Shown here: positions 1 through 41,517 of the stretch, in pieces
How the letters are laid out: every line of letters begins with the position of its first letter
Numbering within the stretch: position 1 is the stretch's first letter
Origin: an uncultured Bacteroidota bacterium
Lineage (GTDB): Bacteria > Bacteroidota > Bacteroidia > Bacteroidales > Bacteroidaceae
DNA: 41,517 nucleotides
Assembly: GCA_947168315.1 (NCBI GenBank)
Contig: CAMVLL010000009.1
Coordinates: forward strand, 1 to 41,517
Direction: 5' to 3'
Translations under genes and position numbers: made by a program
Notes under the pieces: model-generated
Database searches by the model: none
Told to the model about the DNA's origin: nothing
Seen by the model: only the letters and a program-made list of their open reading frames with translations

Positions 1-1
1 G

Positions 2-58
2 GAAGTGAACGACTTCCTTAGAGGTTTCCGTGCTGACGGCTCGATGAAGGTACAATAA
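2..58 (+). CDS. 3' end of an unidentified protein (partial)
   Basis: The window opens inside a reading frame that runs 18 codons to a TAA at 56-58 (ends ...RADGSMKVQ). The body of the gene lies outside the window. I do not recognise the family from this short C-terminus. A hairpin just after the stop fits the end of a transcription unit. Confidence 0.55.
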   Translation, partial: EVNDFLRGFRADGSMKVQ

Positions 59-62
59 AAGA

Positions 63-90
63 CGGAGGGCCATCACTGGTGCTCCGCCCT
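63..90 (+). terminator. Probable terminator of the upstream partial gene
   Basis: CGGAG (63-67) pairs with CTCCG (82-86), and CCA (70-72) with TGG (77-79) inside it, with one mismatch and one wobble between. It is followed by a short, weak T-rich stretch. It lies 4 nt after the stop codon. Confidence 0.4.
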
Positions 91-448
91 ATTTAAAAGT
101 CTCTGCATCATTAGTCATTTAGACTTTCCATAGTGGTATGAGATTTTTCTCTTAACTCTGAGATTGTTAGTTTATTCTTCATTTATATAAACCCGTTTTT
201 TCTTGAAATACGGCTTTTTATTTCGTTAAAAGTTCTTAAATGCCTATTTATTATCTTAGCCATCCAAATATGTAGAACTAAGTCTGCAAAAGTTCACTTA
301 AAAAAATGCGAGTCCAGAAAATATGTCTCAATGAAGGTACTGACATTTGGATTTCTTTTGCTACAACGAAAAAATATTTGGAATAGACATTTCTAATTTG
401 GTAGAAGATGCTTATTTTTACATCCGTATTCTTTCTGAAAAAGAAGGT
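87..448. other. Intergenic stretch with no recognised gene
   Basis: About 360 bases of A+T-rich sequence. An in-frame ATG at 347 would extend the next gene by 34 codons, but that extension looks non-coding because the signal peptide starts at 449. Several TTTG and TAATTTG strings occur, but none gives a clean -33/-7 pair. I see no tRNA, riboswitch or strong hairpin here. Confidence 0.5.
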
Positions 449-1444
449 ATGAAAGGGATAAGAAGATTACATATTCTCGCTACGTTAACGGTTTTATTGT
501 GCATCGTTTTTACTAATGATGTAGAAGGGCAGAACCTCTGGCAAAAGTTGAAAGAGAGTGATAGTCTGATGACATCACGTTATCGTAATAGTAATATTGA
601 TACAACATATATCAGGCGCCCAAATACGAAATGGACAGTAAAGGGACGCCTCAATATATCCGGAGCAAGACTGCTGATGGAAGGTGTTCAAAGAGACATA
701 GCGTTCAAGTCACGGATGAAAGCTGATTATAAGTCAACGCTCAGTATGGGCGTGAGCTATCTTGGAGTGACATTAAGTTTTGCTTTGAATCCAGCTAAAC
801 TATTAGGCAAATACAATGACTTTGAGTTTAACCTCAACTCGTACAGCAACCGCTGGGGGTTTGATATTATCTATCAGAATGCCCATAACTTTACAGGGTG
901 GCATGAGACTAAAGGACAGCCGCGCATAGACTTACCTGCCGAAGTATTGTCGTTAAGGTCGCTGAATTTGAATGGATACTATGCTTTCAATTATCGTCGT
1001 TTTTCTTATCCTGCCGCTTTTTCGCAGACTTATATCCAACGACGTTCTTCAGGAAGTTTCTTGTTGGGCCTTTCATTGCAGGGACAACAGGCTGAGTCCA
1101 AGGAGTTCTATGAATCCAAACTCAATTCTACCAACATTGGCATTGGTGCAGGCTACGGCTATAACTGGGTCCCTAATCGTCGTTGGCTTATTCATGTTTC
1201 TACTTTGCCTACGCTTATCGTCTATAGTAAAACTTTGCTCAGGGTAAGTGAAGACCGTGTACCGTTCGACTATCACTTTCCTGAGATTATCGTAATTGCC
1301 CGTGGAGCCATTATCCGACAAATCCACAATATGTTTGCGGGATTGACGATGGTGTACAATTTTACGAGTATCGGTGGTCGTGACCAATTGCTTGTTGATA
1401 ACGGTAAGTGGCGTGCCCGACTTATTTTTGGTTATAGATTCTAA
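449..1444 (+). CDS. DUF4421-type outer-membrane protein
   Basis: A 331-residue protein of unknown function that most resembles the Bacteroidales DUF4421 family (recognised from sequence style, not by search). The start at 449 is preferred over the in-frame ATG at 347 because it gives a typical signal peptide: MKGIRR, a hydrophobic stretch, then VEG/Q. The mature part has many short alternating aromatic and polar stretches (YAFNYRRFSYP, GIGAGYGYNW, MVYNFTSIGG) and ends in aromatic F-G-Y-R-F, as in outer-membrane beta-barrels that end in a C-terminal Phe. AGAAGG precedes the start closely. The gene converges on hemW with only 7 bases between stop codons and no terminator, so transcripts may overlap. 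The exact role is unknown. Confidence 0.75.
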   Translation: MKGIRRLHILATLTVLLCIVFTNDVEGQNLWQKLKESDSLMTSRYRNSNIDTTYIRRPNTKWTVKGRLNISGARLLMEGVQRDIAFKSRMKADYKSTLSMGVSYLGVTLSFALNPAKLLGKYNDFEFNLNSYSNRWGFDIIYQNAHNFTGWHETKGQPRIDLPAEVLSLRSLNLNGYYAFNYRRFSYPAAFSQTYIQRRSSGSFLLGLSLQGQQAESKEFYESKLNSTNIGIGAGYGYNWVPNRRWLIHVSTLPTLIVYSKTLLRVSEDRVPFDYHFPEIIVIARGAIIRQIHNMFAGLTMVYNFTSIGGRDQLLVDNGKWRARLIFGYRF

Positions 1445-1451
1445 AAAAAGA

Positions 1452-2585
1452 TTATACCCAAAGTAAGTCACTCATAATTCCATCCGAGATAAATATACCA
1501 TCTTTAGACAGTCGGAGAGTGTCATCCTCTTGAATTAGAGTCCCTTGATGAATATGAGGGGTAGCCAACTTCTGGCAGTATGTATATAGTTCCTCTCCAA
1601 AGAGTTTTTTTAGCTCAGACAATGAAATACCCCATCGGGTGCGGACACGTGTGATAATGTAGTCATTATAACGAGTATACAAGTCTAGTTCTTCTTTCTC
1701 GAAGATTGGTCTATTGGTTTGTATCCCTTTAATATATTGTTCGAGTGAAGACACATTCCACTGACGGGAAAGGCCATCATAAGAATGAGCTGCAGCACCA
1801 CATCCTAAGTATCGTTTTCCCTTCCAATAACTGGAATTATGACGTGATTCATGATTAGGTAAGGCGAAGTTGGAAATCTCATAATGCTCATATCCGACTT
1901 TCTGAAGTTTTTCCATCAGCATTTTGAAAAATAAAACGCTTGTCGATTCATCCACTTCGTGAACCTCCTTTTGTTCGCGAAGTTTCCACAGCGGAGTTTC
2001 TTCCTCATAGATAAGATGATAGGCTGAGATATGTTCTGGTCGTAGACTGATGGCTTCTGCTAAGTCGTGTTCCCAGATATCAGATGTCTCATCGGGAAGG
2101 CCATACATCAGGTCAATACTGATATTCTTGAATCCGGCTGCCCTACAATTCTTGAAAGCCTGAATAGCTTGCTGAGCCGTATGCCTGCGTTGTAATCGTT
2201 GCAGCAAAGGGTCATGGAATGTTTGGATTCCCATACTGATCCGATTGAAAGGAAGTGTTCGAAGCATTCGGATATATTCCTCAGAAAGATCGTCCGGATT
2301 GGCCTCAATGGTAATCTCTGCATCGGGTGCAACAGGGTATACCTTATATATATAGGTAAGCAAAAGATGGAGCGACTCATAGCTTAGTTGAGAAGGTGTG
2401 CCACCACCAAGGTAAATGGTCTCGACAGTTTCACCTTTCAGATAATCTTTACGCATATCCAACTCCTTACACACCGCTTCAACATAGGTCGTTTGCATCT
2501 CATTGTGAGTGGTAGAATAGAAGTCACAATAGATACATCTTCGTTTACAAAATGGAATATGGATATAGATGCCAGCCATAGTCAT
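1452..2585 (-). CDS. hemW: HemW-type radical SAM heme chaperone
   Basis: A 377-residue radical SAM protein of the HemN/HemW superfamily. The [4Fe-4S] motif is C13-RR-C17-IY-C20 followed by D-F. True coproporphyrinogen dehydrogenase HemN has a further Cys two residues on (CxxxCxxCxC). The Phe here points to HemW, a cytosolic chaperone that binds heme and passes it to haemoproteins. The GGGTPS motif (about 60-66), EANPDD (about 94) and ISMGIQTF (about 117) are typical of the family, and the C-terminal HemN accessory domain is complete. The length matches the usual ~375-380. A second Met at codon 3 could be the start. A TACTTTTG -7 element lies upstream at 2598-2605. It is annotated in many genomes as coproporphyrinogen III oxidase, probably wrongly. 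Confidence 0.93.
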   Translation of the reverse strand: MTMAGIYIHIPFCKRRCIYCDFYSTTHNEMQTTYVEAVCKELDMRKDYLKGETVETIYLGGGTPSQLSYESLHLLLTYIYKVYPVAPDAEITIEANPDDLSEEYIRMLRTLPFNRISMGIQTFHDPLLQRLQRRHTAQQAIQAFKNCRAAGFKNISIDLMYGLPDETSDIWEHDLAEAISLRPEHISAYHLIYEEETPLWKLREQKEVHEVDESTSVLFFKMLMEKLQKVGYEHYEISNFALPNHESRHNSSYWKGKRYLGCGAAAHSYDGLSRQWNVSSLEQYIKGIQTNRPIFEKEELDLYTRYNDYIITRVRTRWGISLSELKKLFGEELYTYCQKLATPHIHQGTLIQEDDTLRLSKDGIFISDGIMSDLLWV

Positions 2586-2597
2586 TAATTATGGTTT

Positions 2598-2605
2598 CAA
2601 AAGTA
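2598..2605 (-). promoter_or_regulatory. Bacteroidales -7 element for hemW
   Basis: Read on the minus strand this is TACTTTTG, a perfect match to TAnnTTTG, 12 nt before the hemW ATG. No clear TTTG -33 partner is seen at 19-21 nt. A short leader is implied. Confidence 0.5.
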
Positions 2606-2689
2606 GCAAAAAACATGGATATATAGTGCTTGAAAAAGGGGTGATTTTGCATTTCTGCTGTAAAACATAGATAAGTAACATAAAAAATC

Positions 2690-2720
2690 TTTGTGTATAT
2701 TAAGAATATTTACTAATTTG
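2690..2720 (+). promoter_or_regulatory. Candidate promoter of fusA2
   Basis: TTTG at 2690-2693 and CTAATTTG at 2713-2720 are spaced by 19 nt, the right distance for a Bacteroidales -33/-7 pair. The -7 lacks the leading TA in register, so it should be weak on its own. That fits a promoter needing an activator; in B. thetaiotaomicron the EF-G2 gene is activated by the carbon-starvation regulator Cur (recalled knowledge). The leader would be about 60 nt. Confidence 0.4.
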
Positions 2721-2787
2721 CACGCCGTTTTGAATGGGAGTACTATATCTTATTACAAATAGAGTATAAATTTTAAACAAAAATATC

Positions 2788-4944
2788 ATGAAGGTTTATC
2801 AAACAAATGAAATTAAAAACGTTGCCATTTTAGGTAACCATGGAGCTGGTAAGACCACCCTCACAGAGGCTTTACTCTTTGAGAGTGGCATTATAAAACG
2901 TCGTGGATCAGTTGATTCGAAAAATACAGTAAGTGATTATTTCCCAGTTGAGCAGGAATATGGTTATTCCGTTTTCTCAACAGTTTTTCATACTGAATGG
3001 AAGAATAAGAAGTTGAACTTTATCGACTGTCCGGGTAGTGATGACTTTGTTGGTGCTGCTGTTACTGCTTTGAACGTTACAGATTCTGCAGTTATCTTGA
3101 TTAATGGACAATATGGTCCTGAAGTTGGAACACAGAACCACTTCCGTCATACTGAGAACTTGAACAAACCGGTTGTTTTCGCTATTAACCAATTGGATAA
3201 CGATAAGTGTGATTTCGATCAGGTTATGGATCAACTGAGAACTAGCTACGGTGGTGCAGTTGTTCCTATTCAGTATCCGGTTCAGACTGGTCCTGAATTC
3301 CATGAAGTTATTGATATTCTGTTGATGAAGAAACTTTCATGGAAGTCAGAAGGTGGTGCTCCTACAATCGAAGATATTCCAGCATCTGAAATGGATAAGG
3401 CACAAGGTTTGCGCGACTCATTGGTTGAGTCAGCAGCAGAGCATGATGAATCTTTGATGGAGAAATTCTTTGATTCAGGTGAGTTGACTGAAAGTGAAGT
3501 ACACGAAGGTATCCGTAAGGGTTTGCTTTCTCGTGGTATGTTCCCTGTGATGTGCGTTTGTGGCAAAAAGTCAATGGGTATTCATCGCTTGATGGAATTC
3601 TTGGGTGAAGTCCTTCCTTCAGCTAATGAAGTTGAGCCGGTGAAGAATACAAAGGATGAACCAGTTAAGGTTGACGATAATGGTCCTACTTCTTTGTTCT
3701 TCTTCAAGACAGGTATCGAGCCTCATATTGGTGGCGTTCAGTATTTCAAAGTAATGAGCGGTACTATTAAGGAAGGTACAGATATGGAGAATGCAGACAG
3801 AGGTTCTAAGGAACGTGTTGCTCAGCTTTTTGCTTGTGCAGGTTCAAATCGTATCCCTGTATCTGAGATGCATGCTGGTGATATCGGTTGTACAGTTAAG
3901 CTGAAAGATGTTAAGACTGGTAATACCTTGAATGAAAGAGGTGCTGACAACAGTTTCAACTATATTAAATATCCTAACTCTAAGTATTCTCGTGCTATTA
4001 AACCAGAGAACGAGGCTGATATGGAGAAGATGATGACAGCTCTGAACAAGATGCGTGAAGAGGATCCGACATGGATCGTTGTTCAGTCTAAGGAGTTGCG
4101 TCAGACAATCGTTTATGGTCAGGGTGAATTCCACTTGCGTACTTTGAAATGGCGTCTGGAAAACAACGAAGGTCTTCCAGTTGTTTACAGCGAACCACGT
4201 ATCCCTTATCGTGAAACTATTACTAAGGCTGCTCGTGCAGACTATCGTCATAAGAAACAATCTGGTGGTGCTGGTCAGTTTGGTGAGGTTCACTTGATTG
4301 TTGAGCCTTATACTGAAGGTATGCCTGATCCATCTGTTTACAAATTCAATGGCCAGGAGTTCAAAATCACGATAAAAGGCAAGGAAGAAATTCCATTGGA
4401 GTGGGGTGGTAAGTTAATCTTCATCAATTCTGTTGTTGGTGGTGCTATCGATACTCGCTTCATGCCAGCTATCTTGAAGGGTATTATGGGACGTATGGAG
4501 CAAGGTCCTTTGACAGGTTCTTATGCTCGTGACGTTCGCGTTATCGTTTACGATGGTAAGATGCACCCGGTTGATTCAAACGAAATCTCATTCATGTTGG
4601 CAGGACGTAATGCCTTCAGTACTGCGTTCAAAAATGCAGGTCCGAAGATTTTGGAGCCTATCTACGATGTTGAGGTATTCGTTCCAAATGAATATATGGG
4701 TGATGTAATGAGTGATTTGCAAGGTCGTCGTGGCTTGATCATGGGTATGAGCAGTGATAAGGGCAATCAGAAGTTGGCTGCAAAGGTTCCTTTGAAGGAA
4801 ATGGCTAACTATTCTACATCATTGAGCTCACTGACTGGTGGTCGTGCTTCATTCGACATGAGCTTCTCTTCTTACGAACTTGTTCCGACAGATGTTCAGG
4901 AGAAGTTAATCAAGGAGTTCGAGGCAGAGCAAGAAGAAGAATAA
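2788..4944 (+). CDS. fusA2: EF-G2, translation elongation factor G paralog
   Basis: A full-length 718-residue EF-G-like protein with all domains: GTPase domain (about 10-290), domain II (about 305-390), and domains III-V ending in the EF-G C-terminal fold. The GTPase motifs are altered. G1 reads G16-NHGAGKTT. Switch I reads EQEYGYSV in place of EQERGITI. G3 reads D80-C-P-G-S84-D-D-F, so the catalytic His of DTPGHVDF is Ser. G4 is N134-Q-L-D instead of NKxD. This matches the Bacteroides EF-G paralog reported to support translation without GTP hydrolysis and to be needed for gut colonisation (recalled literature). The gene stands alone rather than in a str operon and ends at a strong terminator at 4968. 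Confidence 0.93.
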   Translation: MKVYQTNEIKNVAILGNHGAGKTTLTEALLFESGIIKRRGSVDSKNTVSDYFPVEQEYGYSVFSTVFHTEWKNKKLNFIDCPGSDDFVGAAVTALNVTDSAVILINGQYGPEVGTQNHFRHTENLNKPVVFAINQLDNDKCDFDQVMDQLRTSYGGAVVPIQYPVQTGPEFHEVIDILLMKKLSWKSEGGAPTIEDIPASEMDKAQGLRDSLVESAAEHDESLMEKFFDSGELTESEVHEGIRKGLLSRGMFPVMCVCGKKSMGIHRLMEFLGEVLPSANEVEPVKNTKDEPVKVDDNGPTSLFFFKTGIEPHIGGVQYFKVMSGTIKEGTDMENADRGSKERVAQLFACAGSNRIPVSEMHAGDIGCTVKLKDVKTGNTLNERGADNSFNYIKYPNSKYSRAIKPENEADMEKMMTALNKMREEDPTWIVVQSKELRQTIVYGQGEFHLRTLKWRLENNEGLPVVYSEPRIPYRETITKAARADYRHKKQSGGAGQFGEVHLIVEPYTEGMPDPSVYKFNGQEFKITIKGKEEIPLEWGGKLIFINSVVGGAIDTRFMPAILKGIMGRMEQGPLTGSYARDVRVIVYDGKMHPVDSNEISFMLAGRNAFSTAFKNAGPKILEPIYDVEVFVPNEYMGDVMSDLQGRRGLIMGMSSDKGNQKLAAKVPLKEMANYSTSLSSLTGGRASFDMSFSSYELVPTDVQEKLIKEFEAEQEEE

Positions 4945-4967
4945 TCTATTTATTCCTTATAAAAGAG

Positions 4968-4998
4968 AAGGAGTGCACAGAGATGTGTACTCCTTTTT
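4968..4998 (+). terminator. Rho-independent terminator after fusA2
   Basis: The 12-base arms AAGGAGTGCACA (4968-4979) and TGTGTACTCCTT (4984-4995) pair with one wobble around a GAGA loop, followed by a T run. It lies 24 nt after the stop. Confidence 0.88.
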
Positions 4999-5072
4999 AG
5001 TTAATATTTTATTAAGTTAATTTTTTATTTTGGTTAATATTGTCGAATTGAAGGGGATATTTTAAAGATTTA

Positions 5073-5104
5073 TTTGTAAAAAGTATGGTTGAAATTTAAC
5101 TTTG
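5073..5104 (+). promoter_or_regulatory. Canonical promoter of rprXY, close to the start codon
   Basis: TTTG (5073-5076) and TAACTTTG (5097-5104) with 20 nt between, a full match to the Bacteroidales consensus. Only four bases separate the -7 element from the rprX ATG at 5109, so the mRNA should be leaderless or nearly so. Confidence 0.75.
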
Positions 5105-5108
5105 TGGT

Positions 5109-6644
5109 ATGAAGAAGTCAATGATTTGGATATTAGGTGGTGTGATGGCATTCTCGTTCCTGATTTTGCTTTACTTACAGGTGAGCTATATCGAGGAAAT
5201 TATACGAATGCGTCAGGAACAGTTTAATGAGTCGGTCAAACGCAGTTTGGTACAGGCTTGCAAGAATATTGAGCTTGTTGAGACAAAGAAATATCTCGAG
5301 TCGGATGTCGAGGCTACTGAGCGTCGAAGAGCCGCATTCATGGACTCTATCTCAAATGATACGATGGTACATCGCAGATATGCGGTTACTACAACAAATG
5401 GATTGGGTGGCATCACTTCATTTGAGGTAAATATTAATCGTCGTTCAAACATCCCCAAGGCAATCATATCAACAGGAAAGAATATTCCTCAGACATCGAA
5501 AGCTTTGCAGGATATTTTAAAAGAACGATATGTGTATCAGCGTGCCATGCTTGATGAAGTGGTCTATAATATATTGTATACAGCCAGTGACAAGCCGCTT
5601 CGTCAACGTATCAATTTTAATCAGTTGGATGCGTTCCTGAAGTCGGAATTATTGAACAATGGAATTGATATTGCATATCATTATACGGTGACAGAACGTG
5701 ATGGTTCGTTGGTTTATCGTTGTCCGGATTATAAGGATGATGGAGCAAAACATACATACACACAGGAGATTTTCCGGAACGATCCACCGGCAAAGATGGG
5801 ATTGGTGAATGTACACTTCCCAGAGTTGAATAAATACATCTTCAGTTCTGTTAAGTTTATGTACCCGTCGCTCATTTTTACCTTGGTTTTGTTGGTGACC
5901 TTTATCTTTACCATTTATATCATCTTCCGCCAGAAGAAGTTGACTGAGATAAAGAACGACTTTATCAATAATATGACGCATGAGTTCAAGACACCAATCT
6001 CGACAATCTCGTTGGCCGCACAGATGTTACAGGATCCGAGTGTGGGTAAATCACCCGCGATGTTCCAACATATCTCTGGGGTTATCAACGATGAGACTAA
6101 ACGTCTGCGTTTCCAGGTAGAGAAAGTATTACAAATGTCCATGTTCGACCGTCAGAAAGCCGTTCTGAAGAAGAAGGATATGGATGCGAACAAGATGATA
6201 GAAGGTGTAGTGAACACCTTCACGCTGAAAGTTGAGAAGTATAATGGTAGCATTACAACCGATTTAGCTGCGGAGAATCCGTATGTCTTTGTTGATGAAA
6301 TGCACTTTACAAACGTGATCTTCAATTTATTGGATAATGCCGTGAAATATCGGAATCCTGATCGTGACTTGACATTGACAGTGCGGACTTGGAACGAGTC
6401 AAATAAACTCTTTATCTCTATTCAAGACAATGGAATAGGCATCAAAAAAGAGAATCTGAAGAAGATCTTTGATAAGTTCTATCGTGTTCACACTGGTAAT
6501 CTTCACGATGTGAAGGGCTTTGGTCTTGGATTGGCATATGTACATAAGATTATCCGTGATCATGACGGAAATATCCGAGCAGAGAGCGAATATGGAGTAG
6601 GAACAAAATTTATAATAACAATACCTTTATTAAAAAATGAATAA
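5109..6644 (+). CDS. rprX: Sensor histidine kinase RprX
   Basis: A 511-residue membrane sensor kinase. TM1 is at about 5-24, a periplasmic sensing region spans about 25-250, and TM2 is at about 252-273. A cytoplasmic HisKA domain has the phospho-acceptor H291 in NNMTHEFKTPIST, and the HATPase domain carries NLLDNAVKY (N box), DNGIGI (G1) and GFGLGL (G2). It matches RprX, first described in B. fragilis, in length and motif wording. It is followed after one base by its response regulator, so the two are co-translated. The signal it senses is not known from sequence. The promoter at 5073-5104 sits almost on the start codon. Confidence 0.92.
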   Translation: MKKSMIWILGGVMAFSFLILLYLQVSYIEEIIRMRQEQFNESVKRSLVQACKNIELVETKKYLESDVEATERRRAAFMDSISNDTMVHRRYAVTTTNGLGGITSFEVNINRRSNIPKAIISTGKNIPQTSKALQDILKERYVYQRAMLDEVVYNILYTASDKPLRQRINFNQLDAFLKSELLNNGIDIAYHYTVTERDGSLVYRCPDYKDDGAKHTYTQEIFRNDPPAKMGLVNVHFPELNKYIFSSVKFMYPSLIFTLVLLVTFIFTIYIIFRQKKLTEIKNDFINNMTHEFKTPISTISLAAQMLQDPSVGKSPAMFQHISGVINDETKRLRFQVEKVLQMSMFDRQKAVLKKKDMDANKMIEGVVNTFTLKVEKYNGSITTDLAAENPYVFVDEMHFTNVIFNLLDNAVKYRNPDRDLTLTVRTWNESNKLFISIQDNGIGIKKENLKKIFDKFYRVHTGNLHDVKGFGLGLAYVHKIIRDHDGNIRAESEYGVGTKFIITIPLLKNE

Positions 6645-6645
6645 T

Positions 6646-7344
6646 ATGGAAGACAAATTGCGTATTTTACTGTGCGAAGATGATGAAAATCTTGGCATGT
6701 TGTTGAGAGAGTATCTGCAAGCGAAGAACTACTCGGCTGACCTCTACCCAGATGGTGACGCCGGATTCAAAGCTTTCGTTAAGAACAAGTACGATTTGTG
6801 TATCTTGGATGTAATGATGCCTAAAAAGGACGGTTTTACGTTGGCTCAGGAAATACGTCAGTCAAATGCCGATATTCCTATTATCTTCTTGACAGCTAAG
6901 ACATTGAAGGAAGATATCTTGGAAGGATTTAAGATTGGTGCTGACGACTATATTACTAAGCCGTTCAGTATGGAAGAACTTACTTTCCGTATTGAAGCAA
7001 TCTTCCGCCGTGTTCGTGGCAAACGTACAAAGGAACGCAGCGTTTATCAAATTGGCAAGTTCGTATTTGATACGCAGAAACAATTACTCACCATCGGTGA
7101 TGAGAATATTAAGTTAACTACGAAGGAGTCAGAACTGTTGGCATTGCTTTGCGCTCATACAAATGAGATCCTTCAACGTGACTTTGCTTTGAAAACTATC
7201 TGGATTGATGATAATTATTTCAATGCAAGAAGCATGGATGTTTATATTACTAAGCTTCGTAAGCATTTGCGCGCTGACGAATCAGTAGAAATCATCAATA
7301 TCCACGGTAAGGGTTACAAGTTGATTGCTCCAGAAGCAGAATAA
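6646..7344 (+). CDS. rprY: OmpR-type response regulator RprY
   Basis: A 232-residue DNA-binding response regulator paired with RprX. The receiver domain has the acidic pair CEDDE, phospho-acceptor D55 in CILDVMMPKKDG, Thr in FLTAK and Lys in ITKPF. The C-terminal winged helix ends RSMDVYITKLRKHLR...GKGYKL, typical of the OmpR/PhoB class. Two starts are possible: ATG at 6637, overlapping rprX, or ATG at 6646, one base after the rprX stop. I chose 6646 because known RprY proteins begin with a short M-(D/E)-x-KLRILL leader. It is followed by a perfect 17-bp terminator. Confidence 0.93.
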   Translation: MEDKLRILLCEDDENLGMLLREYLQAKNYSADLYPDGDAGFKAFVKNKYDLCILDVMMPKKDGFTLAQEIRQSNADIPIIFLTAKTLKEDILEGFKIGADDYITKPFSMEELTFRIEAIFRRVRGKRTKERSVYQIGKFVFDTQKQLLTIGDENIKLTTKESELLALLCAHTNEILQRDFALKTIWIDDNYFNARSMDVYITKLRKHLRADESVEIINIHGKGYKLIAPEAE

Positions 7345-7364
7345 GAAAGGAAACTGATATCTAA

Positions 7365-7402
7365 AAATTAAGGTCCGAATCAAACGATTCGGACCTTAAT
7401 TT
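7365..7402. terminator. Bidirectional terminator, rprY / small membrane protein
   Basis: Perfect 17-bp arms (7365-7381 and 7386-7402, core GGTCCGAATC / GATTCGGACC) around a four-base loop. A and T runs flank it on the two sides, so it can serve both rprY and the convergent small gene at 7420. Confidence 0.92.
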
Positions 7403-7419
7403 ATTCCCTTGATAAAAGG

Positions 7420-7602
7420 TTAGTCGGTAATTCTCTTATTCATAATAATGTAAACGATGATACCAGCAATAATCAAGAAGATGCTACCACCCAATACACT
7501 ATTGTTGTTAACAGCACTGCTACCAGTTAAGAAAATCGCAATTAGGATAACTGCTCCGAGAACAACCATTATTAAACCTAAATTTTTCAGTAAGCCTTTC
7601 AT
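7420..7602 (-). CDS. Small two-helix membrane protein
   Basis: A 60-residue protein with two hydrophobic segments (about 7-27 and 36-54) joined by a short polar loop (TGSSAVNNNS) and a basic tail (MNKRITD). It starts with K-rich MKGLLKN. The stop lies just past a bidirectional terminator. The even hydrophobic pattern and the convergent terminator argue for a real gene. I do not recognise a function; similar short two-TM proteins are common in Bacteroidales. No exact -7 element is seen before it. Confidence 0.6.
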   Translation of the reverse strand: MKGLLKNLGLIMVVLGAVILIAIFLTGSSAVNNNSVLGGSIFLIIAGIIVYIIMNKRITD

Positions 7603-7835
7603 ACGTATGTTATTTTTTAATTATTATATTCTAGACTACAAATTAAAGCAATATTTTGTAATCAAGGAAATTATTTGAAGAAAAAAATAAGAAAAACCGA
7701 TTATTCTTTGATTAACTGAATGTGATTGAGTGGGATTAAATCTTCATTTTCGATTAAAATCTTTTATTCTTGGCCTTATTAGGAAAGGGAAAGGACAAAA
7801 AGGCTATTGAAATAAAATTTTTTAGTTGGAAAATA

Positions 7836-7866
7836 TTTGTAGATTAGTTGAAAAGCAGTATCTTTG
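7836..7866 (+). promoter_or_regulatory. Promoter of the rpsF operon
   Basis: TTTG (7836-7839), a 19-nt spacer and TATCTTTG (7859-7866), an exact match to the Bacteroidales consensus. The leader to the rpsF ATG is about 37 nt and A+T-rich, with no visible S6:S18-binding hairpin. Confidence 0.85.
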
Positions 7867-7909
7867 CGGTCGCAAAATTATTTTTAATAACAAATTTATA
7901 TTATTTATT

Positions 7910-8251
7910 ATGAACCAATACGAAACCGTTTTCATTATGACTCCCGTTTTGTCTGATGAACAGATGAAGGAGACGGTAGAAAAATTCAAAGGTATTCTTA
8001 CTGCTGAAGGAGCAGAGATTATCAATGAAGAGAACTGGGGCTTGAAGAAATTAGCCTATCCAATTGAGAAAAAGACGACTGGTTTTTATCAGTTGATCGA
8101 GTTTAAGGCAAATCCTGCTTCAATTGAGAAGTTAGACGTTGCTTATCGTCGTGACGAACGCATTATTCGTTACTTGACAGTACGTATGGAGAAATATGCT
8201 GCAGAATATGCTGCTAAGAGAAGAAGTTTAAAACAAAATAAGGAGGCATAA
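7910..8251 (+). CDS. rpsF: 30S ribosomal protein S6
   Basis: 113 residues beginning [18 protein letters not shown], the typical S6 start. S6 binds 16S rRNA with S18 in the platform of the small subunit. The frame can be read upstream to 7826, but that would start within the promoter region, so 7910 is the true start. The NWG motif, the [11 protein letters not shown] stretch and the basic C-terminal tail are standard. It is first in an rpsF-rpsR-rplI operon. Confidence 0.96.
8240..8246 (+). promoter_or_regulatory. Strong Shine-Dalgarno before rpsR
   Basis: AAGGAGG ends 7 nt before the rpsR ATG, inside the last codons of rpsF. Most Bacteroidales genes lack such a site, so this one is notable and fixes the start. 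Confidence 0.8.
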
Positions 8252-8253
8252 TT

Positions 8254-8523
8254 ATGGCACAGGTACAATCAGAAATCAGATATTTAACTCCGCCTTCAGT
8301 AGATATTAAGAAGAAGAAGTATTGCCGTTTCAAAAAGAATGGTATTAAGTATATCGATTATAAAGATCCTGAATTCTTGAAGAAATTCTTGAATGAGCAG
8401 GGTAAGATCCTTCCACGCCGTATCACTGGTACATCTTTGAAGTATCAACGCCGTGTAGCTACAGCTGTAAAGAGAGCTCGTCATTTAGCATTGCTCCCAT
8501 TTGTAACTGATATGTTGAAATAA
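8254..8523 (+). CDS. rpsR: 30S ribosomal protein S18
   Basis: 89 residues. It has the S18 hallmarks [19 protein letters not shown] and [32 protein letters not shown]18 forms a heterodimer with S6 on the small subunit. It starts two bases after rpsF, with a strong AAGGAGG at 8240-8246, and is followed by rplI in the same operon. Confidence 0.97.
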
Positions 8524-8527
8524 TTAG

Positions 8528-8534
8528 AAGGAGG
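8528..8534 (+). promoter_or_regulatory. Strong Shine-Dalgarno before rplI
   Basis: AAGGAGG, 6 nt before the rplI ATG, in the 17-nt gap after rpsR. Confidence 0.8.
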
Positions 8535-8540
8535 AATAGT

Positions 8541-8999
8541 ATGGAAATTATTTTGAAGGAAGATGTAGCTAATTTGGGCTATAAGAATGATATCGTAAAT
8601 GTTAAGTCTGGTTACGGTCGTAATTACCTTATTCCTAGTGGAAAGGCTGTGATTGCTTCTCCGGCAGCTAAGAAAGCTTTGGCTGAGGAATTGAAGCAGC
8701 GTGCTCATAAGTTGGAGAAATTGAAAGCTGAAGCTGAGGCTGTTGCTGAAAAGCTGAAAGAAGTTGCTTTGACTATCTCAACAAAGGTGAGTGCAACTGG
8801 TACTATCTACGGCTCTGTTTCTAATATTCAGATTGCTGATGAATTGGAGAAACTTGGTTTCAATGTTGATCGCAAGCAGATTTCTGTTAAAGAAGCTGTG
8901 AAGGAAGTTGGTGACTATGTTGCTAACGTTAAGCTCTTCAAGGATGTTGAAGTTGCTGTTCCTTTCAAAGTTGTTGCTGAGGCTGAAGCAGAAGCATAA
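8541..8999 (+). CDS. rplI: 50S ribosomal protein L9
   Basis: 152 residues, near the family norm. The N-terminal rRNA-binding domain carries ILKEDVANLGYKNDIVNVKSGYGRNYLIPSGKA. A long central helix rich in Ala, Glu and Lys (about 50-80) links it to a C-terminal domain with GTIYGSVS. The tail is extended and acidic (EAEAEA). Last gene of the rpsF-rpsR-rplI operon; a terminator follows at 9023-9050. Confidence 0.97.
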   Translation: MEIILKEDVANLGYKNDIVNVKSGYGRNYLIPSGKAVIASPAAKKALAEELKQRAHKLEKLKAEAEAVAEKLKEVALTISTKVSATGTIYGSVSNIQIADELEKLGFNVDRKQISVKEAVKEVGDYVANVKLFKDVEVAVPFKVVAEAEAEA

Positions 9000-9022
9000 T
9001 CATTGATAAACTATCATAAATA

Positions 9023-9051
9023 AAAGGCTATCTCATTTGAGATAGCCTTTA
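9023..9051. terminator. Bidirectional terminator, rplI / acyl-CoA ligase
   Basis: 13-base perfect arms AAAGGCTATCTCA and TGAGATAGCCTTT around TT. A/T runs on both sides serve both convergent genes. Confidence 0.9.
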
Positions 9052-9075
9052 TTTTATAGTTTTTACTTATCTTAT

Positions 9076-10758
9076 TTATTGAACAGCGTCGTCAGTTATG
9101 CTGTTGTACAAGAAACGTTTAATGCTCTGCTTCGGAGTTTTCTCGAAACCGGTAGGGTAGAGCTGAATCTTGCTAATTTGTTCGTAGTTTCCAACCAGAC
9201 TGTTAAGTGTCTTCAAGTTTTCATCCATCAACGATTTAATACTTTCCGGTGTATTCAAGCCCATTGCATCCAATGTGTTGAAATCTGGATAAACCAATGC
9301 AACCAACTTTTTGTTTCGTTCAATAACCAAGCTCTCGTTTACGCAAGGAAGGTTGTTCAACTTAGCTTCGATTTCTTCTGGGAAAATGTTCTGGCCGTTT
9401 GAACTCAGAATCATGGTTTTACTTCTACCACGGATATAGATATTCTTATTCTTGTCGATTGTTCCTAGATCGCCTGTCTTCAGCCATCCATCTTCAGTAA
9501 AAGCTTCTTTCGTCGCTTTCTCATTTTTGTAATAGCCAAGCATTACATTCTTTCCACGAACTTGAATTTCACCGGTAACTTTATACGGATCCTCCGAATC
9601 AATGCGAATTTCCATGAAATCCAATAATCTGCCGGATGAACCTGGCTTATAATCTTCCCACCATGAGTAACTGATAAGCGGAGCACACTCCGTCATTCCA
9701 TAACCAATGGTATAAGGGAATTTAATTTTGGTAAAGAAAGCCGCAACTTCAGGATTCATGGCTGCACCGCCTACGATTACTTCTTTGAATCGACCGCCTA
9801 ATGCATCAATCAATTTTTTTCTGATCTGTCCGTAGATTTGGTTATTCAGAATAGGAATGCTCAAAGCATACCTCATCTGACGTTTGTTGATAAGTGGTAG
9901 AATCGCGTTCTTGTATATCTTTTCCATTACCAAAGGTACGGTTATAATTAAATCTGGCTTGATTTCGTCGAAAGCCTTCAAAAGAATCTTAGGTGCTGGT
10001 GTCTTGCCAAGCAAAGTGATGTGTGTTCCAACTGCAGTAGCTACTAAGAAGTCGAAAGCACAGCCATATGCATGAGCCATCGGCAAGAATGCTAGGTCGT
10101 GTTCTCCACGTTGTAACAACTTTGATTCAATACCAAAGATGGTATTTGTTGCTAAATTTTCACCAGTAAGCATAACGCCCTTACTGAAACCAGTTGTACC
10201 AGAGGTATAATTGATTTCCATCACCTTATCGTTTGTCAAATCAGTGTAAGCCACATCTTCTTTTTGGAATCCGTTAGGATATGTTTCTTCCATAACAGAA
10301 TTAATGTTTCCAACATATTGGTGAATGTTTTCTCCATCACGTTGATGTAGACATCGGAAATCAGAGAGAGAGAAGATGGCACGTAAGTTTTCCATCTCAT
10401 CTTGCTCAAGAGTTTCCCAAATAGGGTCACTTACAAACAAGAATGTAGCTTCAGAGTGATTGACAATATGATGAACATCATTTGGTTTGAAGTCTTGAAG
10501 AATAGGAACGATGATTGCTCCATACGTTACGGTAGCCAGATAAGTGATGCACCAGTTGGAACTATTCTTACCAATCAAAGCAATCTTATCACCTCGACGC
10601 AAACTGCAATGCTTGAATATCAAATGAAGCTTTGCAATCTCTTCGGCAACTTGACCGTATGTACGCGTATTATTCTCACCGTAGTCACTATAGCAAGGGA
10701 GTTCCCAATTATTCTTGAAACTCTCTTCATATAGTTTTATAAAGTTATCATTACTCAT
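9076..10758 (-). CDS. Long-chain fatty acid-CoA ligase (AMP-forming)
   Basis: A full-length adenylate-forming enzyme of about 560 residues. It has the phosphate-binding loop YTSGTTGFSKGV (about 187-198), the GYGMTECAPL motif, the TGD motif in GWLKTGDLG, the hinge region YIRGRSKTMI, and a C-terminal lysine region near EKTPKQSIKRF. These enzymes activate fatty acids with ATP to acyl-AMP and then form the CoA thioester. Substrate chain length cannot be read from sequence. The start is set at the second Met (MSNDNF), three codons after an alternative ATG at 10767. It is monocistronic, with a TACTTTTG -7 element upstream that diverges from mtaB. Confidence 0.9.
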   Translation of the reverse strand: MSNDNFIKLYEESFKNNWELPCYSDYGENNTRTYGQVAEEIAKLHLIFKHCSLRRGDKIALIGKNSSNWCITYLATVTYGAIIVPILQDFKPNDVHHIVNHSEATFLFVSDPIWETLEQDEMENLRAIFSLSDFRCLHQRDGENIHQYVGNINSVMEETYPNGFQKEDVAYTDLTNDKVMEINYTSGTTGFSKGVMLTGENLATNTIFGIESKLLQRGEHDLAFLPMAHAYGCAFDFLVATAVGTHITLLGKTPAPKILLKAFDEIKPDLIITVPLVMEKIYKNAILPLINKRQMRYALSIPILNNQIYGQIRKKLIDALGGRFKEVIVGGAAMNPEVAAFFTKIKFPYTIGYGMTECAPLISYSWWEDYKPGSSGRLLDFMEIRIDSEDPYKVTGEIQVRGKNVMLGYYKNEKATKEAFTEDGWLKTGDLGTIDKNKNIYIRGRSKTMILSSNGQNIFPEEIEAKLNNLPCVNESLVIERNKKLVALVYPDFNTLDAMGLNTPESIKSLMDENLKTLNSLVGNYEQISKIQLYPTGFEKTPKQSIKRFLYNSITDDAVQ

Positions 10759-10781
10759 TGCACACATTTAGAAATTATGTG

Positions 10782-10789
10782 CAAAAGTA
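10782..10789 (-). promoter_or_regulatory. -7 element of the acyl-CoA ligase gene
   Basis: The minus strand reads TACTTTTG, matching TAnnTTTG, 14-23 nt before the two possible starts. The -33 partner is weak. Confidence 0.5.
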
Positions 10790-10832
10790 TATATAATTTT
10801 TATATGCAGAAAGATTTTATGCATATTTTCAC

Positions 10833-10840
10833 TAACTTTG
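10833..10840 (+). promoter_or_regulatory. -7 element of mtaB
   Basis: TAACTTTG, an exact match to TAnnTTTG, 20 nt before the mtaB ATG. No good TTTG is found at the -33 position. Confidence 0.5.
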
Positions 10841-10860
10841 TGCAATAAATTTTGAAATGA

Positions 10861-12177
10861 ATGACAGATACTACCATTTTTCAAGATAAAACAGCCGTTT
10901 ATTACACGTTAGGATGCAAATTGAATTTCTCTGAGACTTCTTCCATCGGGAGAATATTGAAGTCTGCGGGCATTCGTACAGCTCGAAAAGGAGAGAAAGC
11001 TGATTTGGTTGTTATCAACACGTGCTCGGTTACGGAAGTGGCGGATAAGAAGTGTCGTCAGGCAATTCATCGACTTACACGTGAGCATCCTGATGCTTTT
11101 GTCGTAGTTACTGGTTGTTATGCTCAGTTGAAACCTGATACAGTTTCTTTGATAGATGGAGTAGATGTCGTTTTAGGCGCTGATCAGAAAGGGGATATCC
11201 TAAATTATTTAGGAGATTTGAAGAAACGTGAAGGTGGTATCGCTGTTACATCCCAACTAAAGGATATCCATCTGTTCATTCCTTCGTGTTCAAGAGGAGA
11301 TCGTACGCGTTATTTCCTAAAGGTTCAGGACGGATGCGATTATTTCTGTACGTATTGTACTATTCCTTTCGCCAGAGGAAGAAGTCGGAACGGCTCTATA
11401 GCAAGTTTGGTTGAACAAGCTCGTCAGGCTGCTGCAGAAGGAGGAAAAGAAATTGTTATCACAGGAGTGAATATTGGTGATTTCGGGCGTACGACAGGGG
11501 AATCTTTCTTAGATCTTGTCAAAGCATTGGATGAGGTAGAAGGAATAGAGCGTTATCGTATATCCTCGATTGAGCCTAATCTTCTTACGGATGAGATCAT
11601 AGAATATGTAGCTCACTCTAGAGCATTCATGCCTCATTTCCACATTCCTTTGCAAAGTGGATGTGACGAGGTTCTTCAGTTGATGCATCGACGTTATGAT
11701 ACAGCATTGTTTGCGCATAAGATTAACAAGATAAAAGAGTTGATGCCACATGCATTCATTGGCGTGGATGTGATGGTAGGGACGAGAGGTGAGACAGAAG
11801 CCTATTTTGACAAGGCTTTTCAGTTTATTGAAGGATTGGATGTGACGCAATTGCATGTATTTAGTTACTCAGAAAGACCTGGGACAAAAGCTTTGCGGAT
11901 AGATTATGTGGTTTCTCCAGAAGAAAAACATCGGAGAAGTCAGTTGCTCTTGGACTTGTCGGATAAGAAAACGATAGCTTTCTATAAACAACATATTGGT
12001 ATGGAAAAAATTGTTTTGGCTGAGAAAGCAAGAGCCAACGTTCCGATGCATGGATTCACTGATAATTACATCCGTGTTGAGATGCCTCACGATAATAATT
12101 TGGATAACCAGTTGATAAAAGTTCGTTTGGGTGACTTTAATGAAGATATGACAGCATTGAAAGGAGAAAGGGTATGA
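10861..12177 (+). CDS. mtaB: tRNA t6A37 methylthiotransferase MtaB
   Basis: A 438-residue radical SAM methylthiotransferase that converts t6A to ms2t6A at position 37 of ANN-decoding tRNAs. The UPF0004 domain has its three cluster cysteines C19 (YTLGCKLNFSE), C55 (NTCSVT) and C86 (VTGCYAQ). The radical SAM motif is C159-DYF-C163-TY-C166 in QDGCDYFCTYCTIPFARGRSR. A C-terminal TRAM-like region follows. The LGCKxN and NTCSVT wording favours MtaB over MiaB or RimO. The stop overlaps the next ATG by four bases (ATGA), so the glycosyltransferase is translationally coupled. Confidence 0.94.
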   Translation: MTDTTIFQDKTAVYYTLGCKLNFSETSSIGRILKSAGIRTARKGEKADLVVINTCSVTEVADKKCRQAIHRLTREHPDAFVVVTGCYAQLKPDTVSLIDGVDVVLGADQKGDILNYLGDLKKREGGIAVTSQLKDIHLFIPSCSRGDRTRYFLKVQDGCDYFCTYCTIPFARGRSRNGSIASLVEQARQAAAEGGKEIVITGVNIGDFGRTTGESFLDLVKALDEVEGIERYRISSIEPNLLTDEIIEYVAHSRAFMPHFHIPLQSGCDEVLQLMHRRYDTALFAHKINKIKELMPHAFIGVDVMVGTRGETEAYFDKAFQFIEGLDVTQLHVFSYSERPGTKALRIDYVVSPEEKHRRSQLLLDLSDKKTIAFYKQHIGMEKIVLAEKARANVPMHGFTDNYIRVEMPHDNNLDNQLIKVRLGDFNEDMTALKGERV

Positions 12178-13220
12178 AAAAAGTTTCTGTGGTTATATTG
12201 AATTGGAATGGGGAGGAAATGTTGCGTAAGTACTTGCCTTCAGTATGTAGATATTCCAAATTGGAGCAAGGAGATGTTGAGATCTGTGTGGCTGATAATG
12301 GCTCAACGGATACATCTCTGGCTCTGTTAGATGAGGAGTTCCCTTCTGTCCGTCAGATACGTTTTGAAGAAAATCATGGATTTGCGGACGGATATAACAA
12401 GGCTTTACAACTTATCAACGCAGAATATGTAGTTCTCCTTAACAATGATGTTGAAGTGACTGAGAATTGGCTAGAAATCATGGTTAATTATATGGATTCC
12501 CATCCTAATGTTGCCGCATGTCAGCCAAAGATATTGAGTTATAAAGCAAAAGACGAAGGTAAAAAAGTCTTTGAATATGCCGGTGCATCGGGAGGATATA
12601 TCGATAAATATGGTTATCCATTCTGTCGTGGGCGTATCTTCGGAACCGTAGAGGAAGATGATGGCCAATATGACACTGATGCCATGGTGTTTTGGGCTAC
12701 AGGTGCGTCATTGTTGATTCGTTTGGAAGACTATCAAGCAGCAGGAGGTTTAGATGGTCGGTTTTTTGCTCACATGGAGGAGATAGACTTATGTTGGCGT
12801 CTTCGCAGTAGAGGAAAAGGTATTGTTTGTTTGCCTAAGAGCAAGGTTTATCATATTGGTGCCGCTTCTTTAAAAAAAGAAAATCCTCAGAAAACGTATC
12901 TTAACTTTAGAAATAATCTGCTGATGCTTTATAAGAATCTTCCTCAGCCTGAGTTAAAGCGGATTATGCGTTATCGTTTCTTGTTTGATTATTTGGCGGC
13001 TTTGGTGTTTTTTCTGAAAGGCCATCGGGATAATGCATCAGCAGTGCTTCGCGCTAGAAAAGATTATAGGAAAATGCGTTATTCATTCGCATCTGAACGT
13101 TCTAGGAATATCATCACTTCGAATGATGAGGACATTCCTGAACGTGTACCTTACAGCATTATCTTTGCATATTATTTGAAAGGAAAGAAACGCTTTAGCC
13201 AACTGAAATACAACAGTTGA
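12174..13220 (+). CDS. GT2 family glycosyltransferase
   Basis: 348 residues. The N-terminal GT-A fold has VVILNWNGEEML (about 5-16), ADNGSTD for nucleotide binding, and LLNNDVEV as the DxD-like metal site. GASLLIRL and HMEEIDLCWRLRSRGKG match the rhamnosyltransferase-like (WbbL/RfbF) subgroup. The C-terminal part is basic and includes a short hydrophobic stretch (YLAALVFFLKG), which may contact the inner face of the membrane. It probably adds a sugar to a surface glycan; donor and acceptor are unknown. Coupled to mtaB by a four-base overlap. Its stop abuts the convergent folB stop with no gap or terminator. Confidence 0.88.
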   Translation: MKKVSVVILNWNGEEMLRKYLPSVCRYSKLEQGDVEICVADNGSTDTSLALLDEEFPSVRQIRFEENHGFADGYNKALQLINAEYVVLLNNDVEVTENWLEIMVNYMDSHPNVAACQPKILSYKAKDEGKKVFEYAGASGGYIDKYGYPFCRGRIFGTVEEDDGQYDTDAMVFWATGASLLIRLEDYQAAGGLDGRFFAHMEEIDLCWRLRSRGKGIVCLPKSKVYHIGAASLKKENPQKTYLNFRNNLLMLYKNLPQPELKRIMRYRFLFDYLAALVFFLKGHRDNASAVLRARKDYRKMRYSFASERSRNIITSNDEDIPERVPYSIIFAYYLKGKKRFSQLKYNS

Positions 13221-13592
13221 TTAAGAGCGAGAGCAATGCATGCTAATACCACATGATTTTGTATCGGCACCCATCGGAGGATTCTCTTTGGTCAAAAGAA
13301 TGTCGATTTCTTCGATATTCGGAAACTCATTCAGCAAGCGCTGACATATACGATAGGCTACATTTTCTAAAAGCAGAGATGAAATTTTCATCTCTGCTTT
13401 TATATATTGCAATACATCTGCGTAATTGATAGTCCCTTCAAGGTTGTCTTGTAGGCAGGCTTTTGAGAAGTCAGTCTTGATAGATAGGTCAATCGTGAAG
13501 TTTGCTCCGATGGTTCGTTCCTGGGGCATTACTCCATGATATGCATATATGCGCAATCCTTTGAAGATGATTTTCATATCGGATGTTTTCAT
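13221..13592 (-). CDS. folB: Dihydroneopterin aldolase
   Basis: About 123 residues. It carries IFKGLRIYAYHGVMPQER, the usual N-terminal FolB signature with the catalytic Glu region, and a C-terminal LTKENPPMGAD containing the catalytic Lys. FolB cleaves 7,8-dihydroneopterin to 6-hydroxymethyl-dihydropterin and glycolaldehyde in folate synthesis. The start is uncertain: ATG codons at 13595, 13592 and 13577 are all possible. An upstream ATG at 13631 would overlap nrdJ and is unlikely. The gene lies 16 nt after nrdJ on the same strand and is probably co-transcribed, linking folate and deoxynucleotide supply. Confidence 0.9.
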   Translation of the reverse strand: MKTSDMKIIFKGLRIYAYHGVMPQERTIGANFTIDLSIKTDFSKACLQDNLEGTINYADVLQYIKAEMKISSLLLENVAYRICQRLLNEFPNIEEIDILLTKENPPMGADTKSCGISMHCSRS

Positions 13593-13608
13593 CATTTTTC
13601 TTTTTAGA

Positions 13609-16146
13609 TTATCCGCATCTTGAAGCACCACAATGTTTGCAAATGAGACAGCCTTCTTGATAAACTAAGGTCTCGTGTCCGCAGTTAGGGCATTTTTGTC
13701 CTTCAGCTTTCGTACCATCTATCACGTATTTCTTTAAAGCACGCTCAACACCATTCTTCCAAGTATTGATATTCTCACTGTCGAGTTGTAATGAGTCGAC
13801 TAACTTGATGACTCTATCGATAGGCATTCTCCAGCGGAGGACTCCTGAAATGAGTTTAGCATAGTTCCAATACTCTTTGTTGAACTTTTCAGACAAGCCT
13901 TCAATAGTAGTCTTGTAACCACGTTTGTTCTCAAATTGGAAGTCATAGTGCTTATAACCATCTTCGTCGATATTCTTGATGATGCGTCCTTTGACAACAG
14001 ATTTCGGTAAAAGGATTCCTTCATCATCATCTTGAAGTCCAGTGAAGATTTCGTATGGACGACCATCCAATAATCCGACAAATGCGACCCATTTCTCTTT
14101 GTTGTTTTGGAAACGAATGACATCAGCTTCCAAAGAACGAGGACGAACCTCTACGACTTCTGGCTGCTTACATTCAGGAACAGTCTCTTTTTCTTCTTTC
14201 TTGGTGGAAATCAAGACGCCTGAGCGAGAGCCATCTCTGTAAACCGTACATCCTTTACAGCCTGAACGCCATGCTTCGATATACAAATCGTTAACCAGTT
14301 CCTCACTCACGTTGTTAGGAAGGTTGATTGTTACGCTGATGGAATGGTCAACCCATTTCTGGATTCGTCCCTGCATCTTTACTTTCTCCAGCCAATCAAC
14401 ATCATTTGCTGTGGCTTTATAATAAGGAGAACGTTCTACCAATTCATCGATTTCCTCTTGTGTATAGCGTTTTGTTGAGTCTATGCCATTTACTTCCATC
14501 CATACGAGGAATTTATGATGATAAACGATATACTCTTCAAAAGCGTCTCCTGTCTCGTCTACGAAGTCCACATGCACATCCTCATCGTTTGGATTCACTT
14601 TTCTCCTGCGTTTATATACAGGCATGAACACCGGTTCGATTCCAGAGGTCGTTTGTGTCATCAAACTAGTGGTACCGGTAGGAGCGATGGTCAAACAAGC
14701 GATGTTTCTTCTTCCTACTTTTACCATTTCCTCATAAAGAGCAGGATCAGCATCTTTGATACGTTTGATATACGGGTTATTCTTTTCCCGTTCGCTGTCG
14801 TATATGCTGAATGCGCCACGTTCCTTAGCCATTTGTACAGAGGAACGGTATGCCTCAAGGGCTATTGTCTTGTGGACATTCTCAGCGAAGCTCGTTGCTT
14901 CTTCAGTACCGTACCTCAATCCCATAGCGGCAATCATATCACCTTCTGCAGTTATACCTACACCCGTACGTCTTCCTTGTCCCGTTTTCTTGGCAATCTT
15001 CTGCCAAAGAAGTTTCTCGGCGTGCTTTACTTCTTCATCTTCAGGATCAGATTCAATCTTTTCCAGGATCTGAGCGATTTTTTCTTCTTCAAGGTCAATG
15101 ATATCATCCATGATACGTTGAGCCAACGCAACATGTTTCTTGAATAAGTCGTAATCAAAATAAGCCTTATCAGTAAATGGGTTTACGACATAAGAGTAAA
15201 GGTTAATGGCCAACAGACGACAGGAATCGTAAGGACAGAGAGGAATCTCGCCGCATGGATTAGTAGAAACTGTGCGATAGCCGAGGTCAGCATAACAGTC
15301 AGGAACTGATTCGCGGAGAATTGTATCCCAGAATAACACGCCAGGCTCAGCAGATTTCCATGCATTGTGGATGATCTTATGCCATAATTCGCTGGCTTGG
15401 ATCTCCTTTTTGAACTTTGGCTCCGCAGCATCGATAGGGTATTGTTGGATGTAAGGTTTGTTGTCGATGGCAGCCTGCATGAATTCATCATCCAATTTAA
15501 CGGATACGTTTGCGCCAGTGACTTTACCCTCTGTCATTTTTGCGTCAATGAAAGCCTCAGAATCAGGATGTTTAATAGAAACGCTCAGCATTAATGCCCC
15601 ACGGCGACCGTCTTGTGCAACTTCTCGCGTAGAATTAGAGAATCGTTCCATGAAAGGAACCAGACCGGTAGAGGTGAGGGCCGAGTTTTTGACTGGAGAA
15701 CCTTTTGGACGGATGTCGGAAAGGTCATGGCCGACACCACCTCTCCGTTTCATCAGTTGCACTTGCTCCTCATCCATGCGCATGATAGCGCCATCTGCGT
15801 CGGAGGCACCCTCGATACCAATGACAAAACAGTTAGAAAGGGATGCGACTTGGAAATTATTTCCGATACCTGTCATAGGACTGCCTTGTGGAACAATATA
15901 TTTGAAATGATCCATCAAGTCAAATAATTCCTTAGCACTTAAACTGTTGGGGTAATTCTTCTCGACGCGAGCAAGTTCTTTCGCGATACGCCAATGCATA
16001 TCCGAAGGATCTTTCTCGTAAATATGGCCAAAGGAATCTTTCATGGCATACTTGTTCACCCAGACCCTTGCAGCCAGTTCATCGCCTTCAAAATACTTTA
16101 AGGTAGCTTGAAAGGCTTCTTCATAAGTATAAGTTTGTCTTTCCAC
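13609..16146 (-). CDS. nrdJ: Class II (B12-dependent) ribonucleotide reductase
   Basis: 845 residues. It reduces ribonucleotides to deoxyribonucleotides with adenosylcobalamin as the radical source, so it works with or without oxygen. Visible marks are SLSNCFV with the first active-site Cys (about 105), RRGGVGHDLS, STNPCGEIPLCPYDSCRL with the redox/radical Cys region, APTGTTSLM, and a C-terminal Cys-rich zinc ribbon (CPNCG ... CKHCGASRCG) that carries the re-reducing cysteines. Length fits Bacteroidales NrdJ. No NrdA/NrdB pair is present here. A TAGATTTG -7 element lies at 16218-16225. No cobalamin riboswitch is seen in the roughly 65-nt leader. Confidence 0.95.
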   Translation of the reverse strand: MERQTYTYEEAFQATLKYFEGDELAARVWVNKYAMKDSFGHIYEKDPSDMHWRIAKELARVEKNYPNSLSAKELFDLMDHFKYIVPQGSPMTGIGNNFQVASLSNCFVIGIEGASDADGAIMRMDEEQVQLMKRRGGVGHDLSDIRPKGSPVKNSALTSTGLVPFMERFSNSTREVAQDGRRGALMLSVSIKHPDSEAFIDAKMTEGKVTGANVSVKLDDEFMQAAIDNKPYIQQYPIDAAEPKFKKEIQASELWHKIIHNAWKSAEPGVLFWDTILRESVPDCYADLGYRTVSTNPCGEIPLCPYDSCRLLAINLYSYVVNPFTDKAYFDYDLFKKHVALAQRIMDDIIDLEEEKIAQILEKIESDPEDEEVKHAEKLLWQKIAKKTGQGRRTGVGITAEGDMIAAMGLRYGTEEATSFAENVHKTIALEAYRSSVQMAKERGAFSIYDSEREKNNPYIKRIKDADPALYEEMVKVGRRNIACLTIAPTGTTSLMTQTTSGIEPVFMPVYKRRRKVNPNDEDVHVDFVDETGDAFEEYIVYHHKFLVWMEVNGIDSTKRYTQEEIDELVERSPYYKATANDVDWLEKVKMQGRIQKWVDHSISVTINLPNNVSEELVNDLYIEAWRSGCKGCTVYRDGSRSGVLISTKKEEKETVPECKQPEVVEVRPRSLEADVIRFQNNKEKWVAFVGLLDGRPYEIFTGLQDDDEGILLPKSVVKGRIIKNIDEDGYKHYDFQFENKRGYKTTIEGLSEKFNKEYWNYAKLISGVLRWRMPIDRVIKLVDSLQLDSENINTWKNGVERALKKYVIDGTKAEGQKCPNCGHETLVYQEGCLICKHCGASRCG

Positions 16147-16168
16147 GATAATATTAAAAATTGTACAT

Positions 16169-16200
16169 AAACTTTAGGTTGTAGAAGTTTCGTTTATGTC
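16169..16200 (-). other. Possible hairpin in the nrdJ 5' leader
   Basis: On the minus strand CATAAAC and GTTTATG can pair as outer arms, and AAACTT with AAGTTT as a competing inner pairing. It falls between the predicted transcription start and the nrdJ ATG. It overlaps the sequence block also found upstream of dnaA. Confidence 0.35.
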
Positions 16201-16217
16201 AATCATGAAAGACTTTG

Positions 16218-16249
16218 CAAATCTAATTAAGTTTCCGAGAAAACGAAAA
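16218..16249 (-). promoter_or_regulatory. Promoter of nrdJ-folB
   Basis: Minus strand: TTTTCG at 16249-16244 and TAGATTTG at 16225-16218, 18 nt apart. The -7 element is an exact match; the -33 is imperfect. Confidence 0.55.
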
Positions 16250-16381
16250 TAAAAACTTGAGAAGTTATTAACAATTTGGAAGTTTTCCAATTTAGTAAAC
16301 TAATTAAAAGAATTTCAATGATTTACATTTTATCAAAAACTATAAAAGTTTTTCTTTTTGAAAATTCGTAGAAAAGTAAAG

Positions 16382-16411
16382 TTGACAAAAAGGGAGAAAG
16401 TAGTATCTTTG
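16382..16411 (+). promoter_or_regulatory. Promoter of the nitroreductase gene
   Basis: TATCTTTG (16404-16411) matches TAnnTTTG exactly. TTGACA at 16382-16387, 16 nt upstream, takes the -33 position. The leader is about 18 nt. Confidence 0.65.
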
Positions 16412-16432
16412 TAGTAATTCAAATCAGATAAT

Positions 16433-17182
16433 ATGAAACATTTAGATTTTATCAAGAATAGAAGGTCAATCCGTAAATATCAGGATAGGATAGTGCCTGA
16501 CGATTTACTAAAAGACTTGTTGGAAGAATCGTTTAGAGCCTCGACGATGGGCAATATGCAATTGTATAGCGTGGTTATTACGAAGGATGAGGAAATGAAG
16601 CGTAAACTTGCTCCTTCACACTTCAACCAACCTATGATAACAAATGCTTCTGCGGTTCTAACTTTCTGTGCTGATTTTAATCGGTTTAGCAAATGGTGCG
16701 AGATACGCGATGCAAAACCTGGGTATGATAATTTTCTTTCTTTTATTAACGCTGCATCTGATGCACTGTTAGTAGTTCAGAATTTCTGTACTCTAGCTGA
16801 GGCAAATGGATTGGGCATTTGTTATATTGGAACGACAATTTACAATCCTGATCCTATCATAGAATTGTTGCAATTACCAACCTTAGTCATGCCAATAGCT
16901 ACGATTACCATTGGATATCCGGCTGAAGAACCTCAACAGACCGACAGATTGCCTGTGGAACATTTGATTCATCATGAAACTTATCATGATTATTCAAAGG
17001 ATGACTTGGATGCCTGTTATGCATTCAAAGAGAGTTTGCCCGAGAATAAATATTTTGTCGAGGAGAATGGAAAACAGACGCTGGCTCAGGTTTTTACGGA
17101 TGTCAGATATAAGAAAGAAGACAATGAATTCATGTCGGAAGGACTGTTGAAAACACTTCGCAAACAAGGTTTCCTGAAATAA
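16433..17182 (+). CDS. FMN-dependent nitroreductase family oxidoreductase
   Basis: 249 residues. The nitroreductase fold is indicated by IKNRRSIRKYQD (FMN phosphate-binding Arg/Ser cluster, residues 8-19), the RASTMGNMQLYSVVI segment, and GICYIGTTI plus IGYPAEEPQQTDRLPVEHLIHHETY near the C-terminus. The length and C-terminal extension recall NfsA/FRP-type NAD(P)H-dependent reductases. It probably reduces nitro compounds, quinones or flavins in the cytosol; the substrate is unknown. It has its own promoter, diverges from nrdJ, and ends at a bidirectional terminator shared with dnaA. Confidence 0.9.
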   Translation: MKHLDFIKNRRSIRKYQDRIVPDDLLKDLLEESFRASTMGNMQLYSVVITKDEEMKRKLAPSHFNQPMITNASAVLTFCADFNRFSKWCEIRDAKPGYDNFLSFINAASDALLVVQNFCTLAEANGLGICYIGTTIYNPDPIIELLQLPTLVMPIATITIGYPAEEPQQTDRLPVEHLIHHETYHDYSKDDLDACYAFKESLPENKYFVEENGKQTLAQVFTDVRYKKEDNEFMSEGLLKTLRKQGFLK

Positions 17183-17214
17183 AATAAGGCGCATAATTTG
17201 ATGCGCCTTATTTT
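17181..17214. terminator. Bidirectional terminator, nitroreductase / dnaA
   Basis: Perfect 14-bp arms (17181-17194 and 17201-17214, core AAGGCGCAT / ATGCGCCTT) around a six-base loop, between two convergent genes. Confidence 0.92.
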
Positions 17215-17230
17215 ATTAATCAATCAAAAC

Positions 17231-18622
17231 TTATTTTTTCAGTTGAGATTCAATCTCAATCAGTTCTGCTTTAAAGGCTTTGTCGACAGAAACTTGATTT
17301 TCTACGCATTTACAAGCATGTAATACCGTCGCATGATCTTTTCCGCCAATAATCATACCAATCTTTGCGGTTGAGAAATCGGTATATTTCTTTGCAAGGA
17401 ACATGGCAATTTGACGTGCTTGAACATATTCTCTCTTTCTGCTCTTGTTATGAATGGAAGCTTCGTCCATATCATAATGTGTGCATACAACCTTCAGAAT
17501 ATCCTCAATAGTTATCTGCTTGTTTACGATATTTACAGCCTTCTTCACAATGTGTTGAGCCAAGCTCATGTCAATATCCCGTTTGAACAGGATCGATTGT
17601 GCCAGTAATGAATTGATGATACCTTCCAATTCGCGGACGCTTTCCTCAACGTTCTCAGCAATATAGTCGATGACTTCCTCTGGTATTACCAGACCATCGC
17701 GATGAACCTTGCTCCTTAGGATATTTCTTCTGAGTTCTGTATCAGGCTTGTTCAGTTCGGCAACCAAACCCCATTTAAAGCGGGTGAGAAGGCGTTCTTC
17801 CATACCTTGTAATACGGCAGGTGAGCGATCAGAAGTCATCACCAGTTGTTTGCCATTTTGATGCAAATGGTTGAAGATATAGAAGAACGTATTCTGGGTT
17901 TGTGTCTTGCCTGCGAACTCCTGAACATCATCAATAATCAGAACATCTATACTTTGATAGAAATTGATGAAATTATTGAAGTTGTTTGTTCTTACAGAAT
18001 CAGTATATTGAACTTGGAACAGGTGTGCTGAGACATATAGCACTCTTTTCTCAGGATATAATTCCTTAATCCTTGTTCCGATAGCGTTGACAAGGTGTGT
18101 TTTGCCGACGCCAGACGGACCATAGATGAATAACGGGTTGAAAGTTTTGGCTGGATGTTCTGCAACTGTTTCCGCAACCGCACGGGAGAACTCGTTACTT
18201 GTACCTTGAATAAAAGTATCAAAGTTATAATTCGGATTCAGTTGAGGATCCAGATCATGGAGTGGGTTAGGGGCCTCGTTTCCTCTGGTAATCGCTTTTG
18301 GCGTGACCACAGTAGAGCGGCTGCTTCCAGGAATGTCGACTGAAATACCATGTGTCTTGTCCGTTAATTCATGATACATCAATTCGGCGTTCTCACCTAT
18401 CTCTTTATAAAGGGTGGCACGCAATAGTTCCAGAAATTTATCTTCCAAGTATTCCCGGAAGAATGGACTTGGAACTCCAATAGTCAAGGCCTTACCATCG
18501 AACTTTAAAGGAACGATAGGTTTGAACCAAGTGTTATAAGCCGAATCGGTAATATTGTCTTTTATAAAATGAAGACAACGATTCCATAATTCGACATGAT
18601 CATATTCATTCATAATTGACAT
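17231..18622 (-). CDS. dnaA: Chromosomal replication initiator DnaA
   Basis: 463 residues with all four DnaA regions. The N-terminal DnaB/helicase-contact domain starts at [16 protein letters not shown] linker (about 93-130) follows. The AAA+ domain has Walker A GPSGVGKT (168-175) and Walker B VLIIDDVQ. The C-terminal helix-turn-helix has [17 protein letters not shown] and the signature [13 protein letters not shown]. It opens oriC and loads the helicase. The start may be ATG 18622 (MSIMNEY) or the fourth codon, ATG 18613. No consensus DnaA box is visible in the 311 bases upstream, so oriC is not proven here. No exact -7 element is seen. Confidence 0.96.
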
Positions 18623-18933
18623 TTCTCTTTAATGCGAAACTTCTACAATACAAATGTCGAAATGAAATTTGAAAAAAAAAAATCTATTTTTATTTGGAAA
18701 TTAAAAGAAAGGTGTAATTTGTTGGTTTTTAGTTAATTATCTTTGTTATGCTTTAAGTTGTTCAAAGCCAATTTTTACAAAAATCTTAAGAATTGATTTT
18801 TAGTTATTTATGATATCAGATGTAAGAAAATGAGATAAAAATTTCAACTTCCATCAATTTCGTAAACACTCTTATAACGCGTAAATCATATTCTTCTTTT
18901 AAAATCTCAAAAAAGCCTTTATTTAGACAAATT
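18623..18933. other. A+T-rich spacer between dnaA and the mlaD-like gene
   Basis: 311 bases without a gene. It contains the block CGAAACTTCTACAA at 18635-18648, also found near nrdJ, and a long A run at 18672-18682. A TATCTTTG on the plus strand (18738-18745) lacks a -33 partner and any downstream frame. No TTATCCACA boxes or strong hairpin are seen. Confidence 0.5.
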
Positions 18934-19848
18934 CTATTTAACGATTTCTTCTTTTTTGTCCTTTTTTCCGAAAATAGAAAAATGGACATATCTTTTAGGA
19001 TGACTCTTCAAATCTTGTAACAAAGCAGCGGCATTGGCCGAGGTTGCATTCAGGTTTTTGTAGAATCCATCATCATTCAAAAGCATGCCTAAACTATTAT
19101 CTTTACGTGTAAGTTTTGATGTCAAAAGTTGGACATTCGAAAGCGTAGAATCCACTTTTTGAATGGTTTGTGCGTAGTCTACGTCTTTCAAATTATTGCT
19201 GATCACAGCGAAATTATCTGAAATTGTCGACAAACGATTCGTTATATCTGGGATGTCTTTATTCATCAAAGAATTGAGTTTTCTTGTCGTAATATCAAGA
19301 TTTGCAGTGATTTGTTGCGTGTTCTTTAAAGTAGAAGTTATAGATGGGTTAGACAAAAGTACGTTCAGGTTGTTTAGAAGAGAGTCTACTTTGTTCATGG
19401 TAGTCTGTAAACGTGGCAAAAGTTCTTCTGAAGCCAGTGCTGTTAGTCCTTTATTTGCTTTACCTGGAATAGTATCTCCTGGCGCATAAAACTCATTGGT
19501 ATCGTTTGCTTTAAGTAGAACATTCATCTTTACAGTTCCTAACATCTCAGTAACCAATTCGGCATAACTTCCCTTAGGAATGTTCATTTTTTTCTCCGTC
19601 TTTACTTCTACGAATACACGATCCATCTTCTTGTAATCGAAGGAGATATCACGAACTGTTCCTATTTGATAACCGTTTGCAAACACAGGACTGGAAAGTG
19701 TAATACCAGCTACGTCATCGAATGCGACATAAAAATGGTTCACTGGCTTAAACATATTGATTCCTTTGAGAAAGTTCAATCCAAAAAACAACATGGTTAA
19801 GGCAATGATTCCTATAATTCCTATCCTTATTTCTTTTCTTATTTTCAT
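18934..19848 (-). CDS. MCE/MlaD-family lipid transport protein
   Basis: 304 residues with one N-terminal membrane anchor (about 8-26) and an MCE domain (about 38-115) carrying FDDVAGITLSSPVFANGYQIGTV. This is followed by a long region rich in Asn, Ser, Thr and Leu (about 140-270) predicted to be helical or coiled. MCE proteins form hexameric rings that carry phospholipids between the inner and outer membranes. Partner genes mlaE and mlaF are not in this window. It lies 9 nt downstream of the amidase and is surely in the same operon, as is common in Bacteroidales. Confidence 0.9.
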   Translation of the reverse strand: MKIRKEIRIGIIGIIALTMLFFGLNFLKGINMFKPVNHFYVAFDDVAGITLSSPVFANGYQIGTVRDISFDYKKMDRVFVEVKTEKKMNIPKGSYAELVTEMLGTVKMNVLLKANDTNEFYAPGDTIPGKANKGLTALASEELLPRLQTTMNKVDSLLNNLNVLLSNPSITSTLKNTQQITANLDITTRKLNSLMNKDIPDITNRLSTISDNFAVISNNLKDVDYAQTIQKVDSTLSNVQLLTSKLTRKDNSLGMLLNDDGFYKNLNATSANAAALLQDLKSHPKRYVHFSIFGKKDKKEEIVK

Positions 19849-19857
19849 TTTACGTTA

Positions 19858-21051
19858 TTACTTTTTTTGGTTTTTAAACTCATTGATTGCTTCTTGCAGA
19901 TTAATCTTCTTGCCATCCTTGAATGCAATCATGAATGCGTCTTTAAATTTCTTTTTCACTTGACTCATGGATTGCAGTACTTTGTTATAATTGGTGTCTG
20001 CGCCATAAGTATATTTGTATGAACCATTTTCAACGTAATGTGATACCGGCGACAGTCCCTTGAAAGCGGAACTGTTGGCTGGAAGCTTCTTCGATGCGAT
20101 ATAGAACTGCACCATGAAGACTGGTTGTGAAGATTTAGCGGTCGTTTCAATCTTCTTGTTGCTCTGTACCGGCGTTTCGTTCGTCGTTGCTTGTGAAACG
20201 GCTGGAGTAGGGTCGGCAATGATCACAGGATCTGCGACTTCAGCGGTTTGATTATTCTCCTCGCCTTTTGCCTCTGCGTCATGCTCGCGTTTATAGTTCA
20301 CAAACGCTTTATAGATACTAGTGGCAAGTGAGCTGCTTCCTGCATTAGAAAGGAGGTAATTCTCTTCTTCCGGTGTGGAGATATAGCCTAACTCAATAAG
20401 CACGCTCGGCATATAGGTTTCTCTCAACACCAAAAAACCGGCTTGATGAACACCTCTGTCAACTCTTTTGGCTGAGTTTTTAAACTGGTTTTGAACAAGT
20501 GTGGCCAGTCGAACACTCTTTTTCATATCTTTATCCTGAACCAGCTCGAAGATAATATAGCTTTCGGAAGAGTTTGGATTGAAGCCGGCATAGCGTTGTT
20601 GATAGTTGTCCTCAATAAGGATAACAGAGTTCTCGCGTTTTGCGACTTCCAGGTTGTCGGCTGTACGGTGAAGTCCTAACGTATAGGTTTCCGTGCCTTT
20701 AACGGTCCTTCCTTTTGCTACAGAATTGGTATGAATGGAAATGAAAAGATCGGCTTTGGCGTTATTTGCGATACGAGCCCGTCCGTCCAACGTAACGAAG
20801 ACATCTTTTTTCCTAGTATAGATCACTTTTACGCCTTTACAGTTCTGTTCGATCAGTTTTCCGACCTTCAATGCTACGGTAAGATTGATGTTTTTCTCTT
20901 TTCCCCTTTTGCCGACGGCTCCGGAGTCATGACCACCGTGGCCAGCATCGATGACAACAACAAAATCTTTGGCTGAAACTGTTAGACAAAAGAGCGGCAT
21001 TATGAGAAGCATAATGCAAAAGATGATTCTATGTGTACAATCAAACTTCAT
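19858..21051 (-). CDS. N-acetylmuramoyl-L-alanine amidase (Amidase_3)
   Basis: About 397 residues. The start at 21051 (MKFDCTHRII) gives a clear signal peptide ending near VSA/K; a longer frame to 21165 would begin upstream of the promoter. The zinc-dependent Amidase_3 domain has VVVIDAGHGGHDSGAVG (first Zn His), ISIHTNS (His) and VLIELGYISTPEEE (catalytic Glu). It cuts the bond between muramic acid and the stem peptide in the periplasm. A Pro/Thr/Glu-rich linker (about 235-285) leads to a C-terminal domain of about 90 residues with SPVSHYVENGSYKYTYGADTNY, a SPOR-like fold likely to bind denuded glycan strands at division sites. Operon with the MCE gene. Confidence 0.92.
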   Translation of the reverse strand: MKFDCTHRIIFCIMLLIMPLFCLTVSAKDFVVVIDAGHGGHDSGAVGKRGKEKNINLTVALKVGKLIEQNCKGVKVIYTRKKDVFVTLDGRARIANNAKADLFISIHTNSVAKGRTVKGTETYTLGLHRTADNLEVAKRENSVILIEDNYQQRYAGFNPNSSESYIIFELVQDKDMKKSVRLATLVQNQFKNSAKRVDRGVHQAGFLVLRETYMPSVLIELGYISTPEEENYLLSNAGSSSLATSIYKAFVNYKREHDAEAKGEENNQTAEVADPVIIADPTPAVSQATTNETPVQSNKKIETTAKSSQPVFMVQFYIASKKLPANSSAFKGLSPVSHYVENGSYKYTYGADTNYNKVLQSMSQVKKKFKDAFMIAFKDGKKINLQEAINEFKNQKK

Positions 21052-21058
21052 AACTACG

Positions 21059-21091
21059 CAAAGATATGTTTTTTTAGTGAGATAAGCGAAA
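21059..21091 (-). promoter_or_regulatory. Promoter of the amidase-mlaD operon
   Basis: Minus strand: TTTCG at 21091-21087, a 20-nt gap, and TATCTTTG at 21066-21059. The ATG (21051) lies 7 nt after the -7 element, so the leader should be only a few bases. Confidence 0.65.
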
Positions 21092-21151
21092 GAATTTGAC
21101 GGATTTGTTACTTTTCGACCATTTTGATAATAAAAAAAGAAAGAAAGACTA

Positions 21152-21159
21152 TATATTTG
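21152..21159 (+). promoter_or_regulatory. -7 element of the EamA transporter gene
   Basis: TATATTTG matches TAnnTTTG and lies 19 nt before the ATG. No TTTG is placed at 19-21 nt; the nearest is 25 nt away at 21123. Confidence 0.5.
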
Positions 21160-21178
21160 CGTCAAAATTCCATGTTAA

Positions 21179-22069
21179 ATGAATAAAACAACTATCTATC
21201 ACCTTCTTGCTATCTTTGTTGTCCTGGTTTGGGGAACTACATATATTAGTGCCAAGGTCTTGTTGAAAGAAGGGTTAGAGGCTCATGAAATATATCTCCT
21301 GCGTTTTATTTTGGCGTATGTTTGTATGCTTTTCATCTCCTCGAAGAAGTGGTTTGCTGATTCGTGGTACGACGAATTCAGACTGATGCTTCTTGGATTG
21401 ACGGGTGGCACAATGTATTTTGTCATGCAGAATCTTGCATTGGAATATACTTATGCCAATAATGTCTCTTTCATTGTCGCATGTTCGCCATTGATGGCAA
21501 CGTTGATAACCTTGGCTATATACAAGGATGTAAAAGCAAATATCGCTCTTATCGGTGGCTCTTTTGTGGCGTTGCTGGGCGTTGCCATGGTTATTTTTAA
21601 CGGTCAGTTTGTGCTGAAGCTGAATCCTGTCGGAGATATGTTATCGCTTGGCGCTGGTTTGAGTTGGGCAATCTATAGTGTAATCATAAAACGGTTGACT
21701 GAACGCTATGATGTTTTGTTTATCACACGGAAAGTCTTCTTATATGGGTTGGTGACGGTTATTCCTGTATTCATTTTTTGGCCATGGTCTACTCCTGTCT
21801 CTGTTTGTTACAAAGCAGATGTGGTTTTGAATCTCTTGTATTTGGGAATTGTGGCGTCGTTCCTTTGTTTCTTTGCATGGAGCTTTGTGTTACAGAAATT
21901 AGGTGTGATAAGAGGGTCCAATTATATTTATCTTGGTCCGATTTGCACAATGCTTGCGTCTGCCATTTTCTTGGATGAAACCGTAACCGTCATCTCTTTT
22001 ATCGGTAGCATACTCATTCTTTTAGGTGTCTTCTTGGCAGGAAAAGGGACTTCGTCAAGCAATTCATAA
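21179..22069 (+). CDS. EamA/DMT-family transporter
   Basis: 296 residues with about ten hydrophobic helices in two repeated halves, each an EamA domain. The first begins LAIFVVLVWGTTYISAKVLLKEG, the second NPVGDMLSLGAGLSWAIYSVIIKRL. This is the drug/metabolite transporter superfamily of inner-membrane exporters for amino acids and other metabolites. The substrate cannot be told from sequence. An ATG at 21172 is followed soon by a stop and is not the start. The gene is monocistronic; the tandem repeats at 22098 follow it. Confidence 0.9.
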   Translation: MNKTTIYHLLAIFVVLVWGTTYISAKVLLKEGLEAHEIYLLRFILAYVCMLFISSKKWFADSWYDEFRLMLLGLTGGTMYFVMQNLALEYTYANNVSFIVACSPLMATLITLAIYKDVKANIALIGGSFVALLGVAMVIFNGQFVLKLNPVGDMLSLGAGLSWAIYSVIIKRLTERYDVLFITRKVFLYGLVTVIPVFIFWPWSTPVSVCYKADVVLNLLYLGIVASFLCFFAWSFVLQKLGVIRGSNYIYLGPICTMLASAIFLDETVTVISFIGSILILLGVFLAGKGTSSSNS

Positions 22070-22097
22070 TGGGAATTTAAGATGAGGTCTTAAATAC

Positions 22098-22223
22098 TGA
22101 GTTTTTGAGTTCAAAATTCAAGTTTTTTATTTCATTTATCGAGTTTTCGAGGGCCAAAAATCGAGTTTTTGAACTCGAAATTCAAGTTTTTGAACTCAAA
22201 TGTCGAGTTTTTGAAACGGTGCA
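22098..22223 (+). repeat. Tandem array of six ~21-bp repeats
   Basis: Six units of 20-22 bp start at 22098, 22118, 22139, 22161, 22182 and 22203. Each begins T-(G/C)-(A/G)-AGTTTT or close to it. The best units share TCRAGTTTTTGAACTC, with a dyad (GAGTT TTTG AACTC); units 2 and 3 are more degraded. The period is near two helical turns. The array lies between eamA and the GH35 gene and ends 29 nt before the GH35 -33 element. It could be a series of regulator sites or a minisatellite. Confidence 0.8.
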
Positions 22224-22252
22224 TTTGTTTTTCGTAAAACTCATGCCCATTT

Positions 22253-22284
22253 TTTGAATAGATGGTTTATTTTCCCTACATTTG
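22253..22284 (+). promoter_or_regulatory. Promoter of the GH35 gene
   Basis: TTTG (22253-22256), a 20-nt spacer and TACATTTG (22277-22284), a full consensus match. ATG follows 23 nt later. Confidence 0.8.
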
Positions 22285-22307
22285 CCTAACATTAATTTAA
22301 ATATACC

Positions 22308-24653
22308 ATGAAACAAACAAAGAACTTGTTCGGCTTATTTCTCTTATGCCTGACTATGTTGATGTCGCAACCGGCTCTTTCTCAGAATAAAGGTGGAACG
22401 TTTACGGTTGGCAATCAGACTTTTTTATTAAATGGCAAGCCTTTTATTGTTAAGGCTGCTGAAGTACATTACCCACGTATCCCTCGTCCTTACTGGGAAC
22501 ACCGTATCCAGATGTGTAAAGCATTGGGAATGAACACTCTTTGCCTTTACGTGTTTTGGAACATTCACGAACAGAAGGAAGGACAGTTTGATTTTACAGG
22601 CAATAACGATGTCGCTGAATTCTGTCGCTTGGCACAGAAGAATGGAATGTACGTCATCGTACGTCCGGGACCGTATGTTTGCGCAGAATGGGAGATGGGC
22701 GGACTTCCTTGGTGGCTCTTAAAGAAGAAAGATATTCGTTTGCGTGAGCAAGATCCTTATTTTATGGACCGTGTACGTATCTTTGAAAATGAGGTCGGCA
22801 AACAATTAGCACCGCTGACTATTCAGAACGGTGGACCGATTATCATGGTACAAGTAGAGAATGAGTATGGTTCTTATGGCGAAGATAAGGCGTATGTTAG
22901 CGCTATCCGCGACATTGTCAAGGCTTCAGGCTTTGATAAGGTGGCTTTGTTCCAATGTGACTGGGCAAGTAACTTTACCTTGAATGGATTAGACGATTTA
23001 GTTTGGACTATGAACTTCGGTACTGGTGCAAATATCGACCAACAATTCCAACGGCTCGGCGAACTTCGTCCAAATGCTCCGAAAATGTGCTCAGAATTCT
23101 GGAGCGGATGGTTCGACAAATGGGGAGCCCGTCATGAGACTCGACCTTCGAAGGATATGGTCGCAGGAATGGATGAAATGCTGTCGAAAGGCATCAGCTT
23201 TTCATTGTATATGACACACGGAGGTACGTCATTTGGCCATTGGGCTGGAGCAAACAGTCCGGGATTTGCCCCTGATGTGACTTCATACGACTATGACGCA
23301 CCGATAAATGAGTACGGCCAGGCAACACCTAAGTTCTTTGAACTCCGAGAGATGATGACCAAATATCAAGACGGTAAGAAAATGCCGGCAATACCTAAGA
23401 GTCCGGCTCCGATCATCACCGTTCCTACATTCGAATTAAACGAATTCGCTGGCATCGAAAATGGAATCGTAAAGACTGTCGAGAGCCGTGATATCTTATC
23501 TATGGAAGATCTGGACATGGGCTGGGGTTCCATGAAATATTCCACTCTTTTGCCTGAGATTCCAGGAGAAAGTGTGTTGACTTTGACGGAATGTCACGAC
23601 TTCGCACAGGTGTTTATCGACGGGAAATATGTCGGAAAGATCGACCGTGTCAAGAACGAGAAATCAATCCGTATTCCAGCTGTACGCAAAGGTGCAGTTT
23701 TGACTATCCTGATAGAGGCCATGGGACGAATAAATTTCGGTCGTGCCATCAAGGATTATAAGGGAATCACAAAGGAAGTAACCATCCAGTCAGTGGTTGA
23801 TGGCCATATCGTTTCTTGGAATTTGAAGAATTGGAAAATTAGCACATTACCAGATGATTATGATAATGCTGTTAAAGCTTTAAATGAAGCAAAAACGAAT
23901 GTAAATATTCAGAATGGAATTCCAGGTAAGGCTGGCTATTATCGTGGATACTTCAACCTCAAAAAGACAGGCGATACCTTCTTGAATTTTGAGGCATTTG
24001 GTAAAGGACAAGTCTATGTGAACGGTCATCCGATGGGACGAATTTGGAGAATCGGACCGCAACAGACTTTGTATATTCCGGGATGTTGGTTGAAGAAAGG
24101 TCGCAACGAAGTCATTGTCTTAGATGTCGTGGGTTCAAAAACGGCTCCAATCTGTTTCGGACAAGATCATCCGGAGTTGGATAAACTGAATATCGAACAG
24201 ACAGCTGAGGATGCGCAATTGGATATGAACCAATTTAAACAGGTTGGCGAAGGAGCGTTCGCCGCTGGTAATGGTTGGCAGACTCAAAAGTTGCAAAAAG
24301 CAGCCAAAGGTCGTTATCTGGCCATCGTTTGTGTGGATGCTCATGATGGAAAAGATGTGGCATCTATTGCAGAAATCTATTTGCAGGGTGCTGATGGTAA
24401 ACGTTTGAGCCGTGAGCCATGGACAGTCAAATATGTTAGCAGTGAAGATTTTGAAAATGGTAATCAGACGGGAGATAAGGTGTACGACTTACAGGAAAGC
24501 ACTTATTGGAGCAGCGCCAAAGGTGTCAAGTTCCCGCATGTTTTGGTACTCGACTTAGGTGAAGAACAAACGATCTCTGCCATCGAATATCTGCCTAGAG
24601 CAGAGCAGGGGGCTCCAGGAAGTGTCCGGAATTATAAGTTGTATATGCAGTAA
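22308..24653 (+). CDS. Secreted GH35 beta-galactosidase
   Basis: 781 residues. A signal peptide (about 1-26, LFLLCLTMLMSQPALSQ) sends it out of the cytoplasm. The GH35 TIM barrel spans about 40-360. Acid/base E186 lies in QVENEYGSY and the nucleophile E263 in CSEFWSGWFDKWG, the same contexts as human GLB1. Galactose-binding-like beta domains follow (VYVNGHPMGRIWRIGPQQTLYIPGCW is the usual GH35 C-terminal lectin-like segment). A last domain resembling F5/8 type C (discoidin) ends in SAIEYLPRAEQGAPGSVRNYKLYM. It removes terminal beta-galactose from glycans. It stands alone with its own promoter and terminator, not inside a Sus locus. Confidence 0.94.
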   Translation: MKQTKNLFGLFLLCLTMLMSQPALSQNKGGTFTVGNQTFLLNGKPFIVKAAEVHYPRIPRPYWEHRIQMCKALGMNTLCLYVFWNIHEQKEGQFDFTGNNDVAEFCRLAQKNGMYVIVRPGPYVCAEWEMGGLPWWLLKKKDIRLREQDPYFMDRVRIFENEVGKQLAPLTIQNGGPIIMVQVENEYGSYGEDKAYVSAIRDIVKASGFDKVALFQCDWASNFTLNGLDDLVWTMNFGTGANIDQQFQRLGELRPNAPKMCSEFWSGWFDKWGARHETRPSKDMVAGMDEMLSKGISFSLYMTHGGTSFGHWAGANSPGFAPDVTSYDYDAPINEYGQATPKFFELREMMTKYQDGKKMPAIPKSPAPIITVPTFELNEFAGIENGIVKTVESRDILSMEDLDMGWGSMKYSTLLPEIPGESVLTLTECHDFAQVFIDGKYVGKIDRVKNEKSIRIPAVRKGAVLTILIEAMGRINFGRAIKDYKGITKEVTIQSVVDGHIVSWNLKNWKISTLPDDYDNAVKALNEAKTNVNIQNGIPGKAGYYRGYFNLKKTGDTFLNFEAFGKGQVYVNGHPMGRIWRIGPQQTLYIPGCWLKKGRNEVIVLDVVGSKTAPICFGQDHPELDKLNIEQTAEDAQLDMNQFKQVGEGAFAAGNGWQTQKLQKAAKGRYLAIVCVDAHDGKDVASIAEIYLQGADGKRLSREPWTVKYVSSEDFENGNQTGDKVYDLQESTYWSSAKGVKFPHVLVLDLGEEQTISAIEYLPRAEQGAPGSVRNYKLYMQ

Positions 24654-24669
24654 ATTACAATAAGAAGTA

Positions 24670-24708
24670 AAAAAAGGGTTGTCCAAAAGTATTGGTCAAC
24701 CCTTTTTT
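24670..24708 (+). terminator. Terminator after the GH35 gene
   Basis: Arms AAAAAAGGGTTG-t-CCA and TGG-t-CAACCCTTTTTT pair fully apart from one T:T mismatch, followed by Ts. Confidence 0.9.
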
Positions 24709-24785
24709 GTGATGTAAATTTCCCCTATTTTTAGTTATTCTTTGTTTATTTTCGTGGATAATACCTTATTTATAAATAAAATGCT

Positions 24786-24793
24786 TAATTTTG
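24786..24793 (+). promoter_or_regulatory. -7 element of the rlmN-led operon
   Basis: TAATTTTG matches TAnnTTTG, 24 nt before the rlmN ATG. No clear -33 TTTG is found at the right distance. Confidence 0.45.
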
Positions 24794-24817
24794 AACCCAA
24801 ATTGTTTGATGTAAACT

Positions 24818-25858
24818 ATGGATACCTCTAAGGAACCGTTATTGGGTAAGACTTTATTGGAACTTCAGCTCATAACTCAGCAGCTGGGAATGCCACGTTT
24901 TGCTGCAAAACAGATTGCATCTTGGCTGTATGACAAGAAGGTGTCGTCCATTGACGAGATGACAAATCTCTCGTTAAAGGCAAGGGAAGTTTTATGTCAA
25001 CAATATACAGTTGGAGCAACAGCTCCGGTGGAATCTCAACGCTCATCTGATGGAACAGTCAAGTATCTTTTCCGGACGGAAGATGGAAATTTTATCGAGA
25101 CTGTTTATATTCCGGATGACGATAGGGCTACCTTATGTGTCTCTTCTCAAGTGGGTTGCAAGATGAATTGTCTTTTCTGCATGACAGGAAAGCAAGGTTA
25201 TGCGGCAAACCTGACTACCAATCAGATTATCAATCAAGTTTTTTCTATTCCTGAGCGAGATAAACTTACAAACATTGTGTTTATGGGAATGGGAGAGCCA
25301 ATGGACAATCTGGATAACGTGTTAAAGGCGTTGGATATACTGACTGGTTCCTACGGTTATCAATGGAGTCCGAAACGTATTACCGTTTCGTCGGTTGGTT
25401 TGAAGAAAGGAATAGAACGTTTCTTGAACGAATCGGATTGTCATTTGGCAATCAGCCTCCATTCTCCATTTCCGGCACAACGTCGTGAGTTAATGCCAGC
25501 AGAAAAAGCCTACAGCATCGTCGATCTAATCGAGATGTTGAAAAATTACGACTTCTCACACCAGCGTCGTTTGTCGTTTGAATATATTCTTTTCAAGGGA
25601 GTTAACGACTCTACGGTGTATGCGAAGGAGCTGGTTCGTCTGCTACATGGGCTGGAATGCCGGGTGAACCTAATCCGTTTCCACGCTATTCCAAACGTGC
25701 CGTTGGAAGGTACCGATATGGATACAATGATTTCATTCAGAGATTACCTGACCAATCATGGCGTATTCTCCACCATTCGAGCATCCAGGGGAGAGGATAT
25801 CTTTGCTGCTTGTGGAATGTTATCGACTGCAGAGAAACAAAAATTAAAAAATCAATAA
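24818..25858 (+). CDS. rlmN: Dual-specificity rRNA/tRNA adenine C2 methyltransferase RlmN
   Basis: 346 residues. A radical SAM enzyme that methylates C2 of A2503 in 23S rRNA and A37 in some tRNAs. The cluster motif is C114-KMN-C118-LF-C121. FMGMGEPMDN and ISLHSPFP are family hallmarks. The second conserved Cys needed for the mechanism is C332 in DIFAACGML. It is first in a run of nine closely spaced plus-strand genes, with the next ATG one base after its stop. Confidence 0.96.
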   Translation: MDTSKEPLLGKTLLELQLITQQLGMPRFAAKQIASWLYDKKVSSIDEMTNLSLKAREVLCQQYTVGATAPVESQRSSDGTVKYLFRTEDGNFIETVYIPDDDRATLCVSSQVGCKMNCLFCMTGKQGYAANLTTNQIINQVFSIPERDKLTNIVFMGMGEPMDNLDNVLKALDILTGSYGYQWSPKRITVSSVGLKKGIERFLNESDCHLAISLHSPFPAQRRELMPAEKAYSIVDLIEMLKNYDFSHQRRLSFEYILFKGVNDSTVYAKELVRLLHGLECRVNLIRFHAIPNVPLEGTDMDTMISFRDYLTNHGVFSTIRASRGEDIFAACGMLSTAEKQKLKNQ

Positions 25859-25859
25859 T

Positions 25860-26927
25860 ATGAGACCTGTTAAATTAATTAGTTTGATTTGTTTGGTGTC
25901 ACTTCTTGTCTCATGCAAAGGAGATAAGAATATTTTCACACCAACTTCCAGCGGAAGACCCTACGAAGTGTTGGTAGTTATCAACTCTGCGATGTGGGAA
26001 CGCCCTGCAGGAAGAGCTTTATTCGATGTCCTCGACACGGATGTTCCTGGTTTGCCACAACCAGAGCGTTCATTCCGGATTTCCAATACAGATCCCAAGC
26101 ATTTTAATCGCACATTTAAGATTTTCCGTACAATCATCATCGCAGACGTTAGTACACTCTACACGCAGACGAAGATGAAATACGCTCGCAATGTCTATGC
26201 TGCTCCACAAGTTATTTTGACAATTCAATCCCCAAATGAGGAGGAATTTGAAGCGTATGTGAGCAAAAACTCTCAGGTTATTGTCGATTTCCTTACACGT
26301 GTTGAGATGAATCGTGAGATCAACGCCTTGAAAGAGAAGCATAATAACTTTATTTCAGAAAAGGTTGACAGTATTTTCGGGTGTGACATTTGGATACCGT
26401 ATGAACTGCAAAGTTATAAGAAGGGAAAGAACTTCTTCTGGGCATCTACGAACCGTGCAAATGCCGACTTGAACTTTGTGATGTACTCTTATCCTTACAC
26501 AGATAAGAATACGTTTACTTTGGAATACTTTATCAATAAACGTGACTCCGTGATGAAAATCAACATCCCAGGAGAACGGGAAGGCATGTATATGGAGACA
26601 GATTCGGCTCATGTATTCTCAAATGACATCAATGTCCGTGGCGAATATGCGATGGAAGTGAAAGGTCTTTGGGATGTGAAAAACGATATGATGGGTGGCC
26701 CGTTCGTTTCTCACGCTCGTGTAGACCAGGCAAACGGTCGTGTAGTGGTTGTGGAAGGGTTTGTCTATTCACCGGATAAACAAAAGCGGAACTTTATGAG
26801 AAAGATGGAGGCTGCTTTATACACGTTGAAACTGCCAACCGAAGAACAGTTGCCTGAGATTGTCATTCTCCCAGGAGAAGGAATTCAGGAAGAGAAGATG
26901 GATACAACAGCTGTCGTTGCACAGTAG
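25860..26927 (+). CDS. DUF4837 lipoprotein
   Basis: 355 residues with a lipoprotein signal (ISLICLVSLLVSC, lipidated C19) and a family-like body beginning GRPYEVLVVINSAMWERPAGRALFDVLDTDVPGLPQPE. It matches the Bacteroidetes DUF4837 family from memory. Function unknown; it should be a membrane-anchored periplasmic or surface protein. It is rich in charged residues with no enzyme motif I recognise. It starts one base after rlmN and sits 21 nt before the pdxA-like gene, so the three are co-transcribed. Confidence 0.85.
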   Translation: MRPVKLISLICLVSLLVSCKGDKNIFTPTSSGRPYEVLVVINSAMWERPAGRALFDVLDTDVPGLPQPERSFRISNTDPKHFNRTFKIFRTIIIADVSTLYTQTKMKYARNVYAAPQVILTIQSPNEEEFEAYVSKNSQVIVDFLTRVEMNREINALKEKHNNFISEKVDSIFGCDIWIPYELQSYKKGKNFFWASTNRANADLNFVMYSYPYTDKNTFTLEYFINKRDSVMKINIPGEREGMYMETDSAHVFSNDINVRGEYAMEVKGLWDVKNDMMGGPFVSHARVDQANGRVVVVEGFVYSPDKQKRNFMRKMEAALYTLKLPTEEQLPEIVILPGEGIQEEKMDTTAVVAQ

Positions 26928-26948
26928 TGAATCATAAATTTTAAAATT

Positions 26949-28052
26949 ATGAATGGTAATGATAAAATAAGGGTAGGAATCACACATGGTGACATAAACG
27001 GCGTGGGATATGAGCTCATTCTGAAAGCATTTGCCGATCCTGCGATATACGAGTTCTGTACTCCTATCGTCTATGGCTCGCCAAAGGTTGCTACCTATCA
27101 TCGAAAGGCTATTAATTCAGAGACGAATTTCAGTATCATCAACCAAGCTAAGGATGCGGAACCGAATCGTCTGAATATTTTGACCTGTGTTGATGATGAA
27201 CTGAAAGTCGAATTAGGACGTCCATCTATCGAGGCTGGCAAAGCATCTCTCGATGCCTTGCGTAAGGCATTGAACGACTATATGGACGGATTGATTGATG
27301 TGTTGGTGACAGCACCAGTTTATAATCAGACAATTCAAAACGATTCGTACGTTTACTTGAATCAAGCAGGTTATGTACAGCAGGAAGCAGGCGAAGGACA
27401 GATTCCTTTGACTGTTTTAGTAAAAGATGATCTGCGTATCGCTTTGGCAACGGATGATATCCCTCTCAATAAGATTCTCGAAAACCTGACTCCTGAACTG
27501 TTGAAAGAGAAAATACAAGTATTCCATCAGTCGTTGGTTGAGGACTTCGGCATTGACAATCCACGTATTGCTATTCTGTCACTCAATCCTCATGCCGGTC
27601 AGCATGGACAAATCGGCCTGGAGGAGCAAGAGCTGATTATTCCAGTTATGGATGAATTGGATGCAGAAGGTGTGATGAGTTTTGGCCCATATTCTGTCGA
27701 TGGTTTGATGGGATCTGGCAACTATATGCACTTCGATGGCATTATGGCGATGTATTATGACCAAGGTGCTGCTCCATTTAAGGCCTTAACCGAAGAAAGT
27801 GGAGTCAGATATACGGCTGGTTTGCCGATTGTTCATGTCGCTCCTGCGCACGGAGTAGCATACGATATCACAGGACAAGGAATCGCTGACGAGAGTGGAA
27901 TGCGTAATGCAATATATTTGGCTATCGATATCTTCCGTAATAGGATCTGGGAAGAAGAGATTCATTCCAATCCTTTGAGAAAGCAATATTTCGACAAGAG
28001 AGATGATAGCTATAAACTGAAGCTGGATGCTCCAGAAGAAGAAACATTGTAA
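26949..28052 (+). CDS. pdxA: PdxA-family protein with altered active site
   Basis: 367 residues, aligned along its length with 4-hydroxythreonine-4-phosphate dehydrogenase. PdxA oxidises and decarboxylates 4-phosphohydroxy-threonine in the DXP-dependent route to pyridoxal phosphate. The frame shows GITHGDINGVGYELI, NPHAG, and MYYDQGAAPFKAL. Several expected residues are gone. The usual PGHTEY reads LNQAGY. THIPL, with a Zn-ligand His, reads DDIPL. YHDQG, with another Zn His, reads YYDQG. APINK reads APVYN. Only the His of NPHAG remains among the three Zn ligands. The frame is intact and the rest is well conserved, so this is not decay by frameshift. It may be an inactive or repurposed homolog. 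It ends one base before the nucleotidyltransferase gene. Confidence 0.82.
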   Translation: MNGNDKIRVGITHGDINGVGYELILKAFADPAIYEFCTPIVYGSPKVATYHRKAINSETNFSIINQAKDAEPNRLNILTCVDDELKVELGRPSIEAGKASLDALRKALNDYMDGLIDVLVTAPVYNQTIQNDSYVYLNQAGYVQQEAGEGQIPLTVLVKDDLRIALATDDIPLNKILENLTPELLKEKIQVFHQSLVEDFGIDNPRIAILSLNPHAGQHGQIGLEEQELIIPVMDELDAEGVMSFGPYSVDGLMGSGNYMHFDGIMAMYYDQGAAPFKALTEESGVRYTAGLPIVHVAPAHGVAYDITGQGIADESGMRNAIYLAIDIFRNRIWEEEIHSNPLRKQYFDKRDDSYKLKLDAPEEETL

Positions 28053-28053
28053 A

Positions 28054-28764
28054 ATGAGATTTGCTATAATATCTGCGGGAGAAGGATCCAGGTTATCCCA
28101 AGAAGGAGTTTTGTTACCCAAACCAATGGTTCAGCTGAACGGCTGTGCCATGATTGATCGTCTGATACAAATATTCGGACGCTGCGGCGCCTCCGAGATT
28201 GTCATCATTATTAATAATGAACAGCCTCTGACAAAGGCTCATCTATTGGAACTTCAAAAGGTTTCAACTGTTCCTATTCGGCTTATCATCAAGTCGACAC
28301 CAAGTTCTATGCACAGTTTCTACGAACTCAGCAAGTATCTGCATGGTGATAAATTCTGTCTGACGACAGTTGACACCATCTTTTTGGAATCAGAATTCAA
28401 AACTTACATCGATGCTTTCGAAAAATCCGATTTAGATGGGATGATGGCTGTAACTGATTTTATTGATGATGAGAAACCGTTGTATGTCGGAACAGATCAG
28501 GAGAAACGTATTACGGGATTTTATGATGAACGTCGTGATGATTCCCGATACATCTCTGGTGGTATCTATTGTTTGGCTCCTTCTGCCTTGGAAACATTGC
28601 AAAAATGTATGGATGAAGGCTTGTCGCGTATGCGTAATTTCCAACGTCAGTTGGTTGTCGATGGACGAAATCTGAAAGCATACCCATTTTCTAAGATTTT
28701 GGATGTGGATCATGCTTCGGACATACAGAAAGCAGAGGAATTCTTGTTAAATCAGCAAAAATAA
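28054..28764 (+). CDS. Nucleotidyltransferase of the sugar-1-P/inositol-P type
   Basis: 236 residues. The start at ATG 28054 begins MRFAIISAGEGSRL. The NTP-transferase signature is A8-GEGSRL with PKP at 22-24 (GxGxRL...PKP). Metal-binding candidates are D107 in TTVDTIF and D217-V-D219 near the end. It should join a nucleotide to a sugar- or polyol-phosphate. Because a CDP-alcohol phosphotransferase follows two genes on, and because archaeal inositol-1-phosphate cytidylyltransferases have the same fold and partner, CTP:inositol-phosphate cytidylyltransferase is the leading guess. Other sugar-phosphate substrates are possible. It starts one base after the pdxA-like stop. Confidence 0.85.
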   Translation: MRFAIISAGEGSRLSQEGVLLPKPMVQLNGCAMIDRLIQIFGRCGASEIVIIINNEQPLTKAHLLELQKVSTVPIRLIIKSTPSSMHSFYELSKYLHGDKFCLTTVDTIFLESEFKTYIDAFEKSDLDGMMAVTDFIDDEKPLYVGTDQEKRITGFYDERRDDSRYISGGIYCLAPSALETLQKCMDEGLSRMRNFQRQLVVDGRNLKAYPFSKILDVDHASDIQKAEEFLLNQQK

Positions 28765-28769
28765 TTCGA

Positions 28770-29624
28770 ATGAAAAAACTCAATGTGATAGGAATCAGTC
28801 GGGGATCACAGTATTCTCCAAATCTGATGAATAGTGATGCGGCTATTTTTAACCTTGTCACACGTGAGTTGCAGAAAAAAGGATGGCAGATAACGACTTG
28901 TCCTGAAGATCTCTTTGAGGAAAAAGAATGCCATGCTGATGTTATCTATACGATGGCCCGTGATAAACGGACGATAGAGCGTTTGCTTCAACTAGAGGAA
29001 CAGGGAACATTGGTGATAAATGCGGCAAAAGGTTTGGAAAATTGTGTCAGACGACCTCTCACCGAACTTTTTATCCAGCATCAAATCCCTTATCCGGAAA
29101 GTTTTATTTGGTCGACCGACCAATATTTTGATAAAGCTTTCTTCCCATGTTGGTTTAAGCGTGGAGACTCATCCGCCATTGTGAAAGAAGATGTATGCTT
29201 CGTTGAATCGAGAGAACAAGCAAACAGGTTGCTTGAACAGTTCAAGGAGCGTGGAATAAAAACAATTGTAGTCAATAAGCATTTGGAAGGTGATTTGGTT
29301 AAGTTCTATGGCGTACGACATGTCGGCTTTTTCGATTGGGTACACAGTCGGCCGGATACACATAGTAAGTTTGGACTTGAACAAATCAACGGAATGCCTG
29401 TTGGTTACGACTTTGATATAGAGAGTTTAAAAAAGTGGAGCGATGAGGCTGCAAAGGTATTAGGTATAACAGTTTACGGAGGTGATTGTGTAATATCAGC
29501 CGATGGCTCCTTTAAGTTTATAGATTTTAATGACTGGCCAAGTTTTTCCCGCTGCCGTGAGGAGGCAGGAAAGGCAATAGCGGAGAGCATCTGCTATTTG
29601 ACCGAAGAACATCTGAGAAAATGA
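28770..29624 (+). CDS. ATP-grasp family protein, inositol-phosphate kinase-like
   Basis: 284 residues. The C-terminal half has the ATP-grasp pattern: FPCWFKRGD near 125-133, a central strand ending VVNKHLEGDLVKFYGV (about 167-182), then GITVYGGDCVI and FKFIDFNDWPSF. The Mg-ligand triad D239, D252 and N254 is intact. The order (LG.(S/T)(L/V)(F/Y)G.D ... (V/I)D(I/F)N..P.(F/Y)) resembles both ITPK (inositol 1,3,4-trisphosphate 5/6-kinase) and RimK-type ligases. An inositol-phosphate kinase would fit the cluster; a peptide or amino-acid ligase is not excluded. Its ATG overlaps no gene, but the following gene overlaps its stop by four bases. Confidence 0.75.
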   Translation: MKKLNVIGISRGSQYSPNLMNSDAAIFNLVTRELQKKGWQITTCPEDLFEEKECHADVIYTMARDKRTIERLLQLEEQGTLVINAAKGLENCVRRPLTELFIQHQIPYPESFIWSTDQYFDKAFFPCWFKRGDSSAIVKEDVCFVESREQANRLLEQFKERGIKTIVVNKHLEGDLVKFYGVRHVGFFDWVHSRPDTHSKFGLEQINGMPVGYDFDIESLKKWSDEAAKVLGITVYGGDCVISADGSFKFIDFNDWPSFSRCREEAGKAIAESICYLTEEHLRK

Positions 29625-30574
29625 TAGAAGAATTTGAAAAAGGATTAAAAGCATCCTTTAAATCGAATGATACGGAAGAGTGGTTGGATATACATTTTAA
29701 TCGTCCAATCGGATATATATGGGCTTTGTTCTTTAAAAGACTTAAAGTACACCCGAATGTAGTGACAATCTTGTCGATTATCCTTGGCGTGGCGGCAGGT
29801 ATCATGTTTTACTATCCGGATTTGAAACATACTTTGTTGGGAATCCTCTTCCTCGTTTGGGCAAATCACTACGATAGCTGTGACGGACAGCTGGCTCGTA
29901 TGACAGGACAGAAGACTCGATGGGGTAGAATGTTGGATGGCTTCGCTGGTGATATCTGGTTCATCACAATCTATGTCGCTATCTGCCTTCGACTGATGAA
30001 TCAACCCATGCCATTCAATATCGGAAATGGTATGCATTGGGGCATTTTTATCTGGATTCTCGCTATTTTCTCAGGAACATATTGTCATAGTAAACAATGT
30101 ACGCTTGCCGACTACTATCGGAATATCCATTTATACTTCCTGAAAGGAAAGAATGGGAGTGAATTGGACAATTATAAGCAACAACGTGAACTTTTCAACA
30201 GTCTTCCATGGAAAGGAAACTTCTGGTGGAAGATTTTCCTCTATTTCTACGGAAATTATACCAGAAATCAGGAGAAGATGACTCCGAACTTCCAAAAGTT
30301 TTATGCCATGGTTCGTGAAAAGTACGGTGATGAGATACCTCAATCATTACGTGATGAGTTCCGTGCAGAGAGTCTTCCACTGATGAAGTACACCAATATA
30401 CTGACGTTCAACACCCGCGCAATCGCTTTGTACATCAGTTTGTTGATAAAAGAGCCCTGGCTCTATTTTATCTTCGAAATTGTGATCATGACGTCGTTGT
30501 TCTTGTACATGCGTCACCGTCATGAAGCAATGTCGGCAAAGTTTTATCAAAAATTGAAGAGTCGTGAAGAATAA
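29621..30574 (+). CDS. CDP-alcohol phosphotransferase family membrane protein
   Basis: 317 residues with several hydrophobic helices (about 48-65, 70-83, 108-125, 135-150, 265-295). The family motif DxxDGxxAR(x8)GxxxD is exact: D85-SC-D88-G89-QL-A92-R93, eight residues, then G102-RML-D106. The fourth aspartate, usually at DxxxD, reads G110 with D111 one place later. Enzymes of this family transfer a phosphate-linked alcohol between CMP and an acceptor, such as diacylglycerol or inositol. With the cytidylyltransferase upstream, the donor may be CDP-inositol and the product phosphatidylinositol or an inositol sphingolipid. The ATG overlaps the ATP-grasp stop by four bases. Confidence 0.88.
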   Translation: MIEEFEKGLKASFKSNDTEEWLDIHFNRPIGYIWALFFKRLKVHPNVVTILSIILGVAAGIMFYYPDLKHTLLGILFLVWANHYDSCDGQLARMTGQKTRWGRMLDGFAGDIWFITIYVAICLRLMNQPMPFNIGNGMHWGIFIWILAIFSGTYCHSKQCTLADYYRNIHLYFLKGKNGSELDNYKQQRELFNSLPWKGNFWWKIFLYFYGNYTRNQEKMTPNFQKFYAMVREKYGDEIPQSLRDEFRAESLPLMKYTNILTFNTRAIALYISLLIKEPWLYFIFEIVIMTSLFLYMRHRHEAMSAKFYQKLKSREE

Positions 30575-31592
30575 ATATCGAAATATCTTTTTGTTTTTTG
30601 GCATCGCTGCTATCGTTATCATGCTGTTGACATTCAACATGCAGTATGATGAACTATGGAGGAATCTTAAACGAGCAGGTAATTGGTTGCCAGCTATCAT
30701 CGGACTTTGGGCTTTTATCTATATGCTCAATGCTTTATCATGGTATATCATCATTCGAGATGGAAGAAAAGGCTCACCAATATCTTACTGGAAAGTTTAT
30801 AAGTTGACCATCACAGGGTTTGCGCTCAACTATGCGACTCCTGGCGGCTTGATGGGAGGAGAACCTTACCGTATCATGGAATTGACACCATATGTGGGCG
30901 CAAGTAAGGCCACTTCATCGGTGATACTCTATGTGATGATGCATATTTTCTCTCATATCTGCTTCTGGTTTGCTTCCATCTTCCTGTATATCTTTATGTA
31001 TTCCGTTGATTTCCTCGCTGGCTTCTTCTTCTTCATTGTTGGAGCCGTATTACTTCTGCTAATTTATTTCTTTATGCGAGGATATAGTAAGGGAATGGCT
31101 GTGAAAACACTGCGATTGCTGGGATATGTCCCTTTCGCCAAGAAGTGGGCAATACGTTTTTCAGAGGAAAAGAAAGAGACTTTACAAAATATCGACAACC
31201 AAATAGCTGAATTGCACAAACAACGAAAGTCAACGTTCTATGCTTCACTTGGCTTAGAGTTCTTTGCTAGAATAGTTGGCTGTTTGGAAATCTATTTTAT
31301 CCTGAATATATTGACACATAACGTAAGCTTCCCTAATTGTATCTTGATTATGGCATTTACTTCTTTGTTTGCCAATATCTTCTTTTTCTCACCGATGCAG
31401 TTGGGCGTTCGCGAAGGTGGTTTTGCTATCTCGGTTGACCGACTTTCTATTCCGGGTGCATACGGCTTATATACAGGATTGCTAACCAGAGTTCGTGAAC
31501 TGGTATGGATTATTATTGGTGTCGCATTGATGAAAGTGGGAACCAGTGTTCATCCAAAAGAAGAAAATAAAACAGATGAAAAAGATAAATGA
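30564..31592 (+). CDS. Flippase-like membrane protein (UPF0104 / LPG synthase TM)
   Basis: 342 residues with about seven to eight membrane helices, of the YbhN/AglD-like family (lysylphosphatidylglycerol synthase TM region). Typical segments are YATPGGLMGGEPYRI and MQLGVREGGF near the end of the membrane part. Some family members move lipids across membranes. The start is GTG at 30564, overlapping the upstream stop by 11 bases; the next Met (codon 19) would remove the first helix. In this cluster it could carry the lipid made by the CDP-alcohol enzyme to the outer face of the inner membrane. Confidence 0.82.
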   Translation: MKNKYRNIFLFFGIAAIVIMLLTFNMQYDELWRNLKRAGNWLPAIIGLWAFIYMLNALSWYIIIRDGRKGSPISYWKVYKLTITGFALNYATPGGLMGGEPYRIMELTPYVGASKATSSVILYVMMHIFSHICFWFASIFLYIFMYSVDFLAGFFFFIVGAVLLLLIYFFMRGYSKGMAVKTLRLLGYVPFAKKWAIRFSEEKKETLQNIDNQIAELHKQRKSTFYASLGLEFFARIVGCLEIYFILNILTHNVSFPNCILIMAFTSLFANIFFFSPMQLGVREGGFAISVDRLSIPGAYGLYTGLLTRVRELVWIIIGVALMKVGTSVHPKEENKTDEKDK

Positions 31593-32298
31593 TATAAAAG
31601 GTGTCATCTTCGATTATGGTGGCACAATTGATACCAATAGCCGACATTGGGCTGAAGTTTTGTGGAGCCAATATGTAAAACACTGTATTCCTGTGACTAA
31701 GGAGAGTTTTCGTGAGGCTTATGTCTTTGGAGAAAGGACATTGGCAAAGTATCCTTATGTACGCCCGGACCATAACTTTTACGATGTTCTCCTTTTCAAA
31801 TGCAAGTTGCAAATGGAATACTTGGCCTTGCACGAGTATTTGGAGATGGATGAACGGAAACTACAACACTATGCACTGTCGGTAGCAGAAAGTAGTTATT
31901 CGTATGTTCAAGATATCTTAAAAATAACTCGTCCTGTCGTAAAAGCTTTATCCGAAAAATATAAGTTAGTGCTAGTTTCCAATTTTTATGGAAACATTCA
32001 GACGATATTAAATGATTTCAAATTAAATACTTTTTTTGCCGATATCGTAGAATCGTCGGTTGTTGGCGTTCGTAAGCCTGATCCTGCCATATATCAGTTG
32101 GGTGTTGACGCGATGGGCTTCAGCGCTGATCAAGTTTTGGTTGTCGGTGACTCGTTCTCAAAGGATGTTGTTCCAGCCAAGAAGTGTGGATGTAAAGTCG
32201 TTTGGTTGAAAGGTGAAGGTTGGGGAGGTGAAGTGATTGATGAATCCTTACCCGATGAGATTATTACGAGTTTAGATCAATTATTAGATATTATTTAA
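31576..32298 (+). CDS. HAD-superfamily hydrolase
   Basis: 240 residues. HAD motif I is VIFDYGGTIDTN, where the second Asp of DxD is Gly, as in the DxG class that includes YihX (DLGN). Motif II is LVSNFYGN, motif III KPDPAIYQ with Lys, and motif IV VVGDSFSKDVVPAKK. It is likely a small-molecule phosphatase. In this operon a phospho-inositol or phospholipid-head phosphate is a reasonable substrate guess, but sequence does not show it. The start at 31576 overlaps the flippase-like gene by 17 bases; an alternative ATG at 31546 would overlap more. Confidence 0.85.
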   Translation: MKKINDIKGVIFDYGGTIDTNSRHWAEVLWSQYVKHCIPVTKESFREAYVFGERTLAKYPYVRPDHNFYDVLLFKCKLQMEYLALHEYLEMDERKLQHYALSVAESSYSYVQDILKITRPVVKALSEKYKLVLVSNFYGNIQTILNDFKLNTFFADIVESSVVGVRKPDPAIYQLGVDAMGFSADQVLVVGDSFSKDVVPAKKCGCKVVWLKGEGWGGEVIDESLPDEIITSLDQLLDII

Positions 32299-32306
32299 GT
32301 AAAGAG

Positions 32307-33518
32307 ATGAAAAAATATTCATTAGTCAAGAAGGAGTATTTAGTTCCTTTTGTCTTAGTGACAACGTTGTTTTTCCTTTGGGGATTTGCAAGAGCTATCT
32401 TGGATGTACTAAACAAGCATTTCCAGAATGAGTTAAGCATTTCGATTACTCAGTCGGCCTGGATCCAGGTTACGACTTATCTGGGATATTTCTTGATGGC
32501 CATTCCTGCAGGATTATATATTAATCGTAAAGGTTATCGTAAAGGTGTTGTATTAGGATTGATTCTGTTTGGTGCTGGTGCCTTACTTTTTATACCGGGC
32601 ACATATATGGAGACATACTATGCATTTTTGGTTTGTCTTTTTATCATCGGATGTGGTCTGACATTCTTGGAAACAGCAGCCAATCCTTATGTGACGGAGT
32701 TGGGAGTGCCTGAAACATCTACAAGTCGTCTGAATTTGTCGCAGTCGTTCAACGGACTGGGAAGTTTGTTTGCTACTTTCGTGGTTGGACAGTTCTTCTT
32801 TAATTCTGATGAAACTGGAAATGTGGTCGTACCTTATTCGATTCTGGGTGCGCTCGTCTTGTGTATCGCAGTTATTTTCTCACAAGTACCTTTGCCTGAG
32901 ATAAAACATGAAGAAGAAGATACATATTCTTCTACATCAAATGGGTGGAAGAATCTCAAAAGACTGTTTACTTCTCATAAATTATTTGTTTTCGGTTTGT
33001 TCTCTTTGTTGGCTTATGAGGTGGCAGAGATTTCTATAAACAGTTATTTCATCAATTTTGTAACTGGAGAAGGATGGATGAACGATAATCTCGCATCTGT
33101 CATTCTTACTTGTGCTTTGGCGTTCTTCATGGTCGGACGTTTTGCTGGAAGTTGGATTATGCAGAAGATCAGAGCGGAGAAAATGTTGATGATTTGTGCC
33201 GCTGGAACAGTGATATGTATGCTTTTGGTATTGATGAATCTCGGGAAAATCTCATTGGTAGCCTTGGTTGCCAACTATTTCTTTGAAGCGATTATGTTCC
33301 CAACGATATTCTCACTCGCTTTAGTGGGTGTGGGAAATCTTACAAAGAGTGCTTCTTCGTTGTTGATGATGACTCCTGTCGGAGGATGCGGTTTCTTGTT
33401 GATGGGAATAATAGCAGATTGTACCAATTTGGTGATTCCGTTCTTCATTCCATTGATAGGATATTCGATCATACTTGTTTATGCCTTAGTTCTGATGCGA
33501 AGATGGAAAGAAAGATGA
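32307..33518 (+). CDS. MFS sugar transporter (FucP-like)
   Basis: 403 residues with 12 predicted helices. It starts VPFVLVTTLFFLWGFARAILDVLNKHFQ and includes LTFLETAANPYVTELG, both hallmarks of the L-fucose:H+ symporter/glucose-galactose transporter subfamily. It imports a monosaccharide or polyol by proton symport. The substrate is not known; inositol would fit the operon. It is last in the nine-gene run, 8 nt after the HAD gene, and is followed by a strong bidirectional terminator. Confidence 0.9.
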   Translation: MKKYSLVKKEYLVPFVLVTTLFFLWGFARAILDVLNKHFQNELSISITQSAWIQVTTYLGYFLMAIPAGLYINRKGYRKGVVLGLILFGAGALLFIPGTYMETYYAFLVCLFIIGCGLTFLETAANPYVTELGVPETSTSRLNLSQSFNGLGSLFATFVVGQFFFNSDETGNVVVPYSILGALVLCIAVIFSQVPLPEIKHEEEDTYSSTSNGWKNLKRLFTSHKLFVFGLFSLLAYEVAEISINSYFINFVTGEGWMNDNLASVILTCALAFFMVGRFAGSWIMQKIRAEKMLMICAAGTVICMLLVLMNLGKISLVALVANYFFEAIMFPTIFSLALVGVGNLTKSASSLLMMTPVGGCGFLLMGIIADCTNLVIPFFIPLIGYSIILVYALVLMRRWKER

Positions 33519-33521
33519 TAT

Positions 33522-33560
33522 AATAAATAAGGTGTAGAAATTTTCTACACCTTATTTATT
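33522..33560. terminator. Bidirectional terminator, MFS / PfkB kinase
   Basis: 17-base arms (33522-33538 and 33544-33560, core AAGGTGTAGA / TCTACACCTT) around a five-base loop, A/T-rich ends, between convergent genes. Confidence 0.92.
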
Positions 33561-33581
33561 ATATATATGTTCACGAATGTG

Positions 33582-34478
33582 TTATAATCGTTCCGCTTTG
33601 CACTTACTTTCTTTAATGAGATTCCACACATCTTGTTCCGTCCCTTGGAACGGTCCTGAATTTTCTTGGTTTAGCGTGGACATAGCTGCAGCAAAACATC
33701 CGGCTTCTTCGTAAGAAGCACCTTTGTTTCTCATATATAGATAACCAGTAGCATATGTATCGCCACATCCTGTTGCGTCAACAATCTTCTGTGGTGGGTA
33801 TGCTGGAATCTTATATAACTGATCGTCTACATAAATTATTGAGCCAAGGCTTCCTAAAGTAACAAGCACTTCCTTCACTCCCCACTTTCCTAATTGTTTT
33901 GCTGCTTCAATAGGGTCGGAATATCCAGTCAAGACATCCATTTCGAACTCATTGACTTTGAGTATATCGATGTATTTCATCGCTTTTTTCTTTTCAGGCC
34001 AATCTACGGAATAGACTTTTTCTCCACGAACCTCACGAAGGTAACCTTGAACATCAACACTCAGAATACCTTTGCCTGATAAATATTTGATAACATCCAA
34101 AGAGAAGTCATCGCTTAGTAAGCTGCCTAGGTGAAAAATGCGTGATTCTACATCTTGAAGGTCCTCAATCTGGAAAGGATCGGCCTTTGCTAACACACGT
34201 TGCTTACGGTTATCCTGGTTTATACCATACGAATTTTCAAAATAAACAGTCCGCTTACTTGGTATAACTTTTACTTTAATACCTCTGGCACGGATATCTT
34301 CTACTGACTTCATCTCACTTTCTGCCAGAGAAGTGACTAATTCAAAATGATCAAAACTGTCCAGATGACTGATTCCATGCGCAAAATAAAATGCAGTACC
34401 GCCAGGTAAATATGTCACTGACTTCGGCGTGACAATCTTATCTAATGTTATATGACCTATGCAACAAATATCGTTCAT
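33582..34478 (-). CDS. PfkB-family kinase, possible inositol kinase
   Basis: 298 residues. It has the N-terminal CCIGHITLDKIV and LPGGTAFYF motifs (PfkB substrate-binding GG) and the C-terminal DATGCGDTYATGYLY, where D240 is the catalytic base and GCGD replaces the common GAGD anion hole. The stretch FENSYG...RVLAKADPF recalls the myo-inositol kinase branch (plant MIK, archaeal inositol kinases), which have a similar R-V-x-x-x-A/C-D-P stretch; this is from memory. I place the start at ATG 34478, because an ATG at 34502 lies inside the -7 element. It is convergent with the transporter/phosphotransferase operon and could supply inositol phosphate to it. Adenosine, ribose or another sugar as substrate is not excluded. 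Confidence 0.82.
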   Translation of the reverse strand: MNDICCIGHITLDKIVTPKSVTYLPGGTAFYFAHGISHLDSFDHFELVTSLAESEMKSVEDIRARGIKVKVIPSKRTVYFENSYGINQDNRKQRVLAKADPFQIEDLQDVESRIFHLGSLLSDDFSLDVIKYLSGKGILSVDVQGYLREVRGEKVYSVDWPEKKKAMKYIDILKVNEFEMDVLTGYSDPIEAAKQLGKWGVKEVLVTLGSLGSIIYVDDQLYKIPAYPPQKIVDATGCGDTYATGYLYMRNKGASYEEAGCFAAAMSTLNQENSGPFQGTEQDVWNLIKESKCKAERL

Positions 34479-34501
34479 TGTCTTTTTATATGAAAAGTCC
34501 A

Positions 34502-34509
34502 CAAAATTA
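34502..34509 (-). promoter_or_regulatory. -7 element of the PfkB kinase gene
   Basis: The minus strand reads TAATTTTG (matches TAnnTTTG) at 34509-34502. Its position rules out the ATG at 34502 and supports 34478. A CTTG at 34531-34528 may serve as the -33. Confidence 0.55.
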
Positions 34510-34611
34510 CAAAAAACTTTTGTTTAGCAAGATTTTATCCTAGACATTTCATCTTTTTTACATATTTACCTAAAAGTAAATGATATTTTAAGAATAAGAC
34601 CAACTAACTGA

Positions 34612-34672
34612 AATGACATATTGAACATAAAACACGAAAAATAAACTATAATTTGCTACAATATGTGTCATT
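34612..34672. repeat. Imperfect inverted repeat upstream of susC
   Basis: AATGACATATTG (34612-34623) and CAATATGTGTCATT (34659-34672) pair with a two-base bulge across a 35-base spacer. It is 54 bases before the susC -33 element. It may be an operator of the Sus locus or a site for the PfkB-side promoter. Confidence 0.55.
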
Positions 34673-34725
34673 CTGTAAAGTTAATAATGTGGGAATTTGT
34701 TAAAACTTTAATAAATTACTTTATT

Positions 34726-34759
34726 TTTGACAATTGAAAATGAAATTTGATTATATTTG
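34726..34759 (+). promoter_or_regulatory. Promoter of susC-susD
   Basis: TTTG (34726-34729) and TATATTTG (34752-34759), 22 nt apart. The -7 is an exact match. The leader to the ATG is about 95 nt and includes a small hairpin near CTTTATT/AATAAGG. Confidence 0.65.
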
Positions 34760-34860
34760 CAGTCACTTTTGCTAGAGGGTAAATTCAATTTTTTTGAGTG
34801 TTCTTTATTCTTGTAATAAGGTGTTATTGCATGTGAACAACTTAATTTTTATAATATAAT

Positions 34861-37800
34861 ATGAGAAAAGGTTTAATTAGCGTATTCGGTACAGTTCTTT
34901 TGAGCTTAATGTTGACTGTACCAATGCAAGGTAATGCAGCTGTAAACGGAATGGATAATATTTCCGCCGTCCAGCAGACTCGTACCATAAAAGGACACAT
35001 CGCTGATGATGCAGGTGAGCCTGTTATTGGTGCAAGTATTTTGGAAAAAGGAACTACCAACGGTACAATCACTGACCTCGATGGTAATTTCCAGTTAAAT
35101 GTTGGCAACGATGCTATTTTGGTAATCAGTTATATCGGTTATCAAACTCAGGAATTGGTCGCTACGGATAATATGAATATCGTTTTACATGAGGAAACTT
35201 CTGTATTGAACGAGGTCGTTGTAGTAGGTTACGGTAGTATGCGTCGTAAAGATGTAACAAGTGCTATCACCACCATTCAACGTGATGAATTGAATCAAGG
35301 TGTATTTTCTGATCCTGCTTCAATGTTGCAAGGTAAAGTTGCCGGTTTGACTATCACTTCTACAGGTGACCCGACTAGTACTGGTTCAATTACTCTTCGT
35401 GGTGCTTCTTCTTTGCGCCAAGGTGCAGCTATGGAACCATACTATGTAATCGATGGTATCCCTGGTGTTGACATTTCGATGGTAGCTCCTGACGATATTG
35501 AAAGTATTGACGTACTTCGTGATGCAACTGCAACAGCAATCTACGGATCAAAAGCTGCTAACGGTGTCATCATTATCACTACTAAGAGTGGTAAAGAAGG
35601 ACGTACAAGTGTTTCTTACAATGCATACGTAGCTATTGACAATGCATTGAAGACCTTGGACATGGCAACTGCTTCTCAACTTCGCTCTTCTGGTGAGTTG
35701 GTTGAAGACGAAGGTGCTAACACTGATTGGCAGAAGGAAGTTCTTCGTACAGGTTTCAGCCACAATCACAACTTGGCTATTAGCGGTGGTACACAGAAGA
35801 CGAAGTACAATGCTTCTATTAACTACATGAATCGCGACGGTGTTATTCGTGGTACTGATATGAACCGCGTAAATGCACGTGCGTTGGTTACAACTGATGT
35901 GTTGAAAGATCGTTTGTCTTTGTCAGTAGGTGTAAACGCTATGCAAAGCAAAGACCATAATGTACCAAGAGGTTTTGATGGTGCTTCAGTTTTGGATGCG
36001 ATGAACTATTTCTCACCGACAAATCCTGTTAGAAACGCTGACGGTAGTTGGTTCCGCAGCTATATTGGCTCACAGAACTACAACCCGATGGCTATGATTT
36101 ATGAAGACAATAACGATACAGTTACAAAACGTCTTCAGTTTATTGGCAAGGCTTCTTTAAAGATCGTTGACGGTTTGGTATGGAATGCTAACTATAGCTA
36201 TAATGCTCATCAGTATAATTACAGTTATTATAATAGTCAGAAGTCTCAACTGGTTGAGGGTTATGATGGAAAGGCATACCGTCAGACTCGTTCAGGTGAG
36301 GATAAGACTTTCGAAACTTATGCTAACTTCGACAAAACCTTTAACATGGCTCATCGCTTAGGTTTGATGGCAGGTTATTCATGGGAAGAAAGAATGAGTG
36401 ATGATGGCTTTGGCGTTGCTGTTTATGATTTCTTTGATGACTATCTCCGTTACAACAACATGGGATTTGCTCACCATATGAGCGACAAGGGTGGTATGAA
36501 TGCTGACGTTGATGGTGGTAATAAGACAACTATCCGCAACATTTCATTCTATGGTCGTTTGAATTATTCTTATAATGGTAAGTATATGTTGCAGGCAACT
36601 GTTCGTCGTGATGGTTCTTCTGTATTTGGTAAGAATCACCGTTGGGGTACTTTCCCGTCAGTCAGCGTTGCATGGAACATTGCTGAAGAGGACTTTATGA
36701 AGTCAAGTGTCTTCGATCAATTGAAGCTTCGTGCAGGTTACGGTATTAGTGGTAATGCTCTTGGCTTTGATGCATACACAGCTATTTCAACTTATGTGTT
36801 GGATAAAGGTGGTAGCTTTGATTACATCAACTCAAATGGTACTGTTTCTAAGTACTACAAGATTAATGTTGCAAAGAATGCTAACCCTGATTTGAAGTGG
36901 GAGAGCACGGGTATGTTGAATATCGGTCTTGACTTCGCATTGCTTCACAGTCGTCTGAGTGGTAGCATTGAGGTTTATCACAAGAAGACAAAGGATTTGA
37001 TTTGGGATTATCCTGTTTCAACAAATATCTATCCTGTTGGTTCGATGACTGCGAACGTAGGTAACATTACGAATACTGGTATTGAGTTCACTTTGAATGC
37101 TGTTCCTGTTCAAACTAATGACTTTACTTGGCAAAGTACTTTGAACTTATCTCACAACAAGAATAAAGTTGATAAATTGACCAACTCTACTTACAGTGTT
37201 CCTTATATTGATTGGGGTGAACCACATATCGCAGGTATTTCGGCAAATGGCGCTGTAGAACGTATCCTCGAAGGTGAGTCTTTAGGTACATTCTGGACTT
37301 ACGAATGGGCTGGTTATGACGGTGATGGTAACTCTTTGTTCTATGTACACGATGCAGAGACAGGAAAACGTACAGGTGAGACAACAACAGAACCTCAGGT
37401 TAAGGACAAAACAAAAGTTGGTTGTGCTATGCCTAAGTTAACTTACGGTTGGAACAACAACTTAACATACAAGAACTGGTCGTTGACAGCGTTCTTCCAA
37501 GGAATGTTAGGCAACAAGATTATGAATGCTACTCGAGCTCATTATAGCAGTAGTAGTTTGCTTTCTGGTGGAAAGAACGTATTGGCAGAAGCTCTTAACG
37601 ATTCTCACTTCAAGAGTGACCCACGTTATAATTATCCTTCTGACCGTTATTTGGAGAATGGTGATTTTCTCCGTCTGAAGACCTTGACAATAGGTTATAC
37701 ATTCAAGAATTTGAATGAATGGGCACAGAGTTTACAGGTTTATGCTACGGCAAACAACCTGCTGACACTTACTGGTTATAAAGGTTTGGACCCTGAAGTA

Positions 37801-37893
37801 TATCTTGGCGGTTTGCAACCGGGTTTGGATGTTCGCGAAACATTCTATCCTCAAACACGTTCATTTATGTTTGGCGTAAAGGTTAACTTCTAA
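34861..37893 (+). CDS. SusC-family TonB-dependent outer-membrane transporter
   Basis: 1010 residues. A signal peptide (about 1-27) is followed by a carboxypeptidase-D-like N-terminal domain (IKGHIADDAGEPVIGASILEKGTTNGTITDLDGNF), a TonB-box-like NEVVVVGYGSMRRKDVTSAI, the plug domain (MLQGKVAGLTITSTGDP; DDIESIDVLRDATATAIYGSKAANGVIIITTK, the SusC signature) and a 22-strand barrel ending in the aromatic F-G-V-K-V-N-F. It imports oligosaccharides with SusD as the lid. The substrate is probably a mannose-containing glycan, judging from the GH92 downstream. It leads a Sus-type operon. Confidence 0.96.
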   Translation: MRKGLISVFGTVLLSLMLTVPMQGNAAVNGMDNISAVQQTRTIKGHIADDAGEPVIGASILEKGTTNGTITDLDGNFQLNVGNDAILVISYIGYQTQELVATDNMNIVLHEETSVLNEVVVVGYGSMRRKDVTSAITTIQRDELNQGVFSDPASMLQGKVAGLTITSTGDPTSTGSITLRGASSLRQGAAMEPYYVIDGIPGVDISMVAPDDIESIDVLRDATATAIYGSKAANGVIIITTKSGKEGRTSVSYNAYVAIDNALKTLDMATASQLRSSGELVEDEGANTDWQKEVLRTGFSHNHNLAISGGTQKTKYNASINYMNRDGVIRGTDMNRVNARALVTTDVLKDRLSLSVGVNAMQSKDHNVPRGFDGASVLDAMNYFSPTNPVRNADGSWFRSYIGSQNYNPMAMIYEDNNDTVTKRLQFIGKASLKIVDGLVWNANYSYNAHQYNYSYYNSQKSQLVEGYDGKAYRQTRSGEDKTFETYANFDKTFNMAHRLGLMAGYSWEERMSDDGFGVAVYDFFDDYLRYNNMGFAHHMSDKGGMNADVDGGNKTTIRNISFYGRLNYSYNGKYMLQATVRRDGSSVFGKNHRWGTFPSVSVAWNIAEEDFMKSSVFDQLKLRAGYGISGNALGFDAYTAISTYVLDKGGSFDYINSNGTVSKYYKINVAKNANPDLKWESTGMLNIGLDFALLHSRLSGSIEVYHKKTKDLIWDYPVSTNIYPVGSMTANVGNITNTGIEFTLNAVPVQTNDFTWQSTLNLSHNKNKVDKLTNSTYSVPYIDWGEPHIAGISANGAVERILEGESLGTFWTYEWAGYDGDGNSLFYVHDAETGKRTGETTTEPQVKDKTKVGCAMPKLTYGWNNNLTYKNWSLTAFFQGMLGNKIMNATRAHYSSSSLLSGGKNVLAEALNDSHFKSDPRYNYPSDRYLENGDFLRLKTLTIGYTFKNLNEWAQSLQVYATANNLLTLTGYKGLDPEVYLGGLQPGLDVRETFYPQTRSFMFGVKVNF

Positions 37894-37897
37894 AATC

Positions 37898-37905
37898 AAA
37901 GGAGG
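37898..37905 (+). promoter_or_regulatory. Strong Shine-Dalgarno before susD
   Basis: AAAGGAGG ends 7 nt before the susD ATG, in a 19-nt gap after susC. Its strength suits high SusD output from the shared mRNA. Confidence 0.7.
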
Positions 37906-37912
37906 AATTGAA

Positions 37913-39601
37913 ATGAAAAAGAATATTAGATTATATCTCGCTACAGTAGTTTGTGCACTGGTCTCTTTCAGTTGTACAGATTTGGATGTTAACGTTGAAT
38001 CGCAATATACTTCTTATCCGATTTCACTACAAGCTGTTGAGGCTCAGATGGCGGATGTATATTTCCATTTGCGTGGAACATTAGGACGTCGTTATATGGA
38101 AGCTCAAGCTTTGGCTTCTGACGAATGGGTAGGTATCAGCTTCGATGGTGACTACTACGATAGTGGTACTTATGCTCACACTTGTTTGCATAACTTCATT
38201 GCTGATGACCCAAGTGTTGGTTGGTATGATGATGTTGCTGCTGGTATCACAAAGGCAAACCGTGTTATCATGACAATTGGTGGAGAAGAAAATCCTGCAT
38301 CTATTGCTCCGGCTCGTGCAATGCGTGCTTATTATCATTGGATCTTGATGGATAGCTATGGTGATGTACCTATTTTGGATGCTATTCCTGAGGAAGGTGA
38401 AGCTATCGAACGCAAACCGCGTGCAGAAGTTGCTCGTTGGATTGAAAGTGAGTTGTTAGAGATCATTCCTTTGCTGTCTGCAGAAAACAATGTCGCTACT
38501 TATGGTAAACCAAATAAGTGGATGGCTGAGGCTCTTCTCGTTAAGTTGTATATTAACTGGCCAGTTTATACTGCTAGCAATGTAACTGCTTACGATGCTA
38601 ATAACTACAGTAACGAACATTTGAACGATGTTGTTAAGTATTGTGATGAGATTATCAATAGTGGTCTCTTCGACATCGCTGCCGGTGCTAACGGTTATCG
38701 TTCAAAGTTCTTCCCTAACAATGGTTATCAGGTTAAGGATTTCATCTATGCAATGCCATACGATGCTGTTACAGCTCAAGGTTTCCAATACAGTCGTCCT
38801 CGTATCTGGCGTCAAGGTCGTAACGATGGTGAAGGCGGACCGGGTTATTTCGGTAGTGATATAGGTCAGTCAACTGGCGGTAACTTCTCAATGACTCCGG
38901 AAATGTCGGATTTGTTCACTCTTGAAGGTGATGATCGTAATGAAATCATCTTGGCTGGACAGATTTATATGTTCGACCCGACTACTTATGCTAAGACTTC
39001 TAATCCTTTTAAATATAAAGGTGAAGAAATTAAGTTGGAGAAGACTATTACATTGAAGGAAAAAGATGGTGATGGTAATTGGATTGACCCAACGATCTTG
39101 AATACTGGTAAGGATGTTCACGGATGGAGTCAAGGTTATAAAGCTGTGAAGTACTTCGTCATCGCTGAAGACTTCCGTAACGGTCGTAACCAGAGCAATG
39201 ACCTGCCGATTTTCCGTTATGCAGATATCCTTTTGACAAAGGCTGAAGCTATTGTTCGCGGTGCTGCTGCTACTAACGGACAGACAGCTCAGAGCTTGTT
39301 CAACATGATTCGTGAGTATGTTCACGCTCCATTGCTTGAGGGTACTCCGACCTTGAAGGACATTTTGGATGAGCGTGGCCGTGAGTTCTTCGATGAGAAC
39401 TGGCGTCGTAACGACATGATTCGCTTTGGTACATTCGAAAATGACTACGGATTCCATACTCGTCAATGGGCTGACTACCGCAATGGTGGTGCAATCACTA
39501 CTTTCCCAACAGCTCGTTTTGACAAGGAATGTCGTGTTTTCCCAATTCCAACGGGTACTTTGAACAATAATACCAACTGGAAACAAAACGCTGGTTATTA
39601 A
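37913..39601 (+). CDS. SusD/RagB-family glycan-binding lipoprotein
   Basis: 562 residues with a lipoprotein signal (ATVVCALVSFSC, lipidated C21). The SusD helical TPR-like scaffold is seen in ARAMRAYYHWILMDSYGDVPIL, KWMAEALLVKLYIN and DLPIFRYADILLTKAEAIVR. The C-terminal DILDERGREFFDENWRRNDMIRFGTF is a family hallmark. It sits on the cell surface and delivers glycans to SusC. It follows susC after 19 nt, with its own strong ribosome-binding site. Two hairpins separate it from the GH92 gene. Confidence 0.96.
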   Translation: MKKNIRLYLATVVCALVSFSCTDLDVNVESQYTSYPISLQAVEAQMADVYFHLRGTLGRRYMEAQALASDEWVGISFDGDYYDSGTYAHTCLHNFIADDPSVGWYDDVAAGITKANRVIMTIGGEENPASIAPARAMRAYYHWILMDSYGDVPILDAIPEEGEAIERKPRAEVARWIESELLEIIPLLSAENNVATYGKPNKWMAEALLVKLYINWPVYTASNVTAYDANNYSNEHLNDVVKYCDEIINSGLFDIAAGANGYRSKFFPNNGYQVKDFIYAMPYDAVTAQGFQYSRPRIWRQGRNDGEGGPGYFGSDIGQSTGGNFSMTPEMSDLFTLEGDDRNEIILAGQIYMFDPTTYAKTSNPFKYKGEEIKLEKTITLKEKDGDGNWIDPTILNTGKDVHGWSQGYKAVKYFVIAEDFRNGRNQSNDLPIFRYADILLTKAEAIVRGAAATNGQTAQSLFNMIREYVHAPLLEGTPTLKDILDERGREFFDENWRRNDMIRFGTFENDYGFHTRQWADYRNGGAITTFPTARFDKECRVFPIPTGTLNNNTNWKQNAGY

Positions 39602-39621
39602 TTTCCTGTAAAATAGGATAA

Positions 39622-39641
39622 ATACTCAAATTTTTGAGTAT
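39622..39641 (+). terminator. First hairpin after susD
   Basis: ATACTCAAA and TTTGAGTAT pair as a near-perfect palindrome with a tiny loop. It lies 20 nt after the stop and lacks a strong T tract. Confidence 0.45.
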
Positions 39642-39646
39642 CTTCG

Positions 39647-39689
39647 AGGCAGATTCTTTTATGGATAATAAAAGAATCTGTCTTTTTTT
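39647..39689 (+). terminator. Strong terminator or attenuator between susD and the GH92 gene
   Basis: About 16-bp stem (39647-39662 with 39668-39683, core CAGATTCTTTTAT / ATAAAAGAATCTG) with one wobble, then a run of seven Ts. It likely reduces transcription into the GH92 gene. Confidence 0.85.
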
Positions 39690-39715
39690 ATTTGTAATCA
39701 TTAAATACCATAAAT

Positions 39716-41517
39716 ATGAAACACTTTATTGCGAGATTGTCATTGTTGTTGTCGGTTTGTTTGATGTCTTGTCAACCTTCTTCCACAGAAAAGAAAGACT
39801 TGGTGGATTATGTGAATCCATATATCGGAAATATCAGTCATATGTTGGTTCCAACATTTGCTACGGTGCAGTTACCTAACAGCATGCTTCGCGTTTATCC
39901 GGAACGTGGCGACTATACCACCGAGAAAGTAAATGGTTTGCCGGTTATCGTAACCAATCATCGTGAACGTTCTGCGTTTAATATCAGTCCGTATCAAGGA
40001 AATGACCCGAAACCAGTCGTTTCTCTGAACTACGATCAGGAACATCTGACTCCATATTACTATGATATCGAACTGGATGACAACCAAATGCAAGCAAGAT
40101 ATGCATTATCTCATCAGAGTGCTATTTATGAATTGAATTTCTATCGTGCCGATGCCCCAGTCTTCGTCATTTTTAATTCCCGTAATGGTGAAATGCGTGT
40201 TCATGATGGAGCAATCAGTGGTTTTCAACGGCTTTCGAAAGAGACATCTGTTTATCTGTATGTCGAAATGGAACAGCAACCGGTTGCGATCGGTCCATTG
40301 AAAGGTAAATTCTTGGTTTCCACATTGGATTCTGCAGAAGGTTATAATGCTTGTATCGCCGCTCGTTTCGATAATGATGTAAAACAAGTTCGACTTCGCT
40401 ATGGTGTTTCTTTTATCAGTGAGGAGCAGGCAAAGAAAAACCTTTATCGGGAGCAATCTGATTATGATGTCGATGCGTTGGCGTTCAAAGGCAGACAGAT
40501 TTGGAATGAAACACTTTCTCAACTTAAAGTTGAAGGTGGAACAGAGGATGAGAAGACGGTATTCTACACTTCTTACTATCGTACGTTCGAACGTCCGGTA
40601 TGTATGAGCGAAGATGGACACTATTTCAGCGCCTTCGATGGTAAGGTTCATGAGGATGGCGGTATTCCTTTCTATACGGATGATTGGATTTGGGATACTT
40701 ATCGGGCAGCACATCCGTTACGTGCTATGACACAATCTGAGAAGGAGGAGGCCATCATCGAGTCGTATTTACGGATGGCTGAACAAATGGGTACTGAATG
40801 GTTGCCTACCTTCCCTGAAACAACAGGTGATTCACGACGGATGAACAGCAATCATGGTATAGCTATGTTGGCCGATGCTTTATATAAAGGATTGAAAGTA
40901 GATGGCGAACGGGCATTTGAATACTCTCGCAAGGCTTTGGAAGAGAAAACGTTGGCTCCGTGGTCGGGCAATCCAGCTGGTTGGATTGATGCGTTCTATA
41001 AAGAGCATGGTTATATTCCTGCTTTGAAAGAAGGAGAGAAGGAAACTGACCCTAATGTCTCTGGTTTTGAGAAGCGACAACCCGTTGCTGTCACTCTGGG
41101 AACTTCGTACGATGAGTGGTGTCTCTCTCGAATCGCTTCGTTTATCGGGAAAAAAGAAGATGCGGCTCATTATCTGAGTCTCTCGTATAACTATCGGAAC
41201 TTGTTTAATGAAGAAACAGGATTCTTCCATCCGAAAGATGCGGAAGGACATTTCTTGGAACCGTTCGATTATCGTTTCTCTGGTGGAATCGGTGCGAGAG
41301 ATGCTTATGACGAGAACAATGGTTGGACTTATCGTTGGGATGTTCAGCATAACTTTGCCGACTTAGTTCAACTGATGGGGGGACCGGAACAATTTATTGC
41401 CAATCTGGATCAGACATTTACTGAGCCGATGGGAAGGGGAAAGCGTGAATTCTATACCCAATTGCCCGATCAGACAGGAAATATTGGACAGTTTACGATG
41501 GCGAACGAGCCTTCTTT
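39716..41517 (+). CDS. GH92 alpha-mannosidase-family lipoprotein (partial)
   Basis: The frame is open from ATG 39716 to the window end, giving 600 residues without a stop; the C-terminus lies outside. The lipoprotein signal is SLLLSVCLMSC (C19). After it come LVDYVNPYIGNISHMLVPTFATVQLPNSM, the N-terminal domain of GH92, and the (alpha/alpha)6 part with FYTDDWIWDTYRAAHPLRAM (about 318-337), GTEWLPTFPETTGD and the end-of-window ANEPS. Family enzymes are Ca-dependent exo-alpha-mannosidases acting on yeast mannan or N-glycans. Linkage preference cannot be told here: the usual GHGHTFPGA-like start is replaced by SHMLVPTFA, so this is a divergent branch. It follows susD after a terminator, with no clear promoter of its own. 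Confidence 0.88.
   Translation, partial: MKHFIARLSLLLSVCLMSCQPSSTEKKDLVDYVNPYIGNISHMLVPTFATVQLPNSMLRVYPERGDYTTEKVNGLPVIVTNHRERSAFNISPYQGNDPKPVVSLNYDQEHLTPYYYDIELDDNQMQARYALSHQSAIYELNFYRADAPVFVIFNSRNGEMRVHDGAISGFQRLSKETSVYLYVEMEQQPVAIGPLKGKFLVSTLDSAEGYNACIAARFDNDVKQVRLRYGVSFISEEQAKKNLYREQSDYDVDALAFKGRQIWNETLSQLKVEGGTEDEKTVFYTSYYRTFERPVCMSEDGHYFSAFDGKVHEDGGIPFYTDDWIWDTYRAAHPLRAMTQSEKEEAIIESYLRMAEQMGTEWLPTFPETTGDSRRMNSNHGIAMLADALYKGLKVDGERAFEYSRKALEEKTLAPWSGNPAGWIDAFYKEHGYIPALKEGEKETDPNVSGFEKRQPVAVTLGTSYDEWCLSRIASFIGKKEDAAHYLSLSYNYRNLFNEETGFFHPKDAEGHFLEPFDYRFSGGIGARDAYDENNGWTYRWDVQHNFADLVQLMGGPEQFIANLDQTFTEPMGRGKREFYTQLPDQTGNIGQFTMANEPS

What the first reader, a model, noticed from the sequence alone, without database searches (positions are those of the whole stretch)
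28054..34478. Possible inositol-lipid operon using a CDP-inositol route
Six packed plus-strand genes (nucleotidyltransferase, ATP-grasp, CDP-alcohol phosphotransferase, UPF0104 flippase-like, HAD, MFS) are followed by a convergent PfkB kinase resembling inositol kinases. They can be read as import, phosphorylation, cytidylylation and transfer of phospho-inositol to a lipid, then dephosphorylation or flipping. This would make phosphatidylinositol directly, unlike the B. thetaiotaomicron route through phosphatidylinositol phosphate. A second route without that intermediate, common in Prevotella, has been proposed in the literature as I recall it. No inositol-phosphate synthase is seen, so inositol would have to be imported or made elsewhere. 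Seen: families and order. Inferred: the substrate.
Basis: partly seen in the sequence, partly recalled or inferred. Interest (0 to 1): 0.85.

Follow-up and report, generated by a model that had tools for sequence, protein, structure and literature searches.

The report
Inositol-lipid operon fed by inositol salvage
A gut-type bacterium carries a known but untested gene set for making inositol lipids, has lost the enzyme that makes inositol phosphate, and appears to import and phosphorylate inositol from its surroundings instead.

Summary
The seven genes are real. The window is one whole contig of a Phocaeicola genome. The first five genes are the putative "alternative inositol-lipid cluster" that Heaver et al. 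2022 described in P. vulgatus and left unproven, so the CDP-inositol idea is already in print. New here: (1) myo-inositol-phosphate synthase (MIPS) is missing; one loss covers the window and three relatives, including cultured P. oris and P. abscessus. (2) The convergent PfkB kinase is closest to the inositol kinase TM0415 and keeps its inositol-binding residues, but has an ATP-type donor site. (3) In 199 family genomes the MFS and PfkB genes occur together and almost only with inositol-lipid enzymes of either chemistry. Of 162 such genomes 17 lack MIPS; 16 of these 17 have PfkB, against 64 of 145 with MIPS (p=6e-5; 0 of 200,000 genus-stratified shuffles reach it). MFS+PfkB thus looks like an inositol salvage module that can replace MIPS. 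(4) The CDP-alcohol transferase has its last catalytic Asp displaced by one residue in 36 of 36 sequences; direct transfer of phosphoinositol to a lipid is unproven. The roles of the ATP-grasp and HAD proteins stay open. No enzyme activity was tested.

The parts
28054..28764 (+). Nucleotidyltransferase (proposed inositol-phosphate cytidylyltransferase)
   Evidence: PF00483 3.7e-12. All NCBIfam matches are below their cut-offs; the archaeal IPCT/DIPPS model NF041135 (40.8 bits) covers residues 3-234. Single-sequence PDB search: 4jd0 6.4e-7 over 2-225, third of three below 1e-6. Profile search: mannose-1-P guanylyltransferase and glucose-1-P cytidylyltransferase score above 4jd0. Fused to the ATP-grasp protein in 5 of 5 long frames fetched.
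28770..29624 (+). ATP-grasp protein, role unknown
29621..30574 (+). CDP-alcohol phosphotransferase with displaced last catalytic Asp (signature D85..D111 at 29873-29953)
   Evidence: PF01066 5e-14. Profile against PDB: AF2299 (4o6m) 1.5e-10 first, then PIP-synthase chimeras 3.4e-5. Canonical signature 0 of 36, shifted form 36 of 36; 8 of 8 PIPS loci and the other CDP-AP of the own genome (L001) are canonical.
30564..31592 (+). UPF0104 / LPG_synthase_TM membrane protein (possible lipid flippase)
   Evidence: PF03706 3.2e-30. Fused with HAD in two loci, L148 and L152. PMC9246714 notes a BT_1521 homologue annotated lysylphosphatidylglycerol synthase near both kinds of cluster.
31576..32298 (+). 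HAD hydrolase, role unknown
   Evidence: PF00702 3.5e-15. Motif I is D-[YF]-G-[GA]-T: Gly two residues after the nucleophile in 34 of 34 sequences.
32307..33518 (+). FucP-type MFS symporter (proposed inositol importer)
   Evidence: PF07690 1.1e-26; TIGR00885 fucP 272.6 bits, cut-off 280.4; best PDB match E. coli FucP 3o7q 3.5e-55. Found at E<=1e-110 in 71 of 199 family genomes, 69 of them with PfkB.
33582..34478 (-). PfkB kinase (proposed ATP-dependent inositol kinase)
   Evidence: Best PDB match TM0415 over residues 5-279: 2.1e-31 alone, 2.7e-45 as profile, next different protein 1e-21. D13, N82, Q144, R148 and D240 (TM0415 D11, N78, Q141, R145, D234) invariant in 22 sequences. TM0415 R229 and R232 are A235 and C238 here.
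34479..34860 (.). Gap in which MIPS stands in relatives; followed here by SusC
   Evidence: MIPS lies beside PfkB in the 17 of 22 PfkB+NTP loci examined that have it. No remnant by tblastn.

Best explanation
The locus is the alternative inositol-lipid cluster of Bacteroidota in a form that has lost de novo inositol-phosphate synthesis and is fed by salvage. Proposed mechanism: the FucP-type symporter brings free inositol into the cell; the convergent PfkB kinase phosphorylates it with ATP to an inositol monophosphate; the nucleotidyltransferase joins that with CTP to CDP-inositol; the CDP-alcohol phosphotransferase passes phosphoinositol to a lipid alcohol (diacylglycerol or dihydroceramide); the UPF0104 protein may move the lipid; the HAD and ATP-grasp proteins act in steps not yet defined. 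Shown here: gene families and order, absence of MIPS, linkage of MFS+PfkB to inositol-lipid enzymes and to MIPS loss across genomes, conserved inositol-contacting residues. Inferred: every substrate, the direction of transport and every reaction.
For: Gene order and families. P. vulgatus, which has this locus plus MIPS, makes PI-DHC although it lacks BT_1522/23/25 homologues (PMC9246714). Genus, 61 genomes: 45 have NTP or PIPS; 9 of 45 lack MIPS and all 9 have PfkB; 5 of 45 lack PfkB and all 5 have MIPS, one as a fragment. Family, 199 genomes: 17 of 162 lipid-positive genomes lack MIPS; PfkB in 16 of 17 against 64 of 145, Fisher p 5.8e-5; within-genus shuffles 9.0 expected, 0 of 200,000 reach 16. 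PfkB genomes are lipid-positive in 80 of 81; MFS genomes carry PfkB in 69 of 71. The pair goes with both NTP- and PIPS-type genomes, whose shared input by known biochemistry of the PIPS route is inositol phosphate. About 9 changes of MIPS state on a PfkB tree of 54 genomes. TM0415-type acceptor residues invariant.
Against: 64 of 145 MIPS-positive lipid genomes also have PfkB, so the kinase is not only a substitute. G107 has NTP but neither MIPS nor PfkB; G186 lacks MIPS and the MFS; 12 of 81 PfkB genomes lack the MFS. The MFS is close to fucose permease. TM0415 makes Ins(1)P and has a 12 mM Km for inositol, and its authors doubt that inositol is its natural acceptor, while MIPS by general knowledge makes 1D-Ins(3)P; the isomer made here is unknown. 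The nucleotidyltransferase is not closest to IPCT in the profile search. The transferase lacks Asp at the canonical D4 place. No enzyme was tested. Genomes are related, and genus strata remove only part of that. G132 counts as lipid-positive through an NTP gene without the other cluster genes beside it.
Confidence: 0.65

Rival explanations
1. The MFS and PfkB genes are an ordinary uptake and kinase pair for fucose or another sugar that happens to sit beside the lipid cluster; inositol phosphate in MIPS-less species comes from elsewhere.
For: MFS is 272.6 bits to TIGR00885 fucP (cut-off 280.4) and its only PDB matches are E. coli FucP. In many Prevotella-like and Bacteroides genomes PfkB stands apart from the MFS and among unrelated genes.
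Against: Of 81 PfkB genomes 80 have NTP or PIPS, MFS goes with PfkB in 69 of 71 even where the two lie apart, and both are enriched where MIPS is lost. PfkB has no close tie to known sugar kinases and keeps the inositol contacts.
Confidence: 0.15
2. The transferase joins CDP-inositol to inositol phosphate, as DIPP synthase does, and HAD dephosphorylates the product: the cluster would make a soluble di-inositol phosphate or a part of a surface glycan, not a lipid.
For: Closest solved relative is AF2299, an enzyme said not to process lipids; helices compatible with six TM segments, no extra C-terminal ones; an IPCT-like partner and a phosphatase-like HAD.
Against: P. vulgatus and P. veroralis make PI-DHC with no other candidate genes found by Heaver et al.; a UPF0104 lipid-type membrane protein is part of the cluster. 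The transferase carries an extra helical stretch at about 176-260 of unknown use.
Confidence: 0.1
3. The ATP-grasp protein is an inositol-phosphate kinase and the route runs through a doubly phosphorylated inositol, a PIP-like lipid, and dephosphorylation by HAD, so that a PIP-type intermediate exists after all.
Confidence: 0.15
4. MIPS is only missing from the assembly.
For: G000 is 89% complete.
Against: The place next to PfkB is sequenced through into SusC; three clade mates also give no match: P. oris (listed 95% complete), P. abscessus (listed 85%), RUG12482 (listed 81%).
Confidence: 0.05

Closest known systems
Alternative inositol-lipid cluster of Phocaeicola (Bacteroides) vulgatus, BVU_RS13095/13105/13115 (Heaver et al. 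2022, PMC9246714)
   Same: Same genes in the same order: NTP, ATP-grasp, CDP-AP, UPF0104, HAD, MFS, PfkB in P. vulgatus.
   Different: MIPS follows PfkB in P. vulgatus and is absent here. The terms transporter, ATP-grasp and PfkB do not occur in that paper's main text, and kinase once, in a reference title.
B. thetaiotaomicron cluster BT_1522-1526
   Same: MIPS-dependent inositol lipids; a BT_1521-type membrane protein near both clusters (PMC9246714, sections 6 and 10).
   Different: PIP synthase and phosphatase instead of nucleotidyltransferase and the CDP-AP found here; G000 has no match to NF052561.
TM0415, PPi-dependent inositol 1-kinase of Thermotoga maritima (PMC5931981, parts 1-3 of 6 read)
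   Same: Full-length similarity; inositol contacts D11, N78, Q141, R145 and catalytic D234 kept.
   Different: ATP-type donor site (ATGCGD instead of RXGRGD); S89 is Gln, as in their homolog 7, whose product is not Ins(1)P.
IPCT and DIPP synthase of hyperthermophiles (4jd0, 2xme, 4mnd; AF2299)
   Same: Same pairing of a cytidylyltransferase with a CDP-AP; AF2299 is the best solved match of the CDP-AP.
   Different: Separate genes; the fusion seen here is nucleotidyltransferase with ATP-grasp; D4 displaced in the CDP-AP.
CpgD of Caulobacter (PMC12275187, passages)
   Same: IPCT-like cytidylyltransferase serving a bacterial sphingolipid headgroup.
   Different: Uses phosphoglycerate; a warning that substrate cannot be read from homology in this family.

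Membership tests
Alternative inositol-lipid cluster (Heaver 2022) | NTP transferase, CDP-alcohol transferase and HAD in one cluster | tested here: met
   Same order and homologous to the P. vulgatus ATCC 8482 locus.
Alternative inositol-lipid cluster (Heaver 2022) | MIPS in the vicinity | tested here: not met
   No MIPS in G000, none in the window. The paper names exceptions where MIPS is not clustered, e.g. P. copri.
Alternative inositol-lipid cluster (Heaver 2022) | Production of inositol lipids | not testable with these tools
   Needs lipid mass spectrometry.
CDP-alcohol phosphotransferases (class I) | Signature DxxDGxxAR(x8)GxxxDxxxD | tested here: not met
   0 of 36; all 36 have Gly at D4 and Asp (one Asn) one residue later; controls 8 of 8 PIPS loci and L001 canonical. 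PF01066 is met at 53.4 bits, cut-off 22.
Inositol-1-phosphate cytidylyltransferase (IPCT) | Conserved active-site Arg, Lys and Asp | tested here: inconclusive
   Window R13, K23 and D107 are invariant in 22 sequences and align with Arg, Lys and Asp of 4jd0. PMC12275187 names R16, K26 and D112; the Asp number could not be matched. These residues are shared by relatives with other substrates.
Inositol-1-phosphate cytidylyltransferase (IPCT) | CTP and inositol phosphate as substrates | not testable with these tools
   Needs an assay.
TM0415-type inositol kinases | Inositol-contacting residues D11, N78, Q141, R145 and catalytic D234 | tested here: met
   D13, N82, Q144, R148, D240, invariant in 22.
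PPi-dependent ribokinase-family enzymes | K171, F221, R229, R232, M266 (RXGRGD motif) | tested here: not met
   K174 is kept; the others are Y227, A235, C238, Q271 by the alignment (residues).
ITPK-type inositol-phosphate kinases (ATP-grasp protein) | Closest to ITPKs in sequence profile and fold | tested here: inconclusive
FucP fucose symporters (TIGR00885) | Score over the curated cut-off | tested here: not met
   272.6 bits, cut-off 280.4.

The most novel reading that the evidence does not exclude
MFS+PfkB is an undescribed inositol salvage module of Bacteroidota that feeds both known kinds of inositol-lipid synthesis and stands in where MIPS has been lost, several times independently, so that whole lineages (including cultured P. 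oris and P. abscessus) depend on host, dietary or microbial inositol for their inositol lipids; and their phosphoinositol transferase works with a relocated catalytic aspartate.
Probability: 0.55. Interest if true: 0.75.

Novelty: new variant of a known kind. Interest (0 to 1): 0.6.

Why it matters
In B. [quoted passage not shown] If a dedicated uptake and kinase pair exists in relatives, inositol becomes a nutritional link between host diet and bacterial membranes, and dependence on it can be predicted from three genes (MIPS, PfkB, MFS). MIPS-less cultured species also offer a clean test of the unproven CDP-inositol route.

Tried and rejected
PPi-dependence of the kinase: considered because TM0415 uses PPi; rejected on the donor-site residues. 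Filing the ATP-grasp protein as an ITPK: not accepted, since RimK-type ligases match the fold better. A MIPS remnant behind PfkB: only noise by tblastn. A PI-PLC source of inositol: PI-PLC-X in 8 of 61 genus genomes, none of G000, G001, G022, G044; its excess in MIPS-less lipid genomes (4 of 9 against 4 of 52, p 0.013) was looked at only after seeing L102. Testing B. thetaiotaomicron itself: no held genome could be named as that species; G205, whose contig length I recall as that of B. ovatus, has PfkB without the MFS. A Foldseek search of either model could not be run; only the ATP-grasp model got the second-look search. Print: searches (openly licensed PMC text only) listed no paper on a kinase or transporter feeding Bacteroidota inositol lipids; only the papers named in this report were opened. 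PMC13114119 (P. vulgatus Tn-seq) has no match to 'inositol' in its main text. PMC10191378 and PMC12482443 (passages) repeat the Heaver proposal without naming a salvage kinase.
Full report
What is there. Seven genes fill 28054-34478, six on the plus strand with gaps of at most 8 bases or overlaps of up to 17, and PfkB convergent. Families were confirmed by Pfam and NCBIfam. The window is a whole contig (C9) of a 2.57 Mb genome listed as 89% complete.

Which organism. G060 of the same genus has a contig of 5,163,189 bases, and the scan of named genomes gives Phocaeicola vulgatus ATCC 8482, NC_009614.1, with that length and the same PfkB position. So the genus is Phocaeicola.

The cluster is known. 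Heaver et al. (PMC9246714; sections 6 and 10 read; passages) describe an alternative cluster in B. vulgatus with NTP transferase, CDP-alcohol transferase and HAD hydrolase near MIPS, propose CDP-inositol by analogy to hyperthermophiles, show that B. vulgatus and P. veroralis make PI-DHC without homologues of BT_1522/23/25, and state that the functions are not confirmed. In G060 the order is NTP, ATP-grasp, CDP-AP, UPF0104, HAD, MFS, PfkB (convergent), MIPS.

MIPS is gone. PF07994 finds MIPS in 37 of 61 genus genomes and not in G000. In the window the place after PfkB holds SusC, SusD and a GH92 gene that runs off the contig; no MIPS remnant is found. A tree of six proteins of this region from 29 genomes puts G000, G044, G022 and G001 together with support 1.0, all without MIPS, with G023, which has it, as the next branch (support 0.96; G016 lacked two and G031 one of the six proteins). 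One loss explains the four.

The salvage pair in the genus. NTP was found in 37 of 61 genomes, BT_1523-like PIP synthase (PIPS) in 10 (none over its curated cut-off), PfkB in 41, MIPS in 37. NTP or PIPS: 45. Of these, 9 lack MIPS (five with NTP, four with PIPS), and all 9 have PfkB; 5 lack PfkB and all 5 have MIPS, one of them as a fragment (G053). Of the 16 genomes with neither lipid gene, one (G042, PfkB and MIPS on a 4.7 kb contig) has both. I fetched the 3' end of the NTP cluster of 22 of the 32 genomes that have NTP and PfkB: the MFS follows HAD in 22 of 22. It is absent in 3 of the 5 PfkB-less clusters; the other two stretches stop at a contig end. The MFS was found in the fetched stretches of all 9 MIPS-less lipid genomes, near PfkB except in G040, where the two lie on different contigs. 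Of the 22 loci, 17 have MIPS, each beside PfkB.

The salvage pair in the family. In 199 genomes (G000 plus genomes drawn evenly at 95% completeness or more): PfkB 81, MIPS 147, PIPS 50 (27 over its cut-off), NTP 119. Lipid-positive (NTP or PIPS): 162. MIPS is absent in 17; PfkB is present in 16 of the 17 and in 64 of the 145 with MIPS (Fisher p 5.8e-5). Shuffling within genera gives 9.0 expected against 16 observed, reached in 0 of 200,000; for the MFS (69 genomes at E<=1e-120) 15 observed, 8.6 expected, p 8.5e-5. PfkB genomes are lipid-positive in 80 of 81; the MFS (E<=1e-110) is in 71 genomes, 69 with PfkB, and 12 of the 81 PfkB genomes lack it. On a PfkB tree of 54 genomes, chosen partly because they lack MIPS, the MIPS state changes 9 times by parsimony. 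Exceptions: G107 (NTP cluster at 30-47% identity, no MIPS, no PfkB) and G186 (PfkB, no MIPS, no MFS). G132 counts through an NTP gene without the other cluster genes beside it; without it the count is 15 of 16.

The kinase. TM0415 is the best solved relative across residues 5-279 of 298, far above the next protein in the profile search (2.7e-45 against 1e-21). Nagata et al. (PMC5931981, parts 1-3 of 6 read) showed that TM0415 makes Ins(1)P from inositol and PPi, with a Km of 12 mM for inositol, and they doubt that inositol is its natural acceptor. The window protein keeps the four inositol contacts and the catalytic Asp, but has Ala and Cys at R229 and R232; that paper gives a small residue at the second place for ATP-dependent members. 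Ser89 is Gln, as in their homolog 7, whose product is not Ins(1)P. The product isomer is open, and it matters, since by general knowledge MIPS makes 1D-myo-inositol 3-phosphate.

The lipid steps. The nucleotidyltransferase is IPCT-like but not uniquely so. CpgD, whose top structural match was T. maritima IPCT, uses phosphoglycerate (PMC12275187, passages). The transferase's best solved relative is AF2299. Its signature differs from the canonical one: the last Asp is displaced by one residue in all 36 sequences examined (Asn in one), while 8 of 8 PIPS loci and the other CDP-AP of the own genome are canonical. In M. tuberculosis PIP synthase the D4 mutant D93N showed no detectable activity (PMC4634129, passages). 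The AF2 model (pLDDT 91.8) has helices compatible with six TM segments and a helical insert at about 176-260; hydropathy alone marks five stretches; no TM predictor was run. The same paper says that CDP-APs with lipid acceptors typically have three or four more TM helices at the C terminus. This counts against the simple Kennedy-type picture or marks another way of doing it. In 12 of 119 genomes the NTP frame is at least 500 aa long; the 5 that I fetched are all NTP fused to ATP-grasp. UPF0104 and HAD are fused in two loci. The ATP-grasp fold is RimK-like with inositol-phosphate kinases close behind.

Verdict. A known putative pathway, here in a MIPS-less form with a salvage module that I did not find described. 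The salvage reading is well supported by comparison; the chemistry of the lipid steps is not settled.

Noticed in passing
L102:7914-10331 (G029, MIPS-less, PIPS type): Beside PfkB lies a protein with PI-PLC-X (26.4 bits, cut-off 23.1), metallophosphoesterase and PA14 domains, followed by a SusC-like gene: possibly a way to harvest inositol from phosphatidylinositol.
   Followed up: partly
window 29873-29953 (CDP-AP signature): Last catalytic Asp displaced by one residue in all 36 sequences of this family (Asn in one), canonical in 8 of 8 PIPS loci.
   Followed up: partly
L139, L140, L141, L142, L143: Nucleotidyltransferase and ATP-grasp protein fused in one frame.
   Followed up: partly
window 34861-41515: SusC, SusD and a GH92 gene open at the contig end follow PfkB; the same three follow it in RUG12482, where MIPS stands in other relatives.
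   Followed up: partly
L181:11018-12244, L194:11010-12284, L216:10971-12182: In Parabacteroides and Dysgonomonas-like genomes a different MFS protein lies next to PfkB on the opposite strand: perhaps an unrelated importer for the same job.
   Followed up: no
L086:4442-5635: A mannonate dehydratase gene (UxuA) lies between HAD and MIPS in a genome without PfkB; a frame of similar size is there in L087.
   Followed up: no
window 31576-32298: HAD motif I has Gly two residues after the nucleophile in 34 of 34 sequences, unlike the usual DxD.
   Followed up: no
window 17231-18622: dnaA lies on this contig.
   Followed up: no
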